A stretch of DNA of 64,000 nucleotides, taken from Lachnospiraceae bacterium. Its GTDB lineage: Bacteria; Bacillota; Clostridia; Lachnospirales; Lachnospiraceae. Positions 1 to 64,000 of the stretch are shown here, in pieces. The position numbers and the translations under genes are program-made. The stretch covers positions 20,427 to 84,426 of the forward strand of contig JAEEQX010000001.1 of assembly GCA_016285575.1 (NCBI GenBank), written 5' to 3'. The stretch's first letter is position 1. The number at the start of each line of letters is the position of its first letter. The notes under the pieces are model-generated. The model had not been told where the DNA came from. It saw only the letters and a program-made list of their open reading frames with translations, and searched no databases.

Positions 1-356
1 GCATCTTCACCATTGGAATCAATCCATTTTTGATATAAAGGATTATCTTTTAGGTCCTCGTAATTCTTGCCCTCGAACTCACCAAAATCTGTCTCGTCAA
101 ATTCATCGATGATAATCGGATCAAGTGTTGGATATATGATCTTGGCAGTATGGAGTGCTCTAAGCTGCGAACTCGAAAACAAATAATCTACAGAGGGATA
201 GCGGTCTTCTGCCTTGTTTTTTATAAGTTTTTCAATCCCATCATCTAGAAGATCGTCATTGTTTTTTTTACCACAGTATCTCTTTTCCAGATTGTTTTTT
301 GTCATACCATGACGAATCAAAATAATCTCTATTTTATTTTCTGAGGAATCCCGCAT
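1..356 (-). CDS. Histidine phosphatase family protein, alpha-ribazole phosphatase-like (C-terminus beyond window)
   Basis: The reading frame starts at an ATG at 356 behind a good Shine-Dalgarno (GGAGAGG) and stays open to the window edge, giving about 118 residues without the C-terminus. Residues 13-17 carry the RHG motif (IRHGMT) that holds the phosphorylated histidine of the phosphoglycerate-mutase/acid-phosphatase superfamily, and DETDFGEFEG at about residue 95 matches the conserved acidic segment. As the last visible gene of a cobalamin operon, overlapping the CobU-like gene by 28 bp, it is best read as a CobC-type alpha-ribazole-5'-phosphate phosphatase acting in nucleotide-loop assembly. 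The specific substrate is inferred from context only. Confidence 0.8.
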   Translation of the reverse strand, partial: MRDSSENKIEIILIRHGMTKNNLEKRYCGKKNNDDLLDDGIEKLIKNKAEDRYPSVDYLFSSSQLRALHTAKIIYPTLDPIIIDEFDETDFGEFEGKNYEDLKDNPLYQKWIDSNGED

Positions 357-721
357 ATAATCCTCTCCACTTCTTCAGCGTTCTCAGCAAGGCTAATAAG
401 TATTCTGCCTGTTCTTTCTCTATACACTCTCTCAAAAGGATCCATTGGAACAATACCATTTCCAATCTCATCGCATATAATGATGCAATCCGGATTCTTT
501 TTCACAAAAGAAGCTATCTCTTCTTCCGGTCTGCCACCTTCTTTTATACGCTTCTTAATAATTCTATGAAGAGTATTGATTACAATCTTAGAGCCTGACC
601 TTGATTCCAATTCTTCTTTCGTAGGAAGTTCGTAATCAAATACATTTTTCTCATCGATATTATATTTTTTTATTACGTAATCAAGCTTACCCTGTGCGTA
701 ACCGCCTATTATCAATTTCAT
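329..721 (-). CDS. Short CobU-like protein (cobinamide kinase/guanylyltransferase family)
   Basis: A 130-residue protein related to adenosylcobinamide kinase/guanylyltransferase. It begins with a P-loop-like GGYAQGK, but the residue after the lysine is Leu where kinases have Ser/Thr. Further on it keeps a family-typical block, GNGIVPMDPFERVYRE (about residues 88-103), and ends ICGIPQKIK. It is shorter than a classical CobU (about 175 residues) and sits two genes after a full-length CobU in the same operon. Such short forms occur beside corrinoid genes in Clostridia (from memory). It may supply part of the activity or be an accessory or regulatory paralogue. Catalytic competence is uncertain because of the altered P-loop. 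Confidence 0.75.
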   Translation of the reverse strand: MKLIIGGYAQGKLDYVIKKYNIDEKNVFDYELPTKEELESRSGSKIVINTLHRIIKKRIKEGGRPEEEIASFVKKNPDCIIICDEIGNGIVPMDPFERVYRERTGRILISLAENAEEVERIICGIPQKIK

Positions 722-741
722 ATTTGGCTTAACCCCTTTAC

Positions 742-1521
742 TTACCGCTTAACTATCAGTCTTAAAACTGTGCATGTTATTGAGATTGCTATCAATGTAT
801 TTCTCTCAAGAATCATAAGGAAATATCCTGCGGTATCTCCTGTTACTCCGCCGAATTCTTTTTTAGTTTTTAAGTAATAATATAACAATGTTAATACCGC
901 TATTATCACTACGGCAGTAGCATAAAAGACATTGATAATTCCCATGACTGCTATGCAAATAAGCGCTTCGATTATTACTACAACACTAACCAACACCTTT
1001 GACGAATTCTTCGAAAATGTGTTGAGTGTTCCTTCTCTTGCACTCTTAAAGTTAATAGCACATAGACCGCTTAAACATCTTGATAATACAAAAGTAATAC
1101 AAAAGACAAGTATCACATTCGTATTGTGTAATGTTGAAAAGAAACCTATATACAATAACTCGAAAAGGGTTAACATTATTACAGAGAATGCTCCGATATG
1201 AGGATCCTTTAGAATCTCAAGTTTCTTTTCTTTGTCACGATATGAATGAAGTGCATCCATCGTATCCATGAATCCATCCACATGTATTCCGCCCGTTATG
1301 ATAATGGGAATTGCCGCTGTGATACATATCCTCAAAAACTCCGGTAATTCAAAGTAAATGCACAGATAGTTCCAGCCATATATCAGTCCACCGATTACTA
1401 TTCCAATAAGAGGAAAGAAAATGAATACATATTTCATGTCTTCTTCCTTCCATTCACATCTTGGAACAGGAATCTTCGAATACATCGATAATGCAATTAG
1501 AAATGATCTTATTATTCGCAT
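742..1521 (-). CDS. cobS: Adenosylcobinamide-GDP ribazoletransferase (cobalamin synthase)
   Basis: A 259-residue polytopic membrane protein. CobS joins adenosylcobinamide-GDP with alpha-ribazole (or its phosphate) to form adenosylcobalamin (phosphate) at the cytoplasmic membrane. The diagnostic segment HVDGFMDTMDALHS followed by a KDPHIGAF motif (about residues 79-113) is the conserved catalytic loop of the family. The rest is a series of hydrophobic helices, and the late GGVTGDTAG segment is also typical. The length is normal. Its ATG overlaps the stop of the upstream cobU by one base, so translation is probably coupled within the riboswitch-controlled operon. Confidence 0.95.
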   Translation of the reverse strand: MRIIRSFLIALSMYSKIPVPRCEWKEEDMKYVFIFFPLIGIVIGGLIYGWNYLCIYFELPEFLRICITAAIPIIITGGIHVDGFMDTMDALHSYRDKEKKLEILKDPHIGAFSVIMLTLFELLYIGFFSTLHNTNVILVFCITFVLSRCLSGLCAINFKSAREGTLNTFSKNSSKVLVSVVVIIEALICIAVMGIINVFYATAVVIIAVLTLLYYYLKTKKEFGGVTGDTAGYFLMILERNTLIAISITCTVLRLIVKR

Positions 1522-2048
1522 TATTTAATCCTTACTTTTATTCCTACAACTGCTTCATACGCTTCATCAGAAACATCAATTAGTTCTCTGTTTATTTGAC
1601 CTAACGCCTTGATATAATCACGCGTGGATTCGTCATATTCCGAACCCGATTCGAATATATTGTTGCTGACTATAACCAAATTGTCGCATTCCTTTGCTAA
1701 AGTCTTAATACCATTAACAACATTGTTCACTGTGTCTTCTATAGATGTAATCTCAGTTCCAAAAAACATTTCATTGGCAGTTAGATTGGATACACATTCA
1801 AGCAATACATTCTTTTGGGTATCCATTTCTTTTAAAGCATTCTCAATATTACTTGGACACTCAATCGTAACGAAGTTTTTTTCTCTTCTTTGTTCTCTGT
1901 GCTTGGCTACTCTCTCGATGTTTTCTTCATCGTTGCCAACTTTCATCGTAGCAATGTAATACTTCCTAGAACTGCAAAGAGAACATATAGTATCTTCCGC
2001 TATCTTAGATTTTCCACTGGCGCTACCGCCCAATATCAAAATAGTCAT
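1521..2048 (-). CDS. cobU: Adenosylcobinamide kinase / adenosylcobinamide-phosphate guanylyltransferase
   Basis: A 175-residue cytosolic enzyme of normal CobU length. It phosphorylates adenosylcobinamide and then transfers GMP from GTP, activating it for CobS. The N-terminal GGSASGKS is an intact P-loop, and the segment ALGQINRELIDVSDEAYEAVVG near the C-terminus matches the family's nucleotide-lid and substrate region. It overlaps both cobT upstream and cobS downstream by a base, the arrangement of a tightly coupled operon. A second, shorter CobU-like gene lies downstream (329-721). Confidence 0.92.
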   Translation of the reverse strand: MTILILGGSASGKSKIAEDTICSLCSSRKYYIATMKVGNDEENIERVAKHREQRREKNFVTIECPSNIENALKEMDTQKNVLLECVSNLTANEMFFGTEITSIEDTVNNVVNGIKTLAKECDNLVIVSNNIFESGSEYDESTRDYIKALGQINRELIDVSDEAYEAVVGIKVRIK

Positions 2049-3142
2049 TAATTCATTCTCTCGTATTTATCCATCTCAAGATCATCGAATCGTGCTGCGT
2101 TATTATATACGCTTAATGCAATATCCAATAGCGAGATGTACATTAATGCTCCTGTGCCTTCTCCAAGCGCCATATTGGCATCTATAACTGCATTAAGGCC
2201 TAACTCATCAAGTATTAATGAAGAAGCTGTCTCCTTGCCCTTATGCGATGCGAAAAGATATTCCTTAACAGTGGGGTTTATCTTACAAGCAAGAAGTGCT
2301 GCCGCCTGCGTAATAACCCCATCCAAAACAATAGGGATACCGTAAAGCGCACCACCTATACACACACCCGTAAGAGCTGCTATATCATATCCACCCACAC
2401 TTTGAAGAACTGTAAATGCATCCGCATTATTTAAGTCATATTTATGTATAGCTTCATCTATAACTCTTATCTTTTTATTAAGGCCATCATCACTTAATCC
2501 TGCGCCTCTTCCTGCAACTTTCTTACCGTCAAGATTAAGTAATGCAGCACATATAGCAGAACTTGTCGTGGTATTACCAATACCCATTTCTCCAAGTGCT
2601 ATTAGCTCATAACCTTTTTCTTGTAATTCATATGCTGCATTGATACCGACAAGTATCGCATCAAGCATCTCTTTTTCAGTCATTGCTGTTTCCAACAAAA
2701 AGTTTCTGCTTGAACGTCTTATCTTTTTATCAATTAGGCCTGCAACTTTTTCATCGCTATCAATACCAACATCATATACAAAACAATCAGCCGATATTTC
2801 TTTCACCATTGCAGCTGCAGATGACTTTCCGCGAAGTATATTCTTAACTACTTTGAGAGTTACTTCTTTACCGCTTTGTGATACACCTTCATCGACGATT
2901 CCATTATCAGAACTCATGATTACAAGCGCTCTCTTTTTTATCGATATATCAGTGCTTCCTTTTATCGATGCAATTCTTGCTATGGAGTCTTCGAATACTC
3001 CCAGTCCATCAAGCGGCTTGGCAATCTTATCTATGATTTCCTTCGCTTGTCTATATACATTCTCATCAGGCTTATTAACCTTCAAGTCGCTAAAGAATTC
3101 TATATCTATACTATTCAATTTTTGCTTCTCTAAGCATTGCAT
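2048..3142 (-). CDS. cobT: Nicotinate-nucleotide--dimethylbenzimidazole phosphoribosyltransferase
   Basis: A 364-residue enzyme that makes alpha-ribazole phosphate from nicotinate mononucleotide and a lower-ligand base. Family motifs are clear: [16 protein letters not shown] near residue 80, [13 protein letters not shown] near residue 184, [14 protein letters not shown], and a C-terminal LGEGTGA that contains the catalytic glutamate. The chosen ATG has a good ribosome binding site (GGGAG, six bases upstream), so the gene overlaps the 3' end of the cobyric acid synthase gene by 32 bp. Which lower ligand it uses cannot be told from sequence. Length is normal. Confidence 0.94.
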
Positions 3143-4580
3143 AGATTTCTCCCATATTGAGATGTTCTCTTAAAATATCAGCCATTCGATCATATTCTTG
3201 TTCTTTATATGACGAATAATCCATAATGGCATTTTTATCTATCGATACATTTTTCTTTTTAGCAAGTGCATCAACTATCGCTGAAGCTATCACCTTTTGA
3301 TCAAATATGCCATGAATGTACGTACCATATACATTGCCTAATTCGACAACTTCATCATCCTTTTTATCTGATGAAACCGTCGTCTCTCCTACGTGAATTT
3401 CGTATCCCTCATACTCAAGACCTGATACATCTGAAAAGATACCTTCAAGCGAATTGATATGGCCTCTTTTTTGTGTACGAGTTTTTTCTTTTTGCAAAAC
3501 CGTATCAATATCCAAAAGTCCAAGTCCTTTGATACTTCCGCCGCACTCTATAGAATCCGGATCGCTGATAGAATTGCCAAGCATTTGATATCCTCCGCAG
3601 ATTCCAAATACAGGCACATTCTCGGACATCTTTTTGACCATCGACTCGATGCCGTTTTCACGCATCCACTTGAGATCTCCAATGGTATTCTTACTACCCG
3701 GAAGGATAACCATGTCAGCACCTTCAAGATCATCAGGCTTAGTCACATATCTAATCGATACGCCATCAATCTGTTCAAAAACATTAAAGTCTGTAAAATT
3801 GGATATGCGAGGAAATCTAACAACAACAATGTCTATAACGCCACGAGTCTTGTTATCAAATCTGTCAGATAGAGAATCTTCATCTTCAAGTCTTACATCC
3901 ATGTAAGGAAGAACACCCGTTACGCTTATGCCGCTTCTTTCTTCTATCATCGTTATACCGGGATCAAGGATGGTCTTATCACCCCTAAACTTATTGATAA
4001 TTAGACCTTTTATCCTATCCCTCTCACTGTCCTCCAAAAGCATCACAGTGCCTAAAAGTTGTGCAAATACACCGCCTCTATCTATATCAGCAACAAGAAG
4101 AACAGGTGCATCAACAATCTCTGCCATACCCATGTTGACAATATCGTTATCCTTAAGATTAATCTCTGCGGGGCTTCCTGCACCCTCTATCACTATAACG
4201 TCAGCCATGCTCTCAAGCCTTTTAAATGCTTTTTTGATATCAGGAATAAGCTTAGTTTTATATTCAAAATATTCTCTGGCTTTCATATTGCCGATTACTT
4301 CGCCATTGACTATAACCTGAGATCCCACGGAATCGGTCGGTTTTAAAAGAATGGGATTCATGCATACATCGGGCTTTATGCCTGCCGCTTCAGCCTGCAT
4401 AACTTGAGCTCTGCCCATCTCCAAGCCATCTTCAGTTATGTATGAATTAAGCGCCATATTCTGCGACTTGAAAGGCGCAACCCTTAATCCATCCTGTTTA
4501 AATATTCTGCAAAGACCTGCCACGAGAAAGCTCTTACCAACTCCCGACATAGTCCCTTGCACCATTATGACCTTAGCCAT
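3111..4580 (-). CDS. cobQ: Cobyric acid synthase (glutamine-hydrolysing)
   Basis: A 489-residue amidotransferase (CobQ/CbiP) that amidates four carboxyl groups of adenosylcobyrinic acid a,c-diamide. The N-terminal dethiobiotin-synthetase-like domain carries [10 protein letters not shown] (P-loop) and the typical [12 protein letters not shown] segment. The C-terminal class I glutaminase-like domain has the nucleophile motif [12 protein letters not shown] (about residues 320-331) and the His motif [10 protein letters not shown]. Full length for the family, with a strong start (GGAGATTACT before ATG). It is the first biosynthetic gene after the corrinoid importer genes. No earlier corrin-ring genes are in the window, so this locus covers uptake plus late assembly and salvage. 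Confidence 0.95.
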
Positions 4581-4595
4581 AGTAATCTCCGTTAA

Positions 4596-5369
4596 CTAAA
4601 ACAACCCAATATTTTTATCCAATGCGAATGATCCAAGACTATCGTTAATACCAAATAATTCGCATATATAATCCCTATCAAATATCTTGCTTACAGTACC
4701 GAATCTGTCGACGTATTCTCCCTTAAGACAGAGAACCTTATCCGATATACTCTTAGCCAATTCAAGTTCATGTAACGACATAATAACTGTCAGGTTCTTT
4801 TCTTTTTTCATCTTTTCTATTACTGAAAAAAACTCAAGCTTGTATCTGATATCAAGAAACGAAGTCGGCTCATCAAGAAGTATTATCTGAGGTTCCTGAC
4901 AGAGAACCTTCGCAAGCAATACTCTTTGTTTTTGACCATCACTTATCTTGGAATAATCCGAATCTTTAAGATCATATATTCCGACAGTCTTCATAGTCTC
5001 TTCAACAATCTTTTTATCATTCTCTGAAAGTATTCCAAAACGGCCCGTATATGGATATCTGCCGGCCGCAACAACTTCCTCGCAGCTCATCATCTCGCCC
5101 TTAATCCTGTCAGTAAAAAGAACTGCCATTTTCTTGGATAACTCGCTACTGCTAATGTTTTGCATATCCTTACTATCCAAATATATGCATCCACTGATGC
5201 TCTCCAATTGCTTGGCAATACTTTTAAGGACTGTGGATTTACCGGCTCCGTTAGGTCCGATAATGGATAAAATCTCACCCTTATTAACACCTATATCAAT
5301 GTTCTTGATAAGAGGCTTATTATCATATCCAACTACTAATTCTTTTGTAGAAAAATAAAAAACTGACAT
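4596..5369 (-). CDS. Corrinoid/iron-chelate ABC transporter ATPase (BtuD/FecE type)
   Basis: Nucleotide-binding subunit of a type II (BtuCD/FhuC-like) importer, about 257 residues from the ATG at 5369. An in-frame TTG 12 bases earlier is a less likely start. Walker A is GPNGAGKST, the signature motif reads ISDGQKQR instead of the usual LSGGQ, and Walker B is IILLDEPTSFLD, followed by SLHELE with the H-loop. It lies 15 bases after the permease stop and belongs to the cobalamin-riboswitch operon, so the expected cargo is a corrinoid (cobalamin or cobinamide); an iron chelate cannot be excluded from sequence. The unusual signature SDGQ is tolerated in this subfamily. Confidence 0.9.
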   Translation of the reverse strand: MSVFYFSTKELVVGYDNKPLIKNIDIGVNKGEILSIIGPNGAGKSTVLKSIAKQLESISGCIYLDSKDMQNISSSELSKKMAVLFTDRIKGEMMSCEEVVAAGRYPYTGRFGILSENDKKIVEETMKTVGIYDLKDSDYSKISDGQKQRVLLAKVLCQEPQIILLDEPTSFLDIRYKLEFFSVIEKMKKEKNLTVIMSLHELELAKSISDKVLCLKGEYVDRFGTVSKIFDRDYICELFGINDSLGSFALDKNIGLF

Positions 5370-5383
5370 ATCTAATTCCAAAT

Positions 5384-6406
5384 TTAATCCATTGTTTTCT
5401 TCTTTTTATCAAGAAGAATAATGATAACTACAGGTGCACCAAATACCGCCGTAACTGTGCTTATATTAAGTTCTGTCGGCGATAGTATATTTCTTGCCAA
5501 TAGATCACAAAACAGGCAGAATACACTTCCACCTAAAAAGCTAGCCGGTATCATAATGATTGGTCTATTGGTATTGAAAAGTTTTCTGATAAGATGCGGA
5601 ACTGCTATACCCACAAACGATATAGGACCTGCAAATGCAACAATACAAGCTGACAGAATGCTTGATAATATTACTATGCCAACACGTAAAGCTTTGATAT
5701 TTACACCCATGGATGACGCATGTGAATCACCTATGATGTAAGCATCAAGAGGTTTTGATAAGAACAATACAACTATGAATGATACAAAAACCATTACTGT
5801 CATTATCTCTACATTGCTCCAGGTAATGCCTGAAAAGCTGCCTCTTGACCAGTTATGAAGATTAACTATATCTGCATCCGATGCGAATGTTACAACTAAT
5901 TCTGTAATAGCAGAACAGATGTATCCAATCATTACACCGCACACAACAAGCATTGACATTGATTTAATTCTCTTGGTTAAAAGCAGAACGAATCCAAGTG
6001 ATATTAATGAACCTACAAACGCTGATACAACAAGTGTCAGACTATTGCTTTTTAATGAATTGGACATTAAGAATACCATCGTAAGCGCAACGCACATCTT
6101 AGCACCTGATGATATACCTAAAACAAAAGGTCCTGCTATGGGATTACGAAAGAATGTCTGAAGTAAATATCCAGATAGTGCCAGAGCACCGCCAAGTATA
6201 ATAACAGCTACACTTCTGGGTAATCTGATATTCCATATAATTGTTGATACGGTGGGATCCGTTGAATTCGAAAACAGAGATTTAACAATCTGCGATATGT
6301 CAATCCTCACGCTTCCTATCGCAACATTAAGCAAAAAGAATATAAAGATACCGATTATCAGTATCCAAAATGCAACTATACATCTGATTGTTTTCTTCTT
6401 ACTCAT
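5384..6406 (-). CDS. Corrinoid/iron-chelate ABC transporter permease (BtuC/FecCD type)
   Basis: A 340-residue integral membrane protein with about ten hydrophobic segments. The conserved FecCD/BtuC blocks are visible: IIWNIRLPRSVAVIILGGALALSG near residues 58-81, GISSGAK, and GPISFVGIAVPHLIRK near residue 265, which contacts the ATPase. It forms the transmembrane channel with the ATPase encoded immediately downstream and receives substrate from the lipoprotein encoded upstream. No strong Shine-Dalgarno precedes the ATG, suggesting weak or coupled initiation. Cobalamin as cargo is inferred from the operon. Confidence 0.92.
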   Translation of the reverse strand: MSKKKTIRCIVAFWILIIGIFIFFLLNVAIGSVRIDISQIVKSLFSNSTDPTVSTIIWNIRLPRSVAVIILGGALALSGYLLQTFFRNPIAGPFVLGISSGAKMCVALTMVFLMSNSLKSNSLTLVVSAFVGSLISLGFVLLLTKRIKSMSMLVVCGVMIGYICSAITELVVTFASDADIVNLHNWSRGSFSGITWSNVEIMTVMVFVSFIVVLFLSKPLDAYIIGDSHASSMGVNIKALRVGIVILSSILSACIVAFAGPISFVGIAVPHLIRKLFNTNRPIIMIPASFLGGSVFCLFCDLLARNILSPTELNISTVTAVFGAPVVIIILLDKKKKTMD

Positions 6407-6472
6407 ATGAATTATCGATTGCCCTCAGCCGTTAATTATCTTCGATTTTTCTGTTTTTCCGACTTATCTTTT

Positions 6473-7684
6473 TTATTGAAGTCTGAATAGGTAATGAAGA
6501 TTATCTTCTTTACCATTCAATACATTATTGATATCTTCAATCATGTATCCGACAGAGAGTGACTGTTGATACATATCATTGGTAGTACACCAAACATTAC
6601 CTTCTTTTACCGCCTTAAAATCCTTAAGCAATTCACTCTTGGCGAATAGTTCTTCGAGACTCTCAACTCCGCCGTCAACTGAGCTATTGTATATAATGAT
6701 GTCAGCATCCTTGGCATCAGCATAGAATTGCTCAATAGACATGTTGGAATCTTCGCCTTCGAGGTTATCGTAGATATACTTACCGCCTGCAAGTTCAATC
6801 ATCTTGGGAATATAATCCGATGTTTTTCTTGCCTGAATCAGATTGTTGGAAGTTATATAAAAATATGCGACGGTTTTATCCGTTGCTTCTAAACTTTCAA
6901 CAGAATCTACTATCTCTCTTTGCTCATCAAATATATTTGCAGCCAGTGCATCTTCGCCAAGTAATGCTCCAAAAAACTTAACCCATTCAACTCTTCCAAG
7001 AGGATGATCTTCATAGTTGGAATACTCTACCATAACAGGAATTCCAAATCCCTCGAACTTTTCCTTAACTTCGGGAGAATGAAATATCATTGTATTCTCA
7101 ACTATCAATGAACAATTCCCTGATACTATCATTTCGTAATCAGGCTTGGAATACTTGCCTGCATATAGCATATCTCCTCTTTGCATAGCATCGGCTGCTT
7201 CTTTTATATACCAATCTTCCTGCTTTTTTCCTGAATACTTAATAGCATCTATTCCATCAAGAGAAGCGAACATATCCATAACAGCTGACGCAACGATATA
7301 CATGTTCTCAACCGGCCTTACAATTACAAACACGTCCTCGTCAACATCTTTTGGTTCTTCCTTACCCTCAGGTACAATGAGAAATCTCGCATTGTCTTCT
7401 GTCGTCATAAGAAGCACATATCCGTCTTCATAGTAAAACACTCTAAACTTTTTTGCATAGTCTCTACCAAGTTCTCCTGTATAAACAAGAGACTCGGATA
7501 TATCTGCTTCTTGAGGCATTGTTGCTACTTGAATGCCGTTCGATGTACCACTATTCTCAATGCTCTCTACATACGAATTATTATCGCTATAAATAACAGA
7601 AGAAGGACTGCCGCACCCCGAAAAGCCCGACAGCCCAATCATAACAATACTAGCTATAGCAATAATCTTAGTTCTTATATGCAT
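6473..7684 (-). CDS. Substrate-binding lipoprotein of the corrinoid ABC importer (BtuF-like)
   Basis: A 403-residue precursor with a lipoprotein signal peptide (lipobox FSGC, Cys at about residue 24). The mature part resembles class III periplasmic-binding proteins that pair with BtuCD/FecCD systems: an N-terminal lobe with VFVIVRPVENMYIVASAVMDMFASL, a connecting helix, and a C-terminal lobe with IIYNSS and KEGNVWCTTNDMYQQ. The protein is longer than a typical BtuF (about 270-300 residues), the extra length being mainly at the N-terminus. It is encoded directly upstream of the permease and ATPase. It presumably captures corrinoid at the outer face of the membrane. Start: ATG 7684 preceded by GAGGTG. 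Confidence 0.87.
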   Translation of the reverse strand: MHIRTKIIAIASIVMIGLSGFSGCGSPSSVIYSDNNSYVESIENSGTSNGIQVATMPQEADISESLVYTGELGRDYAKKFRVFYYEDGYVLLMTTEDNARFLIVPEGKEEPKDVDEDVFVIVRPVENMYIVASAVMDMFASLDGIDAIKYSGKKQEDWYIKEAADAMQRGDMLYAGKYSKPDYEMIVSGNCSLIVENTMIFHSPEVKEKFEGFGIPVMVEYSNYEDHPLGRVEWVKFFGALLGEDALAANIFDEQREIVDSVESLEATDKTVAYFYITSNNLIQARKTSDYIPKMIELAGGKYIYDNLEGEDSNMSIEQFYADAKDADIIIYNSSVDGGVESLEELFAKSELLKDFKAVKEGNVWCTTNDMYQQSLSVGYMIEDINNVLNGKEDNLHYLFRLQ

Positions 7685-7707
7685 ACTTACACCTCATGTT
7701 TTGTATG

Positions 7708-8625
7708 CTATTTTGCCTCCTTAAGAGAATCAGAATTAAATGTAATCTTGTATTCAATCTCATGGGGCTTACTCATCGCTACGGTATCGGCAATTACATC
7801 TACGGATCCTTCAAGCGACTTAACCGGTATCTCAAATACGGAGTTTCCTTCTTCATTAACGGGAAGATATTTAACTCCGTCGACAATCATATAATCATAG
7901 TTGGGACTGTTCCACTCTACTATAAGTACATAACCATCATCAGTCTTTTTAACTGCACTGGGAGATGATATGGTAGCTTTGCCCGTACCGCCTTCCAATG
8001 TAACTTCTATTGTATAATCCCCTTTTAATGCACTTCCATCATTGCTTTCTTTATCTGAATCATCAGAATTCGAAGCATCCTTTTTTACAGGATTAGAAAC
8101 GCTTACTTTATGGTCATACCATTTCCCCTTGGTACCTATAAGCGCTACATCAAATTCATCATCTAGATAAGGCACAGGAATATCGAAACCATGAACCTCT
8201 TCAGTAGTTCCATCTTTATAATCAATGGTATCTACAGTAGGCTCAAGTAAAGTAGCTCCATCTTTTGCTGCATCCTCTGCCAATCCTGAGTACAGATTAA
8301 GAATTGATTTTGACGGAAGAGAGATGTGAATGGTCATCTTACCATCTGATACAGTAAGTTTCCCTTTCCCATCGCACATCTCATTTACATGAAACATACT
8401 GCTATCCGTATTGAAATCAGCCAGATAAACACCATCTTCCAGTTCACATATATATGTATTGCTTTCCTCATTATCCCCTTCTTCGACAAATGAATCGGAA
8501 TCGGTAAGTTTAGCTTCATTGACTATATTATCGATTGGAACAGTAGGTTCTATGTTGTTATCACAGCCCAAAAGCAGGGACATCGAAAATAAAATCCCTA
8601 TCATATATATAAATTTTTTATTCAT
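7708..8625 (-). CDS. Lipoprotein of unknown function in the cobalamin operon, two beta-rich domains
   Basis: A 305-residue precursor with a clear lipobox (LLGC, Cys at about residue 21). After an acidic linker come two domains: residues about 60-180 (GVYLADFNTDSSMFHVNE onward, ending in KGKWYDHKV) and residues about 200-300 (YTIEVTLEGGTGKATISS, ending in HEIEYKITF), separated by a Ser/Asp/Glu-rich linker. The alternating pattern suggests beta-sandwiches, and the second vaguely recalls NEAT-type ligand-binding domains, but I cannot show this. Its place between a lipoprotein chelatase and an ABC binding protein suggests an extracellular tetrapyrrole-handling role. I do not recognise a named family with confidence. 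Confidence 0.8.
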   Translation of the reverse strand: MNKKFIYMIGILFSMSLLLGCDNNIEPTVPIDNIVNEAKLTDSDSFVEEGDNEESNTYICELEDGVYLADFNTDSSMFHVNEMCDGKGKLTVSDGKMTIHISLPSKSILNLYSGLAEDAAKDGATLLEPTVDTIDYKDGTTEEVHGFDIPVPYLDDEFDVALIGTKGKWYDHKVSVSNPVKKDASNSDDSDKESNDGSALKGDYTIEVTLEGGTGKATISSPSAVKKTDDGYVLIVEWNSPNYDYMIVDGVKYLPVNEEGNSVFEIPVKSLEGSVDVIADTVAMSKPHEIEYKITFNSDSLKEAK

Positions 8626-8693
8626 AATCTCTGTCCCTGCCCTTCGACTAATATTTCTTTATAATCCGTAATCAATTAAAATGTTATGAATTA

Positions 8694-9920
8694 TTACTTA
8701 ATAACTGCTTTTGTATGTTCAACATAAAGCTTCTGAACTTCTTCGATTCTTCCGAGTCCTTCGATCTGTGTGTCTACCTTATCGAACTTGCCTGAAGCGT
8801 TGAACATGCTCTTCCAAGAATCTTCATCGTCACCTGCCATATCGTTGTTGGCATGATCTCCTGCAACAACCATAAGAGGTCTTAATACTACCTTCTTGTA
8901 ACCTGCTGCAGCTACTGCCTCGATAACATTTTCGCATGCTGTCTCTTCAGGTTCGCCTTCAACTGTACCGACGAATACATTTTCATATCCGAGTTCTTTC
9001 ATCTGTGACTGCATCTGGCTGTAAGATACCTTGGCTGCATGTGATGTACCGTGTCCCATGAATACGAATGCGTATCCGTCTTCTTTTGCTGCATCAAGAC
9101 TGTCATATCCGGCAACTGCCACTGCTGACTTAACTACTGCTTCTGCAACAGCCTTCTTGTCATCATTGACTGCGTTGGCATCTTTTCCAACCTCTCCGAG
9201 AAGGGGCTCTGCTATCTTAACAGACTCAAATTTATCTTCGTACTTCTTAACAGCATCAGTAAGTTCATCGTACTCAGCGCCATGCATAAGATGTGTGGGC
9301 TGGATAACCAGATTCTTAACACCGTTAGCAACTGCTCTCTCAAGTGCCTGGTCCATGTTATCAATCTTCTCATCATCTCTTGCCTGAACATGATTTATAA
9401 TAATCTGTGCCGTGAATGCTCTTCTTACAGACCAATCGGGGAATGCCGCTGCAAGTGCATCCTCAATGCCTTTGATATCATTGGCTCTTGAATCGTTGAA
9501 AGATGTACCGAAGCTTACTACAAGTAACTCATTCTCACCTATTCCATCTGCATTCTTGGGATCATCCTTGGATGCATCTCCTGTATCTCTACCAAAGTAA
9601 TCGGGATCTGCTTCTTCACCTTCAACAAGTTCCTTCTGTGCATCTGTTAGCGCATCCCATGCTTCCTTAGCTGCCTTGCACTGTGCATCTGTTTCATCTG
9701 TTCTTTCCTGAACATAGATAGCGTCGATAAGTGCTGCTACTTCATCTGCCTTCATCTGATCTTCGTTCTCCTCAACGGGGGGTTCTTCTGTTACTCCGGG
9801 GTCTTCGATAACGACAGGCTCGGGATCAACCATTACATTACCCTGTCCATTGTCACATCCTGCAAGGCATACTGTTGAAAGAATACCTGCAATGGCAAAT
9901 GCCAAAAATCTCTTTTTCAT
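8694..9920 (-). CDS. cbiK: Lipoprotein-anchored sirohydrochlorin cobaltochelatase-like protein (CbiK family)
   Basis: A 408-residue precursor. Residues 1-22 form a lipoprotein signal (lipobox LAGC), followed by a Pro/Glu linker, a module with VAALIDAIYVQE and AWDALTDAQKELVEG that resembles repeats of Gram-positive surface proteins, and then a CbiK-type chelatase domain from about residue 130 (LLVVSFGTSF). The metal-site histidines are present: QPTHLMHGAEYD, FMGHGTSH and VAGDHANNDMAGD. Cytosolic CbiK inserts cobalt into sirohydrochlorin and is about 260 residues long; this one should lie outside the membrane. It is the first gene after the cobalamin riboswitch. The extracytoplasmic role (metal insertion, removal or tetrapyrrole binding) is open. 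Confidence 0.88.
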   Translation of the reverse strand: MKKRFLAFAIAGILSTVCLAGCDNGQGNVMVDPEPVVIEDPGVTEEPPVEENEDQMKADEVAALIDAIYVQERTDETDAQCKAAKEAWDALTDAQKELVEGEEADPDYFGRDTGDASKDDPKNADGIGENELLVVSFGTSFNDSRANDIKGIEDALAAAFPDWSVRRAFTAQIIINHVQARDDEKIDNMDQALERAVANGVKNLVIQPTHLMHGAEYDELTDAVKKYEDKFESVKIAEPLLGEVGKDANAVNDDKKAVAEAVVKSAVAVAGYDSLDAAKEDGYAFVFMGHGTSHAAKVSYSQMQSQMKELGYENVFVGTVEGEPEETACENVIEAVAAAGYKKVVLRPLMVVAGDHANNDMAGDDEDSWKSMFNASGKFDKVDTQIEGLGRIEEVQKLYVEHTKAVIK

Positions 9921-10011
9921 ATTATCCTCCTTAGACCATTAGGTCTTAATAATATTGTTCCCCAAACAATATCATCTTTGCATAATACGTTCCCATACAC
10001 GGGTCTGCGCA

Positions 10012-10042
10012 TAAAAAAAGCCTCTACCTCACGGTAAAGACT
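10012..10042 (-). terminator. Expression-platform terminator of the cobalamin riboswitch
   Basis: On the minus strand a 10-bp stem (10042-10033 with 10028-10019, containing G-U pairs), a four-base loop and a run of seven T residues form an intrinsic terminator between the riboswitch aptamer and cbiK. This is the expected off-state of a transcription-terminating cobalamin riboswitch. A second perfect 6-bp hairpin (10082-10077 with 10070-10065) sits between aptamer and terminator and may take part in the alternative fold. Confidence 0.85.
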
Positions 10043-10099
10043 AACAAAAAAGAACGCAAATAAACGGATTAAAACTAATCCGATTCTTTTTCATACAGC

Positions 10100-10320
10100 C
10101 AATTACTCGTGGCTTGGAATACTTCCTCGTACAGCGTCCGGCAGGTCTCCCGACTCAGATTCAACATTCATACCGCCTTCCCGTATTACCAGTGGCATAT
10201 TGGTATGAACTCCTCTTCACGGTGACGAGTTCGCACAGGATTCGCACCTGTTTCCCTTTTCACCAAAGCAGATAATTACTATCTCTTTGACACCTTACGC
10301 TTTATTCAACTTGAAAAATA
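10100..10320 (-). promoter_or_regulatory. Cobalamin (adenosylcobalamin) riboswitch
   Basis: Read on the minus strand, the region has the hallmark blocks of the B12 element: an A-rich GGGAA segment followed by GGTGCGAATCC (about 10260-10237), a GCCACTG-containing segment near 10195, and the B12 box GAGTCGGGAGACCTGCC (10156-10140). It lies upstream of the terminator at 10012-10042 and of the chelatase/transport/cobalamin operon, so high cobalamin should switch the whole operon off. Boundaries are approximate because I could not run a covariance model. Confidence 0.93.
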
Positions 10321-10411
10321 GTAACACATTGCCTGTATATTTTCAATATAACAGTTAACTAAATAATATGTTTGATTATACTTATAATCTATATTTTTTA
10401 ATAACACATTA

Positions 10412-10481
10412 CGGCACAGGATGGACTTGAACCACCAACTTCGGTCTATGAAACCTATGCCATTCCAGCGGCCACTGCACC
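10412..10481 (-). tRNA. Divergent tRNA-like gene, anticodon CAT (Met or Ile2 class uncertain)
   Basis: On the minus strand 70 nt fold as a cloverleaf: acceptor GGTGCAG (10481-10475) with CTGTGCC (10419-10413), T8, a 4-bp D stem with an unusually short six-base loop (GG kept, canonical A14 replaced by C), an anticodon stem with one A-G mismatch, loop TTCATAG with anticodon CAT at 10450-10448, a four-base variable region, and a T arm GGTGG-TTCAAGT-CCATC matching the TTCRANT consensus. No CCA is encoded. It does not resemble the standard initiator, elongator or Ile2 tRNA I know. It could be a specialised or degenerating tRNA. It lies about 90 bases upstream of the riboswitch on the same strand. 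Confidence 0.7.
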
Positions 10482-10520
10482 AATTATCTGTTCGATAACA
10501 TATATTTTTTACGTAATTTC

Positions 10521-11636
10521 TTATTCTTTTATCAATTCAGCCATATACTTTGATGATATTTCAAGTACGTCAGGATTGGCTATGAACTTGGGATGATGAT
10601 ATGTATATCCCTTTCCACTTCCAATCAAAACATACAGGCTCTTCTTACCGCTTCCCTTGGGAGCATAATCTCCGAAGTCATCACCAATAAGCATATTATC
10701 TCTTTTACCTGTTTTAAGATTAAGAGCGTTTGCCACTTTTAATGACTTTTCATACAGTTCTTCATCGTTAAAAGTTACATGTGATCCTTCCTGCCACTCA
10801 ATATCTATAGTAACGTTATTGAGGCTTGCAAAAGCTTTTACGGCGTTATTGAATTCGTCTTTAATCTCGCTTCTTACACTATCATCAAGCGTTCTAATTG
10901 TGCCTTCCAGTTCGCCCGACTCAGGTATAACATTCCATATATTTCCTGCATTAATTCTTGTTATAGAGATTACCCTGGGCGAAAAAGCATCAACATGTCT
11001 GTCAGAACGTGAATATATCCAGTTGGCTATATCAGTAATCACACTTATCGGATTCTCGCCTTCGTGCGGAATCGCTGCATGAGAGCCTACACCTTTAACA
11101 ATAATCTTGAATCTGTCAACAGAAGACGTAACTCCTCCTTGTGACGTCTCTATTATCCCCACTTCTCTAAAAGGATCAACATGAAAAGCATAGAACTCAT
11201 CTATATCTTTTGTAACTCCTGTCTTAATTACATTTCTTGCACCGTCAAAAACTTCTTCACCGGGTTGAAAAAGAATATATACATTTCCTTTTACATTAGC
11301 TTTATTCTTATTCAAAATAGATGCTGTCATTAGTCCTGATACGAGATGAATATCATGTCCGCACGCATGCATAACTCCCTCGTTTTTTGACGCATACTCA
11401 AGACCGCTTTCTTCCGTAACTGGAAGAGCATCTATATCTGCGCGAAGCAATCTGTTATTACCGCTTTTTTCACCTCTGATCACGGCAAGAGCTCCTGTTT
11501 CAAGATTAAGAGGAACTTCTTCAATATTCTCTTCTTTTAATATCTCTTTTATTCTCTTGGTGGTTTCGTATTCCTTGAATCCCACTTCGGGATGTGAATG
11601 AAACCATTCGAATTCTTTTCTGTAATCTCTTGCCAT
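10521..11636 (-). CDS. M20-family amidohydrolase (N-acyl amino acid deacylase, YxeP-like)
   Basis: A 371-residue metallopeptidase-like amidohydrolase of the M20D group. The metal-binding motif MHACGHDIH (about residues 87-95), FQPGEEVFDGARN with the catalytic glutamate, and VKGVGSHAAIPHEGENP of the dimerisation lid are all present, and the C-terminal HHPKF provides a late metal histidine. These enzymes remove acyl groups from amino acid conjugates. The likeness to B. subtilis YxeP and the gene order after an amino acid ABC importer point to deacylation of imported N-acyl (possibly S-substituted cysteine) compounds; that substrate is inference. ATG at 11636 preceded by CGAGG. Confidence 0.88.
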   Translation of the reverse strand: MARDYRKEFEWFHSHPEVGFKEYETTKRIKEILKEENIEEVPLNLETGALAVIRGEKSGNNRLLRADIDALPVTEESGLEYASKNEGVMHACGHDIHLVSGLMTASILNKNKANVKGNVYILFQPGEEVFDGARNVIKTGVTKDIDEFYAFHVDPFREVGIIETSQGGVTSSVDRFKIIVKGVGSHAAIPHEGENPISVITDIANWIYSRSDRHVDAFSPRVISITRINAGNIWNVIPESGELEGTIRTLDDSVRSEIKDEFNNAVKAFASLNNVTIDIEWQEGSHVTFNDEELYEKSLKVANALNLKTGKRDNMLIGDDFGDYAPKGSGKKSLYVLIGSGKGYTYHHPKFIANPDVLEISSKYMAELIKE

Positions 11637-11653
11637 AATAACCTCGTATTAAC

Positions 11654-12421
11654 CTATATCGAGTAAGAAAATCTCTGAAGGTATCTCTCCAAAAACTTCT
11701 GTGTTCTCTCGTTTTTGGGATTGGTAAAAAACTCTGACGGAGTTGCTGTCTCAATTATCTGTCCCTCTGACATAAATGCTACTTTATCAGCAACATCTCT
11801 GGCAAAATCCATCTCGTGAGTAACTATAAGCATGGTAACTTTTTCTTCTGCAACTTTTCTGATAACTCTCTGTACTTCTCCTACAAGTTCGGGATCGAGT
11901 GCGGATGTGGGTTCGTCAAAAAGAATAATCTTAGGATCAAGTGCAAGCGCTCTTGATATCGCAACTCTTTGTTTTTGACCACCTGATAAAGTGGAAGGGT
12001 ACTGATTAGCCTGTTCCAAAAGACCTACTTTATCAAGATATTTTCTGCCTATCTCTATTGCCTCGGACTTGCTCTTTTTCCTGACTGTAATAAGTGCTTC
12101 GGTTACATTTTCAAGAGCGGTCTTATTAGCAAAAAGACCAAAGTTTTGGAACACCATTGCTGTTCTTCTTCTTGCTTCCAACTTAACATGCTTATTAATC
12201 TTACTTGCTGTAAAACTGTAATCATTAATTCTTACATCTCCTGCATCAGGAGTTTCCAAGAGATTAATACATCTTAAAAGTGTGGACTTACCCGAACCAC
12301 TTGAACCAAGAAGCGCTACTGTCTCACCTTCGTTAACGGTTAGATCTACGCCCTTAAGCACGTGATTGTTGCCAAACTTTTTATGTATATTATTCATTTC
12401 TATCATTACATTACTCATCAC
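11654..12421 (-). CDS. Polar amino acid ABC transporter ATPase (GlnQ/TcyC type)
   Basis: A 255-residue nucleotide-binding subunit of an HAAT-type importer. Walker A is GSSGSGKST, the signature is LSGGQKQRVAIS, Walker B is IILFDEPTSALDPE, and the subfamily block VFQNFGLFANKTALENV is present. It overlaps the permease gene by four bases (ATGA-type coupling). With the permease and lipoprotein upstream it makes a complete importer. Because the operon is preceded by a Met/Cys-codon attenuator, cystine, methionine or their conjugates are the best guess for cargo; sequence alone does not separate these from other polar amino acids. Confidence 0.92.
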   Translation of the reverse strand: MMSNVMIEMNNIHKKFGNNHVLKGVDLTVNEGETVALLGSSGSGKSTLLRCINLLETPDAGDVRINDYSFTASKINKHVKLEARRRTAMVFQNFGLFANKTALENVTEALITVRKKSKSEAIEIGRKYLDKVGLLEQANQYPSTLSGGQKQRVAISRALALDPKIILFDEPTSALDPELVGEVQRVIRKVAEEKVTMLIVTHEMDFARDVADKVAFMSEGQIIETATPSEFFTNPKNERTQKFLERYLQRFSYSI

Positions 12422-13119
12422 GCACTCTCCTTGTTTCTCTTCTCAATGAATGCCACTATTCTCTCTAAGATGATACATAATCCCCAATAGATTAATGCTG
12501 CATCTATGTACGCTTCAAAGAATCTTGATGCTCTTCCTGCCTGTATCTTGGCCTGTCCCATAATCTCCGGTACTGCTGCCGTAAAAGCTAACGATGTATC
12601 TTTTAAAAGTCCTATAAAAAAGTTAGCGAATACAGGTAAACTTATCTTTGCTGCCTGAGGTAACACTATTCTTATCATCGCCTGCCACATTGTCATACCG
12701 ACTGATTCTGCCGCTTCCATCTGGCCCTTATCGACAGCCAATATCGACGCTCTGATTGATTCAGTAAGATATGCTCCTGCATTAAGTGAGTAAGCTATAA
12801 ACATAAATACTACTGCAGGTATCCAGGAAATATCGATCTTGGTTCCGAATTTAAAGTTGATTAATTTTATAAGTATGGGGAATGCGTAATAGATTAACAG
12901 AATTTGAACTACAAGCGGTGTGCCTCTGACAAATGATACATAAAGACCTGTAAGCTTATTGAGTACCGGAACTTTATATATCTTAAACAATGCTCCGAAC
13001 AATCCTATTACGATTCCGACTGCGAAACCAACCACTGCGATCATGATTGTAAAAGGTATACCCTTAAGAATCGATGGGATGATTTCTATCATGAATTGAA
13101 AATCAAATATCTTGCCCAT
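12418..13119 (-). CDS. Polar amino acid ABC transporter permease (TcyB/GlnP type)
   Basis: A 233-residue membrane protein with about five hydrophobic helices. It has the HAAT permease start (IPSILKGIPFTIMIAVVGF), the SFVRGTPLVVQILLIYYA block and the cytoplasmic EAA loop AAESVGMTMWQAMIRIVLPQA (about residues 138-158) that docks to the ATPase. It follows the binding-protein gene after a 61-base gap containing a stable hairpin, a common way to keep more binding protein than membrane subunits. The cargo is likely a sulfur amino acid or derivative, inferred from the operon. Confidence 0.92.
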   Translation of the reverse strand: MGKIFDFQFMIEIIPSILKGIPFTIMIAVVGFAVGIVIGLFGALFKIYKVPVLNKLTGLYVSFVRGTPLVVQILLIYYAFPILIKLINFKFGTKIDISWIPAVVFMFIAYSLNAGAYLTESIRASILAVDKGQMEAAESVGMTMWQAMIRIVLPQAAKISLPVFANFFIGLLKDTSLAFTAAVPEIMGQAKIQAGRASRFFEAYIDAALIYWGLCIILERIVAFIEKRNKESA

Positions 13120-13137
13120 TTACTGCCTCTTTCTTAA

Positions 13138-13173
13138 AACCCGCATTGCCTCAAATGAGAAGCAACGCGGGTT
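13138..13173 (-). terminator. Intercistronic hairpin (partial terminator or mRNA stabiliser)
   Basis: A stem of AACCCGC with GCGGGTT (13173-13167 with 13144-13138), extended by four inner pairs and followed by a short T run on the minus strand, lies between the binding-protein and permease genes. It probably ends a fraction of transcripts or protects the upstream message, giving excess binding protein. Confidence 0.6.
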
Positions 13174-13180
13174 AATCGTC

Positions 13181-14098
13181 TTATTCGGGACGAACGTCTG
13201 TGTAATCAGCTTCGAACCATTCCTTGGAAAGCTCAGCAAGTGCACCGCTTTCTTTAAGCTTAGCTAATGCTGCATCTACTCTAGCGTGGATTTCCTTGCC
13301 CTGCTCATCCTGTGCGAAGATGAAGTGAACGGGTACCTGATCTACGGGCTTACCAACGGGCTTAACCTTAAGTCCCTGAACTTCTGCCTTGCTTACTGCT
13401 ACTGCAGGATCGTTAAGTGTTGCTGCGATTCTTCCGTTGTCAATGTCCTGTAAGATTGTTGTTACGTCTTCGTTGTAGTACTGAATCTTTAACTGATTGT
13501 TAGCGTCGTGCTCTTCATTCCAAATCTCTGCTTCTTCGTTGTGGTTATCACCTACTGTAAGGCCTAAAACTCCGCCTGATGCAACGAGATCTTCGAATGA
13601 TGTTACTGTATCGTTGTCACTTCTTACGATGAGCTGGTTGGTAGCTACGAAGTATGTATTCTCTGTAAGATAGTATTTTGCCTGTCTTTCCTCGTTACTT
13701 GCAATCTGGTTAGCAAGCATCTGGAACTTACCTGAATCAAGTCCGGGGAAGAGTGATTCCCATGCTCCTGATTCGAATTCGAAGTGAAGTGAAGGATCAA
13801 CTTCTTCAATCTTTCTAACTACTTCGATATCGTATCCTGTAAGATAATCATTCTCATCATAGTAGCTGAAAGGTGCGTATGTACCCATTGTTCCAACATG
13901 AACTGTGATTAATTCTTTCTCAGGTGCTACTGCTTCTCCCTCATCTGTTGTAGCACCATTGTCTGCTGCATTAGCTTCAACTTTATTAACCTCTGTATCA
14001 GTATTAATAGGTGCTGCTGCGCCATTGCTCACGCAACCTGCTAAACCTGCTGTTACAAGTGAAAGTGCCAAAATGTTAGTAAATATTCTCTTTTTCAT
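13181..14098 (-). CDS. Amino acid ABC transporter substrate-binding lipoprotein
   Basis: A 305-residue precursor with a lipoprotein signal (lipobox LAGC at about residues 19-22), an Ala/Asn/Glu linker, and a family 3 solute-binding domain. The N-lobe begins VGTMGTYAPFSYYDEND and contains TGYDIEVVRKI (about residues 90-100), the ligand-contacting segment of polar amino acid binders; the hinge and C-lobe follow (GGVLGLTVGDNHNEE and NDPAVAVS). Start ATG 14098 has GAGG upstream. It feeds the permease and ATPase downstream. The hallmarks fit cystine or other polar amino acid binders such as TcyA, but specificity is not readable. Confidence 0.9.
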   Translation of the reverse strand: MKKRIFTNILALSLVTAGLAGCVSNGAAAPINTDTEVNKVEANAADNGATTDEGEAVAPEKELITVHVGTMGTYAPFSYYDENDYLTGYDIEVVRKIEEVDPSLHFEFESGAWESLFPGLDSGKFQMLANQIASNEERQAKYYLTENTYFVATNQLIVRSDNDTVTSFEDLVASGGVLGLTVGDNHNEEAEIWNEEHDANNQLKIQYYNEDVTTILQDIDNGRIAATLNDPAVAVSKAEVQGLKVKPVGKPVDQVPVHFIFAQDEQGKEIHARVDAALAKLKESGALAELSKEWFEADYTDVRPE

Positions 14099-14148
14099 AA
14101 TTTTTTCCTCTTTTCTGCGACTCCTAATATCGCGCTAAATTTTTTAAT

Positions 14149-14955
14149 CTATCTTGTAAGTAACCCTGCATCCAGTACAAACTGATTGCCTGTCATGTAT
14201 CTTGCATCTTCGCTTGCTATGTATTTTACAGCAGCTACAATGTCAGATGTTTCAACCCAAGGAACGGGAAGCAGATTTCCTGCGCTTCTCTCCGCTATCT
14301 CAATGGGCGTTGTGCCTTCAAGTTCTGCCAATCCGTCATTCATGGGAGTGTTAACTCCTGTCGGATGAAGCGATACAACTCTGATACCGTAAGGTGCGAG
14401 TTCTATTGCCTGTGACTTGGTAAGACCAACCAATCCATGCTTGGATGCTGAATAATGACTCATTCTGTTCATACCCCTAAGACCTGCAATTGATGAATTA
14501 TAAATGATCACTCCTTTCTTTTTTTCAATGAGGTGCGGAATAACATATTTGGATACCAACCATCCTCCTCTTAAGTTAATCTCTATCATTGCATCCCATT
14601 GTTCTTCTGTTAATTCCCAGGAATTACCGTATGCGGCAATTCCGGCATTGCTGAATAATATGTCGATTCCGCCGAATTCCTTAACACCTCGCTCAACTGC
14701 TTCCTTGACGTCTTCTCCTTTTCTTACATCGCCGGCGTAAATGACAATCTTGCCTCCGGCTTTTTCTACATCATCTTTGAGTTTCTCAAGATCCTCATTG
14801 GATGATCTGTTGTATGCCGGATATGCTATTTTTTCTCCGAGGTCAAAAGCTATGATGTTAGCTCCTTCCTCTGCAAATCCAAGTGCTACGGCTCTTCCCT
14901 GGCCCTTGGCTGCTCCTGTAATAAATACTGTTTTATTCTGAAATTCTTTGCTCAT
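14149..14955 (-). CDS. Short-chain dehydrogenase/reductase (carveol-dehydrogenase / mycofactocin-SDR-like)
   Basis: A 268-residue classical SDR read from ATG 14955, which has GGAG upstream; the open frame extends 25 codons further but without a plausible start. The cofactor motif is TGAAKGQGR, followed by a NAG motif (SNAGIA) and the catalytic Ser/Tyr/Lys in NSSIAGLRG and HYSASKHG. The GQGRA stretch together with HPTGVNTPMND and LLPVPWVETSDI is characteristic of the carveol-dehydrogenase/mycofactocin-coupled subfamily, whose members hold their nicotinamide cofactor tightly. No mycofactocin genes are visible here. It starts four bases after the Fe-S enzyme stop. The substrate is unknown. Confidence 0.88.
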   Translation of the reverse strand: MSKEFQNKTVFITGAAKGQGRAVALGFAEEGANIIAFDLGEKIAYPAYNRSSNEDLEKLKDDVEKAGGKIVIYAGDVRKGEDVKEAVERGVKEFGGIDILFSNAGIAAYGNSWELTEEQWDAMIEINLRGGWLVSKYVIPHLIEKKKGVIIYNSSIAGLRGMNRMSHYSASKHGLVGLTKSQAIELAPYGIRVVSLHPTGVNTPMNDGLAELEGTTPIEIAERSAGNLLPVPWVETSDIVAAVKYIASEDARYMTGNQFVLDAGLLTR

Positions 14956-14959
14956 TGTT

Positions 14960-16321
14960 TTATCTCCTATCTTTATTGTTAAACCATTCTGTAAATCTCT
15001 TTTTACATGCAAGCGCACATGGTGCTTCACATATACCGCCCTCAGATGTGCACTTATATTTTTCAGGCATCTCGCGGCCCATCCTATCCATCACTTCAAC
15101 TGCTTCATCAAAAGGTATCACTGCGCTTCTTCCTGATAATGCCAAGTCTGCAAATGTGATTGCCATGATTGAACTTGTAACGAATCTAGATAGACAAGGT
15201 TGATTGTCTCCTCCGGGGATTGGATCGCATGCCCATCCAAGTGAACTTTGAAGTGCCAGGGAAGCTGCATTCTCAATCTCCTTAGCGGTACCTCCTTCGA
15301 GGTAAGTAATCGCTGCTGCCGTCATCGCCTGACATACTCCGCATTCTCCGGCGCATCCTGTAATCTCTCCTGTAGGATCTGACTTCGAATATGCTATAAT
15401 TCCGACACCTGCTGCCACGAATAAACTCTCAACTATTTTGTCTTCATCTATATGCTTATCCTCTTCAAAAGCTCTTATTGTCGAGTATAGGAATCCGCCT
15501 CCTGTTCCCATTGGTCCAGGAACTAATTTCACACCTTTGGTTAATGCCTGTACATTGAATACATATTTAAGTATTCTTGTATTTATACCGCTTTGTATTG
15601 ATCTTCCTTCTTCAATGTACTTATCCCATTTTCTAAAGTGATATCCGCTATACGGCGTCTCTATTATTCCAACGGGATTAACGTGTGGTGCCTCTGTTTC
15701 CAACTCCATCAATCGTCTTCGTTCTCTCATCGTATCGAGTACTTTTTTCTTACTATTTTTTGAAAGAAGTACTTCGTATCTTAATGCTGTCTCATAGAGA
15801 TTTTCATTAGCTCTTTCGCTTTCATTTATCCAAGTATTAAAGCTATCGAAAAGCTGTATCTTTTCTTCTTCATTTTTCTTGGTAAAAGCTTTATCGTTAA
15901 TGCTTACTATCTCTATTCTTCCGCCACCGATTGAGTTGCCTTCAAGCGAATACTTTTTATCATCTTCGTCAGTTAGTATGAATCTGACTGCATTGGGATG
16001 TTTGTTTTCTAATGTGACATATTCGAATTCGTAATCGATTCCTTCACTTTTTAGAATCTCTTTTATCTCGAATAATCTCTCATCATCGCACTTAAGTCCG
16101 TACGCTCCGGCAAGCATTCCGATATCTTCATTCATATGACCGAATGTTCCGGCAAATGAGCCGTTAGCATCAAGTTGAATCTGTATCTTTTTTAATTTCC
16201 CTTTTACCAGTTTTCTTGCTTCATTGCCTATCTTACAAGGACCCGCTGTATGAGAACTTGATCCCGGTTGCATTACAGGACCGAATACGTCTTCGAATAT
16301 GTCAGGTATTAACTTACTCAT
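14960..16321 (-). CDS. L-serine dehydratase-like Fe-S enzyme (fused beta-alpha form)
   Basis: A 453-residue protein related to the [4Fe-4S] L-serine ammonia-lyase family. The N-terminal part (about residues 1-170) matches the beta/ACT-like region with GPSSSHTAG-type start (PGSSSHTAGPCKIG). The C-terminal alpha domain has CAGECGVCQAMTAAA, LGWACDPIPGG and QPCLSRF, giving the cysteines expected to bind the cluster. Additional cysteines (CGVC, and CTSEGGICEAPCALAC at the tail) are unlike ordinary serine dehydratases. In this operon it may eliminate from a cysteine- or homoserine-derived substrate rather than serine; that is inference. It overlaps the upstream gene by four bases. Confidence 0.82.
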   Translation of the reverse strand: MSKLIPDIFEDVFGPVMQPGSSSHTAGPCKIGNEARKLVKGKLKKIQIQLDANGSFAGTFGHMNEDIGMLAGAYGLKCDDERLFEIKEILKSEGIDYEFEYVTLENKHPNAVRFILTDEDDKKYSLEGNSIGGGRIEIVSINDKAFTKKNEEEKIQLFDSFNTWINESERANENLYETALRYEVLLSKNSKKKVLDTMRERRRLMELETEAPHVNPVGIIETPYSGYHFRKWDKYIEEGRSIQSGINTRILKYVFNVQALTKGVKLVPGPMGTGGGFLYSTIRAFEEDKHIDEDKIVESLFVAAGVGIIAYSKSDPTGEITGCAGECGVCQAMTAAAITYLEGGTAKEIENAASLALQSSLGWACDPIPGGDNQPCLSRFVTSSIMAITFADLALSGRSAVIPFDEAVEVMDRMGREMPEKYKCTSEGGICEAPCALACKKRFTEWFNNKDRR

Positions 16322-16845
16322 TTCCTCTTCGTGTAAGGAACGAGTTCGTCATCAAGTGTTACCTGAAGTGTCTTATTGATAAGGTTGGTTGCTATCATGA
16401 TTGTCGCGAATGCTGTGATTGCAACTATCTGTTCCTCACTCCACTTGGACTTAAGTCTGTCGAAGATTTCTGCGGGTACGTTATTAGCATCTGTTACAAT
16501 TGCTTTGCCGTAATCAATAAGTATCTTTTCTTCTTCGGTAAATTCAAAATGTTCAAAATCGATTCCTGCATCATCAAGTATCTTTTGGAAAAAGATGCTA
16601 CATACGAGACAATCATTAGTTGTTGATATCGCGTATGAAAAGAAGTTGACCGCTCTCTCTCCAAGGAAGGATTCAATCTCTGCTTCAAGTGGAAACCACT
16701 CCATTAATGCGTGGAAAGCAGGTATTGAATGTATAAGTGTTTTCTTCATGTTGGTGAGTGGTCCGTGTACGCTTACCCACTCATCAATTACTTTTTTGTG
16801 TTTTTCATCTGCCTGTTCGTATTCAAGCTGTGATATATATGCCAT
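16318..16845 (-). CDS. Carboxymuconolactone decarboxylase / AhpD-like family protein
   Basis: A 175-residue, mostly helical protein with the family's redox-type motif CLVCSIFF (about residues 79-86), equivalent to the CxxC of AhpD and related alkylhydroperoxidase-like proteins, followed by EEKILIDYGKAIV and IVAITAFATIMIATNLIN. Such proteins act as thiol peroxidases or reductants, or as small decarboxylases. Here it lies between the sulfhydrylase and the Fe-S enzyme genes in a sulfur operon, so a thiol-redox helper role is plausible. The exact reaction cannot be assigned. Confidence 0.82.
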   Translation of the reverse strand: MAYISQLEYEQADEKHKKVIDEWVSVHGPLTNMKKTLIHSIPAFHALMEWFPLEAEIESFLGERAVNFFSYAISTTNDCLVCSIFFQKILDDAGIDFEHFEFTEEEKILIDYGKAIVTDANNVPAEIFDRLKSKWSEEQIVAITAFATIMIATNLINKTLQVTLDDELVPYTKRK

Positions 16846-16857
16846 TGTTTTTTCCTC

Positions 16858-18162
16858 CTATTTGTATGCTTTTTCAAAAGCCTGTTTTAAATCTGCTATT
16901 AAGTCGTCCGCATCTTCAAGACCGATTGAAAGTCTTATTAGATTCTTGGGTATATCTGCGAGTTCATGGTACTTAGGATCAAGCTCGGTATGTGTATTCT
17001 CAACTGGGTTAGTAATGAGTGATCTTACGTCTCCGATATTTACGTGATAAGAGAAATTGTTAAGTGCCTTGATGAACTTTCCTTCCTCTTCTCTCGTTCC
17101 CTTGAAGCCGAATGATATGAGTGCTCCGGGCCCCTTCTTGAAATCTCTGTCTGCCAATGCTTTATAAGGAGAGTTCTTGGCATATGGATGTCTAACCCAT
17201 TCAACTTTTTCATGGTTCTCTAAAAACTCAACTATCTTTTTGGTTGTCTCAATCTTCTTATCAAGTCTTACTGATAATGTTGAGAGACCCTGGAGTACCA
17301 GGTATGACTCAAACGATCCGAGTGCCCCGCCAAGAAATTCGGTAAAGAACACTTTTAGGGAGGCAATAAGCGGAGCACCTGGCCAGAATTCAATAGGACT
17401 TCTGGGGTTATCGTCGAGATCTCTCATCTTCCATTCCTTCTCATAGAATTGAGGGAATTTCTTTTCGTCGTAGTGGAAATCTCCTTTCTCAACTACGAGT
17501 CCGGCTATCACATTACCATGTCCGTTAATCTCTTTTGTTGCTGAATAAATCGTTATGTCTGCACCGTGTTCAAATGGCTTGTAAAGATACGGTGTTGCGA
17601 CTGTGTTATCTACGATTACCGGAACGTTATGTTTATGTGCTATCTTTGCTATCGCATCTATATCGTAGAGCTCTGCATTGGGATTGCTGATTGATTCGAG
17701 ATACACTGCCTTGGTATTCTCATCTATCAATGCTTCGTATGCTTCAGGATTGTTTCTGTCCTCTACGAACTTGGTTGTTATTCCATACTTGGGAAGGAAT
17801 TTGATGAGGGCTAACATTGCTGCTCCATATAATGATGAAGAAGATACTATGTTGCCACCGCCCTGTCCTAAGAGAAGTAAGGTGTAGGTCTGTGCAGCCA
17901 TTCCTGATGAAAGAGCAACTGCAGCTTTACCACCTTCAAGCTTGGCGAATCTCTCTTCGAGAATTGCACCTGTAGGATTACCTACTCTTGAGTAAATTCC
18001 ACCGCCTTCAGCACCTGTCCATAATCTTCTTGTTCTATCGATATCTACCAGATCGAATGAAGCTGTCTGATAGATGGGAGGGTTAACCGAATGAAAGTGA
18101 TCGTTGGAATCATATCCGGCTCTGATTGCATCTGTTGAAAATCCGTTATTTATGTTTGACAT
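16858..18162 (-). CDS. O-acetylhomoserine sulfhydrylase-family PLP enzyme
   Basis: A 434-residue enzyme of the Cys/Met metabolism PLP family (fold type I). Members replace or eliminate the gamma or beta substituent of homoserine or cysteine derivatives. Seen here: YSRVGNPTGAILEERFAKLEGG near residue 57, SSGMAAQ, the VDNTVATPYLYKP segment and the PLP lysine in YSATKEINGHG (about residue 208). The length and the internal insert containing SPIEFWPGAPLIASLKVFF fit the O-acetylhomoserine aminocarboxypropyltransferase branch rather than MetB/MetC (about 380-400 residues). First gene behind the leader-peptide attenuator, which suggests induction when Met/Cys-tRNA charging falls. Confidence 0.9.
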   Translation of the reverse strand: MSNINNGFSTDAIRAGYDSNDHFHSVNPPIYQTASFDLVDIDRTRRLWTGAEGGGIYSRVGNPTGAILEERFAKLEGGKAAVALSSGMAAQTYTLLLLGQGGGNIVSSSSLYGAAMLALIKFLPKYGITTKFVEDRNNPEAYEALIDENTKAVYLESISNPNAELYDIDAIAKIAHKHNVPVIVDNTVATPYLYKPFEHGADITIYSATKEINGHGNVIAGLVVEKGDFHYDEKKFPQFYEKEWKMRDLDDNPRSPIEFWPGAPLIASLKVFFTEFLGGALGSFESYLVLQGLSTLSVRLDKKIETTKKIVEFLENHEKVEWVRHPYAKNSPYKALADRDFKKGPGALISFGFKGTREEEGKFIKALNNFSYHVNIGDVRSLITNPVENTHTELDPKYHELADIPKNLIRLSIGLEDADDLIADLKQAFEKAYK

Positions 18163-18220
18163 TTTTGTTCTCCTTATCTAAATCTTTTCTTCTATTTTCT
18201 TTTCTTTATTAACTGTTTTG

Positions 18221-18289
18221 TTGTTATTTCTTTTTAGATTCTTTATTAAATGTTTCATTGTTATTTCTTTTTGATTCTTTATTTAATTG
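18221..18289 (-). repeat. Imperfect tandem repeat in the long 5' untranslated region
   Basis: Two copies of an approximately 32-base T-rich (plus strand) unit, 18221-18252 and 18258-18289, differ at a few positions. On the mRNA they give purine-rich AAGAAAT and AAAGAATC segments between the attenuator and the sulfhydrylase start. This may be neutral slippage or an unstructured ribosome-loading region. Confidence 0.7.
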
Positions 18290-18358
18290 ATTGATTCTTT
18301 TTATGCCTCATATGCTTTTATTTAGGTTGTTGTTACAAAACTTGGCTTGTGCGAGGCA

Positions 18359-18393
18359 TAAAAAAATCCCGGAAGTTTTTGTCCTTCCGGGAT
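18359..18393 (-). terminator. Attenuator terminator in front of the sulfur operon
   Basis: A perfect 10-bp GC-rich stem (18393-18384 with 18375-18366), an eight-base loop and a run of seven T on the minus strand. It lies downstream of the Met/Cys leader peptide and about 200 bases before the sulfhydrylase gene, so transcription must read through it to express the operon. Confidence 0.93.
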
Positions 18394-18471
18394 GAATCTA
18401 ATCAAAACCTGTCCGTTAACATCGGTGCATGACAAAGTTGCCATACACCCAAGGTTTTTCATCTACCCGGG
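18387..18471 (-). promoter_or_regulatory. Antiterminator helix competing with the terminator
   Basis: The 5' arm (18471-18452: CCCGGG, two unpaired bases, GATGAAAAACCT) can pair with the 3' arm (18410-18387: AGGTTTT, seven unpaired bases, TTCATCCCGG). The 3' arm includes the left half of the terminator stem, so both cannot form at once. Between the arms is an internal hairpin (GGTGTATG with CATGCACC, about 18446-18424). A ribosome stalled on the Met/Cys codons (18505-18485) leaves the 5' arm free; a ribosome at the leader stop codon (18418-18416) would cover part of the 3' arm. Confidence 0.8.
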
Positions 18472-18535
18472 AGAACAGCTTACTACACATACACATACAG
18501 CACATATTAAATTGTGAAACTGTTAATGTTTTCAT
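18416..18535 (-). CDS. Met/Cys-rich leader peptide of a transcription attenuator
   Basis: A 39-residue open reading frame with ATG at 18535 and TAA at 18416. AAGGA lies ten bases upstream of the ATG, and a consensus promoter would start the RNA about 28 bases before it. Codons 11-17 read Met-Cys-Cys-Met-Cys-Met-Cys, an extreme clustering of the two sulfur amino acids. The peptide has no signal or domain, and it overlaps the 5' arm of the antiterminator. By analogy with trp, his and cysteine-type leader peptides it should sense charged tRNA-Cys and/or tRNA-Met and control read-through into the sulfhydrylase operon. Product function beyond translation is not expected. Confidence 0.85.
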   Translation of the reverse strand: MKTLTVSQFNMCCMCMCSKLFSRVDEKPWVYGNFVMHRC

Positions 18536-18569
18536 GACTTTCGTTTCCTTTATCATTGATTATGGACTT

Positions 18570-18598
18570 ATTATAATCATACCAACCTACTATGTCAA
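18570..18598 (-). promoter_or_regulatory. Consensus sigma-A promoter for the attenuated sulfur operon
   Basis: Perfect -35 TTGACA (18598-18593) and perfect -10 TATAAT (18575-18570) with a 17-base spacer on the minus strand. Initiation is predicted near 18563. With such a strong promoter, control would fall mainly on the downstream attenuator. Confidence 0.9.
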
Positions 18599-18620
18599 TA
18601 GGTATTTATAAAATTTTTTA

Positions 18621-18652
18621 AAAAAATAAAAAAGCCCTTATTTAGGGCTTTT
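18621..18652 (-). terminator. Intrinsic terminator after the GH114-like lipoprotein gene
   Basis: A 9-bp stem AAAAGCCCT with AGGGCTTTT (18652-18644 with 18638-18630), a five-base loop and an A/T-rich tail ending in T residues on the minus strand, ten bases past the stop of the upstream gene. Confidence 0.88.
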
Positions 18653-18662
18653 CTCCGGTTAA

Positions 18663-19667
18663 TCAATTAAGTTCTATCGATCCTGATACATAATATGCGA
18701 AGTTTTTATTCTTACAATAACTGTCTATATCTGCTATTACGGATGAATCTTTTGTATATTCCAGAAGATAGATATCGGCTCCTAAGTTGGAATATCTCTC
18801 CAGATATTCAGTGAAGTATGCTTTGTCTTCAGGATCACTGACGCCGTGATTTTCATCTTCCCAGTCAATCTTGGTAAATACCGATTCCTGATTAATTCCT
18901 GTTATTACATCACTCCATACACCCTTCTTGGAACAGTATGCATCAATGAAGGTATCTCCTCCGTTCATTATCACCGCCTTATTATATCCCTTAAGGCCTT
19001 TCATAATGTTCGCAACACCTGAGAGCATCGAATCATTCTGATACATGTAATATACATCGCAGTTATCTACGAAGAAGCCATCCACTCCTTTTTCTATTAA
19101 AGCAGGCGCCAGTGTATAGAGCACATAGTTTTGCCATCTTTCATTTGATACATCAATCCATCTCTCTTCTTCCCAATTCTCATAATCTGACAGAGTGATA
19201 TCAACAAATTCATTATAATATGGTCTGAATGTTTCAAGAGAGCCTATATTAAGATAACTATATACCTTGTGTCCGCCTTTCTTATATTCAGTTATCTGTT
19301 CCTTGGTAAAATACTGAGCATCAATCACTATTTCATCATAATCGGCAAACCTGCTTAAGTCTCCTTCATATGATAAGAACACTCCGTACTTACTGTTGTA
19401 GCCGGCAGTACTTTTTATACTTTCGATTTTCTCTTCGTCTTCTTCAGTATCTGATGTGATTATTCCTTCTTCAGAATCAGACTTAGTTTGTTCCTTATCG
19501 ACCGCCTGTTCTTCTTCAGTCTCCACAATAATATTTTCTTCTACGTCATCGTCAATCAAAACTATATCTTTTTTATTACAAGCAAACAGTCCTATTGAAA
19601 ACAATAGGACCATTGCAATCGACAGTATTTTATTATTTCTTATTACATTATTCATCCCCAATATCAT
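18663..19667 (-). CDS. GH114-like (endo-alpha-1,4-polygalactosaminidase family) lipoprotein
   Basis: About 334 residues from ATG 19667 (GAGGA 11 bases upstream); a TTG six codons earlier and an ATG four codons later are alternatives. A lipoprotein signal ends at LFAC, followed by an acidic linker. From about residue 85 the domain (YGVFLSYEGDLSRFADYDEIVIDAQYF, SYLNIGSLE, KGVDGFFVDNCDVY, NGGDTF) matches the TM1410/glycoside hydrolase 114 TIM-barrel family, including the FVDN segment with a likely catalytic aspartate. Members cut galactosaminogalactan-like or related polymers. It is anchored outside the cell and flanked by its own terminator. The substrate is not known. Confidence 0.85.
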   Translation of the reverse strand: MILGMNNVIRNNKILSIAMVLLFSIGLFACNKKDIVLIDDDVEENIIVETEEEQAVDKEQTKSDSEEGIITSDTEEDEEKIESIKSTAGYNSKYGVFLSYEGDLSRFADYDEIVIDAQYFTKEQITEYKKGGHKVYSYLNIGSLETFRPYYNEFVDITLSDYENWEEERWIDVSNERWQNYVLYTLAPALIEKGVDGFFVDNCDVYYMYQNDSMLSGVANIMKGLKGYNKAVIMNGGDTFIDAYCSKKGVWSDVITGINQESVFTKIDWEDENHGVSDPEDKAYFTEYLERYSNLGADIYLLEYTKDSSVIADIDSYCKNKNFAYYVSGSIELN

Positions 19668-19753
19668 ACAAGAGTTGTTCCTCAAATTTCGAAAGAATTA
19701 AAACCATATCATTTTTAGTTGCGAAAAAGTTGATTCTATTTGCCATTTTTCTA

Positions 19754-19876
19754 TTATTCATGTTCCAAACTTTTATACCACTTGTTTGCAAATACCTTTT
19801 GCTCGTTCGTCGGCGGAAAATCTTTTATATCTGCATAATCCCAGCAACTGAATATATCTTTTTTAATCCTTATTTT
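19754..19876 (-). pseudogene. Possible C-terminal remnant of a small protein gene
   Basis: Downstream of the zinc-ribbon gene an open frame of about 40 codons ends at 19754 and reads DYADIKDFPPTNEQKVF and NKWYKSLEHE, protein-like composition, but it has no ATG, GTG or TTG start with a ribosome binding site and overlaps the end of the preceding gene out of frame. It may be a decayed gene tail or chance. Everything else in 19668-19862 looks featureless. Confidence 0.25.
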
Positions 19877-20717
19877 CTATCTCGGTAACGTTACCGCCAA
19901 ATGCAAGTACGTTTTCCCTGTAACACTGCTCTCTGTTTTCATAAGAATCACGGTGCCATGCCGAATCGCTTCTTGTAATATTCTTGGGAACATAATTCGA
20001 TACGACAGTGCCGTTTTCCGAGAGTTTCAGATAATCGTAATATGTTGCGTCATATGTGATCTTATCCCCTGCGTCGGATGTGTATTCAAGCTTGTAAATA
20101 ACAACCACTCGGTTTTCACCTTCGCTTGCGTTGGTAATCAAATATGCGCTGTCATATTCTGTATTGTTAAGATGGTATTCAACCCATTCACCGTCTGTGT
20201 AATCTGTCTGCGGAGTCTTTCTGGAATTGGTTATTTTATCCTTTCCGGCGTCAATCATATTGTCTATTACATCATCCGTAAGGTCATCTATTGAGATATC
20301 ATAATTCTCTTTTTGGTATGAAGGCTGCGACTGTTCCCATACTTCTTTGAACGAAGGCATCATTCCCTGCTTAGCCAAAAACCACCAGCTTATGGGTCCA
20401 ATACTGAAGAAAAGGATAACAAAAATTAGTCCGTATATTTTTGACATAAACGCACGACCCGCCCTGCGAGTGCTCTCGCGTCTTTCCGCTGCCCTTTTGG
20501 ACTTTTCGTTCTGCTTGAAACGGATTTCTTCCATCTCTTTTTCATGCTCGTGTTCTGCTCTTGTAATCTCGTCCCAGTTTTGTAATTTTTCATGCTCTAC
20601 ATCAGCTTCATCGTATTTAACGGCAAACGCAGCACCGCATGACTTGCAAAAATAGTTCTCACCGTCTTTTTCAATATCACCGCCACAACTCGGGCATTTA
20701 AGATTAACTAATTCCAT
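19863..20717 (-). CDS. Zinc-ribbon membrane protein of unknown function
   Basis: A 284-residue protein. Residues 8-28 hold two CxxC knuckles (CPSCGGDI and CKSCGAAF) forming a zinc ribbon. A long charged, probably coiled-coil helix follows (residues about 40-90, rich in Glu/Lys/Arg), then one hydrophobic segment (IYGLIFVILFFSIGPISWWFL, about residues 93-113) and a soluble C-terminal domain of about 150 residues with VVVIYKLEYTSDAGDKITYDATYYD. The topology suggests a cytosolic zinc ribbon and an external beta-rich domain. I do not recognise the family beyond zinc-ribbon membrane proteins common in Firmicutes. It is separated by 21 bases from the metallo-hydrolase gene and may be co-transcribed with it. 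Confidence 0.8.
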   Translation of the reverse strand: MELVNLKCPSCGGDIEKDGENYFCKSCGAAFAVKYDEADVEHEKLQNWDEITRAEHEHEKEMEEIRFKQNEKSKRAAERRESTRRAGRAFMSKIYGLIFVILFFSIGPISWWFLAKQGMMPSFKEVWEQSQPSYQKENYDISIDDLTDDVIDNMIDAGKDKITNSRKTPQTDYTDGEWVEYHLNNTEYDSAYLITNASEGENRVVVIYKLEYTSDAGDKITYDATYYDYLKLSENGTVVSNYVPKNITRSDSAWHRDSYENREQCYRENVLAFGGNVTEIENKD

Positions 20718-20738
20718 TTTTATCCCCTCTTCTTTTTG

Positions 20739-21560
20739 TTATTCGTGCTTTAATTCCAATTTTTCTCCGGGCTTTATAATGATTCTTCCCGGGCCGTCAA
20801 AAGTCTCAGCTACACTCTCGTCAAATCCAATGTCGTCCTTTGCAGTCTCAACATGATAAGGAATCGAATGTTTTGCATTAATTGCCTTGGCGCATTCAGA
20901 TGCTTCCTCGGTATTCATATTGAAGACCCCATCGCAGCATAAGAAAGCGTAATCGAGCTCTCTCGCGGAGAAACCAGCCATTGAAGGTGTCGTTGATGTG
21001 TCTCCTGAAAAGTATACCTTAGTGCCATCCGAAAAAGTCAAAATGAAGCCAACGCACACCGATTTAGAATGATTGGTATTGTATCCTGCTTCCACACCCT
21101 CAACTGTAACATAGCCTAAATCAAATGTTTGATAGCCGTCTCTGTTAAGAGCATCCGACCATTTGATAACTGTGCAGTCCTCATTTCGTTCTTTAATCAT
21201 ATCTTCTTTTGTATGATCATAATGATTATGTGTCTCAAGAATTAAATCTGCCGGAAGGTCATATCCTTCTCCCATAAACGGATCAATGTATATTACCTTG
21301 CCCTCAACAGTCACGATTCTTACACTAGCGTGTCCCTGATACAATAAAGTTGTTGCGCCCACCTGCAAATCCTCCTGTGTTTCTTCCGTTTCACCTTCCG
21401 TAGATTCTAAAGTCTCCTTTATCTCTTCGTTCTCAGACTCACTAATTATTTCTTCTTTAGGACTTTCTGTTACTTCATTCTTTTGTACACATCCGCCTAT
21501 TGCACAAAAAGATATGCTAAAAAGCAAAATACCGATTATGCTCTTCATTCTTCTGGCCAT
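20739..21560 (-). CDS. Metallo-beta-lactamase fold hydrolase, lipoprotein
   Basis: A 273-residue precursor with lipobox IGGC (Cys at about residue 24) and a Glu/Ser/Thr linker. The domain begins TTLLYQGHASVRIVTVEGKVIYIDPF and carries the metal motif THNHYDH (about residues 110-116), VYFSGDTSTTP and the late IPYHVET. This pattern is the UlaG/L-ascorbate-6-phosphate-lactonase-like branch of the MBL superfamily, often annotated as metal-dependent hydrolase. It would act at the outer membrane face. The substrate is unknown. Confidence 0.86.
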   Translation of the reverse strand: MARRMKSIIGILLFSISFCAIGGCVQKNEVTESPKEEIISESENEEIKETLESTEGETEETQEDLQVGATTLLYQGHASVRIVTVEGKVIYIDPFMGEGYDLPADLILETHNHYDHTKEDMIKERNEDCTVIKWSDALNRDGYQTFDLGYVTVEGVEAGYNTNHSKSVCVGFILTFSDGTKVYFSGDTSTTPSMAGFSARELDYAFLCCDGVFNMNTEEASECAKAINAKHSIPYHVETAKDDIGFDESVAETFDGPGRIIIKPGEKLELKHE

Positions 21561-21660
21561 TTACTTTTATTCTCCTTTATCTCTCAGCTTATTATCCCGA
21601 ACCATTTTCCAAATGAATTTTAATTGATTTTTATTGTGTTTTACGGTTTTTTACCCATCA

Positions 21661-23109
21661 TTATCTGCTTAGTTCATCAGCCAGAAGTTCCGACAGATAA
21701 TACAAAACAGCGCATTCGTTTTCCTGCCAGATTCTCAGGCTTCTTTGAACAGCACAAATAAGATATCCGTATGTATTGTTTCCTTTACGTATACTCGAAA
21801 TAAGTACTGATTCAAATCCTTTTTGCATAAGTGCATCATAAAAGATTGGAGAATGCTTTTTAACGAGGTCAAGCGAGCTCTCCATGAATAAATCTTCTTT
21901 CATGATTTTGGAAATATCTGAAGCATCCTGATCGTATGTTTTATCCTTTACCGAATGCATTCTATTATCTGATAAAACATAATAGAGATCATGAATCTGA
22001 AGATTCTCAATTAACTGGGGAAGGACTCTTTGAAGCTTATTCACAAAACCCTTCTCTTCTTCCATACTGCATTTTAACTTATGCATATTGGTATAGATTC
22101 CGTTATTGGCAATCTTGTGAATCTCTATATCTTTATGCTTGTCTTTTTCATAGATGGTATAGCAGTTACGGCCTCTGTTTTTACCAAGATATAACATCTT
22201 GTCTATAAGGCCGAAAAGATCTGCGTAATCGTCCGCATCAGAAGGAAATGATGCGCAGCCTGAAGTACCTGTGACAAAAGCAGAACCGTTTTCAAAATGA
22301 ACTTCTATTCTAAGTGCTTTTGAATTGCCGTAAAGATTGTCAAAATAGTTTTTCTTCTTTTCAAATTCTGTATTTTTCAGATCTATTACCAAGAGCTCAT
22401 CACCGCCAAATCTTCCTACGAGGCCGGAGTCTTTTGTATACTCAGCCAATCCCTTGGTAACGCTCATAAGCACCTTATCGCCGGCACTGTGACCATAATT
22501 ATCATTAATATATTTGAAATTGTCGAGATCGATTATCGTGAAAGAAAATGGTATTTTATCCGCAATAAGCGAGCGAACGAATTTTACGGAATATGCACGA
22601 GATAATACTCCCGTTAAAGGATCCACTATCTCTTCAAGACTTATTTCATCAATAATCTTATCGAAGAAATTGTATTTTCTTAAATCGCTTATTGAATATA
22701 CTACCTGTGTTCCCTCAAGATTATTCTTACGTCTAATGACATCTGTAATATCAACGAAACTGCCAACCAATCCCACTACCTCGCCGTTTTCATACAGAGG
22801 TCTTTTCGATGCAATAATGTCTCTTTCTTCACCACGGATGATACACTTTCCTTGAACCTTGTAAGTACTTTTTCCGGATAAAACAAGTAGCTCATCTTTC
22901 TTATAAGGTTCGGGATCCGTATGCCATCCCATGTCCTCATCATTCTTGCCTATCAGTACATCTTCAGATTCAAATCCGTAATAATCCAAAAATGCCTGAT
23001 TAACACCAAGAAAACGTCTGTCCTTGTCCTTCCAAAATACGCAATCCTGAGAAGTGTTGATAATACTGTCAAATAATTCAACCGTCATTTTCATTGCAAA
23101 ATCACACAT
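21661..23109 (-). CDS. PAS-GGDEF diguanylate cyclase
   Basis: A 482-residue cytosolic signalling protein with no membrane segment. An N-terminal PAS domain (residues about 8-125: LFDSIINTSQDCVFWKDKDRRFLGVNQAFLDYYG) is followed by a GGDEF domain (about 165-320) with the active-site GGDEL in GRFGGDELLVID and the preceding DLDNFKYINDNYGHSAGD. No RxxD inhibitory site is visible just before GGDEL. The last 160 residues resemble a GAF-like or helper domain without clear motifs. It should make cyclic di-GMP in response to a PAS signal. Start uncertain: ATG 23109 has AAGG directly adjacent, and the ATG at 23094 is better spaced. Confidence 0.9.
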   Translation of the reverse strand: MCDFAMKMTVELFDSIINTSQDCVFWKDKDRRFLGVNQAFLDYYGFESEDVLIGKNDEDMGWHTDPEPYKKDELLVLSGKSTYKVQGKCIIRGEERDIIASKRPLYENGEVVGLVGSFVDITDVIRRKNNLEGTQVVYSISDLRKYNFFDKIIDEISLEEIVDPLTGVLSRAYSVKFVRSLIADKIPFSFTIIDLDNFKYINDNYGHSAGDKVLMSVTKGLAEYTKDSGLVGRFGGDELLVIDLKNTEFEKKKNYFDNLYGNSKALRIEVHFENGSAFVTGTSGCASFPSDADDYADLFGLIDKMLYLGKNRGRNCYTIYEKDKHKDIEIHKIANNGIYTNMHKLKCSMEEEKGFVNKLQRVLPQLIENLQIHDLYYVLSDNRMHSVKDKTYDQDASDISKIMKEDLFMESSLDLVKKHSPIFYDALMQKGFESVLISSIRKGNNTYGYLICAVQRSLRIWQENECAVLYYLSELLADELSR

Positions 23110-23186
23110 CCTTATAATATTTCGCTCTGTAATTCGAGCAGACTGAGCGATTATTACCTATTCAGTATAATATATTATCGACCGAA

Positions 23187-23795
23187 TTAAAAATTTAATT
23201 TAAATACCAGATTTCCAATATCATCCCAATTAAAACAGCGAATATATCTGTCATTAGGGAAAACACATTCCTTATTCCAAGGTCTGTCAAAGACCATAAC
23301 ATTAAGATCAGGCATATGCTCAAAGAACTTAAATGCAGCCGGAGAATCCTCTACTGCGCAGTCAAACTTCATCTTATAGTAGTCTTCAAGTTCAAGATTA
23401 AAGTCGCTGTTTTTTATGAAAGAATCTCTACCGTACTTATTAAGGCAATACAACTTAGCTCTTTCCATACCATGCTCATCAAGCCATCTTCTGGAGGGCT
23501 CATAAGAACTGTAGGGACGACCTGTTATGATATATACTTCATGCCCACTATCAATCCATCCATTAATGGTATCCGCTGCACCTGGAGTCTCTTCATAAGA
23601 AAGAAGTACTTCCGGAAGATGCCCTTCTTTCATTAACTGCTCATACTCTTCATCATTAAGTTTAAAAGAATCCTGAAGATTGAAAAAACGAACCTCTTCA
23701 TACGGAACATTCTTGCCAAACAATCTGGAAGCTATTCCTGTAAAAGCCTTGGCCGTCTCGCATAAACAATCATCATAATCTACGTATATCTTCAT
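23187..23795 (-). CDS. HAD-like 5'-nucleotidase (NT5C-type) hydrolase
   Basis: About 202 residues from ATG 23795, which has better ribosome-binding-site spacing than the ATG two codons upstream (23801). HAD motif I is VDYDDCLCETA (nucleophile Asp and second Asp), motif II is YIITGRPYSS, and motif III/IV residues occur in KFDCAVEDSPAA. The fold pattern matches 5'(3')-deoxyribonucleotidase-like proteins and YqfW-type HAD phosphatases. It probably hydrolyses a nucleoside monophosphate or small phosphate ester in the cytosol. It stands alone between two unrelated genes. Confidence 0.8.
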   Translation of the reverse strand: MKIYVDYDDCLCETAKAFTGIASRLFGKNVPYEEVRFFNLQDSFKLNDEEYEQLMKEGHLPEVLLSYEETPGAADTINGWIDSGHEVYIITGRPYSSYEPSRRWLDEHGMERAKLYCLNKYGRDSFIKNSDFNLELEDYYKMKFDCAVEDSPAAFKFFEHMPDLNVMVFDRPWNKECVFPNDRYIRCFNWDDIGNLVFKLNF

Positions 23796-23827
23796 ATCCA
23801 TACCTTAAAAAGTTATCTAATCTTTAC

Positions 23828-25051
23828 TTACTTCTCTTGTTCCTCTTCAGGGTTAATAATCCAAAATACATACTCAATCTCACAATCTTCGTTTATATGA
23901 AACTGTGCTGTAATACTAATTGAATTCTCGTAATCAGGACATGATGTACCGGAATAAACATATCCAACATGAGCTGTCATATATACTTTTCCGTCCTTGA
24001 ACGAAACGTCTACTATATCTGAATAAACAATTCTTTCAAGATTATCATTTTGTCTAATTTTAACTGTAGCACCCTCGTATCTGTTGGAAAATGGAGGCAA
24101 TACCTCAAATACAGTTACTTCGTTTCTGAATTTATCATAGCTATAACTTATGGATTCATCTATCTTTGTCACTAAATCACTACTGGAAAATCTAGTTACC
24201 TTCTTGCCATCGTCATCAACGATAACCAATCCATACAGAGAACATCCCGTTCCGGTTCCTTCGCATTCTGCTATAAGATATTCGTCTTCTCCATCACCAT
24301 CAACATCGAACTTTTCTATTTTGGGTTCGTATCCTCCTATGGCGATATCAACCTTAATCCATCTGTTTCCATCAACAATGTATGTTTCCATGCTATCTGA
24401 ATTATGTCTTAAGTAGACAGAACCATCTGAAGAAACATAAAAACTTACCATTTGGGTTAAAACATTATTAGACTGATCCTCCTCGCATAAAGAAATTGCC
24501 TCATATATAGTATCATGTACAATTTTGAATCTTCTATGATCAGAACCTAAGCCATCTCCAGCGCAATATCCTCCAGAAAAAGCTCTTTTATCACCATCAA
24601 GAACTTCTATTTCAAGGACAGCTCCATCAAATATATCTTCTTCTGACAAATTTTCAGGCAGAGAATCAAAACTTTTATTTTCTAATGTTGTTTTTATGCT
24701 TTCCCAAGCATTTTTGGGCATATCTCCTTTGAAAACAAGATAATCACGGTCCGTAGGAGTCGGCTCATTAAAATAATCATAGCCATTTTCCGCCTCCAAC
24801 CAATACATCGTATAATCATAATGAGAATACGTATCTTTTGTGAAAACATATACACCATAATACGCAGGATCATATCCTATTACGCAATATGTAATCTGCG
24901 CAGAATCAGAAACCTCATAGTTTGAAGGCTCGCGTGTAGGATCTATATCCGTATTGGGATTAATCGTTTGAGTAGCGCATGCCATAGATAATATTGAAAA
25001 GAATATGGCTAAAAACATTATTCCCTTTTTCGTATTACTCATTTTATTCAT
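23828..25051 (-). CDS. Lipoprotein of unknown function with an FG-GAP-like calcium-type motif
   Basis: A 407-residue precursor with a lipoprotein signal ending SMAC (about residue 25). The mature protein is probably all-beta: an N-terminal half (about residues 45-190) with YYGVYVFTKDTYSHYDYTM, and a C-terminal half containing EKFDVDGDGEDEYLIAECEGTG (about residue 250), an acidic DxDGDGxxE loop seen in VCBS/FG-GAP propeller blades. No enzymatic motif is seen. Expected to be on the outer membrane face; function unknown. Upstream is a hairpin that closes the ilvE unit. Confidence 0.8.
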   Translation of the reverse strand: MNKMSNTKKGIMFLAIFFSILSMACATQTINPNTDIDPTREPSNYEVSDSAQITYCVIGYDPAYYGVYVFTKDTYSHYDYTMYWLEAENGYDYFNEPTPTDRDYLVFKGDMPKNAWESIKTTLENKSFDSLPENLSEEDIFDGAVLEIEVLDGDKRAFSGGYCAGDGLGSDHRRFKIVHDTIYEAISLCEEDQSNNVLTQMVSFYVSSDGSVYLRHNSDSMETYIVDGNRWIKVDIAIGGYEPKIEKFDVDGDGEDEYLIAECEGTGTGCSLYGLVIVDDDGKKVTRFSSSDLVTKIDESISYSYDKFRNEVTVFEVLPPFSNRYEGATVKIRQNDNLERIVYSDIVDVSFKDGKVYMTAHVGYVYSGTSCPDYENSISITAQFHINEDCEIEYVFWIINPEEEQEK

Positions 25052-25144
25052 ATATTAATCCTCGATATAATAGTCAAATGTATTAAAAAACAACTTCTCA
25101 AAAACACCAATATAATTATACAAATAGTTATGCTGATAGTGCAA

Positions 25145-25172
25145 GAAAGCGACGGCAAAAACCGTCGCTTTC
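25145..25172 (-). terminator. Terminator-like hairpin downstream of ilvE
   Basis: A perfect 11-bp stem GAAAGCGACGG with CCGTCGCTTTC (25172-25162 with 25155-25145) and a six-base loop lies 28 bases after the ilvE stop on the minus strand. The following T run is poor, so it may be a weak terminator or a 3' stabiliser. Confidence 0.65.
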
Positions 25173-25199
25173 AATGAAGATTTATTATCTTTTATATTA

Positions 25200-26228
25200 T
25201 TACTTGATAACCTTAATCCAGCCTTCGGGAGCTTCGATCTCGCATCTCTGGATTCCTGTAAGTGTATCATAGATCTTCTTGGTCCAAGGTCCCATCTCTT
25301 CCATACCTGCAGGGAAGCAGATTTCCTTACCGTGATCGTTGATCTTACCAACGGGTGATACAACTGCAGCTGTACCGCAAAGACCACACTCAGCGAAGTC
25401 CTTAACCTCATCGAATAATACTTCTCTATGCTCAACCTTCATGCCAAGATACTTCTCTGCAACGTAGCAGATACTTCTTCTTGTGATTGAAGGAAGGATT
25501 GAATCTGACTTAGGTGTTACAAGTGTGCCATCCTTTGTGATAAAGATGAAGTTAGCTCCACCTGTCTCCTCAACCTTAGTTCTTGTTTCAGGATCAAGAT
25601 ACATATTCTCTGCAAAACCTTCTCTGTGAGCTACCTGAATAGCATGAAGGCTCATTGCGTAGTTAAGACCGGCCTTGATATGTCCTGTACCGTGAGGTGC
25701 GGCTCTATCGAAGTCTGATACCTTAATAGTGATGGGCTTAGCGCCACCCTTGAAGTAAGGTCCTACAGGTGTAACAAGAATTCTGAATTCATACTCATCT
25801 GCGGGCTTAACACCGATAACAGGGTTGCTACCGAACATATAAGGTCTTAAGTAAAGGCTTGCACCTGTTCCGTAAGGAGGTACGAAGTCCTTGTTAGCTG
25901 CGATTACTTTTTCACAAGCTTCTACGAATTTATCCTTGGGGAAAGGAGGCATCTCAAGACGAAGAGCTGAATCATACATTCTCTCTGCGTTCATATCAGG
26001 TCTGAAGCATACGATGTTGCCATCCTTAGTATAATATGCCTTTAAGCCTTCAAAACATGACTGTGAATACTGGAACACGCACGCACACTCGTTAAGGACA
26101 ATGTTAGCGTCGGTAATTAGCTCACCGTCATCCCACTTGCCATCTTTAAACTTGGATACATAGCGGTATGCACACTCTACATATCCGAAACCGAGTTCTT
26201 CCCATTTGATTGTTTTAGGATCTGTCAT
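25200..26228 (-). CDS. ilvE: Branched-chain amino acid aminotransferase
   Basis: A 342-residue fold-type IV PLP enzyme that interconverts Leu, Ile and Val with their 2-oxo acids using glutamate. Recognisable blocks: VFQYSQSCFEGLKAY near residue 50, RPDMNAERMYDSALRL, the PLP-lysine region HIKAGLNYAMSL near residue 160, and ETGGANFIFI with the conserved glutamate. The length (about 340) matches the class II (ilvE long) BCAT group. It has a good ribosome binding site (AAAGGAG). Flanking genes are unrelated, so it is likely transcribed alone. No attenuator is apparent upstream. Confidence 0.95.
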   Translation of the reverse strand: MTDPKTIKWEELGFGYVECAYRYVSKFKDGKWDDGELITDANIVLNECACVFQYSQSCFEGLKAYYTKDGNIVCFRPDMNAERMYDSALRLEMPPFPKDKFVEACEKVIAANKDFVPPYGTGASLYLRPYMFGSNPVIGVKPADEYEFRILVTPVGPYFKGGAKPITIKVSDFDRAAPHGTGHIKAGLNYAMSLHAIQVAHREGFAENMYLDPETRTKVEETGGANFIFITKDGTLVTPKSDSILPSITRRSICYVAEKYLGMKVEHREVLFDEVKDFAECGLCGTAAVVSPVGKINDHGKEICFPAGMEEMGPWTKKIYDTLTGIQRCEIEAPEGWIKVIK

Positions 26229-26369
26229 TTCCGAAAACTCCTTTCAACTTCTATATATTTTTATAAAATTTCTCACAATTATATACCCCTATCATTTAAA
26301 TGTAAACACAATATTTTCTAGAGATATATCAATATAAACAGTATTTATTCCGTCTGAAGTTATTAATGC

Positions 26370-27728
26370 TTACTCTTCGTCTTTCTTATCTTTCTTGGCA
26401 CGAGTCTCTTCAGCATCAATCAATGCTTTCATAGCATCATAGACTTCCTTGGTAGCAAGGAATCCTGCACCAAAGCCCTTAGCTGAATTGATAGCACAGT
26501 CAAACTTATCAATGAAGTTATCAAGTGTCTGGATGAATCCACCGAAGCTCTTATCGTAGTTCATGAACATACGCTTAGCATCTGTATATAAGAACATAAC
26601 GTTTCTGCCGCCATCAGGTCCTACCATAATCGGGAACTGAACCTTGCTCTCCATAGCATCTCCCTCAACTCTGGTAGGTGCCTCATTGGGATCAACAGGC
26701 TTACCCGGAATCAGGAATCTGGCCTTAACAAGCGCATATGAGAAGAATCTGAAGTAAAGCTGAGCAATCATCTTTTCATCATCTGTCTCTGCCTGGCCAA
26801 TCTGTGATCTTAAAAGCATCCATCTAACTAACTCAGGGTTAGTAACAACATTGGCATTTTCCTTAAGTTCGGGATTATAAGGATTCTTAAAGAATAATTC
26901 AGCACTGATGCCGACTATTTCATAGTTAACCCTGACACCCAAAGCACCGTTTAAGTATAATGCATCTGTTAAGAATCTCTTGATGCCTTCGCCATCTTCA
27001 CCGTTTTCTACTTTAACTATCTCGAACTTATCCTCGGGATAACTATCGCCATACTTCTTGTAAGGCTTGGTAAAGATATGTATCTCAGGCGGTGAGAAAA
27101 TATACTCACCGTTTCTGTTAGAAGTCTTAGAAAACATATGAGGCTCATTGGTTAGCTTGCTCTTGATGTAATAGATTTCATCTGCGGCAAGAACCTTTTT
27201 AGCCATTGCACCTGCAACTACGGCTATCTTACGTCTGAAATCCTTGATCTTATCGTCATTTAAATCTTCGTCTTTTTCATGTACTCTGCAAAAGATTCTC
27301 CATGCTTCGCTGCAGTCTGTAAGACTCATCTTCTTAAGTTCACTGTCATAAATCTCAAGATCTCTCTTGCCTACATATGAACCTGCGATAGCATCAATAT
27401 ATGCCTCTCTTATCTCTTCATCAGTTACATCCTCTGATGAAAAGAATACCGAACCGGGCTTGATGTTTTCTTTTCTACCCTCTCTAACACGAAGTGCTAC
27501 AAAGCAATCTGTTGCAGTCTGCGCATCCTTATGATCGATATCCATGGCAAAGATACTGCTTGTAACTATCTCATCGTCATCATCACCGTAGTTTCTGATA
27601 AAGATAGTATCATTTCTCTCGATGGTACCCTTAACGATACCTATAGTACCTAAATCGCTTGAACCCTCAAAATCGAATACGTCAAGGACGCGGTATATGA
27701 ATTTTCTCTCGTTATTGTTTTCGCTCAT
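26370..27728 (-). CDS. EF-Tu domain 2-like / SseB-like fusion protein
   Basis: A 452-residue soluble acidic protein. The first ~95 residues (KFIYRVLDVFDFEGSSDLGTIGIVKGTIERNDTIFI and later ENIKPGSVF) look like the beta-barrel domain 2 of translation GTPases, but there is no GTPase domain. The middle (residues 110-200) is helical and charged. From about residue 290 LVRWMLLRSQIGQAETDDEKMIAQLYFRFFSY followed by ARFLIPG and FPIMVGPDGGRNVMFLYTDAKRMF resembles the SseB (enhanced serine sensitivity) domain, ending with a Lys/Glu tail. The role is unknown. It is encoded 20 bases after uraA in the same direction. Confidence 0.78.
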   Translation of the reverse strand: MSENNNERKFIYRVLDVFDFEGSSDLGTIGIVKGTIERNDTIFIRNYGDDDDEIVTSSIFAMDIDHKDAQTATDCFVALRVREGRKENIKPGSVFFSSEDVTDEEIREAYIDAIAGSYVGKRDLEIYDSELKKMSLTDCSEAWRIFCRVHEKDEDLNDDKIKDFRRKIAVVAGAMAKKVLAADEIYYIKSKLTNEPHMFSKTSNRNGEYIFSPPEIHIFTKPYKKYGDSYPEDKFEIVKVENGEDGEGIKRFLTDALYLNGALGVRVNYEIVGISAELFFKNPYNPELKENANVVTNPELVRWMLLRSQIGQAETDDEKMIAQLYFRFFSYALVKARFLIPGKPVDPNEAPTRVEGDAMESKVQFPIMVGPDGGRNVMFLYTDAKRMFMNYDKSFGGFIQTLDNFIDKFDCAINSAKGFGAGFLATKEVYDAMKALIDAEETRAKKDKKDEE

Positions 27729-27747
27729 TTCAACCTCTTAAAAAGGA

Positions 27748-29130
27748 TTATTCGCCATCCTTTTTACTCTTTCCTTTTAATACTATATTGGTAATGATAC
27801 CTAAAATAAGTGCACATGCAACTTCTGTGATTTCAACTGAACCGAAGTGAAGTGCTAATCCACCGATACCTGCTATCAAGATAACTGATACAGTGAAAAG
27901 ATTCTTATTATCTTCAAGGTCAACACCCTGAATCATCTTAAGACCACTTACAGCGATGAATCCGTAAAGCGCTACGCACACACCACCCATTACGCAGTTA
28001 GGAATTGTTGCAAGGAATGTAACAAAAGGTGCACAGAATGATGCAACGATTGCAAGTACTGCTGTAGTAAGAATTGTGATGATTGAAGCATTGCCTGAAA
28101 TAGCAACACAACCAACTGACTCACCGTATGTTGTGTTAGGACATCCACCGAAGAATGCACCTACCATTGAACCAACACCATCTCCAAGAAGTGTGTTGTG
28201 AAGTCCGGGATCCTTAAGTAAGTCTTTTTCAATAATGGATGATAAGTTCTTGTGGTCTGCGATATGCTCTGCAAATACAACAAATGCTACAGGAACATAT
28301 GCTACAAGGATTGTAATGATGTATCCACCCATGGAACCAACATCACCATATTCAAATGCTTCACCAAAGAATGCCTTGATAAATGTGAAATCAGGATACC
28401 ACTGCATATTGGAGAATGCGCTGAAATCAATAATCTTTAATGCTGTTATATCATATGCACCACCAATAACTGTAAACACCGCTGCAAGCACATAACCTGC
28501 ACAGATACCGATGATAAAAGGAATCATCTTCATCATCTTCTTACCATATACTGAGCAAGCCATTGTAACAAAGAGTGTCACAAGTCCGCAGATAATACAT
28601 AAATAAGGAGAAGCAGTAGAGATGAAATTATTTTCTTCATCTACATATCCTACTTTACCTACGAACAAGTCTCCTACTGCATTGCCTGCGAGTGATAATC
28701 CAATGATTGCAACCGTAGGTCCGATAATAACTGCAGGCATCAACTTGTTAATCCAGTTAACTCCAGCGATTTTAACTATTAATGAAAGAACTACATACAC
28801 AAGTCCTGCGAATGCTGCACCAAGGATTAAACCGAAGTATCCGAGTGACATTGATACGCCACCTGCGAATGCTGCCATCATCGATCCTAAAAATGCAAAT
28901 GAAGAACCTAAGAATACGGGGCTCTTAAATCTAGTGAATAAAAGATATACCAGAGTACCTACACCGGCTCCAAAAAGTGCAGCTGAAGCTGACATACTAG
29001 TTCCCATCTTACTGTTGATTATTGCAGGTACTGCAATGGTAGCTGCCAATATAGCAAGCAACTGCTGAAGTGCGAAGATAAGTACCTGTCCAAATTTAGG
29101 TTTGTCGGTAACCTGATACGTTAATTTCAT
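27748..29130 (-). CDS. uraA: Uracil/xanthine permease (NCS2 family, UraA-like)
   Basis: A 460-residue transporter with about 14 hydrophobic segments. UraA motifs: QQLLAILAATIAVPAII at the N-terminus, FAEHIADHKNLS with the conserved Glu-His substrate site near residue 290, and GGCPNTTYGESVG near residue 327, where glutamates contact uracil. It would bring uracil in with protons. Full length; start with CGGAGGA upstream. It follows secA by 21 bases, so the two may be co-transcribed even though they are functionally unrelated. Confidence 0.93.
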   Translation of the reverse strand: MKLTYQVTDKPKFGQVLIFALQQLLAILAATIAVPAIINSKMGTSMSASAALFGAGVGTLVYLLFTRFKSPVFLGSSFAFLGSMMAAFAGGVSMSLGYFGLILGAAFAGLVYVVLSLIVKIAGVNWINKLMPAVIIGPTVAIIGLSLAGNAVGDLFVGKVGYVDEENNFISTASPYLCIICGLVTLFVTMACSVYGKKMMKMIPFIIGICAGYVLAAVFTVIGGAYDITALKIIDFSAFSNMQWYPDFTFIKAFFGEAFEYGDVGSMGGYIITILVAYVPVAFVVFAEHIADHKNLSSIIEKDLLKDPGLHNTLLGDGVGSMVGAFFGGCPNTTYGESVGCVAISGNASIITILTTAVLAIVASFCAPFVTFLATIPNCVMGGVCVALYGFIAVSGLKMIQGVDLEDNKNLFTVSVILIAGIGGLALHFGSVEITEVACALILGIITNIVLKGKSKKDGE

Positions 29131-29151
29131 GATCTTAGTCCTCCGTGAATT

Positions 29152-31722
29152 TTATAAGTTTCTGCCACAACAGTTTTTATACTTTTTACCGGATCCGCAA
29201 GGGCAAGGGGAGTTAGGATATATCTTTTCTTCCGCTCTCTTCTTGGGTCCCTTAACAACTGTATCGTCTTTATTGGTACCTGTAACCTGAGCAACCTGCT
29301 CACGCTCGATCTTCTTTTCTACTACAACATGCATCATCATGAATACTGTCTGTTCCTTGATGGCTTCTGTCATAGCATCGAACATATCGAAACCGATCAT
29401 ACGGTACTCAACCTTAGGATCCTTCTGTGCATATGCAACCATACCGATACCCTGCTTTAACTGCTCCATATCATCGATATGATTCATCCACTTCTGGTCG
29501 ATTGCTTTAAGAAGTACTATACGCTCTGTCTCACGGGCAGCCTCTGCACTCGGGAACTGAGCTTCTTTTTCTTCATATAATTTAACTGCTTCTTCCTTGA
29601 GCATCTGCTTAAGTGAGTTCTTCTTAAGTCCCTGAACCTTTTCCTTGGTAACGGGCTCAAGAGGCACTACTGACTTAAGCGCCATATTGAGTTCCGCAAG
29701 ATCCCACTCATCACTTGACTGGTCTTCGGATATTGAAACATCTACTGCATTCTCAACTACATCGGTAACCCACTTGTAGATGGTATCTCTCATGGAGTCA
29801 CCGTTAAGTACACGGTTTCTCTCTGCATATATAATCTCTCTCTGGTCATTGTTAACCTGGTCGTATTCAAGGAGGTTCTTTCTGATACCGAAGTTGTTGT
29901 TCTCTATCTTCTTTTGAGCACTCTCAACCGCACGGGATAACATCTTGTGAGATATCTCCTGATCCTCGGGAACACCGAGTGAGTTAAATATCGCCATCAA
30001 TCTGTCTGATGCGAAGAGTCTCATTAAATCATCTTCAAGTGAAATGAAGAACTTGGATGAACCGGGGTCACCCTGACGTCCTGAACGACCTCTCAACTGG
30101 TTATCAATACGTCTGGACTCATGACGCTCTGTACCGATAATTCTAAGACCGCCAAGCTCAGGTACACCTTCACCAAGCTTAATATCTGTACCACGACCTG
30201 CCATGTTGGTTGCGATTGTTACAGCACCCTTCTGGCCTGCATCTGCAACTATCTGAGCTTCCATTTCATGGAACTTGGCATTCAATACCTTGTGAGGAAT
30301 ACCCTTTCTCTGAAGTCTTCTGGAAAGTTCCTCAGAAGCCTCGATGGTAATTGTACCAACGAGCACGGGCTGTCCTTTCTTATGGCATTCTTCAACTTCT
30401 CTGCAGATAGCTGAAAGCTTACCATTTTTAGTCTTGTATACCGCATCATCTTCATCAACTCTGATGACGGGCTTATTGGTAGGAATCTCAATAACATCCA
30501 TTCCGTAGATCTCTCTGAATTCCTTCTCTTCTGTAAGGGCTGTACCGGTCATACCGGCTTTCTTATGGAACTTATTAAAGAAGTTCTGGAATGTAATTGT
30601 AGCAAGAGTCTTGGACTCTCTCTTAACCTTAACATGCTCCTTAGCTTCAATAGCCTGATGAAGACCATCAGAGTATCTACGTCCGGGCATAAGACGTCCG
30701 GTGAAGCTGTCTACGATAACGATCTCATCATCCTTAACAACGTAATCCTGATCTCTAAACATGAGGTTATGAGCACGAAGTGCGAGGATTACATTGTGCT
30801 GAATCTCGATATTCTCAGGATCAGCTAAGTTTTCTATCTTGAAGAACTGCTCAACCTTAGAAACACCTTCTGCTGTAAGATTAACAGCCTTATCTTTTTC
30901 ATTAACGATAAAATCTCCGGTCTCTTCCTGCTCTACACCGATGATTATGTCCAACTTGGACTGTTCTTCGAGATCGGCACCTCTCTTTAACTGTCTTGCA
31001 AGGTAGTCACATGCTTCATATAACTTGGTGGACTTACCGGACTGTCCTGAAATGATAAGAGGTGTTCTTGCCTCATCGATAAGTACGGAGTCGGCCTCAT
31101 CGATGATAGCGAAGTTTAATTCTCTAAGAACCAACTGTTCCTTATATACAACCATGTTGTCACGAAGATAATCGAAACCGATTTCATTGTTCGTAACATA
31201 TGTGATATCGCATTTATACTGCTCACGTCTCTCATCGTTATTCATGCTGTTTAAAACAACACCTACTGTAAGACCAAGGAAACGATGAACCTGTCCCATA
31301 AGCTCAGCATCACGCTTAGCAAGGTAGTCGTTAACTGTTACGACATTAACGCCCTTGCCCTCAAGTGCATTAAGATATGAGGGAAGTGTAGCAACGAGTG
31401 TTTTACCTTCACCTGTACGCATCTCGGCAACACGGCCCTGGTGAAGAATGATACCACCGATAAGCTGTACTCTGTAAGGCTCGAGTCCTATTGAACGCCA
31501 TGCAGCTTCTCTAACGAGTGCGAATGCTTCTACGAGAATATCATCAAGTGTCTCGCCCTCCTGAAGTCTCTTTTTGAACTCTTCAGTCTTGGCACGCATC
31601 TCGTCGTCAGTCATCTCTTTCATCTTAGGTCTGAGAGCTTCGATAGCATCTACTTTACTGTTTATTCTTTTTATTTCTCTCTGGGAATGTGTTCCAAAGA
31701 TTTTATCTGTTATTGCAGCCAT
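29152..31722 (-). CDS. secA: Preprotein translocase ATPase SecA
   Basis: An 856-residue motor that drives preproteins through SecYEG. It has the Walker A region [12 protein letters not shown], the DEAD-type Walker [22 protein letters not shown], the second nucleotide fold with [13 protein letters not shown] and [10 protein letters not shown], the helical scaffold, and a C-terminal SEC-C zinc motif [15 protein letters not shown] that binds SecB or ribosomes. Length normal for Firmicute SecA1. The ATG at 31722 lacks a very strong Shine-Dalgarno (GAGGAAAAT). No secA2 is seen here. Confidence 0.98.
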
Positions 31723-31831
31723 AATTTTCCTCTTATAAAAATACTCAAAACTCCTTACATTTTCTCATAAATGCATCCCACTTTCAAGTATTTTCACCAA
31801 TTGACCATAAAAGTGGACGAAAAAGGCACAA

Positions 31832-31873
31832 AACAAAAAGAAAACGGCATAAGTACGAGACTTTTGCCGTTTT
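31832..31873 (-). terminator. Intrinsic terminator after the DUF5684-like pair
   Basis: Stem AAAACGGCA with TGCCGTTTT (31873-31865 with 31849-31841), an inner AAGT/ACTT extension and a T-rich tail on the minus strand, 23 bases past the stop of the small membrane protein gene. It separates that unit from secA. Confidence 0.88.
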
Positions 31874-31895
31874 CAAATAAGTATTTTTGTCTAAA

Positions 31896-32297
31896 TTAGA
31901 ACTTCAAACTAGGATCATACTCTGATTTTCCGAATGCAAGCATTGGCCAGCCGATAATAGGTAAGAAAATCAATAAAAGGATTGTTCCAACACCCTTACC
32001 GAAGCTCTTGGCTATTCCGATGTAAGTAATAATTGCTGACACAGGTGATGTTGCAGCTATTAAGAAAAGAATGAACCATAAAACGTTATTATTGCAAGAA
32101 ATCTTTACCAATACCCAAACGTTGTAAAAAGGTATAAGTGCTGCCCATCCGGGTTCTCCTGCCTTAACAAATATCTTCCACTCACAAATGAGGAAGAATA
32201 TTACTACTGCAAAAATGAAAGCCATATAGACTACCCAAAAAACTCCAAATCCGGCTGCAAATAATCCGGCAATTACTTCATCACTACTACTACTCAT
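31896..32297 (-). CDS. Small DUF5684-like membrane protein (copy 2)
   Basis: A 133-residue protein with three or four hydrophobic helices. The pattern KIFVKAGEPGWAALIPFYNVWVLVKI, then a mid-membrane helix, then AKSFGKGVGTILLLIFLPIIGWPMLAFG and a DPSLKF tail recurs in many Clostridia as DUF5684. Function unknown. It is the second of two tandem paralogues, 26 bases after the first, and clearly arose by duplication. The gene has AGGAGG upstream and is followed by a terminator. Confidence 0.85.
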   Translation of the reverse strand: MSSSSDEVIAGLFAAGFGVFWVVYMAFIFAVVIFFLICEWKIFVKAGEPGWAALIPFYNVWVLVKISCNNNVLWFILFLIAATSPVSAIITYIGIAKSFGKGVGTILLLIFLPIIGWPMLAFGKSEYDPSLKF

Positions 32298-32322
32298 TGT
32301 TTAATTCCTCCTAAATAAATTA

Positions 32323-32727
32323 TTAATATTCACCAAATCGTAAATCCGGATCCCACTCTGCATCGCCAAATGCAAGCATCGGAAGTCCTATAAAAGGGAA
32401 GAAAATTAATAAAAGTATTGTTCCTACTCCCTTACCAAAAGACTTGGCCAATCCGATTAGTGAAACTGTTACCGCTACAAAGTTGACGAATGGAATAAAC
32501 ATAAGAATGAACCATAATACAGTATTCTTACATGATATTTTCATTAATACCCACCATCCGTAAAAAGGTATAAGACATGCCCATCCGGGTTCTCCTGCCT
32601 TAACGAATACCTTCCATAATGCAATAACCATAAGTACAAGCACTATCGTGTAGATTACCCAAAATACGAGTTGGAATAAACCCATTGCCGAACCAAAGAT
32701 TATTTCCGCCATAGCGTCATTACTCAT
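32323..32727 (-). CDS. Small DUF5684-like membrane protein (copy 1)
   Basis: A 134-residue paralogue of the adjacent gene, with the same blocks: KVFVKAGEPGWACLIPFYGWWVLMKI, AKSFGKGVGTILLLIFFPFIGLPMLAFG and an acidic C-terminus (AEWDPDLRFGEY). The two copies share most of the C-terminal two thirds and differ mainly at the N-terminus. No catalytic motif is visible. Strong start (AAGGAGG). The 165-base gap upstream to the thioesterase gene holds nothing I can name. Confidence 0.85.
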   Translation of the reverse strand: MSNDAMAEIIFGSAMGLFQLVFWVIYTIVLVLMVIALWKVFVKAGEPGWACLIPFYGWWVLMKISCKNTVLWFILMFIPFVNFVAVTVSLIGLAKSFGKGVGTILLLIFFPFIGLPMLAFGDAEWDPDLRFGEY

Positions 32728-32892
32728 TATCTTTCCTCCTTATAATCACATTAGTAAATGTTCGCAATCGCTTGTGATATTTGCGATTAATCATTCTAAA
32801 AAGATAATAAACACTTGTTTCTATAAAGAACACCCATATTTATCAAGAATACAAGCTTCTAATTCACTCAATACAGAAAAATAAGACGTAAA

Positions 32893-33303
32893 TTAATTAT
32901 CCATGCTATCTTCAAGAGCCTTGTAAAAATCAGGATACAACTTTTGGATTGATATAAACGATCCCTTGGCATTGAGGAAGCAATGTGATGAACGACCTTT
33001 GCATACTACCTTGTCATCCTGATTCTTCATGACATAATCAATCGAAATCTTGACACTCTTAATATCTGCAATGGATACCTCGATACTAATCTCATCGTCG
33101 AAAGTAGTTGATGCAACGTATTTGCACTCAACTTCCGTGACGGGTGAGATGATTCCATTGTCCTCAAGCTTTTTATAACTCCATCCAATCGAATCCAAAA
33201 AATAAACTCTGGCTTCTTCCATCCATCTGATGTAATTGGAATGATGAGTTACGCCCATCTTGTCTGTCTCGTAATAATGAATTTTGTGTTTATATACTTT
33301 CAT
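32893..33303 (-). CDS. Acyl-CoA thioesterase (YbgC/4HBT hotdog family)
   Basis: A 136-residue single hotdog-fold protein. YYETDKMGVTHHSNYIRWMEEAR near the N-terminus is the 4HBT/YbgC active-site block, with the Asp that activates water. Such enzymes hydrolyse acyl-CoA or aryl-CoA thioesters. It follows paaK and the ior genes in the same direction, so hydrolysis of arylacetyl-CoA (phenylacetyl- or indoleacetyl-CoA) is a reasonable inference. Normal length. Start ATG 33303. Confidence 0.88.
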   Translation of the reverse strand: MKVYKHKIHYYETDKMGVTHHSNYIRWMEEARVYFLDSIGWSYKKLEDNGIISPVTEVECKYVASTTFDDEISIEVSIADIKSVKISIDYVMKNQDDKVVCKGRSSHCFLNAKGSFISIQKLYPDFYKALEDSMDN

Positions 33304-33359
33304 GTAGTCTCCACGATTATTGAATAATGAATTTATGGTATAAATTTTTAATGAATTAC

Positions 33360-34601
33360 TTATTCGTTTCTGTAATCTGTAACTCTCTTGGTCTTCTTCT
33401 CGCTACGAGGAAGTGTTCCGATGGGAACTACTGTTACTCTGGGTGTAGCACCGATGTATGTCTTAAATACGTTTGCAATATCTTTTGCCATGTTCTCGAA
33501 GTTAACCCTTCCTTCACCTTCAACAGTAAGTAAGAATACATCTCTGTTATTGTCATCTTCATGAGCTAAAGTTACGCGATATTCACTGGTTGCACCGTCA
33601 ACTTTTGCAAGCATCTCTTCAACCTGTGCGGGGAACATGTTAACACCATGAATCTTAAACATGTCATCACTTCTACCCTTAATGACGTCGAGTCTGGGAT
33701 ATTTACATCCGCACTTACAAGGCTCGGGAATAATTCTTGACAAGTCATGTGTACGGAAACGAAGAAGAGGCGCACCCTCTTTTACCAATGTTGTAATAAC
33801 AATTTCTCCCTCTTCACCGTCAGGCACGTTCTCACCTGTTACAGGATCAATTATTTCAATATAGAGATAATCATCAAAGCAATGCATTGCTGTTTCACCG
33901 GGGCAGTTAATACCGATTCCGGGACCATAGATTTCTGTAAGTCCGTAAATATCGTAAAGTTCTATTCCAAGACCCTCTCTAATGGTCTGACGCATCTTAT
34001 CACTCCAACGCTCTGAACCGATAACGCCTTTTTTCAAATGTATCTGATCACGAATGCCTCTTTTGTTAATCTCCTCAGAAAGAAGAAGTGCATACGAGGA
34101 TGTCGCACAAAGAACGGTTGACTTAAGGTCAATCATCATCTGAATCTGCTTTTCAGTATTTCCGGGTCCCATGGGTATCGCCATTGCTCCGAGTCTCTCG
34201 CAGCCTGCCTGGAATCCAACACCTGCGGTCCAAAGTCCGTATGCAGGAGTAATATGAATACGGTCTTTTTCTGTTATGCCTGCAAGACGATAGCAACGTT
34301 CAAACATAATTGCCCAGTCTTCAACGTCTTTTTTTGTATAAGGTATAATAACAGGCTTTCCTGTAGTTCCTGAAGAAGAATGAATTCTTACAACTTCTTC
34401 GTCAGGCACAGCCTGAATTCCAAGAGGATATGCATTTCTTAAATCCTGCTTATCCGTAAAAGGAATCTTGTAAAAATCTTCTTCGGACTTAACCTCTGTA
34501 AGACCGATTTCACGATACTTCTTTCCGTAGTAGCTGTCTCCTGCTACCAATCTTTTTACCTGCTTGTCAATGAGTTCAAGTTGTTCTTTGCTGGGTTTCA
34601 T
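33360..34601 (-). CDS. paaK: Phenylacetate-CoA ligase (AMP-forming)
   Basis: A 413-residue adenylate-forming enzyme. The nucleotide motif is SSSGTTGKPVIIPYTKKD, followed by the family-specific LYDIYGLTEIYGPGIG and FRTHDLS, and a C-terminal GRSDDMFKIHGVNMFPAQVEE. PaaK makes phenylacetyl-CoA from phenylacetate, ATP and CoA. Directly downstream of iorAB, it probably works on the aryl-acids/aryl-CoAs made from aromatic amino acids, possibly in the ATP-forming direction as proposed for archaeal counterparts. Full length for the family (about 415-430). Good ribosome binding site (GGAAAGGAACA). Confidence 0.92.
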   Translation of the reverse strand: MKPSKEQLELIDKQVKRLVAGDSYYGKKYREIGLTEVKSEEDFYKIPFTDKQDLRNAYPLGIQAVPDEEVVRIHSSSGTTGKPVIIPYTKKDVEDWAIMFERCYRLAGITEKDRIHITPAYGLWTAGVGFQAGCERLGAMAIPMGPGNTEKQIQMMIDLKSTVLCATSSYALLLSEEINKRGIRDQIHLKKGVIGSERWSDKMRQTIREGLGIELYDIYGLTEIYGPGIGINCPGETAMHCFDDYLYIEIIDPVTGENVPDGEEGEIVITTLVKEGAPLLRFRTHDLSRIIPEPCKCGCKYPRLDVIKGRSDDMFKIHGVNMFPAQVEEMLAKVDGATSEYRVTLAHEDDNNRDVFLLTVEGEGRVNFENMAKDIANVFKTYIGATPRVTVVPIGTLPRSEKKTKRVTDYRNE

Positions 34602-34684
34602 TATTGTTCCTTTCCAACTGTAATTAATTATTTGTTACTTCATTCAGTATACGTTTTTGTTTTTTTAGTTTTTTTCAAATATTT

Positions 34685-35266
34685 TTATACAGAAGCGATT
34701 CCGTGATTGAAAACTTCTTTATTAGTATCAACAAAATCTTTTTTCACTGTGCATTCAATTGCCTGAATCATAGCATCCTTGGAGATATCAAGATATCCTG
34801 CTCCAAGTGCAACTCCAAGAACTGCTACATTAAAAAACTTGGCAGAGCCAAACTTTTCACACAAAGTATTGGAATTAACTACCTTGAGATTGCTTGTCTT
34901 TTTTGACAAAAAATCAAGCATCTCCTGTCCATCGTACTTTTCTCCTGAGAGCGCCTGAGTTACAGGATTGATAGTAACTTCGTTAACTATGACTGCTCCG
35001 TCTTTTTTAAGATAATCGATGTTTCTGGCTGCTTCCGAAGGTTCGAATGCGATGATTAAGTCCGCGCATCCCTTGGGAATAAGTGGTGAATAAACATCAT
35101 CTCCAATTCTTACATGTGATGTAACGGGGCCGCCTCGTTGAGCCATACCGATTGTCTCTGCAGAATGAACCACTTTTTTGTCTTTTGCCGCACCGGCTGC
35201 AAGAAGCTTACTTGCAAGGACTGTACCCTGTCCTCCGACACCGCATAGAAGTATATTATATGACAT
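34685..35266 (-). CDS. iorB: Indolepyruvate ferredoxin oxidoreductase, beta subunit
   Basis: A 193-residue gamma-type domain of 2-oxoacid:ferredoxin oxidoreductases, starting NILLCGVGGQGTVLASKLLAAGA, with AQRGGPVTSHVRIG and a middle FEPSEAARN. With IorA it oxidatively decarboxylates indolepyruvate and other aryl-pyruvates to aryl-acetyl-CoA, reducing ferredoxin. It follows iorA by about 110 bases. Length is standard. Downstream paaK and the thioesterase could process the product. Confidence 0.93.
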   Translation of the reverse strand: MSYNILLCGVGGQGTVLASKLLAAGAAKDKKVVHSAETIGMAQRGGPVTSHVRIGDDVYSPLIPKGCADLIIAFEPSEAARNIDYLKKDGAVIVNEVTINPVTQALSGEKYDGQEMLDFLSKKTSNLKVVNSNTLCEKFGSAKFFNVAVLGVALGAGYLDISKDAMIQAIECTVKKDFVDTNKEVFNHGIASV

Positions 35267-35375
35267 CTTTATATCCGCCTTTCATCTTCTTCTAATATAT
35301 CTAATTTAACTTGAATTATAAGTATTTTAATTAATAGTATTACCTAATCAAAGTCATTATTCTTTACTTTTTTAT

Positions 35376-37181
35376 CTACGCGTTGACTATCGCATCTGTA
35401 GGGCAAACCTGCGCACAGAGTGTACAACCGGTGCATGTGAGTGCGTCAATCTTAACCTTGCCATCCTCTCCTACGCTGAGTGCAGGACAACCGATTTCTC
35501 TGATACACTTCTTGCATCCGATGCACTTATCTGTAACCGTCATCTTTTTATTGCTCTTAACTATAGCAATACAAGGTGACTCAAAAAGGATTGCCTTAAC
35601 ACCCTTGATGGATGCCATCTCTTTAACTACTGCAACAGCCTTTTCATGTTCGAGAGGATTAACTCTCTCAACCTTGGCAACACCCATTCCAAGAAGTATC
35701 TTTTCGATACTAATCTTATCTACGAAATCACCCATCATATTTCTGCCTGTACCGGGATGGGGCTGATGTCCTGTCATAGCGGTAGTGGAGTTATCAAGAA
35801 CGCAGAGAATAATGTCTGCTTCGTTATATATTGCATTGGCAACTCCTGTCATACCAGATGCAAAGAATGTTGAATCTCCTACGAATGCAAAATTAACCGT
35901 CTCAGGATCTGTATTGAATAATCCCTGTGCCATGGTTATACCTGCACCCATGCAAAGACAAGTATCAACCATATCAAGAGGCATTGCATTACCGAGTGTA
36001 TAGCATCCTATATCTCCACAGAAGTTAGCCTTCTGACCTTTCATCGCCTGCTTAACTGCATAGAACGATGCTCTGTGAGGGCAACCTGCGCAAAGTACAG
36101 GAGGTCTTATAGGAAGCTTAATGTTCTCTTCTGCTACATCTTTTGCAGCCTCTGAATAAGGTGTGCCATTGATAAAGCACTCAATTCTTTTTGCCACATC
36201 TTCGGGAGTACACTCTCCTGCAAGAGGTGAATCAAATGTATGCTTGCCAAGCACCTTGATATTAAGGTGATGTTTTCCAGCAAGGAATATAAGTTCATCC
36301 TCAAGATAAGGATAGAGTTCTTCAACTACGAGAACTTCCTCAACTCCCTTGAGTGATTCAAGTATGAACTTTTCAGGGAAAGGATGAGGAGTTGCCACTT
36401 TTACAAGTGTTACATCATCTCTGTCCTGAATGTATTCTTTTGAATATGCGTAGCATACACCACCTGTAAGAACAGCCTTTTTATTGCCTGCTTTTCCTGT
36501 AGCGACGTTACCCTTATATGATGAAAAATCATCGCCGATGGCGGGATTTCTTTTTTCAATCATCTCATGATTCATGCGAGAGAGACGAGGGAATATAACG
36601 AACCTCTTGGAGTTTTTAACGAATCCCGCATATTCCTTGGGCTTAACTGCCTCATCATATTCAATCTCTGCGTACGCATGATCGATTCGAGTCGTTGGTC
36701 TAAAGATTACGGGAGTATGATATTTTTCAGAATATTCAAAAGCATCCTTAATCATCTCAAATGCTTCTTCTACGCTTGCAGGATCAAATACGGGGATTCT
36801 ACAATACTTACCAAAAAGTCTGGTATCCTGCTCGGTCTGTGATGATATGGGTCCGGGATCGTCGCATACTACAACAACAAGTCCACCCTCGACTCCGACA
36901 TAGGCAAGAGACATAAGTGCATCTGATGCTACATTAAGTCCCATCATCTTCATGGTTACGAGGCATCTGGCTCCAGCAAAAGAAGCGCCTGCTGCCACTT
37001 CCATCGCAGCCTTCTCATTAACTGACCACTCAACATGGACGTTTTTATCCTTGTTGTGTGCAGCTATCGTATCTATAATCTCCGACGAAGGAGTTCCCGG
37101 ATAACCGGTAGCCACATTGACGCCTGCTGCAAGTGCGCCAATCGCAATCGCCTGATTACCCATTACATACTCTTTTTTCAC
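35376..37181 (-). CDS. iorA: Indolepyruvate ferredoxin oxidoreductase, alpha subunit
   Basis: About 601 residues from a GTG at 37181, chosen because GAGAGGAA lies seven bases upstream; the open frame extends 28 codons further without a ribosome binding site. Domains in order: pyrimidine-binding/CoA domain (GNQAIAIGALAAGVNVATGYPGTPSSE), the transketolase-like middle, a TPP-binding domain (CGDIGCYTLGNAMPLDMVDTC and GDSTFFASG), and two C-terminal 4Fe-4S ferredoxin motifs (CIGCKKCIREIGCP and CTGCTLCAQVCP). It oxidises aryl-pyruvates from Trp, Phe and Tyr. Ferredoxin-linked, so typical of an anaerobe. Confidence 0.95.
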   Translation of the reverse strand: MKKEYVMGNQAIAIGALAAGVNVATGYPGTPSSEIIDTIAAHNKDKNVHVEWSVNEKAAMEVAAGASFAGARCLVTMKMMGLNVASDALMSLAYVGVEGGLVVVVCDDPGPISSQTEQDTRLFGKYCRIPVFDPASVEEAFEMIKDAFEYSEKYHTPVIFRPTTRIDHAYAEIEYDEAVKPKEYAGFVKNSKRFVIFPRLSRMNHEMIEKRNPAIGDDFSSYKGNVATGKAGNKKAVLTGGVCYAYSKEYIQDRDDVTLVKVATPHPFPEKFILESLKGVEEVLVVEELYPYLEDELIFLAGKHHLNIKVLGKHTFDSPLAGECTPEDVAKRIECFINGTPYSEAAKDVAEENIKLPIRPPVLCAGCPHRASFYAVKQAMKGQKANFCGDIGCYTLGNAMPLDMVDTCLCMGAGITMAQGLFNTDPETVNFAFVGDSTFFASGMTGVANAIYNEADIILCVLDNSTTAMTGHQPHPGTGRNMMGDFVDKISIEKILLGMGVAKVERVNPLEHEKAVAVVKEMASIKGVKAILFESPCIAIVKSNKKMTVTDKCIGCKKCIREIGCPALSVGEDGKVKIDALTCTGCTLCAQVCPTDAIVNA

Positions 37182-37224
37182 AATCAATTCCTCTCTATCT
37201 GTGTGGCTCGCACACGAAACAATG

Positions 37225-37253
37225 ATATCACATTTTAAGATGCATTTCATCAA
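37225..37253 (-). promoter_or_regulatory. Candidate promoter for the ior operon
   Basis: TTGATG (37253-37248) and TGATAT (37230-37225) with a 17-base spacer on the minus strand. The predicted transcript starts near 37218 and includes a small GTGTG-CACAC hairpin (37215-37201) before the iorA start. Confidence 0.55.
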
Positions 37254-37272
37254 AAAACTTGCCATTAATCCA

Positions 37273-37301
37273 TAGAAAAAATACCTGTTTTATTGTATAA
37301 T
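37273..37301 (+). promoter_or_regulatory. Candidate promoter for the HerA-like ATPase gene
   Basis: -10 TATAAT at 37296-37301 preceded by a weak -35 TAGAAA at 37273-37278 (17-base spacer). It is divergent from the ior promoter within about 20 bases, so one regulator could affect both. Confidence 0.55.
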
Positions 37302-37374
37302 CCTATTTAGTGTTGTTCGAGTATTTCAATACACTTCGAACTAAGAATACAAAAAGTATAAAAGGGGTGAAATC

Positions 37375-39066
37375 ATGTTTTTTGATGGCAAAATCTGGAT
37401 AGGTTTATCCAACGATGAAAAAGTATTCATATATCCTAAGATGGCTTGTCGCCACGGAATGATAGCGGGTGCTACCGGTACAGGTAAGACCGTATCACTT
37501 AAAGTATTGGCAGAGTCATTCTCATCATGCGGAGTTCCCGTATTTTTAGCAGATGTTAAAGGCGACTTATCCGGTATGTGTAAGCCCGGATTGGAAAGTG
37601 AAGATATGAAGAATCGTATCGAGAAGTTTTCTCTTGCAGAGGCAGGCTTCAAGTTCGACTCCTTCCCTACTACTTTCTGGGATGTATATGCTGAAAAAGG
37701 ACTTCCTCTTCGTACTACCATCAGTGAAATGGGACCCCTTCTTTTAGCAAGAATCCTCGGACTTAACGATGTCCAGACTGATATATTAAGCGTTATTTTC
37801 AAGATTGCTGATGATGAAGGATTACTTCTTATAGATACCAAGGATCTTCGTGCAATGCTCACATACATCGGCGAGAACGCTAAGGATTATAGCCTCACAT
37901 ACGGCAATATCTCCAAGCAGAGCCTCGGCTCAATCATCCGTTCCGTAATCGCACTTGAAGGTGAAGGTGGAGACTTATTCTTCGGTGAGCCTGCACTCAA
38001 TATCCGCGATTGGATAGGATGCGACTTCACAGGTAAGGGCAATATCCACGTGCTCGATTGTCAGAAGCTCATCAACAATCCCACAATGTACTCAACATTC
38101 ATGCTTTGGATGCTCTCAGAACTCTATGAGACACTTCCTGAAGCAGGTGATCTTGATAAACCCAGAATGGTATTCTTCTTTGATGAAGCACATATGCTTT
38201 TTGACTCAGCATCCAAGTCCTTGTTAGAGAAGATTGAGCAGATAGTAAAACTTATTCGTTCCAAGGGAGTCGGTGTATTCTTCATCACGCAGAATCCCAA
38301 GGACATTCCTGACGGCGTATTAAGTCAGCTTGGAACCAAGATACAGCATGCACTCAGAGCATATACTCCTGCAGAGTTAAAGTCAGCCAAGGCTGCATGT
38401 ATGTCATTTAGAGAGAATCCTGAATTCGATACTTTTGAGACACTTACATCACTTGGTATCGGCGAAGCACTCGTATCCGTACTTGATGAACAGGGCGTAC
38501 CTACAATGGTTAAAAAATGCAACATCCTTCCTCCTGCCAGCCAGATTGGAATAATTGATGATGCAACCAGAGCACAACAGATTAACTCTAATATGCTCTA
38601 TGTAAAATACTCCGAGTCAGTGGATAGAGATTCCGCATTCGAGTTCTTACAAAGAAAGAATATCGAAGACGAAGAAGCAAGAGCAAAAGCTGCTGAAGAA
38701 GCCGCTGCCGAGAAAGCAAGACTTAAAGAAGAAGCAGACGCAGCAAAGGCTGCTGAGAAAGCCGCACTCGCTGAGCAAAAGGCCGCTGAAAAAGCTGCTG
38801 AGAAAGCTGCACTTGCTGAACAGAAAGCTGCAGAAAAAGCTGCTGCCGCAGAACAGAAAGCCGCACAGAAGGCTATCGATGACAGAAATAAGGCCATGAA
38901 GAGCGCAGGTAAATCCGTTGCAAGTTCGGTAACCGGAACTCTCGGCCGTGAAGCGGGCAAAGCACTCGGAGGTACTGTGGGAGGTAAGTTTGGCAAGACA
39001 CTCGGAGGCAATGTCGGCGCATCGCTTGGCCGCGGATTGGTCGGTACTCTCTTCAAATTAAAATAA
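37375..39066 (+). CDS. HerA-like DUF853 ATPase with an Ala/Lys/Glu-rich coiled-coil tail
   Basis: A 563-residue protein. The N-terminal ~400 residues are a HerA/DUF853-type P-loop ATPase: Walker A GATGTGKT (about residues 31-38), an FLADVKGDLSG segment, Walker B RMVFFFDEAHMLFD, and FFITQNPKDIPDGVLSQLG. Residues about 435-510 are a low-complexity, repetitive EKAA/EQKAAEKAA coiled coil. The last ~50 residues are Gly-rich with alternating small residues (TLGREAGKALGG, GGKFGKTLGG). HerA proteins pump DNA or act in repair or defence; this stand-alone DUF853 form is of unknown role. RBS AAAGGGG. Transcribed on the plus strand against its neighbours. Confidence 0.88.
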   Translation: MFFDGKIWIGLSNDEKVFIYPKMACRHGMIAGATGTGKTVSLKVLAESFSSCGVPVFLADVKGDLSGMCKPGLESEDMKNRIEKFSLAEAGFKFDSFPTTFWDVYAEKGLPLRTTISEMGPLLLARILGLNDVQTDILSVIFKIADDEGLLLIDTKDLRAMLTYIGENAKDYSLTYGNISKQSLGSIIRSVIALEGEGGDLFFGEPALNIRDWIGCDFTGKGNIHVLDCQKLINNPTMYSTFMLWMLSELYETLPEAGDLDKPRMVFFFDEAHMLFDSASKSLLEKIEQIVKLIRSKGVGVFFITQNPKDIPDGVLSQLGTKIQHALRAYTPAELKSAKAACMSFRENPEFDTFETLTSLGIGEALVSVLDEQGVPTMVKKCNILPPASQIGIIDDATRAQQINSNMLYVKYSESVDRDSAFEFLQRKNIEDEEARAKAAEEAAAEKARLKEEADAAKAAEKAALAEQKAAEKAAEKAALAEQKAAEKAAAAEQKAAQKAIDDRNKAMKSAGKSVASSVTGTLGREAGKALGGTVGGKFGKTLGGNVGASLGRGLVGTLFKLK

Positions 39067-39160
39067 AAACATGTCCCAAAGCATTGTCTTAAAAACAACA
39101 TCTGAAAGATTGAGATATATTTTCAAATAATAAAAAAAATATGAAATGCAAATATAGATG

Positions 39161-39189
39161 TTGACAAAGAGCTTTCGGACAATTATTAT
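39161..39189 (+). promoter_or_regulatory. Sigma-A promoter of the riboflavin transporter gene
   Basis: TTGACA at 39161-39166 and TATTAT at 39184-39189 with a 17-base spacer. The transcript would start about ten bases before the FMN riboswitch. Confidence 0.82.
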
Positions 39190-39206
39190 TACAAACGAAT
39201 TAAATA

Positions 39207-39320
39207 TTCTTCGGGGTCGGGTGTAATTCCCTACCGGCGGTGACAGTCCGCGAACCACAAGTGTGGCCGAATCGGTGCAATTCCGATACCGACAGTAAAG
39301 TCTGGATGATAGAAGAAACA
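39207..39320 (+). promoter_or_regulatory. FMN riboswitch (RFN element)
   Basis: The region has all RFN blocks in order: TTCGGGGTCGGGTG, AATTCCCTACCGGCGGTGACAG, TCCGCGAAC, and the closing GACAGTAAAGTCTGGATG. It stands between a consensus promoter and a terminator and controls the downstream RibU gene. FMN binding should stop transcription. Confidence 0.97.
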
Positions 39321-39336
39321 CTATTAAGTATTTTAT

Positions 39337-39367
39337 GACTCCGTATTTTTTTACGGAGTCTTTTTTT
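39337..39367 (+). terminator. Terminator of the FMN riboswitch
   Basis: A perfect 9-bp stem GACTCCGTA with TACGGAGTC (39337-39345 with 39352-39360), a T-only loop and seven more T residues, located 73 bases before the ribU start codon. Confidence 0.93.
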
Positions 39368-39439
39368 ACCTTAATAACATCTTCTCGAAAAGAATACTAA
39401 TTCGACTAAGAATAACTCTCTATCGAAAGGATAAGTATT

Positions 39440-40228
39440 ATGAAATTCACAGTTAAGAAAATCACAACACTTGCAATGCTTGCTGCACTTGCTTATGTAG
39501 TAATGGTATTCGTAAGAATCCCCATTATGCCCGCAGCTCCCTACCTTGAATATGATCCCAAGGACATCTTACTAGTAATGGCAGGCTTTTTAATCGGACC
39601 TGTTGAAAGCACAATTATCATCATATTGGTATGCGCACTCGAGCTCGTAACAGTTAGTTCATCAGGTCTTATAGGATTCGCAATGAATGTAATCGCATCG
39701 CTTTGCTTCGTGCTTCCTGCAGCATTCATTTATCGTATTAAGAAGACACAGTTTAATGCAATACTCGGTCTTTTAATAGGTGTACTTTCCATGACAGCTT
39801 CAATGCTTCTTTGGAACTACATTATGACTCCTATCTACATGGGTGTTCCCAGAGAAGTAGTCGCAGGTATGCTTCCTACCGTATTCCTTCCCTTCAACTT
39901 GATCAAGGCAGGAATCAATATGGCTCTTACACTTATCGTGTATAAGCCCATCTCAATTGTTCTTCATAAGTCAGGAATCCTTGAAGAGAAGTCGATTAGC
40001 ACTAAGGCAAAATTAAAGACTGATAGTGCAACAGAAACTACTACTGAAGCTACTACTGATACTACTACAAAAGAAGCAAGCGAAGCTGCTGATAAAAGTG
40101 AGACTGCATCAACTGATAACAATGTTAAAGCCAAGAAGACAACAAAGAAAAAGTTTTCACCCATCGCGACACTCGCTGGAGTATTAATACTCCTTATATG
40201 TATCGCAGCTATCTTCTTTATTAAGTAA
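39440..40228 (+). CDS. ribU: Riboflavin ECF transporter S component (RibU) with an extra C-terminal helix
   Basis: Residues 1-180 are the RibU S component: TLAMLAALAYVVMVFVRIPIMPAAPYLEYDPKDI at the N-terminus is the classical riboflavin-binding start, followed by GPVESTIIIILV and LPFNLIKAGINMALT. Six membrane helices are expected. Unlike standard RibU (about 190-200 residues), a Thr/Glu/Ala/Lys-rich linker (about residues 185-235) and a final hydrophobic segment (about 238-262) are added. It would bind riboflavin and work with a shared ECF module encoded elsewhere. The FMN riboswitch upstream confirms the substrate class. Confidence 0.93.
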   Translation: MKFTVKKITTLAMLAALAYVVMVFVRIPIMPAAPYLEYDPKDILLVMAGFLIGPVESTIIIILVCALELVTVSSSGLIGFAMNVIASLCFVLPAAFIYRIKKTQFNAILGLLIGVLSMTASMLLWNYIMTPIYMGVPREVVAGMLPTVFLPFNLIKAGINMALTLIVYKPISIVLHKSGILEEKSISTKAKLKTDSATETTTEATTDTTTKEASEAADKSETASTDNNVKAKKTTKKKFSPIATLAGVLILLICIAAIFFIK

Positions 40229-40318
40229 TATACTTTTGTCAGTCTTGGAATTTTTTAGAAATGTGACTCTAAGATTTTTATAGATATAGTTTTGGCGTAA
40301 GTTGTTTTTCTGTGATTA

Positions 40319-40355
40319 GCGGATAGGTTTTATAGCCTATTCGCTTTTCTTTTTA
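40319..40355. terminator. Convergent terminator between ribU and the YhhN-like gene
   Basis: A 9-bp stem (40319-40327 with 40336-40344, one G-U pair) and an eight-base loop. T residues follow on the plus strand for ribU, and A residues precede for the minus strand, so it may stop both convergent transcripts. Confidence 0.85.
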
Positions 40356-40382
40356 CAACAAAAAAAATATGAATTAAGAATC

Positions 40383-41078
40383 TTATTTATTAGCGTCTTC
40401 CTTAGTAGCCAGTCCACATAAAAGAATGGAAAATGCAAGAAGACACTGTCCCGGATAATATGTTAAGTGACATGCGTAAATTGCATACTCCCAAGCATTA
40501 GAAAAGATATGCATAACAAGTAACATATCAGATACGAAGAACAATATACCTCCTATAGCAAAAGCTATGGAGAATAGTTTTTTTAGTGATATGGCATTGG
40601 CTATAGCCTTACCGGTCATCATGGATATAATCAACGAATAAGCGACGCAGATAACCAATTTATCAGGCTCGCTTATATTCATACCGGGGAATAAAAACAG
40701 ATAGCATAATGCGATAACAAGAAGTACCGCCGCAGGGATAAAATCAGTTGGTTTTATCTTCTTCAAGAAAGCCTGAGCAACTATATAAAATACATGTGCC
40801 AATGCAAATATAATTGCACCGAATATAAAGTTAGAATCTATAACAATATCTGCTATAAAAGAAAAAGTTAGCGCTATAGCTACAAATGCTTTGAATTTGA
40901 TATCCGAATTCTTTTTTACTATCTCATGAATCAGATTAACAAGTCCAATGAGTACGAAGCCAAAACTTGTAAGGGCTTTTTCCTGTATCAATCTGTCACG
41001 CATATAAAGAGCGCAACCGCATGCTACTGCGATTGCGAGCAAAATGTCTGCTATTATTACACCCTTATTTATCTTCAT
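40383..41078 (-). CDS. YhhN/TMEM86-like membrane protein (lysoplasmalogenase family)
   Basis: A protein of about 231 residues from ATG 41078, chosen because GAGAAG lies just upstream; an upstream in-frame ATG at 41126 has none. It has about seven to eight hydrophobic helices. The typical motifs are FSFIADIVID near the first third, FALAHVFYIVAQ and LFFVSDMLLVMH near the C-terminus, with paired acidic residues inside helices. The animal homologue TMEM86B hydrolyses lysoplasmalogens; several anaerobic Firmicutes make plasmalogens, so this is a sensible but unproven role. Confidence 0.82.
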   Translation of the reverse strand: MKINKGVIIADILLAIAVACGCALYMRDRLIQEKALTSFGFVLIGLVNLIHEIVKKNSDIKFKAFVAIALTFSFIADIVIDSNFIFGAIIFALAHVFYIVAQAFLKKIKPTDFIPAAVLLVIALCYLFLFPGMNISEPDKLVICVAYSLIISMMTGKAIANAISLKKLFSIAFAIGGILFFVSDMLLVMHIFSNAWEYAIYACHLTYYPGQCLLAFSILLCGLATKEDANK

Positions 41079-41164
41079 AATTCTTCTCAAAAAATTATAT
41101 AAATCGTTCCAACATACTTTTACCAAAGTGTAGAAAGAACATATTTTAAATACCTATATGTATT

Positions 41165-42013
41165 TTAATTATTGGGATAAAATGCAATTGCGAAAGCTCC
41201 GGGTCCTGCATATGTACCGATGGTTGCACCTACGCTTACTCTTTTTATCTCGTTTTCTTTTCCGTTAAAAAGATGCTTGCCCTCTTCCATGAACTTGTTA
41301 AGAAGTTCATCGGCGTTACCTGTACAGCCTACGCAAAGAGGCATCGAGAAATCTATTCCGCCAAGTTCTTCAACCTTGGCGATGATAGTTGCGATTCCTT
41401 TTTTTGCACCGCGAACTTTTCCGAATACTTCCACCACACCATCTGTAATAGTGATAGCAGGCTTAATGGAAAGCATCTCTCCCACAAACGCTGCAGTTGA
41501 TGATAATCTTCCGCCAATCTTTAAGTACTCCAATGTATCAAATATACTGAGGACTCTGGCTCTGCCTGTAAGAGAGGCTATCTCGTCTGCAATCTCTTTT
41601 GCACTCTTACCCTGATCTCTAAGTCTGACTGCCTGTTCAACAAGTATATAGTAGGAAATACAAAACTGCTTGGAATCGATGACATATACTTTGCCTTCGA
41701 ATTCACTTGCAGCTATGTTGGCACTCTGATAAGTACCGGATACACCCGATGAGATTGTGAGGCATACAACTTCGTTGCCTTTTTCTACCTCTTTTTTGAA
41801 TATATCTTCATAATCGGCAGGAGAAATCTGACTGGTCTTGGGTATCTCTCCGCCGGTCAGTCTCTCGTAAAATCTTTCGTTGGTAATAGTAACTGCATCC
41901 AGGAACTCTTCTTCGCCAAATCTTATCTTAAGAGGCAATATGTTAATGCCCCACTCTTTTGCCATATCCTGTGATACATCACTGGCTGAATCAGCTATTA
42001 TGCTTACACCCAT
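41165..42013 (-). CDS. DegV family fatty-acid-binding protein
   Basis: A 282-residue two-domain protein with the family start VSIIADSASDVSQDMAKEWGINILPLKI, the TSQISPADYEDIFK segment and LTISSGVSGTYQSA, all lipid-head-contacting blocks of DegV/FakB. FakB proteins deliver fatty acids to the kinase FakA. The length is normal. A good ribosome binding site (CGGAGGA) precedes ATG 42013. It stands alone, with no fakA nearby. Confidence 0.93.
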   Translation of the reverse strand: MGVSIIADSASDVSQDMAKEWGINILPLKIRFGEEEFLDAVTITNERFYERLTGGEIPKTSQISPADYEDIFKKEVEKGNEVVCLTISSGVSGTYQSANIAASEFEGKVYVIDSKQFCISYYILVEQAVRLRDQGKSAKEIADEIASLTGRARVLSIFDTLEYLKIGGRLSSTAAFVGEMLSIKPAITITDGVVEVFGKVRGAKKGIATIIAKVEELGGIDFSMPLCVGCTGNADELLNKFMEEGKHLFNGKENEIKRVSVGATIGTYAGPGAFAIAFYPNN

Positions 42014-42138
42014 CTTTTACACATCCTCCGTTAATCACGCGTAAATTCATTATAAAACAATACAGTTACGCTGACAAGAACGTATGCAATCGTATTTTTC
42101 ATTCAAAGAGGTGTGTTACTAAGCTTTATCAAAAATAT

Positions 42139-42167
42139 TTTTCATAACAGCCACGGGACTATATAAT
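42139..42167 (+). promoter_or_regulatory. Candidate promoter for the two-component operon
   Basis: -10 TATAAT at 42162-42167 and a weak -35 TTTTCA at 42139-42144 (17-base spacer). This gives a leader of about 160 bases before the response-regulator start. Confidence 0.6.
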
Positions 42168-42196
42168 GGAAGTGAACAGTGAATATAAATTTAAAT

Positions 42197-42245
42197 CCGG
42201 AATTAGAGAACCGGAATTTAGGATTAGTAGTAAGAATTTAGGTTA
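42197..42245 (+). repeat. Direct repeats in the leader of the two-component operon
   Basis: CCGGAATTA (42197-42205) recurs as CCGGAATTTA (42211-42220), and GAATTTAGG occurs at 42214-42222 and again at 42234-42242, exactly 20 bases apart (about two helical turns). Downstream is a 7-bp hairpin (42277-42283 with 42297-42303). These may be operator half-sites for the encoded regulator or another protein. Nothing else is recognisable in 42014-42335. Confidence 0.55.
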
Positions 42246-42335
42246 AAAAGTAAAAATGGAAATTGCAAGAATACATACAGGATATATCAAGGATACATCC
42301 TGTCTCTATCATAGATAGTGAAATGAGGGTCGACT

Positions 42336-43013
42336 ATGAAATACAAGATGCTATGCGTTGAAGATGACAGCCAGATACGCGAGATAATTGAGGATTATTT
42401 TACAGGTAAAAAAGATAACGAATTTGAGATAAGAGTCGCAAAAGACGGGCTTGAAGCCAAGGATGCAATAGAAGATGAAGAATACGACATCATCCTTTTA
42501 GACGTTATGCTTCCGCATCTCGATGGTTTTTCCATCTGTAAAATGATCAGAAAGAAAAGTGATGTTCCTGTAATCTTTTTAACCGCAAGAACTCTTGAAG
42601 AAGACGTTCTTCTAGGATTCGAAACAGGTTGCGATGATTACATAACCAAGCCTTTTTCTCTCGCAACACTTTATGCAAAATGTATTGCACTCTTAAACCG
42701 CGCAAAAGGAATGGTAGTCAGCGAAACCGCCAGCATAGGCGCCATCAGCATCAATTACAATACGATGGTAGTTGAAGCTGACGGAAACAAAATCGAATTA
42801 GCACCAAAAGAATTCGAACTCCTCTCGTACTTAATCAAGCATAAGGACTGGGTTATCAGCAGAGAAACCCTTCTTAATGCAGTATGGGGATATGACTTCG
42901 AAGGTGGTGACAGAGTAGTCGACAATCATATCAAAAAGCTTCGCAAGGCACTTGGTAATTCAGGTGACCAGATTAAAACCATCATTTCAAAAGGATACAA
43001 AATAACTGAGTAG
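42336..43013 (+). CDS. OmpR-family response regulator
   Basis: A 225-residue regulator. The receiver domain (residues 1-120) has the acidic pair in CVEDDSQ, the phosphorylation site in IILLDVMLPHLDGF (Asp about 53), the switch threonine in IFLTART and the lysine in DDYITKPFS. The C-terminal winged helix (about 130-225) has ELAPKEFELLSYLIKHKDWVISRETLLNAVWGYD and a terminal VRVVDNHIKKLRKAL. It pairs with the histidine kinase 74 bases downstream. Target genes are unknown; repeats in its own leader suggest autoregulation. RBS GAGGG. Confidence 0.95.
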   Translation: MKYKMLCVEDDSQIREIIEDYFTGKKDNEFEIRVAKDGLEAKDAIEDEEYDIILLDVMLPHLDGFSICKMIRKKSDVPVIFLTARTLEEDVLLGFETGCDDYITKPFSLATLYAKCIALLNRAKGMVVSETASIGAISINYNTMVVEADGNKIELAPKEFELLSYLIKHKDWVISRETLLNAVWGYDFEGGDRVVDNHIKKLRKALGNSGDQIKTIISKGYKITE

Positions 43014-43087
43014 TTAAGCCATTAGCTTTATTCCAAAAAGCTACAGGAAACGTCTAATAAGCATCATCTACTGATATAGGAGCCACT

Positions 43088-44764
43088 ATGAAAAAGAGAA
43101 AAACATTTTCAAAAGTATTTTCAGAAAAACTACTTATTTCTATTCCTATAATACTTTTTATTATAGTTATCACCGTGTACACATTACATAATTATTCTAA
43201 ATATTTACTTACTGAAGTAATGTCTACTGCAACAATGCGTTATATTGATAAGATTTTGGATCAAGAAAAAGACTCCTCTTTTGAAGAGAACCTGAATTTT
43301 ATAAAATTCAGGAACAATCTAAACTATGAAACCACTCTTGCCAGTTTACCCGGCATTAAAGGATATATGTATATAACTGATTCTGACGGAAATATAGTTA
43401 TGGATTCTTCTCCCGCATGGGGTTTTTTGCACCCAATTAGAGATGAAAACATGACTATCCTTAAAAGAGATGTTTATATATGCGATTACGAAACCCTCTC
43501 AAGATTTATTGAAGTTCGTGAGATACTGTATGACTACAATACCGTATATGATTCATCAATGCTTGAATATATCATTCCTCATAATAAAGACTACAAATCG
43601 ATAAACATATTGGAAGGATATGTGGATCCGGATACATTAAAAGTATATCCTACCACTATTGAGATAACTACCGAGCGTATCAAAACTTGGATGGGCGGGT
43701 ATCTTTACGATGAAGAGGACTCTGAAATAGTTAATTATGAAACAATCTTCATGGATCTCGAGAACGCAGAAGGATTGCTTCCCTACAAATACGATAATGA
43801 AACTAATTCAATATTTATCGATGGCGAGGAAATGAGCGGAATACATATTCTGACGGGTAGAGTTACTACACTCGAAAGCTATCAAGCGATTGCCAGAAGG
43901 CCTCTGTCAAATCATTTGACCACAGAAGAATACTTTACCGATAGATTGGGAAATGAATACTATCTAACCATCAAATTAACTGATGACTTTTTGCATACAT
44001 ATCTTTCCTTCATTATCGTTCTTTCAATTGTATATATACTGATTGATTTACTTGTTTGCTTCATACTGTCCAACATAACATATAGCAACTTAAGAGTATG
44101 GTATCAGAATGAAGATTACAGAAAAGCACTGATGCACTCGATGGCACACGATCTCAAGACTCCCCTTACGGTTATGAGCGGATATGCTGAGAATCTCAAG
44201 GAGAATGTCCAGACAGAAAAAAGAGAACACTACGCTGATGCAATCCTTGAAAACACTCAGTACATGAACAGTATAATCCTCGATGTGCTTAATCTGTCAA
44301 AAGTTGAGGACATGGTGGATTCCGGCAAGAATGAAAAGATTGATCTATGCGATATAGCAAAAGCTACAGGAGAACGCTACGAAGACCAGCTTAGCGAAAA
44401 GAATTTGACTCTCGATATCAAAGGCTCATTCAAACGAAGAGCTAACAAGATCGGTATTGAGCGAGTAATGGATAATCTTATAGGTAATGCAATCAAATAT
44501 ACCGAAAATGGCGGAAAGATAAGCATCTGCTCAAAAGATACACCTTTCTCAAGCCACTCATTAATAATTGAGAATTCACCTATTAAGCCACTCAAACTCA
44601 ATCCCGACAAGCTCTGGGATCCCTTCGTCAAAGATGACGAAAGTCGCAGTGAAAAGTCCGGCACAGGCCTTGGCTTATCAATAGTTCGTAACATATTAAA
44701 TGGTTACGGCTTCAAGGCCAAGATTAAGTCCAAGGACAACAACTTTAAGATTATAATTAAATAG
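43088..44764 (+). CDS. Membrane sensor histidine kinase
   Basis: A 558-residue protein. A first membrane helix (residues about 15-35) and a second (about 300-325) enclose an extracytoplasmic sensor of about 260 residues with no domain I can name. The HisKA domain has MHSMAHDLKTPLTVMSGYAENL (phosphoryl His about residue 355). The HATPase domain has NLIGNAIKYTENGGK (N box), FVKDDESRSEKSGTGLGLSIV (F/G boxes). No HAMP domain is obvious; the second helix leads almost directly into HisKA. Forms a pair with the preceding response regulator. The signal is unknown. Confidence 0.93.
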   Translation: MKKRKTFSKVFSEKLLISIPIILFIIVITVYTLHNYSKYLLTEVMSTATMRYIDKILDQEKDSSFEENLNFIKFRNNLNYETTLASLPGIKGYMYITDSDGNIVMDSSPAWGFLHPIRDENMTILKRDVYICDYETLSRFIEVREILYDYNTVYDSSMLEYIIPHNKDYKSINILEGYVDPDTLKVYPTTIEITTERIKTWMGGYLYDEEDSEIVNYETIFMDLENAEGLLPYKYDNETNSIFIDGEEMSGIHILTGRVTTLESYQAIARRPLSNHLTTEEYFTDRLGNEYYLTIKLTDDFLHTYLSFIIVLSIVYILIDLLVCFILSNITYSNLRVWYQNEDYRKALMHSMAHDLKTPLTVMSGYAENLKENVQTEKREHYADAILENTQYMNSIILDVLNLSKVEDMVDSGKNEKIDLCDIAKATGERYEDQLSEKNLTLDIKGSFKRRANKIGIERVMDNLIGNAIKYTENGGKISICSKDTPFSSHSLIIENSPIKPLKLNPDKLWDPFVKDDESRSEKSGTGLGLSIVRNILNGYGFKAKIKSKDNNFKIIIK

Positions 44765-44820
44765 TTATACGTAATTATACTTAAATAAGCTGGAAAAATA
44801 TAAATATAAAAACATACAAA

Positions 44821-44844
44821 GGGCCGAAGCATATGCTCCGGCCC
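44821..44844. terminator. Convergent terminator between the kinase gene and the Dabb gene
   Basis: Stem GGGCCG with CGGCCC (44821-44826 with 44839-44844) plus inner AGC/GCT pairs around ATAT. On the minus strand a T-rich stretch follows, so it mainly serves the Dabb gene. Confidence 0.7.
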
Positions 44845-44871
44845 ACTTATTATTCTAAAATATTCGGATTA

Positions 44872-45174
44872 TTAAATCTCGTAATCAAAGCAGCTTCTTA
44901 TCGATGTGTAGGGTCTCACCTTCTCGGTAGCCACCTTAACGTGCTCAGGATGAACTGCGTAGCCCTTAAGAGCGTCCTCATTCTCAAATGTAGAATCAAG
45001 AATGAGATCTGTGTTAGAACTCTCAAGTCCGTTAATGTAGACTTTAATCTCTACGATTCCGGGAACTTTTCCCTTGAGACCTTCAAGACCTTCCTTTATA
45101 TTCTTCTTGATGTCTTCTTTTTCAGAAGCTGAATACTCGTCTTTGAGTGTCCATACAATTACATGTTTAACCAT
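44872..45174 (-). CDS. Dabb-domain (stress-responsive A/B barrel) protein
   Basis: A 100-residue single-domain protein: MVKHVIVWTLKDEYS, GLEGLKGKVPGIVEIKVYING and DLILDSTFENEDALKGYAVHPEHVKV are the classic Dabb blocks of a dimeric ferredoxin-like barrel. The biochemical role is unclear; members include small stress proteins and some cyclases. It is transcribed alone with a good ribosome binding site (AAAGGAG). The 273-base AT-rich gap upstream (45175-45447) shows nothing I can name. Confidence 0.9.
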   Translation of the reverse strand: MVKHVIVWTLKDEYSASEKEDIKKNIKEGLEGLKGKVPGIVEIKVYINGLESSNTDLILDSTFENEDALKGYAVHPEHVKVATEKVRPYTSIRSCFDYEI

Positions 45175-45447
45175 AACGTAACTCCTTTCTTAAGGTTTAC
45201 ATAATTCTGTTGCAGTATTTAATAATTTAAAATTTTTCATTTTTGAAATTAATTATCAAAATTTAAATTTATAACAATATTACACAATAGCAAAAATCCG
45301 CTTTCTCACCCGATATGTCATCAAAAGTCACACTTTTTATTTCTTAAGGAGCAAATTTAGTCTATTTTAATCCAAATCGCCCCAAAACAAAAGTTAATTC
45401 TAGATTTAATTATTTGGATATTATTTGTGTCTGAGCGGAATATTTTA

Positions 45448-46440
45448 TTATTCCATCTCGCCAAGTCCTTCGGAGATGCCAAGGATAACAATTCCGACTA
45501 TTACAGCGATTACGCATGCGTATTGGCTCGCCTTGAGCTTTTCCTTTAAGAAGATTCTTGACAATATTACAGAAACAATACAATATGATGCAACCATCGG
45601 AGCTGCCAGCATGGGCTTCATTGCCATGGCAAAAACGTAGAATACCTGACCAAATTCTTCGAAGCAAGCAGCCACACCCTTGGTCCTGAGTTCCTTAAGA
45701 GCGAAAGGATTGTATGCTTTTTTGCTTCTTATAAGCATGAAAATATAGCATCCGATACCTGCTACAAGGAATGTAAGTCCGTAGAGAATTAATACATCTA
45801 TCTCTCCCAATCCAAGTCCGGCTTCTTCATCAAGGATGATTCCGTCTGCGGCTGTTCCGATTGTATCGAACAAGCAGTAGATTAATGGAAATAATAACGC
45901 AAGAGCACCAAATTGGTACTTTTTATTCTTCTTTTTATCCTCTTCTGTCTTTGCGCTCTCTGCAGCTTCTTTTCTGGATAGCTTGTTTTCTACGATAGCC
46001 AGAGCTATAACACCGGCAATGATGATTACCGTACCAATGATATTAAGAGGTGAAAAATCGCCCAGATCGTCGTTAATGGTTCCTGTTATAAGGAAGAATA
46101 TCATCATCGCTATCATAGAGAATGCTCCTGATGCATTCTGAAGAGGCGAAACAATCGATACTTCAAGATATCTGAGACCCGCATAACCTACAACCATGGA
46201 TATGATATAAGCAAGTGACGCAGGCGAATATTTTACAGCGTTGACCAATAAGCTCTTAACGTCAAATCCTGTCTCTGAAAACGGAAGCAATATAAATGCA
46301 ACCAGACCCATGACAAGGCCTACCCACACTGCGATTTTCAAGTGAGAATGCTTGTCATTCTCATCAGTTCCCATCTTATAAAAGAGGTCGGCGCATCCCC
46401 ACCCCAATGTACATATTAAAGCAAATATAAACCAGTTCAT
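45448..46440 (-). CDS. EamA/DMT-family transporter
   Basis: A 330-residue membrane protein with about ten hydrophobic helices in two EamA-like repeats (NWFIFALICTLGWGCADLFYKMG start; second half from about residue 180, YQFGALALLFPLIYCLFDT). A charged, Lys/Glu-rich loop (about residues 160-178) separates the halves. DMT carriers export or exchange small metabolites; specificity cannot be predicted. Good ribosome binding site (AAGGAGA). Confidence 0.85.
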   Translation of the reverse strand: MNWFIFALICTLGWGCADLFYKMGTDENDKHSHLKIAVWVGLVMGLVAFILLPFSETGFDVKSLLVNAVKYSPASLAYIISMVVGYAGLRYLEVSIVSPLQNASGAFSMIAMMIFFLITGTINDDLGDFSPLNIIGTVIIIAGVIALAIVENKLSRKEAAESAKTEEDKKKNKKYQFGALALLFPLIYCLFDTIGTAADGIILDEEAGLGLGEIDVLILYGLTFLVAGIGCYIFMLIRSKKAYNPFALKELRTKGVAACFEEFGQVFYVFAMAMKPMLAAPMVASYCIVSVILSRIFLKEKLKASQYACVIAVIVGIVILGISEGLGEME

Positions 46441-46601
46441 TTTGTCTCCTTAATCCAGTTTCAACATACAATATCATCCCTTCTCTCACTGTCAATAATC
46501 TACTCATTAAATATGGGATTCATTATCCATTGTATGTATTATCGTTTTTGTAGTCTTTTATTTTTTTATATATTGATCATACCGTTTTTAATCATACAGT
46601 T

Positions 46602-48008
46602 TCATGGGCCGTTGTCGGCGTTAAAGGAGTCTGATACAAGGTTTGACACCCATATTTCCTTCTTAATCATAATATATCCTACAATTACCTTGATGAAATC
46701 AAGAGACTGTATCGTAATATATATACCTATAATGTTCAGGTTAGTATAATGCGACAAGGCATATGCACATGTTGCACATATCGTCCAAGAGAATACCGAA
46801 TCAAATATAAACGTAATGATGGTTTTTCCGCCTGAACGAATCGTAAAATACATCGAATTAAGATATCCCTGCAGAGGAAAGAAGCATGCCGTTATAATAA
46901 TGAACTTGGTTGCCATGCTCTTAGAAGACTCCGTAGTATCATACAAACTCGGAAACCATCCTGACAGAGCAATCAATATAACGGTAAGCACGGTACATAT
47001 GGCTGCAGTGAACCACATAAGCCTCAACGAGCTGTCCTTGGCCTTCTTGAATTCTCCTGCACCAAGCATCTGGCCTATAACGATACCTACCGCATTTCCA
47101 AGTGCTATAAATACTACATTCAAAAGATTGCAGATAGCGTTGGATATATTAAGTCCAGCCAATACATCGAGTCCTCTTACCGAGTAACACTGTGTCATAA
47201 AAGCAATCGCCCCCGCCCAAAAGAACTCATTGAGCATAATAGGTAAACTCTTCTTTACAACAGGCATGATTATCTTGGGCTTGGATATCTTGACTGTCTT
47301 ATATATACCCTGTAAAAATGCATGCTTTTTGCTTCTTAGATGGGACCATATGATTAGTACGAAGAATTCTGCTACTCTTGCAATAACTGTAGCGTATGCA
47401 GCACCCGCAACGCCAAGCTTAGGAAATCCGAAGTTACCAAAGATCAGGAAGTAGTTAAATACCACGTCAACAAGCACGGATATAACGCCTGCAACCATCG
47501 GCTTGAAGCTCTCATCCGTCTCTCGAAGGCTTGTCGCATACACCTGAGTAATGATTATAAAAGGAATACCCATAAGCATGATTCTCAGATACTCCTTAGC
47601 CAGTTTCATGGCAAGTGCGGCATCTATCTCTTCCGACTGTCCCTTCATATACAATCCGAGCAGGAACGAGTCAAAGTTGAAGAATATCAATATACCCAAG
47701 ATTCCGCAGCCTATGGCAAACCACATCTTGATCCTGAAGATATCTCTTACACCGTCAAGATCCCCGTTGCCGTAATACTGCGCGCCAAAAATACCGGGAC
47801 CGCTCAAAGCCCCGAATAAAGCTAACCAGAATACAAACATAAGCTGTCCCGCAATCGACACAGCAACAATAGCCTCGGTACCCTGGCTTCCGACCATTAA
47901 GTTGTCTACAAGACCTACTGCATTGCTGATTCCGTTTTGTATCATAATAGGAATCGCAAGAAGCAGTGTTCTCTTGAATAGATTCTTATCGATAGCCTTA
48001 TTCTTCAT
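46602..48008 (-). CDS. MATE-family efflux transporter
   Basis: A 468-residue carrier with 12 hydrophobic segments and the MATE pattern: TLLLAIPIMIQNGISNAVGLVDNLMVG at the start, ALSGPGIFGAQYYGNGD, LMLNEFF-type repeat in the second half (KKSLPIMLNEFFWAGAIAF) and GNAVGIVIGQMLGAGEF. Probably a cation-coupled drug/toxin extruder of the NorM/DinF class. Substrate unknown. The downstream 160-base gap to the EamA gene is AT-rich. Confidence 0.93.
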   Translation of the reverse strand: MKNKAIDKNLFKRTLLLAIPIMIQNGISNAVGLVDNLMVGSQGTEAIVAVSIAGQLMFVFWLALFGALSGPGIFGAQYYGNGDLDGVRDIFRIKMWFAIGCGILGILIFFNFDSFLLGLYMKGQSEEIDAALAMKLAKEYLRIMLMGIPFIIITQVYATSLRETDESFKPMVAGVISVLVDVVFNYFLIFGNFGFPKLGVAGAAYATVIARVAEFFVLIIWSHLRSKKHAFLQGIYKTVKISKPKIIMPVVKKSLPIMLNEFFWAGAIAFMTQCYSVRGLDVLAGLNISNAICNLLNVVFIALGNAVGIVIGQMLGAGEFKKAKDSSLRLMWFTAAICTVLTVILIALSGWFPSLYDTTESSKSMATKFIIITACFFPLQGYLNSMYFTIRSGGKTIITFIFDSVFSWTICATCAYALSHYTNLNIIGIYITIQSLDFIKVIVGYIMIKKEIWVSNLVSDSFNADNGP

Positions 48009-48122
48009 ACGTCAAAACACTAACTTAATAAAACACTAATTCTCTTTCACAATTCCATATAAAGGTAAAAATTTATATTCACACCTGAATAAAATACCTT
48101 CAGGATATTTCTATCTCTATAT

Positions 48123-48152
48123 GAAAAAATAGTCTGCTTATGCAGCAGACTA
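48123..48152 (-). terminator. Intrinsic terminator downstream of mntP
   Basis: A 9-bp stem TAGTCTGCT with AGCAGACTA (48152-48144 with 48138-48130), a short loop and a T run (from 48129 down) on the minus strand. A second small hairpin (CCTGAA/TTCAGG, about 48087-48107) follows. Confidence 0.85.
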
Positions 48153-48205
48153 CTGAATTGTACAATAAAAAAACACTTCACACAAGGAAAAATACGTTTT
48201 TTTCA

Positions 48206-48790
48206 CTAGAACATAGACGTTACAAAAATCTCGATGCCAATAGCTATCAGAATAATACCGCCAATAATCTGTGCCTTATTGGATAACTTGGTTCCAATCT
48301 TTTTACCGATAAATAAGCCTAGTAAACTGATCACGAACGTAATTATTCCGATGATTGAAACTGCAACAAGCGCTTGTAAAAGATTATGCTCAGCCAAGGT
48401 AAAGCCAACTGAAAGAGCATCTATTGATACAGCAACTCCTTGTAAAAGAATTGTCTTTATTCCAAGTTTATTAACCTTGCCTTCCTCATCATCACCCTTA
48501 ACACCATCAATAATCATCTTGATACCAAGGAACAATAGAAGGCCTAGAGCAATCCACGGAACAGCCTTTTCAAACGCCTTAAGAAGCACAACCAGAGTAT
48601 GGACACATGTCCATCCCACAAAAGGAAACAGTGCCTGAAATCCGCCAAAAACCAAGGCTATCGTAAGATACTGTTTCTTATTGCTACCGGTGTTATTGAG
48701 TCCATCGGCTACAGACACAGAAAAAGCATCAGCCGCGAGGGCGATACCAAGAAAAAACGTATTTACAAAAAACAAAAGATTCCATTCCAC
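48206..48790 (-). CDS. mntP: Manganese efflux pump MntP-like
   Basis: About 194 residues from a GTG at 48790, preferred because AAAGGAA lies about nine bases upstream; a TTG seven codons earlier lacks a site. MntP hallmarks: a six-helix membrane protein made of two three-helix repeats, with FLGIALAADAFSVSVADGL in the first and GVAVSIDALSVGFTLA in the second, whose aspartates line the transport path, and GLFIGKKIG at the end of the second repeat. It exports Mn2+. No yybP-ykoY riboswitch is visible in the short upstream gap. Confidence 0.92.
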   Translation of the reverse strand: MEWNLLFFVNTFFLGIALAADAFSVSVADGLNNTGSNKKQYLTIALVFGGFQALFPFVGWTCVHTLVVLLKAFEKAVPWIALGLLLFLGIKMIIDGVKGDDEEGKVNKLGIKTILLQGVAVSIDALSVGFTLAEHNLLQALVAVSIIGIITFVISLLGLFIGKKIGTKLSNKAQIIGGIILIAIGIEIFVTSMF

Positions 48791-48875
48791 GCGTCTTATT
48801 TCCTTTACCAATACATATAATGATCAACCGTTTGAATTATATGTAATAATATGCAGGCAACAATAACATCATGTA

Positions 48876-49475
48876 TTACTTTAAGTGCCCCGCTTCCTTA
48901 TGATACTTGATAATCTCGTCAGTCTTCTCATACAAAATATCCGAGCCCATCTTACTAAGCCCCTGCCTTCCATATACCTGCTCGGCACTAACTCCATGTG
49001 AAGCCCAATCCATACCATCATTGGAATTATTGAGAAGCAGAGGTTGAAAGTTATCCATAGTATGTGCGAAGTGTGCTTCAGCTGTTTCGTTAGCTTCAAA
49101 CTCCTCAAAAAGAGAAGTTAACTCAGCTTTTTGATCTTCAGGAAGAAGTGCAAAGATACGCTGCTTGGCAGCCTCTTCTCTTGCAGCCTGGCTCTTCTTG
49201 GCTTCCTCATCATAACAATATGTATCGCCTGCATCAATCTCAACCACGTCATGTATGAGGCACATTATCATAACCTTGGTTATATCGATATCCTCATTGG
49301 AATATTCCTTAAGAAGATATGCCATTACAGCCATATGCCATGCATGTTCCGCATCATTCTCACGTCTTCCGTGATCTGTCAGATGCGTCTGTCTGAGTAT
49401 ACTCTTTTCTTTATCTATCTCAAGGATGAAATCAATCTGTTTTTCAAGTCTTTCATTTTTCATGTACTTTCCCAT
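48876..49475 (-). CDS. HD-domain phosphohydrolase (YfbR/HDDC2-like)
   Basis: A 199-residue HD-superfamily protein. Metal ligands are visible: HLTDHGRRENDAEHAWHMA (His about 34 and 44), CLIHDVVEIDAGD (HD motif) and the downstream Asp. The pattern fits the YfbR/HDDC2 group of 5'-deoxynucleotidases acting on dNMPs. Start is uncertain: the ATG at 49475 has GAAGAG immediately before it, and an ATG four codons later is an alternative. Downstream of guaB on the same strand. Confidence 0.85.
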   Translation of the reverse strand: MGKYMKNERLEKQIDFILEIDKEKSILRQTHLTDHGRRENDAEHAWHMAVMAYLLKEYSNEDIDITKVMIMCLIHDVVEIDAGDTYCYDEEAKKSQAAREEAAKQRIFALLPEDQKAELTSLFEEFEANETAEAHFAHTMDNFQPLLLNNSNDGMDWASHGVSAEQVYGRQGLSKMGSDILYEKTDEIIKYHKEAGHLK

Positions 49476-49509
49476 CTCTTCTAATTCTAAATATTTTGAT
49501 TATTAAAGA

Positions 49510-49541
49510 AATAAATAACGCGGAAGCTTTACTTCCGCGTT
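49510..49541 (-). terminator. Intrinsic terminator after guaB
   Basis: A perfect 10-bp stem AACGCGGAAG with CTTCCGCGTT (49541-49532 with 49526-49517), a five-base loop and a T-rich tail on the minus strand, just after the guaB stop. Confidence 0.92.
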
Positions 49542-49546
49542 GTATC

Positions 49547-51016
<1,470 letters not shown>

Positions 51017-51025
51017 TTATATATA

Positions 51026-51526
51026 TTAGTTCTTTTTTACCTTGCTAGGCCAGAAGCGAGTCATGGGAGTTAAAAAGTCATCATTTAATGAAAGAAGAAT
51101 CTTTCTCTGACCTTCGTACCAAAGCTCATATACCTTGGTCTCCTCTGTATCTTCGCCTGCCGAATAATCGGAAACTTTTGCCTGACGATTAGCGTATCCT
51201 CTTAAAGCATCGCTACCCTTAACTGCAACTATCTCCATCTTATTTAAATCTAATGTATCAACTTGTTTACGGGAATTAAGATTGTATATTCTGTCGATTC
51301 GAATCTCTTTATCAAGATATGTGTATTCGTATTCAACCGACATTCTTCTGAAATATATTATAAATGAGAAAACACCTGAGAGAACCATCGCGATAATAAA
51401 AAAGGGATTCACAAAGATTGCCGCAGCAAGCGCTAAAACAGCAACAACCAACAATGCGTACCCCAATACCTTATTCACGGTGTTCTCACGCTGCTTGATA
51501 AGCAGTTCCTTCATTGTTTCGCTCAT
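51026..51526 (-). CDS. DUF6106-like membrane protein
   Basis: About 166 residues from ATG 51526, which has GAGGAAATA just upstream; the longer frame (ATG 51550) lacks a site. Two hydrophobic helices (about residues 15-60 of the shorter form) are followed by a soluble C-terminal domain of about 110 residues with YTYLDKEIRIDRIYNLNSRKQVDTLDLNKME and a Trp-containing tail. It resembles uncharacterised DUF6106 proteins of Clostridia (from memory, so tentative). It precedes guaB, 25 bases away. Function unknown. Confidence 0.78.
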   Translation of the reverse strand: MSETMKELLIKQRENTVNKVLGYALLVVAVLALAAAIFVNPFFIIAMVLSGVFSFIIYFRRMSVEYEYTYLDKEIRIDRIYNLNSRKQVDTLDLNKMEIVAVKGSDALRGYANRQAKVSDYSAGEDTEETKVYELWYEGQRKILLSLNDDFLTPMTRFWPSKVKKN

Positions 51527-51615
51527 TATTTCCTCACATATATAATGCAATAAAGAAAAATATTGTACCTATTCTATAATATTTATGATTATGTTTCAAG
51601 CAGAAAAATGATTTT

Positions 51616-52953
51616 TTATTGTCCTTTTTTTGACTCTTTTCCTTTGAGCATTTTGAAATGGTCTTTTATCTTGGCTTCATACCCTAAATCACCGGGTTTG
51701 TAGAAGTTCATGTTCTCTAACTCATAAGGAAGATATTGCTGCTTAACGTAGTGATTATCAAAGTTATGAGGATACTTGTAATCAAGTCCGTGGCCTAATT
51801 CCTTGGCACCGGGGTAATGAGCATCACGTAAGTGTGCCGGGATTGAAAGATTACCTGTCTCACGAAGTGTATTCTCTGCTTCTTCAAGTGCAACAGTCGC
51901 TGAATTGGACTTAGGTGCACATGCAAGATATATAGCAGCCTGTGAAAGAATAAGACCGGATTCCGGAAGACCTACTCTCTCAACAGCAAGTGCAGCATTG
52001 GTAGCAACACAGAGTGCCATGGGATCCGCATTACCCACATCCTCTGATGCAAATATCATCATTCTTCTTGCGATAAAAGTTATACTCTCGCCCGCTTCGA
52101 GCATGCGGACAAGGTAATACTCCGCAGCATCGGGATCAGAGCCTCTCATACTCTTAATAAATGCGGAGATTGTATCGTAATGATTGTCGCCATCTTTATC
52201 ATACTTAACAGTTCTTCTTTGTACGCACTCTCCTGCAACATCAAGAGTAATATGTATCTTACCATCCTCGCTTCTTTCTGTTGTCATAGCAGCTATCTCA
52301 ACACCGTTAAGCGCAGGACGGGCATCGCCGTCAGATATATCAGCAAGGAATTCAATGGCTTCATCATCTATAACAACATCCATCGCACCAAGGCCGCGTT
52401 CCTTATCATATACAGCCTTGTTAATTAACTCCTTAACATTCTCTCTGCTAAGAGGTTTTAACCTAAAGATATTGGATCTTGATATAAGAGCCTTATTAAC
52501 TTCAAAAAAAGGATTCTCTGTGGTAGCACCGATTAGGATGATTGTACCATCCTCTACATAAGGAAGTAGAAAGTCCTGCTGTGCTTTATTGAATCTATGA
52601 ATCTCATCTATAAAAAGAATAGTCTTGGTACCTGAAAAAGAGAGTTCTTTTTTAGCACCCTCAACTACTTCTTCCATATCCTTCTTGCCTGCTATAGTCG
52701 CGTTAAGCTGCTTAAACTCGGCCTTGGTTGAATTAGCTATAACCTTAGCCAAAGTTGTCTTACCGCATCCGGGCGGTCCATAAAAGATAACTGAACTTAA
52801 TCTGTCAGCTTCTATGGCACGTCTAAGCATCTTGCCCTTACCAATGATGTCTTCCTGACCTACAACTTCATCGAGAGTTCTAGGACGCATCTTGGAAGCA
52901 AGAGGAGCTTCTTTTTTTAATTGTTGTGTTTTTGCAAACTCAAATATATCCAT
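51616..52953 (-). CDS. rarA: Replication-associated recombination protein A (AAA+ ATPase)
   Basis: A 445-residue RarA/MgsA. It has Walker A FYGPPGCGKTT, Walker B TILFIDEIHRFNKAQQDFLLP, sensor 1 IGATTENPFFEVN and the C-terminal helical and tetramerisation region (EDVGNADPMALCVATNAA and YPHNFDNHYVKQQYLP). RarA works at stalled replication forks with SSB and recombination enzymes. Normal length. The ATG lacks an obvious Shine-Dalgarno. No other repair gene is adjacent. Confidence 0.95.
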   Translation of the reverse strand: MDIFEFAKTQQLKKEAPLASKMRPRTLDEVVGQEDIIGKGKMLRRAIEADRLSSVIFYGPPGCGKTTLAKVIANSTKAEFKQLNATIAGKKDMEEVVEGAKKELSFSGTKTILFIDEIHRFNKAQQDFLLPYVEDGTIILIGATTENPFFEVNKALISRSNIFRLKPLSRENVKELINKAVYDKERGLGAMDVVIDDEAIEFLADISDGDARPALNGVEIAAMTTERSEDGKIHITLDVAGECVQRRTVKYDKDGDNHYDTISAFIKSMRGSDPDAAEYYLVRMLEAGESITFIARRMMIFASEDVGNADPMALCVATNAALAVERVGLPESGLILSQAAIYLACAPKSNSATVALEEAENTLRETGNLSIPAHLRDAHYPGAKELGHGLDYKYPHNFDNHYVKQQYLPYELENMNFYKPGDLGYEAKIKDHFKMLKGKESKKGQ

Positions 52954-53023
52954 AACTTTATCAGCTGATCAATTAATAAACAAAAAAGAAATGTAATAAA
53001 CCAAATCCAAATTGTATGAATTA

Positions 53024-53197
53024 TTACTTGAATTGATTAGTAGTTTCATTGTATGCATAACCTGCTGAAGCAAGCTTGGAAACTATCTCTTCTTTATCTT
53101 CATCAAGTCCATCGCAAAGGCTATCCAAACTGTCATATTGATCTCTTAACTTCATATTGATGAAACTTAAAAGCATATTGGGGTCACTCGGTAACAT
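53024..53197 (-). CDS. DUF4250-like small protein
   Basis: A 57-residue protein: it starts MLPSDPNMLLSFINMKLRD and contains SLDSLCDG, then ends with GYAYNETTNQFK. The blocks are typical of DUF4250, a small helical family widespread in Clostridia and Bacteroides, often conserved in position but of unknown function. Its ATG overlaps the murD stop by one base (TAATG), so it is translationally coupled to murD. Confidence 0.87.
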   Translation of the reverse strand: MLPSDPNMLLSFINMKLRDQYDSLDSLCDGLDEDKEEIVSKLASAGYAYNETTNQFK

Positions 53198-54402
53198 TAT
53201 TTTTCCGTCTCCATAAAAACTATCTTCTTAAAGTACTCACCACGTTCAGCGAAGTTCTTAAAATATCCGTAGCTTGCAGCGGCTGGTGAAAGCACAACCG
53301 CATCGCCGTCTTCTACATACTTCTTAACAACTTCAACTGCTTCGTCTATATCTTTTACCTTCTTACAGTTAAAAGGCCTTGATGCTTCTTCGTATATTCT
53401 CTCTCCTGTGGCATACGCACATAAGAACATGATATCGCCGTTAGCCTTGATGAAATCTATAAGCTCTTTATAACCGATACCTCTGTCCATACCACCAATG
53501 ATTGCAGCCTTAAGATTGGGGATACTTCTGCACGCATTGATACAAGCCATAGGAATGGTGGATATAGAATCATCGTAATATTTTACGCCGTCTTTTTCAC
53601 CGATATATTCAAGTCTGTGAGGAAGTCCTTCGAAGGATTCAATCTCAGCAATAACATCCATCTCGTTAAGCTTAAGGCCACTTACGCAGACCTTTTTAAC
53701 AAACTCTGCATTCCACTGATTATGCTGACCTAAAATCTTGAGATTATATTTTTTCTCATCAAATTCAGGGATCTTATATTCGAGCGCTCTCGTATCGAGA
53801 CGCGGTACACTGCTTCCGGAAAAAACTTTATCCCCGGGAATCTGATACTTAGAGATATTGTTCTTAGCAAGAGCATACTTTTCGAATGTACCGTAGTAAT
53901 CGAGATGCTCTTCATAGAGATTTAAGAACACTGCAAAATGAGGAGATACTTTTACATTATTAAGCTGATGGCAACTCATCTCCATAACAGCGATTGCCTG
54001 TGAATCCTCTGCCATCTCCTGATAATAATCGAGACAGGGAATGCCGATGTTGCCAACCAATACAACCTTGTTTGTTATAAGATTACAGAGCACCTTAAAA
54101 AGCATACTTGTTGTTGTGCTCTTACCCTTGGTACCTGTGATACCTATTACTCTGTCTCTAAACTCTTCGAGGAAAAGTTCTGTCTGAGAAGTGAACTTTT
54201 CTTCAGGATAATCTCCGGGAATTCCGGGGCTTTTTATAATATAATCGTAGTCGTCTTTTTTAAGTTCCTCTGCTTTTCCTTCGAAGATATCGATTGAAGC
54301 AGTGTTACAAAACTTTTTTAAAAAGTTCTCGCTCGATTTTCCTTCTACACCGTATCCCCAGATTAGTATTTTTTTATCTAAAAACTTTTCAGTAATACTC
54401 AT
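53197..54402 (-). CDS. murD: UDP-N-acetylmuramoyl-L-alanine--D-glutamate ligase
   Basis: About 401 residues from ATG 54402 (GGGAAG upstream); the open frame extends 18 codons further. Mur ligase blocks: the N-terminal UDP-binding region (KKILIWGYGVEGKSS), P-loop ITGTKGKSTTT (about residues 105-115), and the C-terminal domain with AIIGGMDRGIGYKEL and SPAAASYGYFKNFAERGEYF, typical of MurD. It adds D-Glu to UDP-MurNAc-L-Ala in the cytosol. Its promoter and an intervening terminator lie upstream. It is not in the usual dcw cluster here. Confidence 0.93.
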   Translation of the reverse strand: MSITEKFLDKKILIWGYGVEGKSSENFLKKFCNTASIDIFEGKAEELKKDDYDYIIKSPGIPGDYPEEKFTSQTELFLEEFRDRVIGITGTKGKSTTTSMLFKVLCNLITNKVVLVGNIGIPCLDYYQEMAEDSQAIAVMEMSCHQLNNVKVSPHFAVFLNLYEEHLDYYGTFEKYALAKNNISKYQIPGDKVFSGSSVPRLDTRALEYKIPEFDEKKYNLKILGQHNQWNAEFVKKVCVSGLKLNEMDVIAEIESFEGLPHRLEYIGEKDGVKYYDDSISTIPMACINACRSIPNLKAAIIGGMDRGIGYKELIDFIKANGDIMFLCAYATGERIYEEASRPFNCKKVKDIDEAVEVVKKYVEDGDAVVLSPAAASYGYFKNFAERGEYFKKIVFMETEK

Positions 54403-54470
54403 TTTATTCTTCCCTACTCGCCTCGCAACACGAATGTTTTGAAGCACTATTATCAATGTGTATCACACGA

Positions 54471-54505
54471 ATTAAAAACTCCCCCGGTTGTGACTTCGAG
54501 GGAGT
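54471..54505 (-). terminator. Terminator inside the murD leader
   Basis: A 9-bp stem ACTCCCTCG with CGGGGGAGT (54505-54497 with 54486-54478; one G-U), a ten-base loop and a T tract on the minus strand. It lies only about 25 bases after the predicted start site and about 70 bases before murD, so it either attenuates murD or ends a short RNA. Confidence 0.8.
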
Positions 54506-54536
54506 ATTAATAAACTTGCGTCCAACACTATCTGTT

Positions 54537-54565
54537 AGTATAGCAAATTTTAACATTTTTCTCAA
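54537..54565 (-). promoter_or_regulatory. Promoter upstream of murD
   Basis: TTGAGA (54565-54560) and TATACT (54542-54537) with a 17-base spacer on the minus strand; transcription would start near 54530. Confidence 0.8.
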
Positions 54566-54708
54566 TTTTGTTTTGCAAATATGCCAATCTAATGAATCGA
54601 ATAGTTGTGAGATGCAAAAAATCCTGTAAAAGAAGGAATTTACGTGGCTATGGATTTCCCCAGTACCACATCCTGAATAGTATAATTTATAAAACCCTCA
54701 GAAAAATT
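54566..54708. other. Intergenic region between the ANTAR terminator and the murD promoter
   Basis: No supported gene. On the minus strand an imperfect hairpin GTGGTACTGGGG...CCATAGCCAC (54669-54644) is visible, and TATACT occurs near 54683 without a good -35. I see no reading frame with a ribosome binding site. It could hold a small RNA but nothing identifies one. Confidence 0.35.
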
Positions 54709-54751
54709 AAAAGACCCAACGTGGTCCGCATCGTTGAGAGGCGTGTTGGGT
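54709..54751 (-). terminator. Terminator after the glnA-ANTAR unit
   Basis: Outer stem ACCCAAC with GTTGGGT (54751-54745 with 54720-54714), an inner CGC/GCG helix, and a T-rich tail on the minus strand, about 70 bases past the ANTAR stop. Confidence 0.8.
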
Positions 54752-54818
54752 TCTGTTAATGATATTATAAAAATATTTATTCTTGATTACAATATGTTCT
54801 TTAAACTTTGTTTCCTGT

Positions 54819-55406
54819 CTAGCTCAAACTGTCTATTATACTTCGTGCTACATATTTCTTACCAACACTGTGGTCCATGGCTTCTTTCATAATAAGCCGG
54901 TGGGCCTCACTCTCCGTGATATGCTTCTTTTCCATAAGAAGCATCTTGGCCCTGTTAACAAGTTTTAATTCTTCCATCTTGTCTTCCACGGAAGCGACCT
55001 TGTTTTCGTAATGCTTCATCCTGTTTTGGATGGCACTTAGGAACCGGACGCCTCGGACTAAGAGGTCCTCCGATAGCGGTTTTGACAATGCCAAAATAAC
55101 CCTGTCCGAGACGTATTCCATGACATCGTCATATATCTCGGGAGGGGTGATAATCAACACGGATGCATCGTGCTCTTCACAGATATCCATCGCAAAATCA
55201 TATCCAATCTCTTCACTGAGAGGACAATCGATAATTACAATGTCATACTTGTTTTCGAGAAGTGCTCTTCTTGCCAATGTACATGTCTTACGGTAATCAA
55301 TAACCGGATGACTCTTGCCAAAAAGCACTCTTCTTACAAGCTGTTCCATGGATTGTGAAGATGATACAACCAATATGGAATTGGTTTGATCATCAGACTT
55401 TTTCAT
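54819..55406 (-). CDS. ANTAR-domain response-regulator-like RNA-binding antiterminator
   Basis: A 195-residue protein. Residues 1-120 are receiver-like, but the acidic pocket is missing (ILVVSSSQSM where receivers have an Asp-Asp/Glu pair), while an Asp remains at the usual phospho site (IVIIDCPLSEE), making a pseudo-receiver. A short coiled coil (ENKVASVEDKMEELKLVNRAK) leads into an ANTAR domain (about 145-195: AKMLLMEKKHITESEAHRLIMKEAMDHSVGKKYVARSII). ANTAR proteins bind paired hexaloop hairpins and prevent termination. The gene overlaps glnA by one base, suggesting nitrogen control. Target RNA not identified. Confidence 0.92.
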   Translation of the reverse strand: MKKSDDQTNSILVVSSSQSMEQLVRRVLFGKSHPVIDYRKTCTLARRALLENKYDIVIIDCPLSEEIGYDFAMDICEEHDASVLIITPPEIYDDVMEYVSDRVILALSKPLSEDLLVRGVRFLSAIQNRMKHYENKVASVEDKMEELKLVNRAKMLLMEKKHITESEAHRLIMKEAMDHSVGKKYVARSIIDSLS

Positions 55407-56578
55407 TAGACAGGTATGTACTCATTTATAATCTCTTTGGGAAGAGTCTTATTAACGAATTCACTATTCTTAGCCAATTCGCAAGCTTCCAATTTGGAAG
55501 TAGGTAAAAATGCACCATCATCGATCTGTGTAGGCATCTCAAGTTTCTTCTCGATACCATCAAGACCTGCATGGATTAAAAGTGCATATACAAGGTAGGG
55601 ATTACTTGCTGCATCGGGTGAACGAAGTTCAGCACGATTTCTACCCATGAATGATTCAAGATACATAAGCTTGGAATCGCCTTCATCTGACCAGTTAACT
55701 CTGTCAGGTGCGCTCGCACACTTGAATCTAGAATATGATTCTTCTGTTGGGTTGAGGAATATTGTGATGTCTCTAATTACATCCATAATGCCTGCTGCCA
55801 CATACTTAATCATATCTTCGCCATCTGCATTCTTAGCATAGATATTGATATGATATCCGTTGCCGGGTTTATCCTGTAAAGGAAGCGGAGAAAAATCAGC
55901 AATTAGACCATTACGATCAGCGATGGTTTTTACAACCATGTTAAAAGTAACAGCCTGGTCTGCTGCCTTAAGAGGCTTGTCAAAATGGAAATCAATCTCA
56001 TTCTGTCCGGGTCCTCTCTCATGATGAGATCTCTCGGGTGTAAGACCCATCTGCTCTATAGTAAGACATATCTCTCTACGGATGTTTTCACATCTGTCAA
56101 GCGGAGCGATATCCATATATCCTGCATTATCATAGGGTTCCTTGGTAGGTTCGCCGTTTTCATCTTTTTTAAAGATGTAAAACTCGGGCTCTGAACCAAA
56201 CTTAAAATCTATACCCATATCCGCCGCACGCTTGCAAGCATTCTCAAGTATTCTTCTTGAGTCTGCTTCAAAAGGCTTATTATCAGGTGTATAGAGTCCG
56301 CAAAGCATACGAAGAACTCTGCCTCTGTCAGGTCTCCAAGGAAGTATGGAGAGTGTAGACGCATCGGGCTTAAGATATAAGAATCCATAAGGACAATCCT
56401 TATATCCCGCTATCTCTTTTGCATTGACTGCAATTCCCTCATTGAATGCCTTAACAATCTGTCCGGGCATAACAGAGATATTCTTTTGCACTCCATATGC
56501 ATCACAAAAAGCAAGCCTAATGAACTTGGCATCCTCTTCTTCTATGTACTGCATTACTTCATCAATTGTGTAATCCAT
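55406..56578 (-). CDS. glnA: Glutamine synthetase (short GSI-type)
   Basis: About 390 residues from ATG 56578, supported by ACGGAG upstream; the frame extends 13 codons further without a site. GSI motifs: GSEPEFYIFK and the family block GPGQNEIDFHFD (metal and glutamate binding), NGYHINIYAKN, PTEESYSRFKC, and NRAELRSPDAASNPYLVYALLIHAG. It makes glutamine from glutamate, ammonium and ATP. It lacks about 50 residues of the usual C-terminal part of GSI-alpha (440-470 residues), as in some Clostridial forms. Translationally coupled to the ANTAR regulator. Confidence 0.92.
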   Translation of the reverse strand: MDYTIDEVMQYIEEEDAKFIRLAFCDAYGVQKNISVMPGQIVKAFNEGIAVNAKEIAGYKDCPYGFLYLKPDASTLSILPWRPDRGRVLRMLCGLYTPDNKPFEADSRRILENACKRAADMGIDFKFGSEPEFYIFKKDENGEPTKEPYDNAGYMDIAPLDRCENIRREICLTIEQMGLTPERSHHERGPGQNEIDFHFDKPLKAADQAVTFNMVVKTIADRNGLIADFSPLPLQDKPGNGYHINIYAKNADGEDMIKYVAAGIMDVIRDITIFLNPTEESYSRFKCASAPDRVNWSDEGDSKLMYLESFMGRNRAELRSPDAASNPYLVYALLIHAGLDGIEKKLEMPTQIDDGAFLPTSKLEACELAKNSEFVNKTLPKEIINEYIPV

Positions 56579-56643
56579 ATTTTTTCTCCGTAAAATAAAA
56601 CAATATTTTGCAAACAATCCGCAGAGTTATTTTATCAAATTCC

Positions 56644-58128
56644 TTATAAGTTTGTATAGCCCATTAATGCTTTGTCAACTTCCTTGGCAACTTCTTTGCC
56701 CTGTGCTACTGCCTTAACAACAAGTGACTGGCCTGTATGCATATCACCTGCAACGTATACTTTATTCTGGCTTGTTGCGCATGAATCTGGAGCTGTCTTA
56801 ACATTGGTTCTCTCATTAACTTCTACCTTGAAATCATCTGTTACATACTTTTCACTGCCTAAAAATCCTGCTGCAATAAGTACTAATTCAGCCTTAACTT
56901 CCTTCTCACTGCCTTCAACGGGAACCATGTTCATACGACCTGTCTTCTCGTCTTTTTCAGGCTTGAGTGTAAGAAGAATTGCACCCTTAAGATTACCGTT
57001 TTTATCCTTAAGGAATTCTTTTACGGTTGTGCAATAAATTCTGGGATCATGACCATACACCTTAATGGCTTCTTCCTGGCCATAGTCCGTCTTTTTAACC
57101 TTGGGCCATTCGGGCCAAGGATTGGAAGCTGTTCTCTTAAGGGGTGCTTCAGGCATCATCTCAAGCTGAGTAACACTTTTTGCACCAAGTCTTACGCATG
57201 TACCAACACAGTCGTTACCTGTATCACCACCACCGATAACGATTACATCTTTACCCTTAGCAAGATCGTAAGGAACATCTTTAAAGTCGCTATCAAGTAA
57301 CTGCTTGGTTACCTTGGATAAGAAATCAACTGCAAAATAGATACCGTTAGCATCTCTTCCTTCAGCCTTGATGTCTCTCGGATTGGAAGCACCACATGCT
57401 AAGATGATAGCATCGTATTTTTCATTGAGTTCTTTTGCTGTAATATCTTTTCCGACATTGGTATTAACTATGAATTGAATACCTGCTTCTTTCATAAGAT
57501 CAACTCTTCTGTCGATGACGCTCTTTTCAAGCTTCATGTTGGGAATACCGTATCTTAAAAGTCCGCCAACTCTGTCACTTCTCTCATACACAGTTACTTC
57601 ATGACCTCTTCTGTTAAGAAGAAGTGCTGCTGATAAACCGGAAGGACCGCTACCGATAACGGCAACTCTCTTTCCTGTTCTTACCTTGGGAGCTTCTTCT
57701 TTTACAAGACCATGCTCGAATGCATATTCAATTATTGTCTTTTCGTTTTCTTTTGTAGATACTGCCTTATCATGAAGACCGCACGCACATGCTGCTTCAC
57801 AAAGTGCAGGACATACTCTGCCTGTAAATTCGGGGAACATACTTGTCTTAGATAATCTAAGATATGCTTCCTCATATCTGCCTCTGAATACCAAGTCATT
57901 GAACTCGGGGATGAGATTATGAAGAGGACATCCCGAAGTCATACCGGCTATGTTGCAACCATACTGACAATACGGTACACCGCAGTCCATACATCTGGCA
58001 GCCTGTTCACTCTGCTTTTGAAGAGAGAGACTTTCATGAAACTCGTTGAAGTTTTTTATTCTCTCTTCTTCAGGCAATGCCTTGGCATCTTGTCTTTTAT
58101 ATTCCAAAAAACCTGTAGCTTTTCCCAC
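56644..58128 (-). CDS. gltD: Glutamate synthase small subunit
   Basis: A 494-residue NAD(P)H-dependent electron-input subunit. It starts at a GTG (58128) with GGAGG eight bases upstream. N-terminal cysteines for two [4Fe-4S] clusters are visible (CMDCGVPYC, CPLHN, CPALCEAAC), then an FAD site (AVIGSGPSGLSAA) and an NADPH site (VIGGGDTGNDC). It transfers electrons to GltB. It follows gltB by 15 bases in one operon. Full length. Confidence 0.97.
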   Translation of the reverse strand: MGKATGFLEYKRQDAKALPEEERIKNFNEFHESLSLQKQSEQAARCMDCGVPYCQYGCNIAGMTSGCPLHNLIPEFNDLVFRGRYEEAYLRLSKTSMFPEFTGRVCPALCEAACACGLHDKAVSTKENEKTIIEYAFEHGLVKEEAPKVRTGKRVAVIGSGPSGLSAALLLNRRGHEVTVYERSDRVGGLLRYGIPNMKLEKSVIDRRVDLMKEAGIQFIVNTNVGKDITAKELNEKYDAIILACGASNPRDIKAEGRDANGIYFAVDFLSKVTKQLLDSDFKDVPYDLAKGKDVIVIGGGDTGNDCVGTCVRLGAKSVTQLEMMPEAPLKRTASNPWPEWPKVKKTDYGQEEAIKVYGHDPRIYCTTVKEFLKDKNGNLKGAILLTLKPEKDEKTGRMNMVPVEGSEKEVKAELVLIAAGFLGSEKYVTDDFKVEVNERTNVKTAPDSCATSQNKVYVAGDMHTGQSLVVKAVAQGKEVAKEVDKALMGYTNL

Positions 58129-58143
58129 TGCTTCTTCCTCCGT

Positions 58144-61100
58144 TTATCTGCTCATCAACTTCTCGAATGCTTCGATGCTTGCTGTCTCGTCATCAGCACC
58201 TTTAGCCTTAGCATCTCTAATAGCATCAACAATTACCTTGTAATCGTTAGGTATAATCTTCTTGAAATGAGGGATGTATGACTCGTAGTTATCGAGAACC
58301 TTTTTACCCTTCTTGGAGCCTGTGTATTTTACATGCTCTTCGATGATCTTCTTTAATACCTCTATGTCTGTCTTGTCAGAAAGAGTACTCATGCTGACAA
58401 GTTCCTTGTTAAGGTTCTTGTAAAGTGTGCTGTCCTCGTCGAGTACATATGCTACACCGCCGCTCATACCGGCTGCGAAGTTCTTGCCTGTGGAACCTAG
58501 GATAACTGCTGTACCACCTGTCATGTATTCACATCCATGCTCACCAACACCCTCGCATACTGCAAGTGCACCGGAGTTACGTACGCAGAATCTCTCACCT
58601 GCCATACCTGAGATGAATGTCTTACCGCTTGTAGCACCGTATAATGCAACGTTACCAACGATGATGTTTTCTTCAGGATTGTACTTAGCTTCCTTAGTTG
58701 CCTTAACAGAGATGATACCGCCTGATAAGCCCTTAGCGAAGTAGTCGTTGCAGTCACCTGTTAAGTTGATGCTTAATCCCTTAGGAATGAATGCACCGAA
58801 GCTCTGACCGCCGAATCCATCGCAGTTAAGAACAATAGTATCATCCTTAAGTCCGTTAGGATTATGTCTTGTAATCTCAGCACCAAGAAGTGTAGCGAAT
58901 GCTCTGTCAGTACTCTTAACTGTTAAGCTGACTTCACTCTTAGCTCCCGTTTCGATTGATTTCTTGATGTCCTTATTCTTGAGTAATACTTTTTCATCAA
59001 CTGTATCTTGAAGCTTAAAGTCATATAAGTACTTATCGCTGAATACCGATTCTTCTTTATCGGTCTTAGACATATCAAGAAGGATCTTTGATAAATCAAT
59101 CTTCTTTTCCTTGTCGCTAAGATTATCTCTAACCTTTAATAAATCAGTTCTTCCGACTAATTCGTTAACTGTCTTTACACCAAGTGAACTCATAATCTCA
59201 CGAAGTTCGCTTGCGATGAATATCATGAAGTTTTCTACGTATTCACTCTTACCTGCGAATCTCTTTCTAAGTTCAGGATTCTGTGTAGCGATACCCATGG
59301 GACATGTATCCGACTGGCATACTCTCATCATTGCACAACCCATTGTAATAAGAGGAGCTGTAGCAAAACCGAATTCTTCTGCACCAAGTATTGCTGCAAT
59401 AGCTACATCCTTACCACTCATTAACTTACCGTCTGTCTCGATAACAACACGGTTTCTAAGTCCGTTGGCAATAAGTGTCTGATGTGTCTCAGCAAGACCA
59501 AGTTCCCAAGGAAGACCTGCATTATGAATACTTGATAAGGGAGCTGCACCGGTACCTCCGTCGTAACCTGAGATAAGGATTACTCCTGCACCAGCTTTTG
59601 CAACACCTGCTGCGACTGTACCTACGCCTGCTTCGGATACGAGCTTAACTGATATTCTCGCATTCTTATTGGCGTTCTTTAAGTCGTAGATTAACTGTGC
59701 CAAATCCTCGATTGAATAAATATCATGATGAGGGGGAGGCGAGATAAGGCTTACTCCTGGTGTTGAATGTCTTGTCTTGGCAATCCAAGGATAAACCTTC
59801 TTTCCGGGTAAGTGTCCACCTTCACCGGGCTTAGCGCCCTGTGCCATCTTAATCTGTATTTCTTTAGCGCTTACAAGATAACGGCTTGTTACACCGAATC
59901 TACCACTCGCTACCTGCTTGATTGCAGAACTGATATCATGATCTGTTCCAACACTCTCAAGTCTCTCATCCGACTCACCACCTTCACCTGAGTTAGACTT
60001 AGCATGAAGATGATTCATTGCTTCTGCAAGAGTCTTGTGTGCTTCTTCTGAAATTGAACCATAAGACATAGCACCTGTCTTGAATCTCTTAACGATTTCG
60101 TCAACACTCTCAACTTCATCGATTGAGATAGGTTTAACATCTTTCTTGAATTCAAGAAGGCTTCTTAAGTATCCTGTGCTCTCAGCATTAACCATTGAAG
60201 TATACTGCTTAAACTTCTCGTAATTACCTTCTCTGGTTGCGCTCTGAAGCATATGGATTGTTGCAGGATTGTATCTATGATTCTCACCCTGACTTCTTTC
60301 CTTATGACGGCCTGTTGAATCAAGCTCAAGATTAACAGAAAGTCCCAAAGGATCAAATGCGAGTGAATGCTGCTTATCTGCTGCATTGCCTATATCTTCA
60401 AGTGTGATACCGCCAACTCTTGATACGGTACCTGTGAAGTACTCATTAATAACGTCTTCTGATATACCGATTGCTTCGAAGATTTTACTACCCTGGTATG
60501 ACTGAATTGTAGAGATACCCATCTTGGCAGCGATCTTAACGATACCAAAAAGAATGGCCTTGTCATAATCTTCAACAGCTGCGTAGTAATCCTTATCAAG
60601 TAAACCTTCCTCAAGTAATTCTTCGATTGAAGCATGTGCAAGATAAGGGTTAACTGCTGATGCACCGAAACCAAGAAGTGTTGCAAAATGATGTACTTCT
60701 CTGGGTTCTGCTGACTCAAGAATGAGTGACATTGCAGTACATTTTTTAGTCTCAACAAGGTGCTTATGAACTGCTGCAACTGCAAGAAGTGAAGGAATTG
60801 CAACATGGTTTTCATCAACTCCCCTATCAGAAAGAATGAGGATATTGGCACCGTCTTTATATGCCTTATCTACTTCTACGAAGAGATGCTTAAGTACTCT
60901 CTTCATGGGTGTACTCTTGTAGAAAAGAATTGATACTTTTGCTACCTTGAATCCATCTGCATGCATGTTCTCAATCTTTAAAAGATCAAGGTCTGTAAGG
61001 ATGGGGTTATTAATCTTAAGTACATGGCAGTTCTCAGGATTTTCTTCCAAAAGATTACCGTTGGTACCAAGGTATACTGTTCTTGAAGTTACGATTTCCT

Positions 61101-62697
61101 CTCTAAGTGAATCGATAGGGGGATTGGTAACCTGTGCAAAAAGCTGCTTGAAGTAGTAGAACAGAGGCTGGTAATTATCTGATAAAGCAGCTATAGGAGT
61201 ATCAACACCCATGGAGCCGATTGCTTCAGTTCCGTTAAGTGCCATGCTTCTGATTGAATCATGGTAGTTCTCCCAAGTATAACCGAATGCTTTTTGAAGT
61301 CTCTTTCTATCTTCTTTTGAATATGTCAAAACTTTTTTGTTAGGAATCTTAACATTAGCAAGGCTTAAGAGGTTAGCATCAAGCCACTCACCATAGGGCT
61401 TACTAAGTGCATATTTTTCCTTAATCTCTTCATCAAAGAAGATTCTCTTTTCCTTGGTATCAACAAGGAGAATCTTACCGGGATGAAGTCTTTCTTTCTT
61501 AACGATGTGACTCTCATCAATATCAAGTACACCAACTTCGGATGAAAGGATGAGTCTCTGATCATCTGTGATGTAGTATCTTGAAGGACGAAGTCCGTTT
61601 CTATCGAGGATTGCACCCATTACATCACCATCTGAGAAGAGGATTGATGCAGGGCCATCCCAAGGCTCCATCATGGTTGCGTAGTACTGATAGAAATCTC
61701 TCTCTTCCTGTGAAAGTGTCTCGTTATGAGCCCAAGGTTCAGGAATCATAATGGACATTGCAAGAGGAAGATCCATACCACTCATTACTAAGAATTCAAG
61801 AGTGTTATCAAGCATTGCAGAGTCAGAACCGCTCTGTGATACAACGGGTAAAACCTTGGTCATATCTTCATCAGAGAAAAGTGATGAATGCATGGTCTCT
61901 TCTCTGGCAAGCATCTTATCTGCATTACCTTTTATAGTATTAATCTCACCGTTATGAACGATCATTCTGTTAGGATGAGCTCTTCTCCAGCTGGGATTTG
62001 TGTTAGTGGAGAAACGTGAATGAACCATAGCGATTGCAGATTCATAATCCTTATCTTCAAGGTCAGTAAAGAAAGTACGTAACTGTCCTACGAGAAACAT
62101 ACCTTTATAACAGATTGTTCTGCAAGAAAGTGAAGGAACATAAGTGTTGACGTTACTTTGTTCAAACTCACGTCTAACTATGTAAAGCTTTCTATCAAAA
62201 TCAATATCTTTTTCTATATCTTTGGGCCTCTTGATGAATACCTGCTCGATGCGAGGCATGCACTCGAGTGCTTTCTCGCCGAGTACCTGAGGCTTGGAAT
62301 CAACTTTTCTCCAAGCTAAGATGTCAAGACCGGACTTCTTGACGATGATTTCAAACATGGACTTAGCCTGTCTTAAATCAAGTTCATTTTGAGGGAAGAA
62401 GAACATACCTACGGCATATTCTCTCTCTTTGCCGAGTTCTACACCCTCTTTTTTCATAATCTTTGAAAAGAATTTATGAGGGATTTGTGTGAGGATACCT
62501 ACACCATCACCGGTCTCTCCCTTAGCATCTTTTCCTGCTCTGTGCTCGAGATTCTCAACTATTGATAAAGCATCAGATACGAGTGAATGTGATGCTCTGC
62601 CTTTAATATCAACTATTGCACCGATACCGCAATTATCGTGCTCAAATTCGGGTGAATACAAACCTTTTTGTTGGATTTGTTCGAAATTATTATTCAT
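58144..62697 (-). CDS. gltB: Glutamate synthase large subunit
   Basis: A 1517-residue enzyme that turns glutamine plus 2-oxoglutarate into two glutamates. The class II amidotransferase nucleophile is Cys23 (HDNCGIGAIVD), so a propeptide of about 22 residues is presumably removed. The central and FMN domains carry KPGEGGHLPG and GGTGAAPLSSIHNAGLPWELGL, and the [3Fe-4S] site is CAMMRVCQSDTCPMG. The C-terminal beta-helix has GGTAVILGSTGKNFAAGMSGG. Full length. Start with AAAGGAG. Together with gltD and glnA it completes the GS-GOGAT cycle. Confidence 0.98.
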   Translation of the reverse strand: MNNNFEQIQQKGLYSPEFEHDNCGIGAIVDIKGRASHSLVSDALSIVENLEHRAGKDAKGETGDGVGILTQIPHKFFSKIMKKEGVELGKEREYAVGMFFFPQNELDLRQAKSMFEIIVKKSGLDILAWRKVDSKPQVLGEKALECMPRIEQVFIKRPKDIEKDIDFDRKLYIVRREFEQSNVNTYVPSLSCRTICYKGMFLVGQLRTFFTDLEDKDYESAIAMVHSRFSTNTNPSWRRAHPNRMIVHNGEINTIKGNADKMLAREETMHSSLFSDEDMTKVLPVVSQSGSDSAMLDNTLEFLVMSGMDLPLAMSIMIPEPWAHNETLSQEERDFYQYYATMMEPWDGPASILFSDGDVMGAILDRNGLRPSRYYITDDQRLILSSEVGVLDIDESHIVKKERLHPGKILLVDTKEKRIFFDEEIKEKYALSKPYGEWLDANLLSLANVKIPNKKVLTYSKEDRKRLQKAFGYTWENYHDSIRSMALNGTEAIGSMGVDTPIAALSDNYQPLFYYFKQLFAQVTNPPIDSLREEIVTSRTVYLGTNGNLLEENPENCHVLKINNPILTDLDLLKIENMHADGFKVAKVSILFYKSTPMKRVLKHLFVEVDKAYKDGANILILSDRGVDENHVAIPSLLAVAAVHKHLVETKKCTAMSLILESAEPREVHHFATLLGFGASAVNPYLAHASIEELLEEGLLDKDYYAAVEDYDKAILFGIVKIAAKMGISTIQSYQGSKIFEAIGISEDVINEYFTGTVSRVGGITLEDIGNAADKQHSLAFDPLGLSVNLELDSTGRHKERSQGENHRYNPATIHMLQSATREGNYEKFKQYTSMVNAESTGYLRSLLEFKKDVKPISIDEVESVDEIVKRFKTGAMSYGSISEEAHKTLAEAMNHLHAKSNSGEGGESDERLESVGTDHDISSAIKQVASGRFGVTSRYLVSAKEIQIKMAQGAKPGEGGHLPGKKVYPWIAKTRHSTPGVSLISPPPHHDIYSIEDLAQLIYDLKNANKNARISVKLVSEAGVGTVAAGVAKAGAGVILISGYDGGTGAAPLSSIHNAGLPWELGLAETHQTLIANGLRNRVVIETDGKLMSGKDVAIAAILGAEEFGFATAPLITMGCAMMRVCQSDTCPMGIATQNPELRKRFAGKSEYVENFMIFIASELREIMSSLGVKTVNELVGRTDLLKVRDNLSDKEKKIDLSKILLDMSKTDKEESVFSDKYLYDFKLQDTVDEKVLLKNKDIKKSIETGAKSEVSLTVKSTDRAFATLLGAEITRHNPNGLKDDTIVLNCDGFGGQSFGAFIPKGLSINLTGDCNDYFAKGLSGGIISVKATKEAKYNPEENIIVGNVALYGATSGKTFISGMAGERFCVRNSGALAVCEGVGEHGCEYMTGGTAVILGSTGKNFAAGMSGGVAYVLDEDSTLYKNLNKELVSMSTLSDKTDIEVLKKIIEEHVKYTGSKKGKKVLDNYESYIPHFKKIIPNDYKVIVDAIRDAKAKGADDETASIEAFEKLMSR

Positions 62698-62747
62698 CTT
62701 TTTTCTCCTTTCATTTCGAAGAGAAATAATGTCTATCGTCTTTGCTC

Positions 62748-64000
62748 TTATACAGGGTATTTATTATCAAAACATGCACTGCATATGGGCAAGTCGCCAA
62801 CCATACTCTTAAAATCTTTTAGTTTCAGATATGCAAGTGAATCTGCTTTTATGCTCTTACATATCTCTTCTGTTGAATGCTTGGATGCAATCAGTTTTTC
62901 TGATGTAGGTACATCCGTTCCGTAAAAGCAAGGATATAGGAAGGGCGGTGACGATATACGTACATGCACTTCTTTTGCTCCCGCTTCTTTTAGCATCTCT
63001 ATAATCTGTCTCATAGTTGTTCCTCGAACTATTGAGTCATCTATGAGTACTATTCGCTTATCCTTAACAACTTCTTTTAGGATGCTTAGCTTCATATGAA
63101 CCGCTGCTCTTCTTTCTTCGTCAGTGGGCTTAATGAAGCTTCGACCTATGTAACTGTTTTTATGAAAAGCCAGTTCAAATGGAATGCCTGCTTCCATTGC
63201 ATATCCTTGCGCTGCAGCTAGTCCTGAATCAGGAACACCGACTACGATGTCTGCATCTACTTTTAGTCCCTTAGCCAATGCTCTACCTGCATTAACTCTG
63301 GCTTCGTATACTGATATGCCGTCTATCACGGAATCAGTCCTTGCAAAGTAGATATATTCAAATATGCAATGTGCACCTTTTTTCTTATTGCATAGGCTCT
63401 TATCACTCTTGAAGCCGTCCTTGGTGATAGTGACTATCTCTCCGGGTTCGACATCTCTAATAAGTGTTGCACCGATACTCTCTATGGCTGCACTCTCTGA
63501 TGCAAGTATGTAGGTATCGTTTCTCTTGCCTATAACCAGGGGCTTAATACCATAGGGATCTCTTATACCGATTAACTTTCTGGGGCTAATGATTAAGCAT
63601 GCAAATCCGCCTTTTAGCTTACCTGCTGCTGCCTTGACTGCTTCTTCTATGGTGCCTGTCTTTACTCTCTTATGAATAATCTCATATGCCAGAATCTCAG
63701 TATCGGATGATGTGTAATGTGCTAAGCCTCTGTTCATCTGAGCTTCTTTTAGTTCAGCTGCGTTAACTATATTGCCGTTATGTACAAGTGCTAACGTTCC
63801 CTTGATATAGTTCATCGCTATAGGCTGTGCGTTCTCCGGTAGGCTTCCACCGGTCGTTGAATATCTTACATGTCCAACACCTATGTTGCCCTTTAGTTCT
63901 TCGAAATCTTTCTTAACGAAGACTTCACTTACTAGTCCCATGCCCTTCTTTGTTTTGATATTACCCATGGGTCCGAAGGTATCGCATAGCGACATACCGG
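62748..64000 (-). CDS. purF: Amidophosphoribosyltransferase (5' end beyond window)
   Basis: The visible 417 residues lack the first ~45-50, including the N-terminal nucleophile Cys, which lie past the window edge. Diagnostic blocks: IGHVRYSTTGGSLPENAQP in the glutaminase domain, IRDPYGIKPLVIG, and in the phosphoribosyltransferase domain VVGVPDSGLAAAQGYA, KNSYIGRSFIKP and the PRPP loop RIVLIDDSIVRGTT. Catalyses the first step of purine synthesis from PRPP and glutamine. Ends 50 bases before gltB. Confidence 0.95.
   Translation of the reverse strand, partial: GMSLCDTFGPMGNIKTKKGMGLVSEVFVKKDFEELKGNIGVGHVRYSTTGGSLPENAQPIAMNYIKGTLALVHNGNIVNAAELKEAQMNRGLAHYTSSDTEILAYEIIHKRVKTGTIEEAVKAAAGKLKGGFACLIISPRKLIGIRDPYGIKPLVIGKRNDTYILASESAAIESIGATLIRDVEPGEIVTITKDGFKSDKSLCNKKKGAHCIFEYIYFARTDSVIDGISVYEARVNAGRALAKGLKVDADIVVGVPDSGLAAAQGYAMEAGIPFELAFHKNSYIGRSFIKPTDEERRAAVHMKLSILKEVVKDKRIVLIDDSIVRGTTMRQIIEMLKEAGAKEVHVRISSPPFLYPCFYGTDVPTSEKLIASKHSTEEICKSIKADSLAYLKLKDFKSMVGDLPICSACFDNKYPV

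Follow-up and report, generated by a model that had tools for sequence, protein, structure and literature searches.

A putative ribosome-mediated attenuator with cysteine and methionine control codons upstream of sulfur operons in Lachnospiraceae and further Clostridia

A leader region in the analysed 64,000-nucleotide stretch of Lachnospiraceae DNA (contig JAEEQX010000001.1; referred to below as the window) very probably attenuates transcription in a ribosome-mediated manner, in response to the level of charged cysteinyl-tRNA and perhaps of methionyl-tRNA; the promoter in front of it is probably subject to additional repression by an Rrf2/CymR-like protein. An earlier note on this DNA had proposed a translated Met/Cys leader that controls termination ahead of a sulfur operon, and this proposal is borne out by the conservation of the reading frame, the Cys/Met codons, the covarying helices, and the gene context. 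The leader-plus-switch layout is found again at further sulfur loci, both in this genome and in its relatives, which argues that the window element is not a product of chance.

Architecture of the Leader Region

Unless indicated otherwise, all features of the locus described here lie on the minus strand. The promoter (18570..18598) had been called a perfect consensus, and the promoter scan indeed gave a match at 12 of 12 positions, with the -35 box TTGACA (18598-18593) and the -10 box TATAAT (18575-18570) separated by a spacer of 17 bp. The leader frame of 39 codons plus stop (18416..18535) was also found as described, starting with ATG at 18535, ending with the stop codon at 18418-18416 and encoding the peptide MKTLTVSQFNMCCMCMCSKLFSRVDEKPWVYGNFVMHRC; it is supported by the sequence and by frame conservation in relatives, and a second in-frame ATG at 18556 provides a longer version of the same ORF. 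AAGGAA at 18550-18545 (18545..18550), read from the sequence, is the likely ribosome binding site, in agreement with the earlier assignment. Leader codons 11–17 (18485..18505) form the previously noted control run Met-Cys-Cys-Met-Cys-Met-Cys, at a place where Cys and Met are enriched in the 79 elements compared below, and this run sits 22 codons ahead of the leader stop. It contains no CGA codon; a CGA (18424-18422) precedes the last Cys codon of the leader.

Scanning recovered the reported intrinsic terminator (18359..18393) with its stem of 10 perfect pairs (18393-18366), a loop of 8 nt, and a T-run, and the pairs of this stem covary in relatives. The claimed antiterminator, which shares an arm with the terminator, was obtained by folding the transcript before R4, the partner of R3 in the terminated state, is made. 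In this fold 18470-18452 pairs with 18410-18387 in three runs (18470-18466 with 18391-18387, 18462-18458 with 18396-18392, and 18457-18452 with 18410-18405). The 5′ arm (R2; 18452..18470) lies four codons past the last control Cys codon and covaries in relatives with the 3′ arm (R3; 18387..18410), which according to the fold and the terminator scan overlaps the 5′ arm of the terminator. Two features go beyond the earlier note: a hairpin enclosed by the antiterminator (Pm; 18424..18449), predicted by folding and with two-sided changes in 7 of 8 pairs among 103 aligned copies, and the palindromic candidate operator CCTATTGACATAGTAGG (18586..18602), which overlaps the -35 box and recurs in the genus and upstream of most of the elements compared below. 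The AT-rich stretch between the terminator and the first gene (18221-18284) contains two imperfect direct repeats, 18284-18258 and 18250-18221.

The stated absence of S-box and T-box motifs agrees with the lack of any Rfam match at gathering scores at the locus. A permissive Rfam scan of 18200-18700 returned only matches far below gathering scores (NsiR1, His_leader, the trpB motif, and others), which were discarded. Identification as a T-box or as a SAM riboswitch (S-box) was likewise rejected, as neither covariance model, nor that of any other Rfam family, reached its gathering score at this locus or at 18 related loci. Elsewhere in the window are an FMN riboswitch (39203-39321, plus strand), a cobalamin riboswitch (10123-10312, minus strand), and a tRNA (10412-10481, minus strand).

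Genes Downstream of the Leader

The first controlled gene (16858..18162) encodes an O-acetylhomoserine sulfhydrylase-like PLP enzyme of Cys/Met metabolism (PF01053, E = 4.3e-115; TIGR01326, E = 1.4e-127, below the curated cut-off). Further downstream are genes for a small protein with a weak YciW-like match (16318..16845; NF053654, E = 4.2e-6, far below the cut-off), for a serine dehydratase-like protein with alpha and beta domains (14960..16321; PF03313, PF03315), which is possibly a cysteine- or serine-degrading enzyme, for a short-chain dehydrogenase (14149..15030; PF00106), and for the binding protein, permease, and ATPase of a cystine-type ABC transporter (11654..14098), for which NCBIfam gives components of cystine transporters as the best matches, though at scores under the equivalog cut-offs. 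The small protein, the dehydrogenase, and the transporter are presumed members of the operon. Because the best NCBIfam matches fall below curated cut-offs, the substrates assigned to the operon are putative.

Copies in the Same Genome and Genus

A DNA search of the same genome showed that the promoter element is common to three other places. Two of these have the layout of the window locus, contain both a terminator and an antiterminator, and match the covariance model: MKQINTILKNMRCCRMLLSRAYNVVGFSSIRCRSHEC precedes a cystathionine synthase/lyase-type enzyme (a Cys/Met PLP enzyme), and MRRFENILSMCMCMCRMLLSRASRLTGCMA precedes a MetQ-type/cystine-type binding protein. At the third place, a Cys-containing leader without a terminator-like site is followed by genes for a PLP enzyme, cysteine synthase, and an Rrf2 regulator.

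On the genus level the covariance model detected the element in 20 of 31 genomes, among them 10 of the 13 of good quality, and each of these 20 carries one to four matches. The other 11 of the 31, three good-quality genomes among them, gave no match. Anchoring on the operator yielded 34 distinct Cys/Met-rich leader peptides, some of them close variants of one another; this set excludes the family-level sites L047, L049, and L050 and counts only sites with a qualifying ORF. S-boxes occur in 29/31 and T-boxes in 31/31 genomes of the genus, so that the earlier remark on the missing S-box and T-box holds for the locus but not for the genus. The single S-box in the same genome lies away from the window locus, in front of a gene that we take, by recognition rather than by HMM, to be metK.

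Distribution across Clostridia and Beyond

A search of Lachnospiraceae for homologous leaders with covarying stems, as proposed in the earlier note, returned the element in 34 of 249 sampled genera (35 of 250 family genomes with model R1, own genus included). With model R2 it was detected in 10 of the 291 genomes of the class set and in 2 of the 299 of the phylum set, counts that include the own genome; all sets of more than 40 genomes were searched with stricter filters, at the expense of weak matches.

In named contigs, the pattern TGYCGAATGNNNNNCTCCCGGGC gave at least 120 matches in at least 119 stretches. The peptide motif C-R-M-x-x-S-R-A follows from this pattern and is therefore no independent test. 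Among the 120 pattern matches listed, the R3 complement was present in 114, though R3 is absent from the pattern, and R3 together with a T-run in 105; the strict operator motif was found in 83, a looser promoter/operator regular expression in 101, and at least two Cys/Met in the three residues before C-R-M in 85. Four of the matches listed appear chance-like (L213, L219, L246, and L308), and two more (L231 and L275) have normal leaders without a recognised R3. The 80 named loci listed include Lachnospiraceae, Ruminococcaceae, Oscillospiraceae, Saccharofermentans (Oscillospiraceae), Christensenella, and Anaerovibrio (Negativicutes), a genus in which A. lipolyticus is a cultured carrier. A first downstream gene was called for 111 of the matches listed, and by BLAST against the genus clusters 67 of these genes encode Cys/Met PLP enzymes, 31 transporter binding proteins, one cysteine synthase, and five members of cluster c6, taken as an ABC permease from its operon position rather than from an HMM; seven were unassigned. 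The matches thus delineate a family of predicted elements that spans the genus, the Lachnospiraceae, and further Clostridia and Negativicutes.

Leader Frame, Control Codons, and CGA

Seventy-nine non-redundant elements with a terminator were compared (16 from the genus, 12 found by the model in the family, and 51 from the 80 named loci listed); none of the chance-like pattern loci is in this set. The frame that runs through the control codons, with ATG and a Shine-Dalgarno-like site, is open through R2 in 75 of the 79, compared with 3 and 2 for the other two frames, and on these grounds the leader ORF is predicted to be translated. Within the ten codons up to and including the control codon, Cys makes up 23.5% and Met 13.7%, compared with 9.0% and 4.0% of later codons (together 37 vs. 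13%). With position 0 fixed by the search regular expression, position -1 is Cys in 62/79, and Cys is therefore regarded as the consistent signal; position -2 is Met in 47 and Cys in 21. Of the two sulfur amino acids that the earlier note took to be sensed, Cys is the likelier signal, as its codons stand consistently beside the switch; sensing of Met, which is common at position -2, is unproven. A role of Met is possible, above all for the run in the window.

The arginine codons directly before Met or Cys are mostly CGA (48 of 58) in the 34 operator-anchored leaders, as opposed to 4 of 51 elsewhere in these leaders. CGA accounts for 70 of 1862 Arg codons in 169 neighbouring genes and for 1 of 40 that precede Met/Cys there. 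In the context Cys-Arg-Met-x-x-Ser, CGA is used at 17/17 genus, 24/25 family, and 11/12 class/phylum loci, the latter two counts being biased because the models contain CGA and the sets include own-genome copies. According to passages of a report on a bacterial his-leader assay, CGA is decoded slowly (PMC4046918), and we infer that CGA before Met/Cys serves as a brake. A broader hypothesis is put forward only tentatively and is considered rather doubtful: a lineage-wide sulfur module of Clostridia and Negativicutes, in which the rare, slow CGA before Met/Cys would be a built-in brake that makes the response to charged Cys/Met-tRNA sharper, while the promoter would carry an Rrf2 operator. CGA-Met and CGA-Cys also in terminator-less leaders would imply a second, non-terminator output.

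The leader peptides of 23 of the 79 elements end in RC, RCC, or RCR (e.g., L195, L203, L222, and L240). In these four examples the stop lies 26–27 nt before R3, and the leader end may thus hold a further checkpoint for Cys.

RNA Structure

In alignment A1 of 28 elements (22 of them non-redundant), the antiterminator and its hairpin together comprise 21 pairs, 15 of which show two-sided changes; 0 of 500 shuffles reached the observed values on each of five measures. Two-sided changes affect 6 of 9 terminator pairs, a count attained by 37 of 500 shuffles, with 0 of 500 on the other four measures. In alignment A2 of 103 model-aligned matches the number for the antiterminator and its hairpin rises to 19 of 21 pairs (0 of 500 shuffles on each measure), although this alignment was fitted to the model and hence leans towards the structure. 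Folds and covariation agree that terminator and antiterminator are mutually exclusive.

In minimum free energy folds of the stalled-ribosome state before R4 is made, R2:R3 formed in 78 of 79 elements compared with 88 of 395 controls, in which the middle and the R3 arm had been shuffled by single letters; the one element under the R2:R3 threshold of 6 was the window copy, with 5. When the full stretch was folded in the same way with a ribosome before R2, the antiterminator prevailed in 57 of the 79 and the terminator in 18, and the remaining 4 formed neither; without a ribosome, the antiterminator prevailed in 37 and the terminator in 42. When the ribosome footprint was masked in partition function calculations, the antiterminator was favoured in 62/79 with the footprint at the control codons and in 33/79 with the footprint at the stop; moving the footprint from the former to the latter shifted 51/79 as expected and 15/79 the opposite way. 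With no ribosome the same calculations favoured the antiterminator in 53/79, a behaviour unlike the trp paradigm.

The window copy itself deviates from these trends. Its terminator reaches 0.95–0.97 at equilibrium in all three modelled states, so that equilibrium folding fails as a proof for this copy, and its switch would therefore have to be kinetic, with R2:R3 forming before R4 is transcribed. This modelled dominance of the terminator is the main weakness of the attenuator reading at the locus. The R2:R3 duplex of the window copy (-12.8 kcal/mol) is the weakest of 28 computed and ranks 19th of 22 against swapped partners; the copy on contig C147 of the same genome is one of those with a stronger antiterminator. 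Across the 22 elements of this swapped-partner test, the own R2:R3 duplexes had a mean of -22.9 compared with -18.4 kcal/mol, but the own partner ranked first in only 6 of 22, because many elements share CCCGGGC.

Upstream sequestration of R2, which would disarm the antiterminator, was found in 68/79 elements and in 256/395 controls, a modest excess, and the CGAATG stretch was paired in 49/79 and 154/395, respectively. A trp-like protector hairpin, in which CGAATG or R2 would pair with a downstream arm, was not adopted as the whole cause of the conserved CGAATG, since the pairing excess is modest and terminator-less leaders also keep CGA.

Promoter Operator and Rrf2 Regulators

With at most one mismatch, the palindrome CCTATTGACAHARTAGG was found at 63 sites in 23 of the 31 genus genomes, compared with 7 sites for the reversed pattern. 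The commonest letters around the -35 box are AACCTATTGACATAGTAGGTAAAT, with the inverted repeat ACCTA...TAGGT. Of the 79 elements, 57 are preceded by an operator-like motif, CCTATT(G/T)AC...(A/G)TA(G/T)G. A promoter picker assigned a promoter to 75/79, with the right arm absent at the expected place in 23 of these 75, some of which stem from a wrong TTTAC; 57/79 is therefore taken as the operator figure.

Rrf2-family genes are located within some of the leader-bearing operons, and the two Rrf2 proteins examined match the CymR and IscR models, both below the equivalog cut-offs. An Rrf2/CymR-like repressor probably acts at the palindrome as a second layer of control. The palindrome at the -35 box also precedes nifS-iscU operons without a Cys leader (L081:340, L087:6087, L094:345, L106:369, L126:350, L123:395, L099:348, and L112:395), and the operator regulon therefore appears wider than the attenuator family. 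Directly behind another operator palindrome is a gene (L108:377-1792) with a LanM-like lanthionine-synthetase match below the cut-off.

Other Leader Classes

Some Cys leaders of the genus have no terminator. In three scanned terminator-less leaders (e.g., MAKDYIIDFVKNILLIRMCSRCRCCF), no terminator-like site was detected between operator and gene; one such site at a scanned locus was upstream of the operator. A pattern for terminator-less leaders gave no match in 250 family genomes compared with two for the reversed pattern, but it also misses the own-genome copy and is too strict to show distribution. A second leader class, with peptides ending in ...LLIRMCSRCRCC and close variants, precedes a Cys/Met PLP enzyme at L091, L097, L098, L103, L114, L117, L120, and L044. 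Its members have CGA before Met/Cys, and cysteine synthase and Rrf2 genes come next in 7/8 (L103 is cut off); the three scanned leaders described above, which lack a terminator between operator and gene, represent this class. A third class has peptides of the type ...MCMCMMCC...CLP, or variants thereof, together with a terminator-like hairpin, and occurs at L081, L087, L094, L106, L115, L123, and L126. Several of these leaders are followed by a second small Cys leader (...STRMC...), which suggests tandem sensors.

Proposed Mechanism and Alternative Explanations

Sequence comparison supports the frame, the control codons, the competing helices, the operator motif, and the gene context; that the ribosome stalls, in which direction the operon responds, that a repressor takes part, and which amino acid is sensed are what we infer. 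When cysteine is short, the leading ribosome would stall at the Cys/Met codons with its front edge ending just ahead of R2, which would thus be free to pair with R3; with R2:R3 formed, no terminator would arise and the operon would be read through. When cysteine is ample, the ribosome would reach the stop codon, cover the enclosed hairpin, and come up to R3, upon which R3 would pair with R4 and transcription would end.

Among the alternatives, the strongest is that promoter control by an Rrf2/CymR-like repressor dominates and that the leader contributes little or attenuates constitutively. The palindromic operator at most sites, its presence at nifS-iscU operons without a Cys leader, and the terminator preference of the window copy in every modelled state are in its favour, but the leaders and covarying switches kept across genera and classes would be needless for a passive terminator, and this explanation is considered improbable. 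Slightly less credit is given to an arrest of the ribosome by a nascent peptide or metal effect (e.g., Cu(I) binding or a thiol reaction) instead of uncharged tRNA, with the leader translated and the switch real. Cys/Met clusters could bind soft metals, and the motif C-R-M-x-x-S-R-A recurs in leaders found via the operator, where this motif was not used for the search. However, the control runs vary (MCC, WCC, CCCC, MCMCMC, and WCMCM) and do not conform to a single binding motif, the S-R-A part is accounted for by the R2 RNA arm, and the genes downstream serve sulfur amino acid synthesis and transport, with no metal exporter among the families examined.

A tRNA- or metabolite-binding riboswitch, such as a diverged T-box or SAM element with an incidental ORF, is very improbable: although both RNA classes occur in the genus, the missing Rfam matches at the window locus and the 18 related loci, the preservation of one frame and not the others, and the Cys/Met enrichment of the control codons argue against it. 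Least probable of all is a fortuitous Cys/Met-rich ORF beside an ordinary terminator; the 4 of 120 pattern matches listed that look fortuitous indicate that such cases arise, but for the element as such this explanation is already contradicted by recurrence across genomes with covariation. Attenuation by a ribosome that responds to cysteine supply is thus the preferred reading. If correct, the element, which occurs at up to four loci in a genome of the genus and in numerous genera from rumen and gut, would constitute a separate regulatory layer by which synthesis and transport are linked to the supply of cysteine in anaerobic communities. The sequence model can be used for the annotation of such operons, and the rule of CGA before Met/Cys renders a role of codon context in attenuation directly testable.

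Comparison with Known Systems

Sulfur amino acid genes of Firmicutes are usually regarded as targets of S-box and T-box RNAs and CymR-type repressors, and ribosome-mediated attenuators of the trp/his type are known from Proteobacteria. No earlier account of the element was recognised in searches of an open-licence library; subscription papers and preprints are outside this scope, and an account may still be in print. The predicted element resembles the trp/his type in its leader ORF with control codons, in the arm common to antiterminator and terminator, and in the use of ribosome position as the switch. It differs in its Cys/Met codons, its occurrence in Clostridia and Negativicutes with up to four model matches per genus genome, the hairpin within the antiterminator, the shared operator motif, and the weak support for a trp-like protector hairpin. 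Published passages describe his attenuators of Proteobacteria (PMC9413887) and also His leader attenuators of Firmicutes (PMC2965389, PMC9413887). The latter share a regular leader peptide with terminator and antiterminator, but respond to histidine and are given for few species (17 genomes; PMC9413887), and in these passages no operator shared across loci is described. For the ilv-leu operon of Staphylococcus aureus, mutant evidence for an attenuator with a Leu-rich peptide, layered on the CodY repressor, is presented in the passages concerned (PMC5794164); this is likewise a Firmicute attenuator on top of a repressor, here putatively Rrf2/CymR-like, but concerns leucine, a single operon, and another sequence. 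The earlier note had considered such an attenuator unusual for Firmicutes, which has to be qualified in view of the His and Leu leaders described in these sources.

Runs of Cys codons upstream of cys genes are also reported for actinobacterial uORFs (PMC1262725, PMC4633059, PMC13236596). There the Cys run is close to the end of the ORF, and a conserved terminator hairpin was not found (PMC1262725); Cys leaders lacking terminators are likewise described in PMC4633059. Here, in contrast, the control run is set at a clear distance ahead of the stop (by 22 codons in the window), and terminator and antiterminator covary; assignment of the window leader to the actinobacterial class was rejected because of its terminator and the position of its control run. 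The uORFC-8-2 upstream of cysS in Rhodobacterales has two tandem Cys codons and a terminator, but is alphaproteobacterial, precedes only cysS, and folds into two prominent stems, the first of which contains the Cys codons (PMC8632094). To the Rrf2 regulons of CymR and IscR the system is linked by the Rrf2 genes in some operons and the operator common with nifS-iscU; the two Rrf2 proteins examined score below the CymR/IscR equivalog cut-offs. Taken together, we read the element as a new, widespread variant of ribosome-mediated attenuation.
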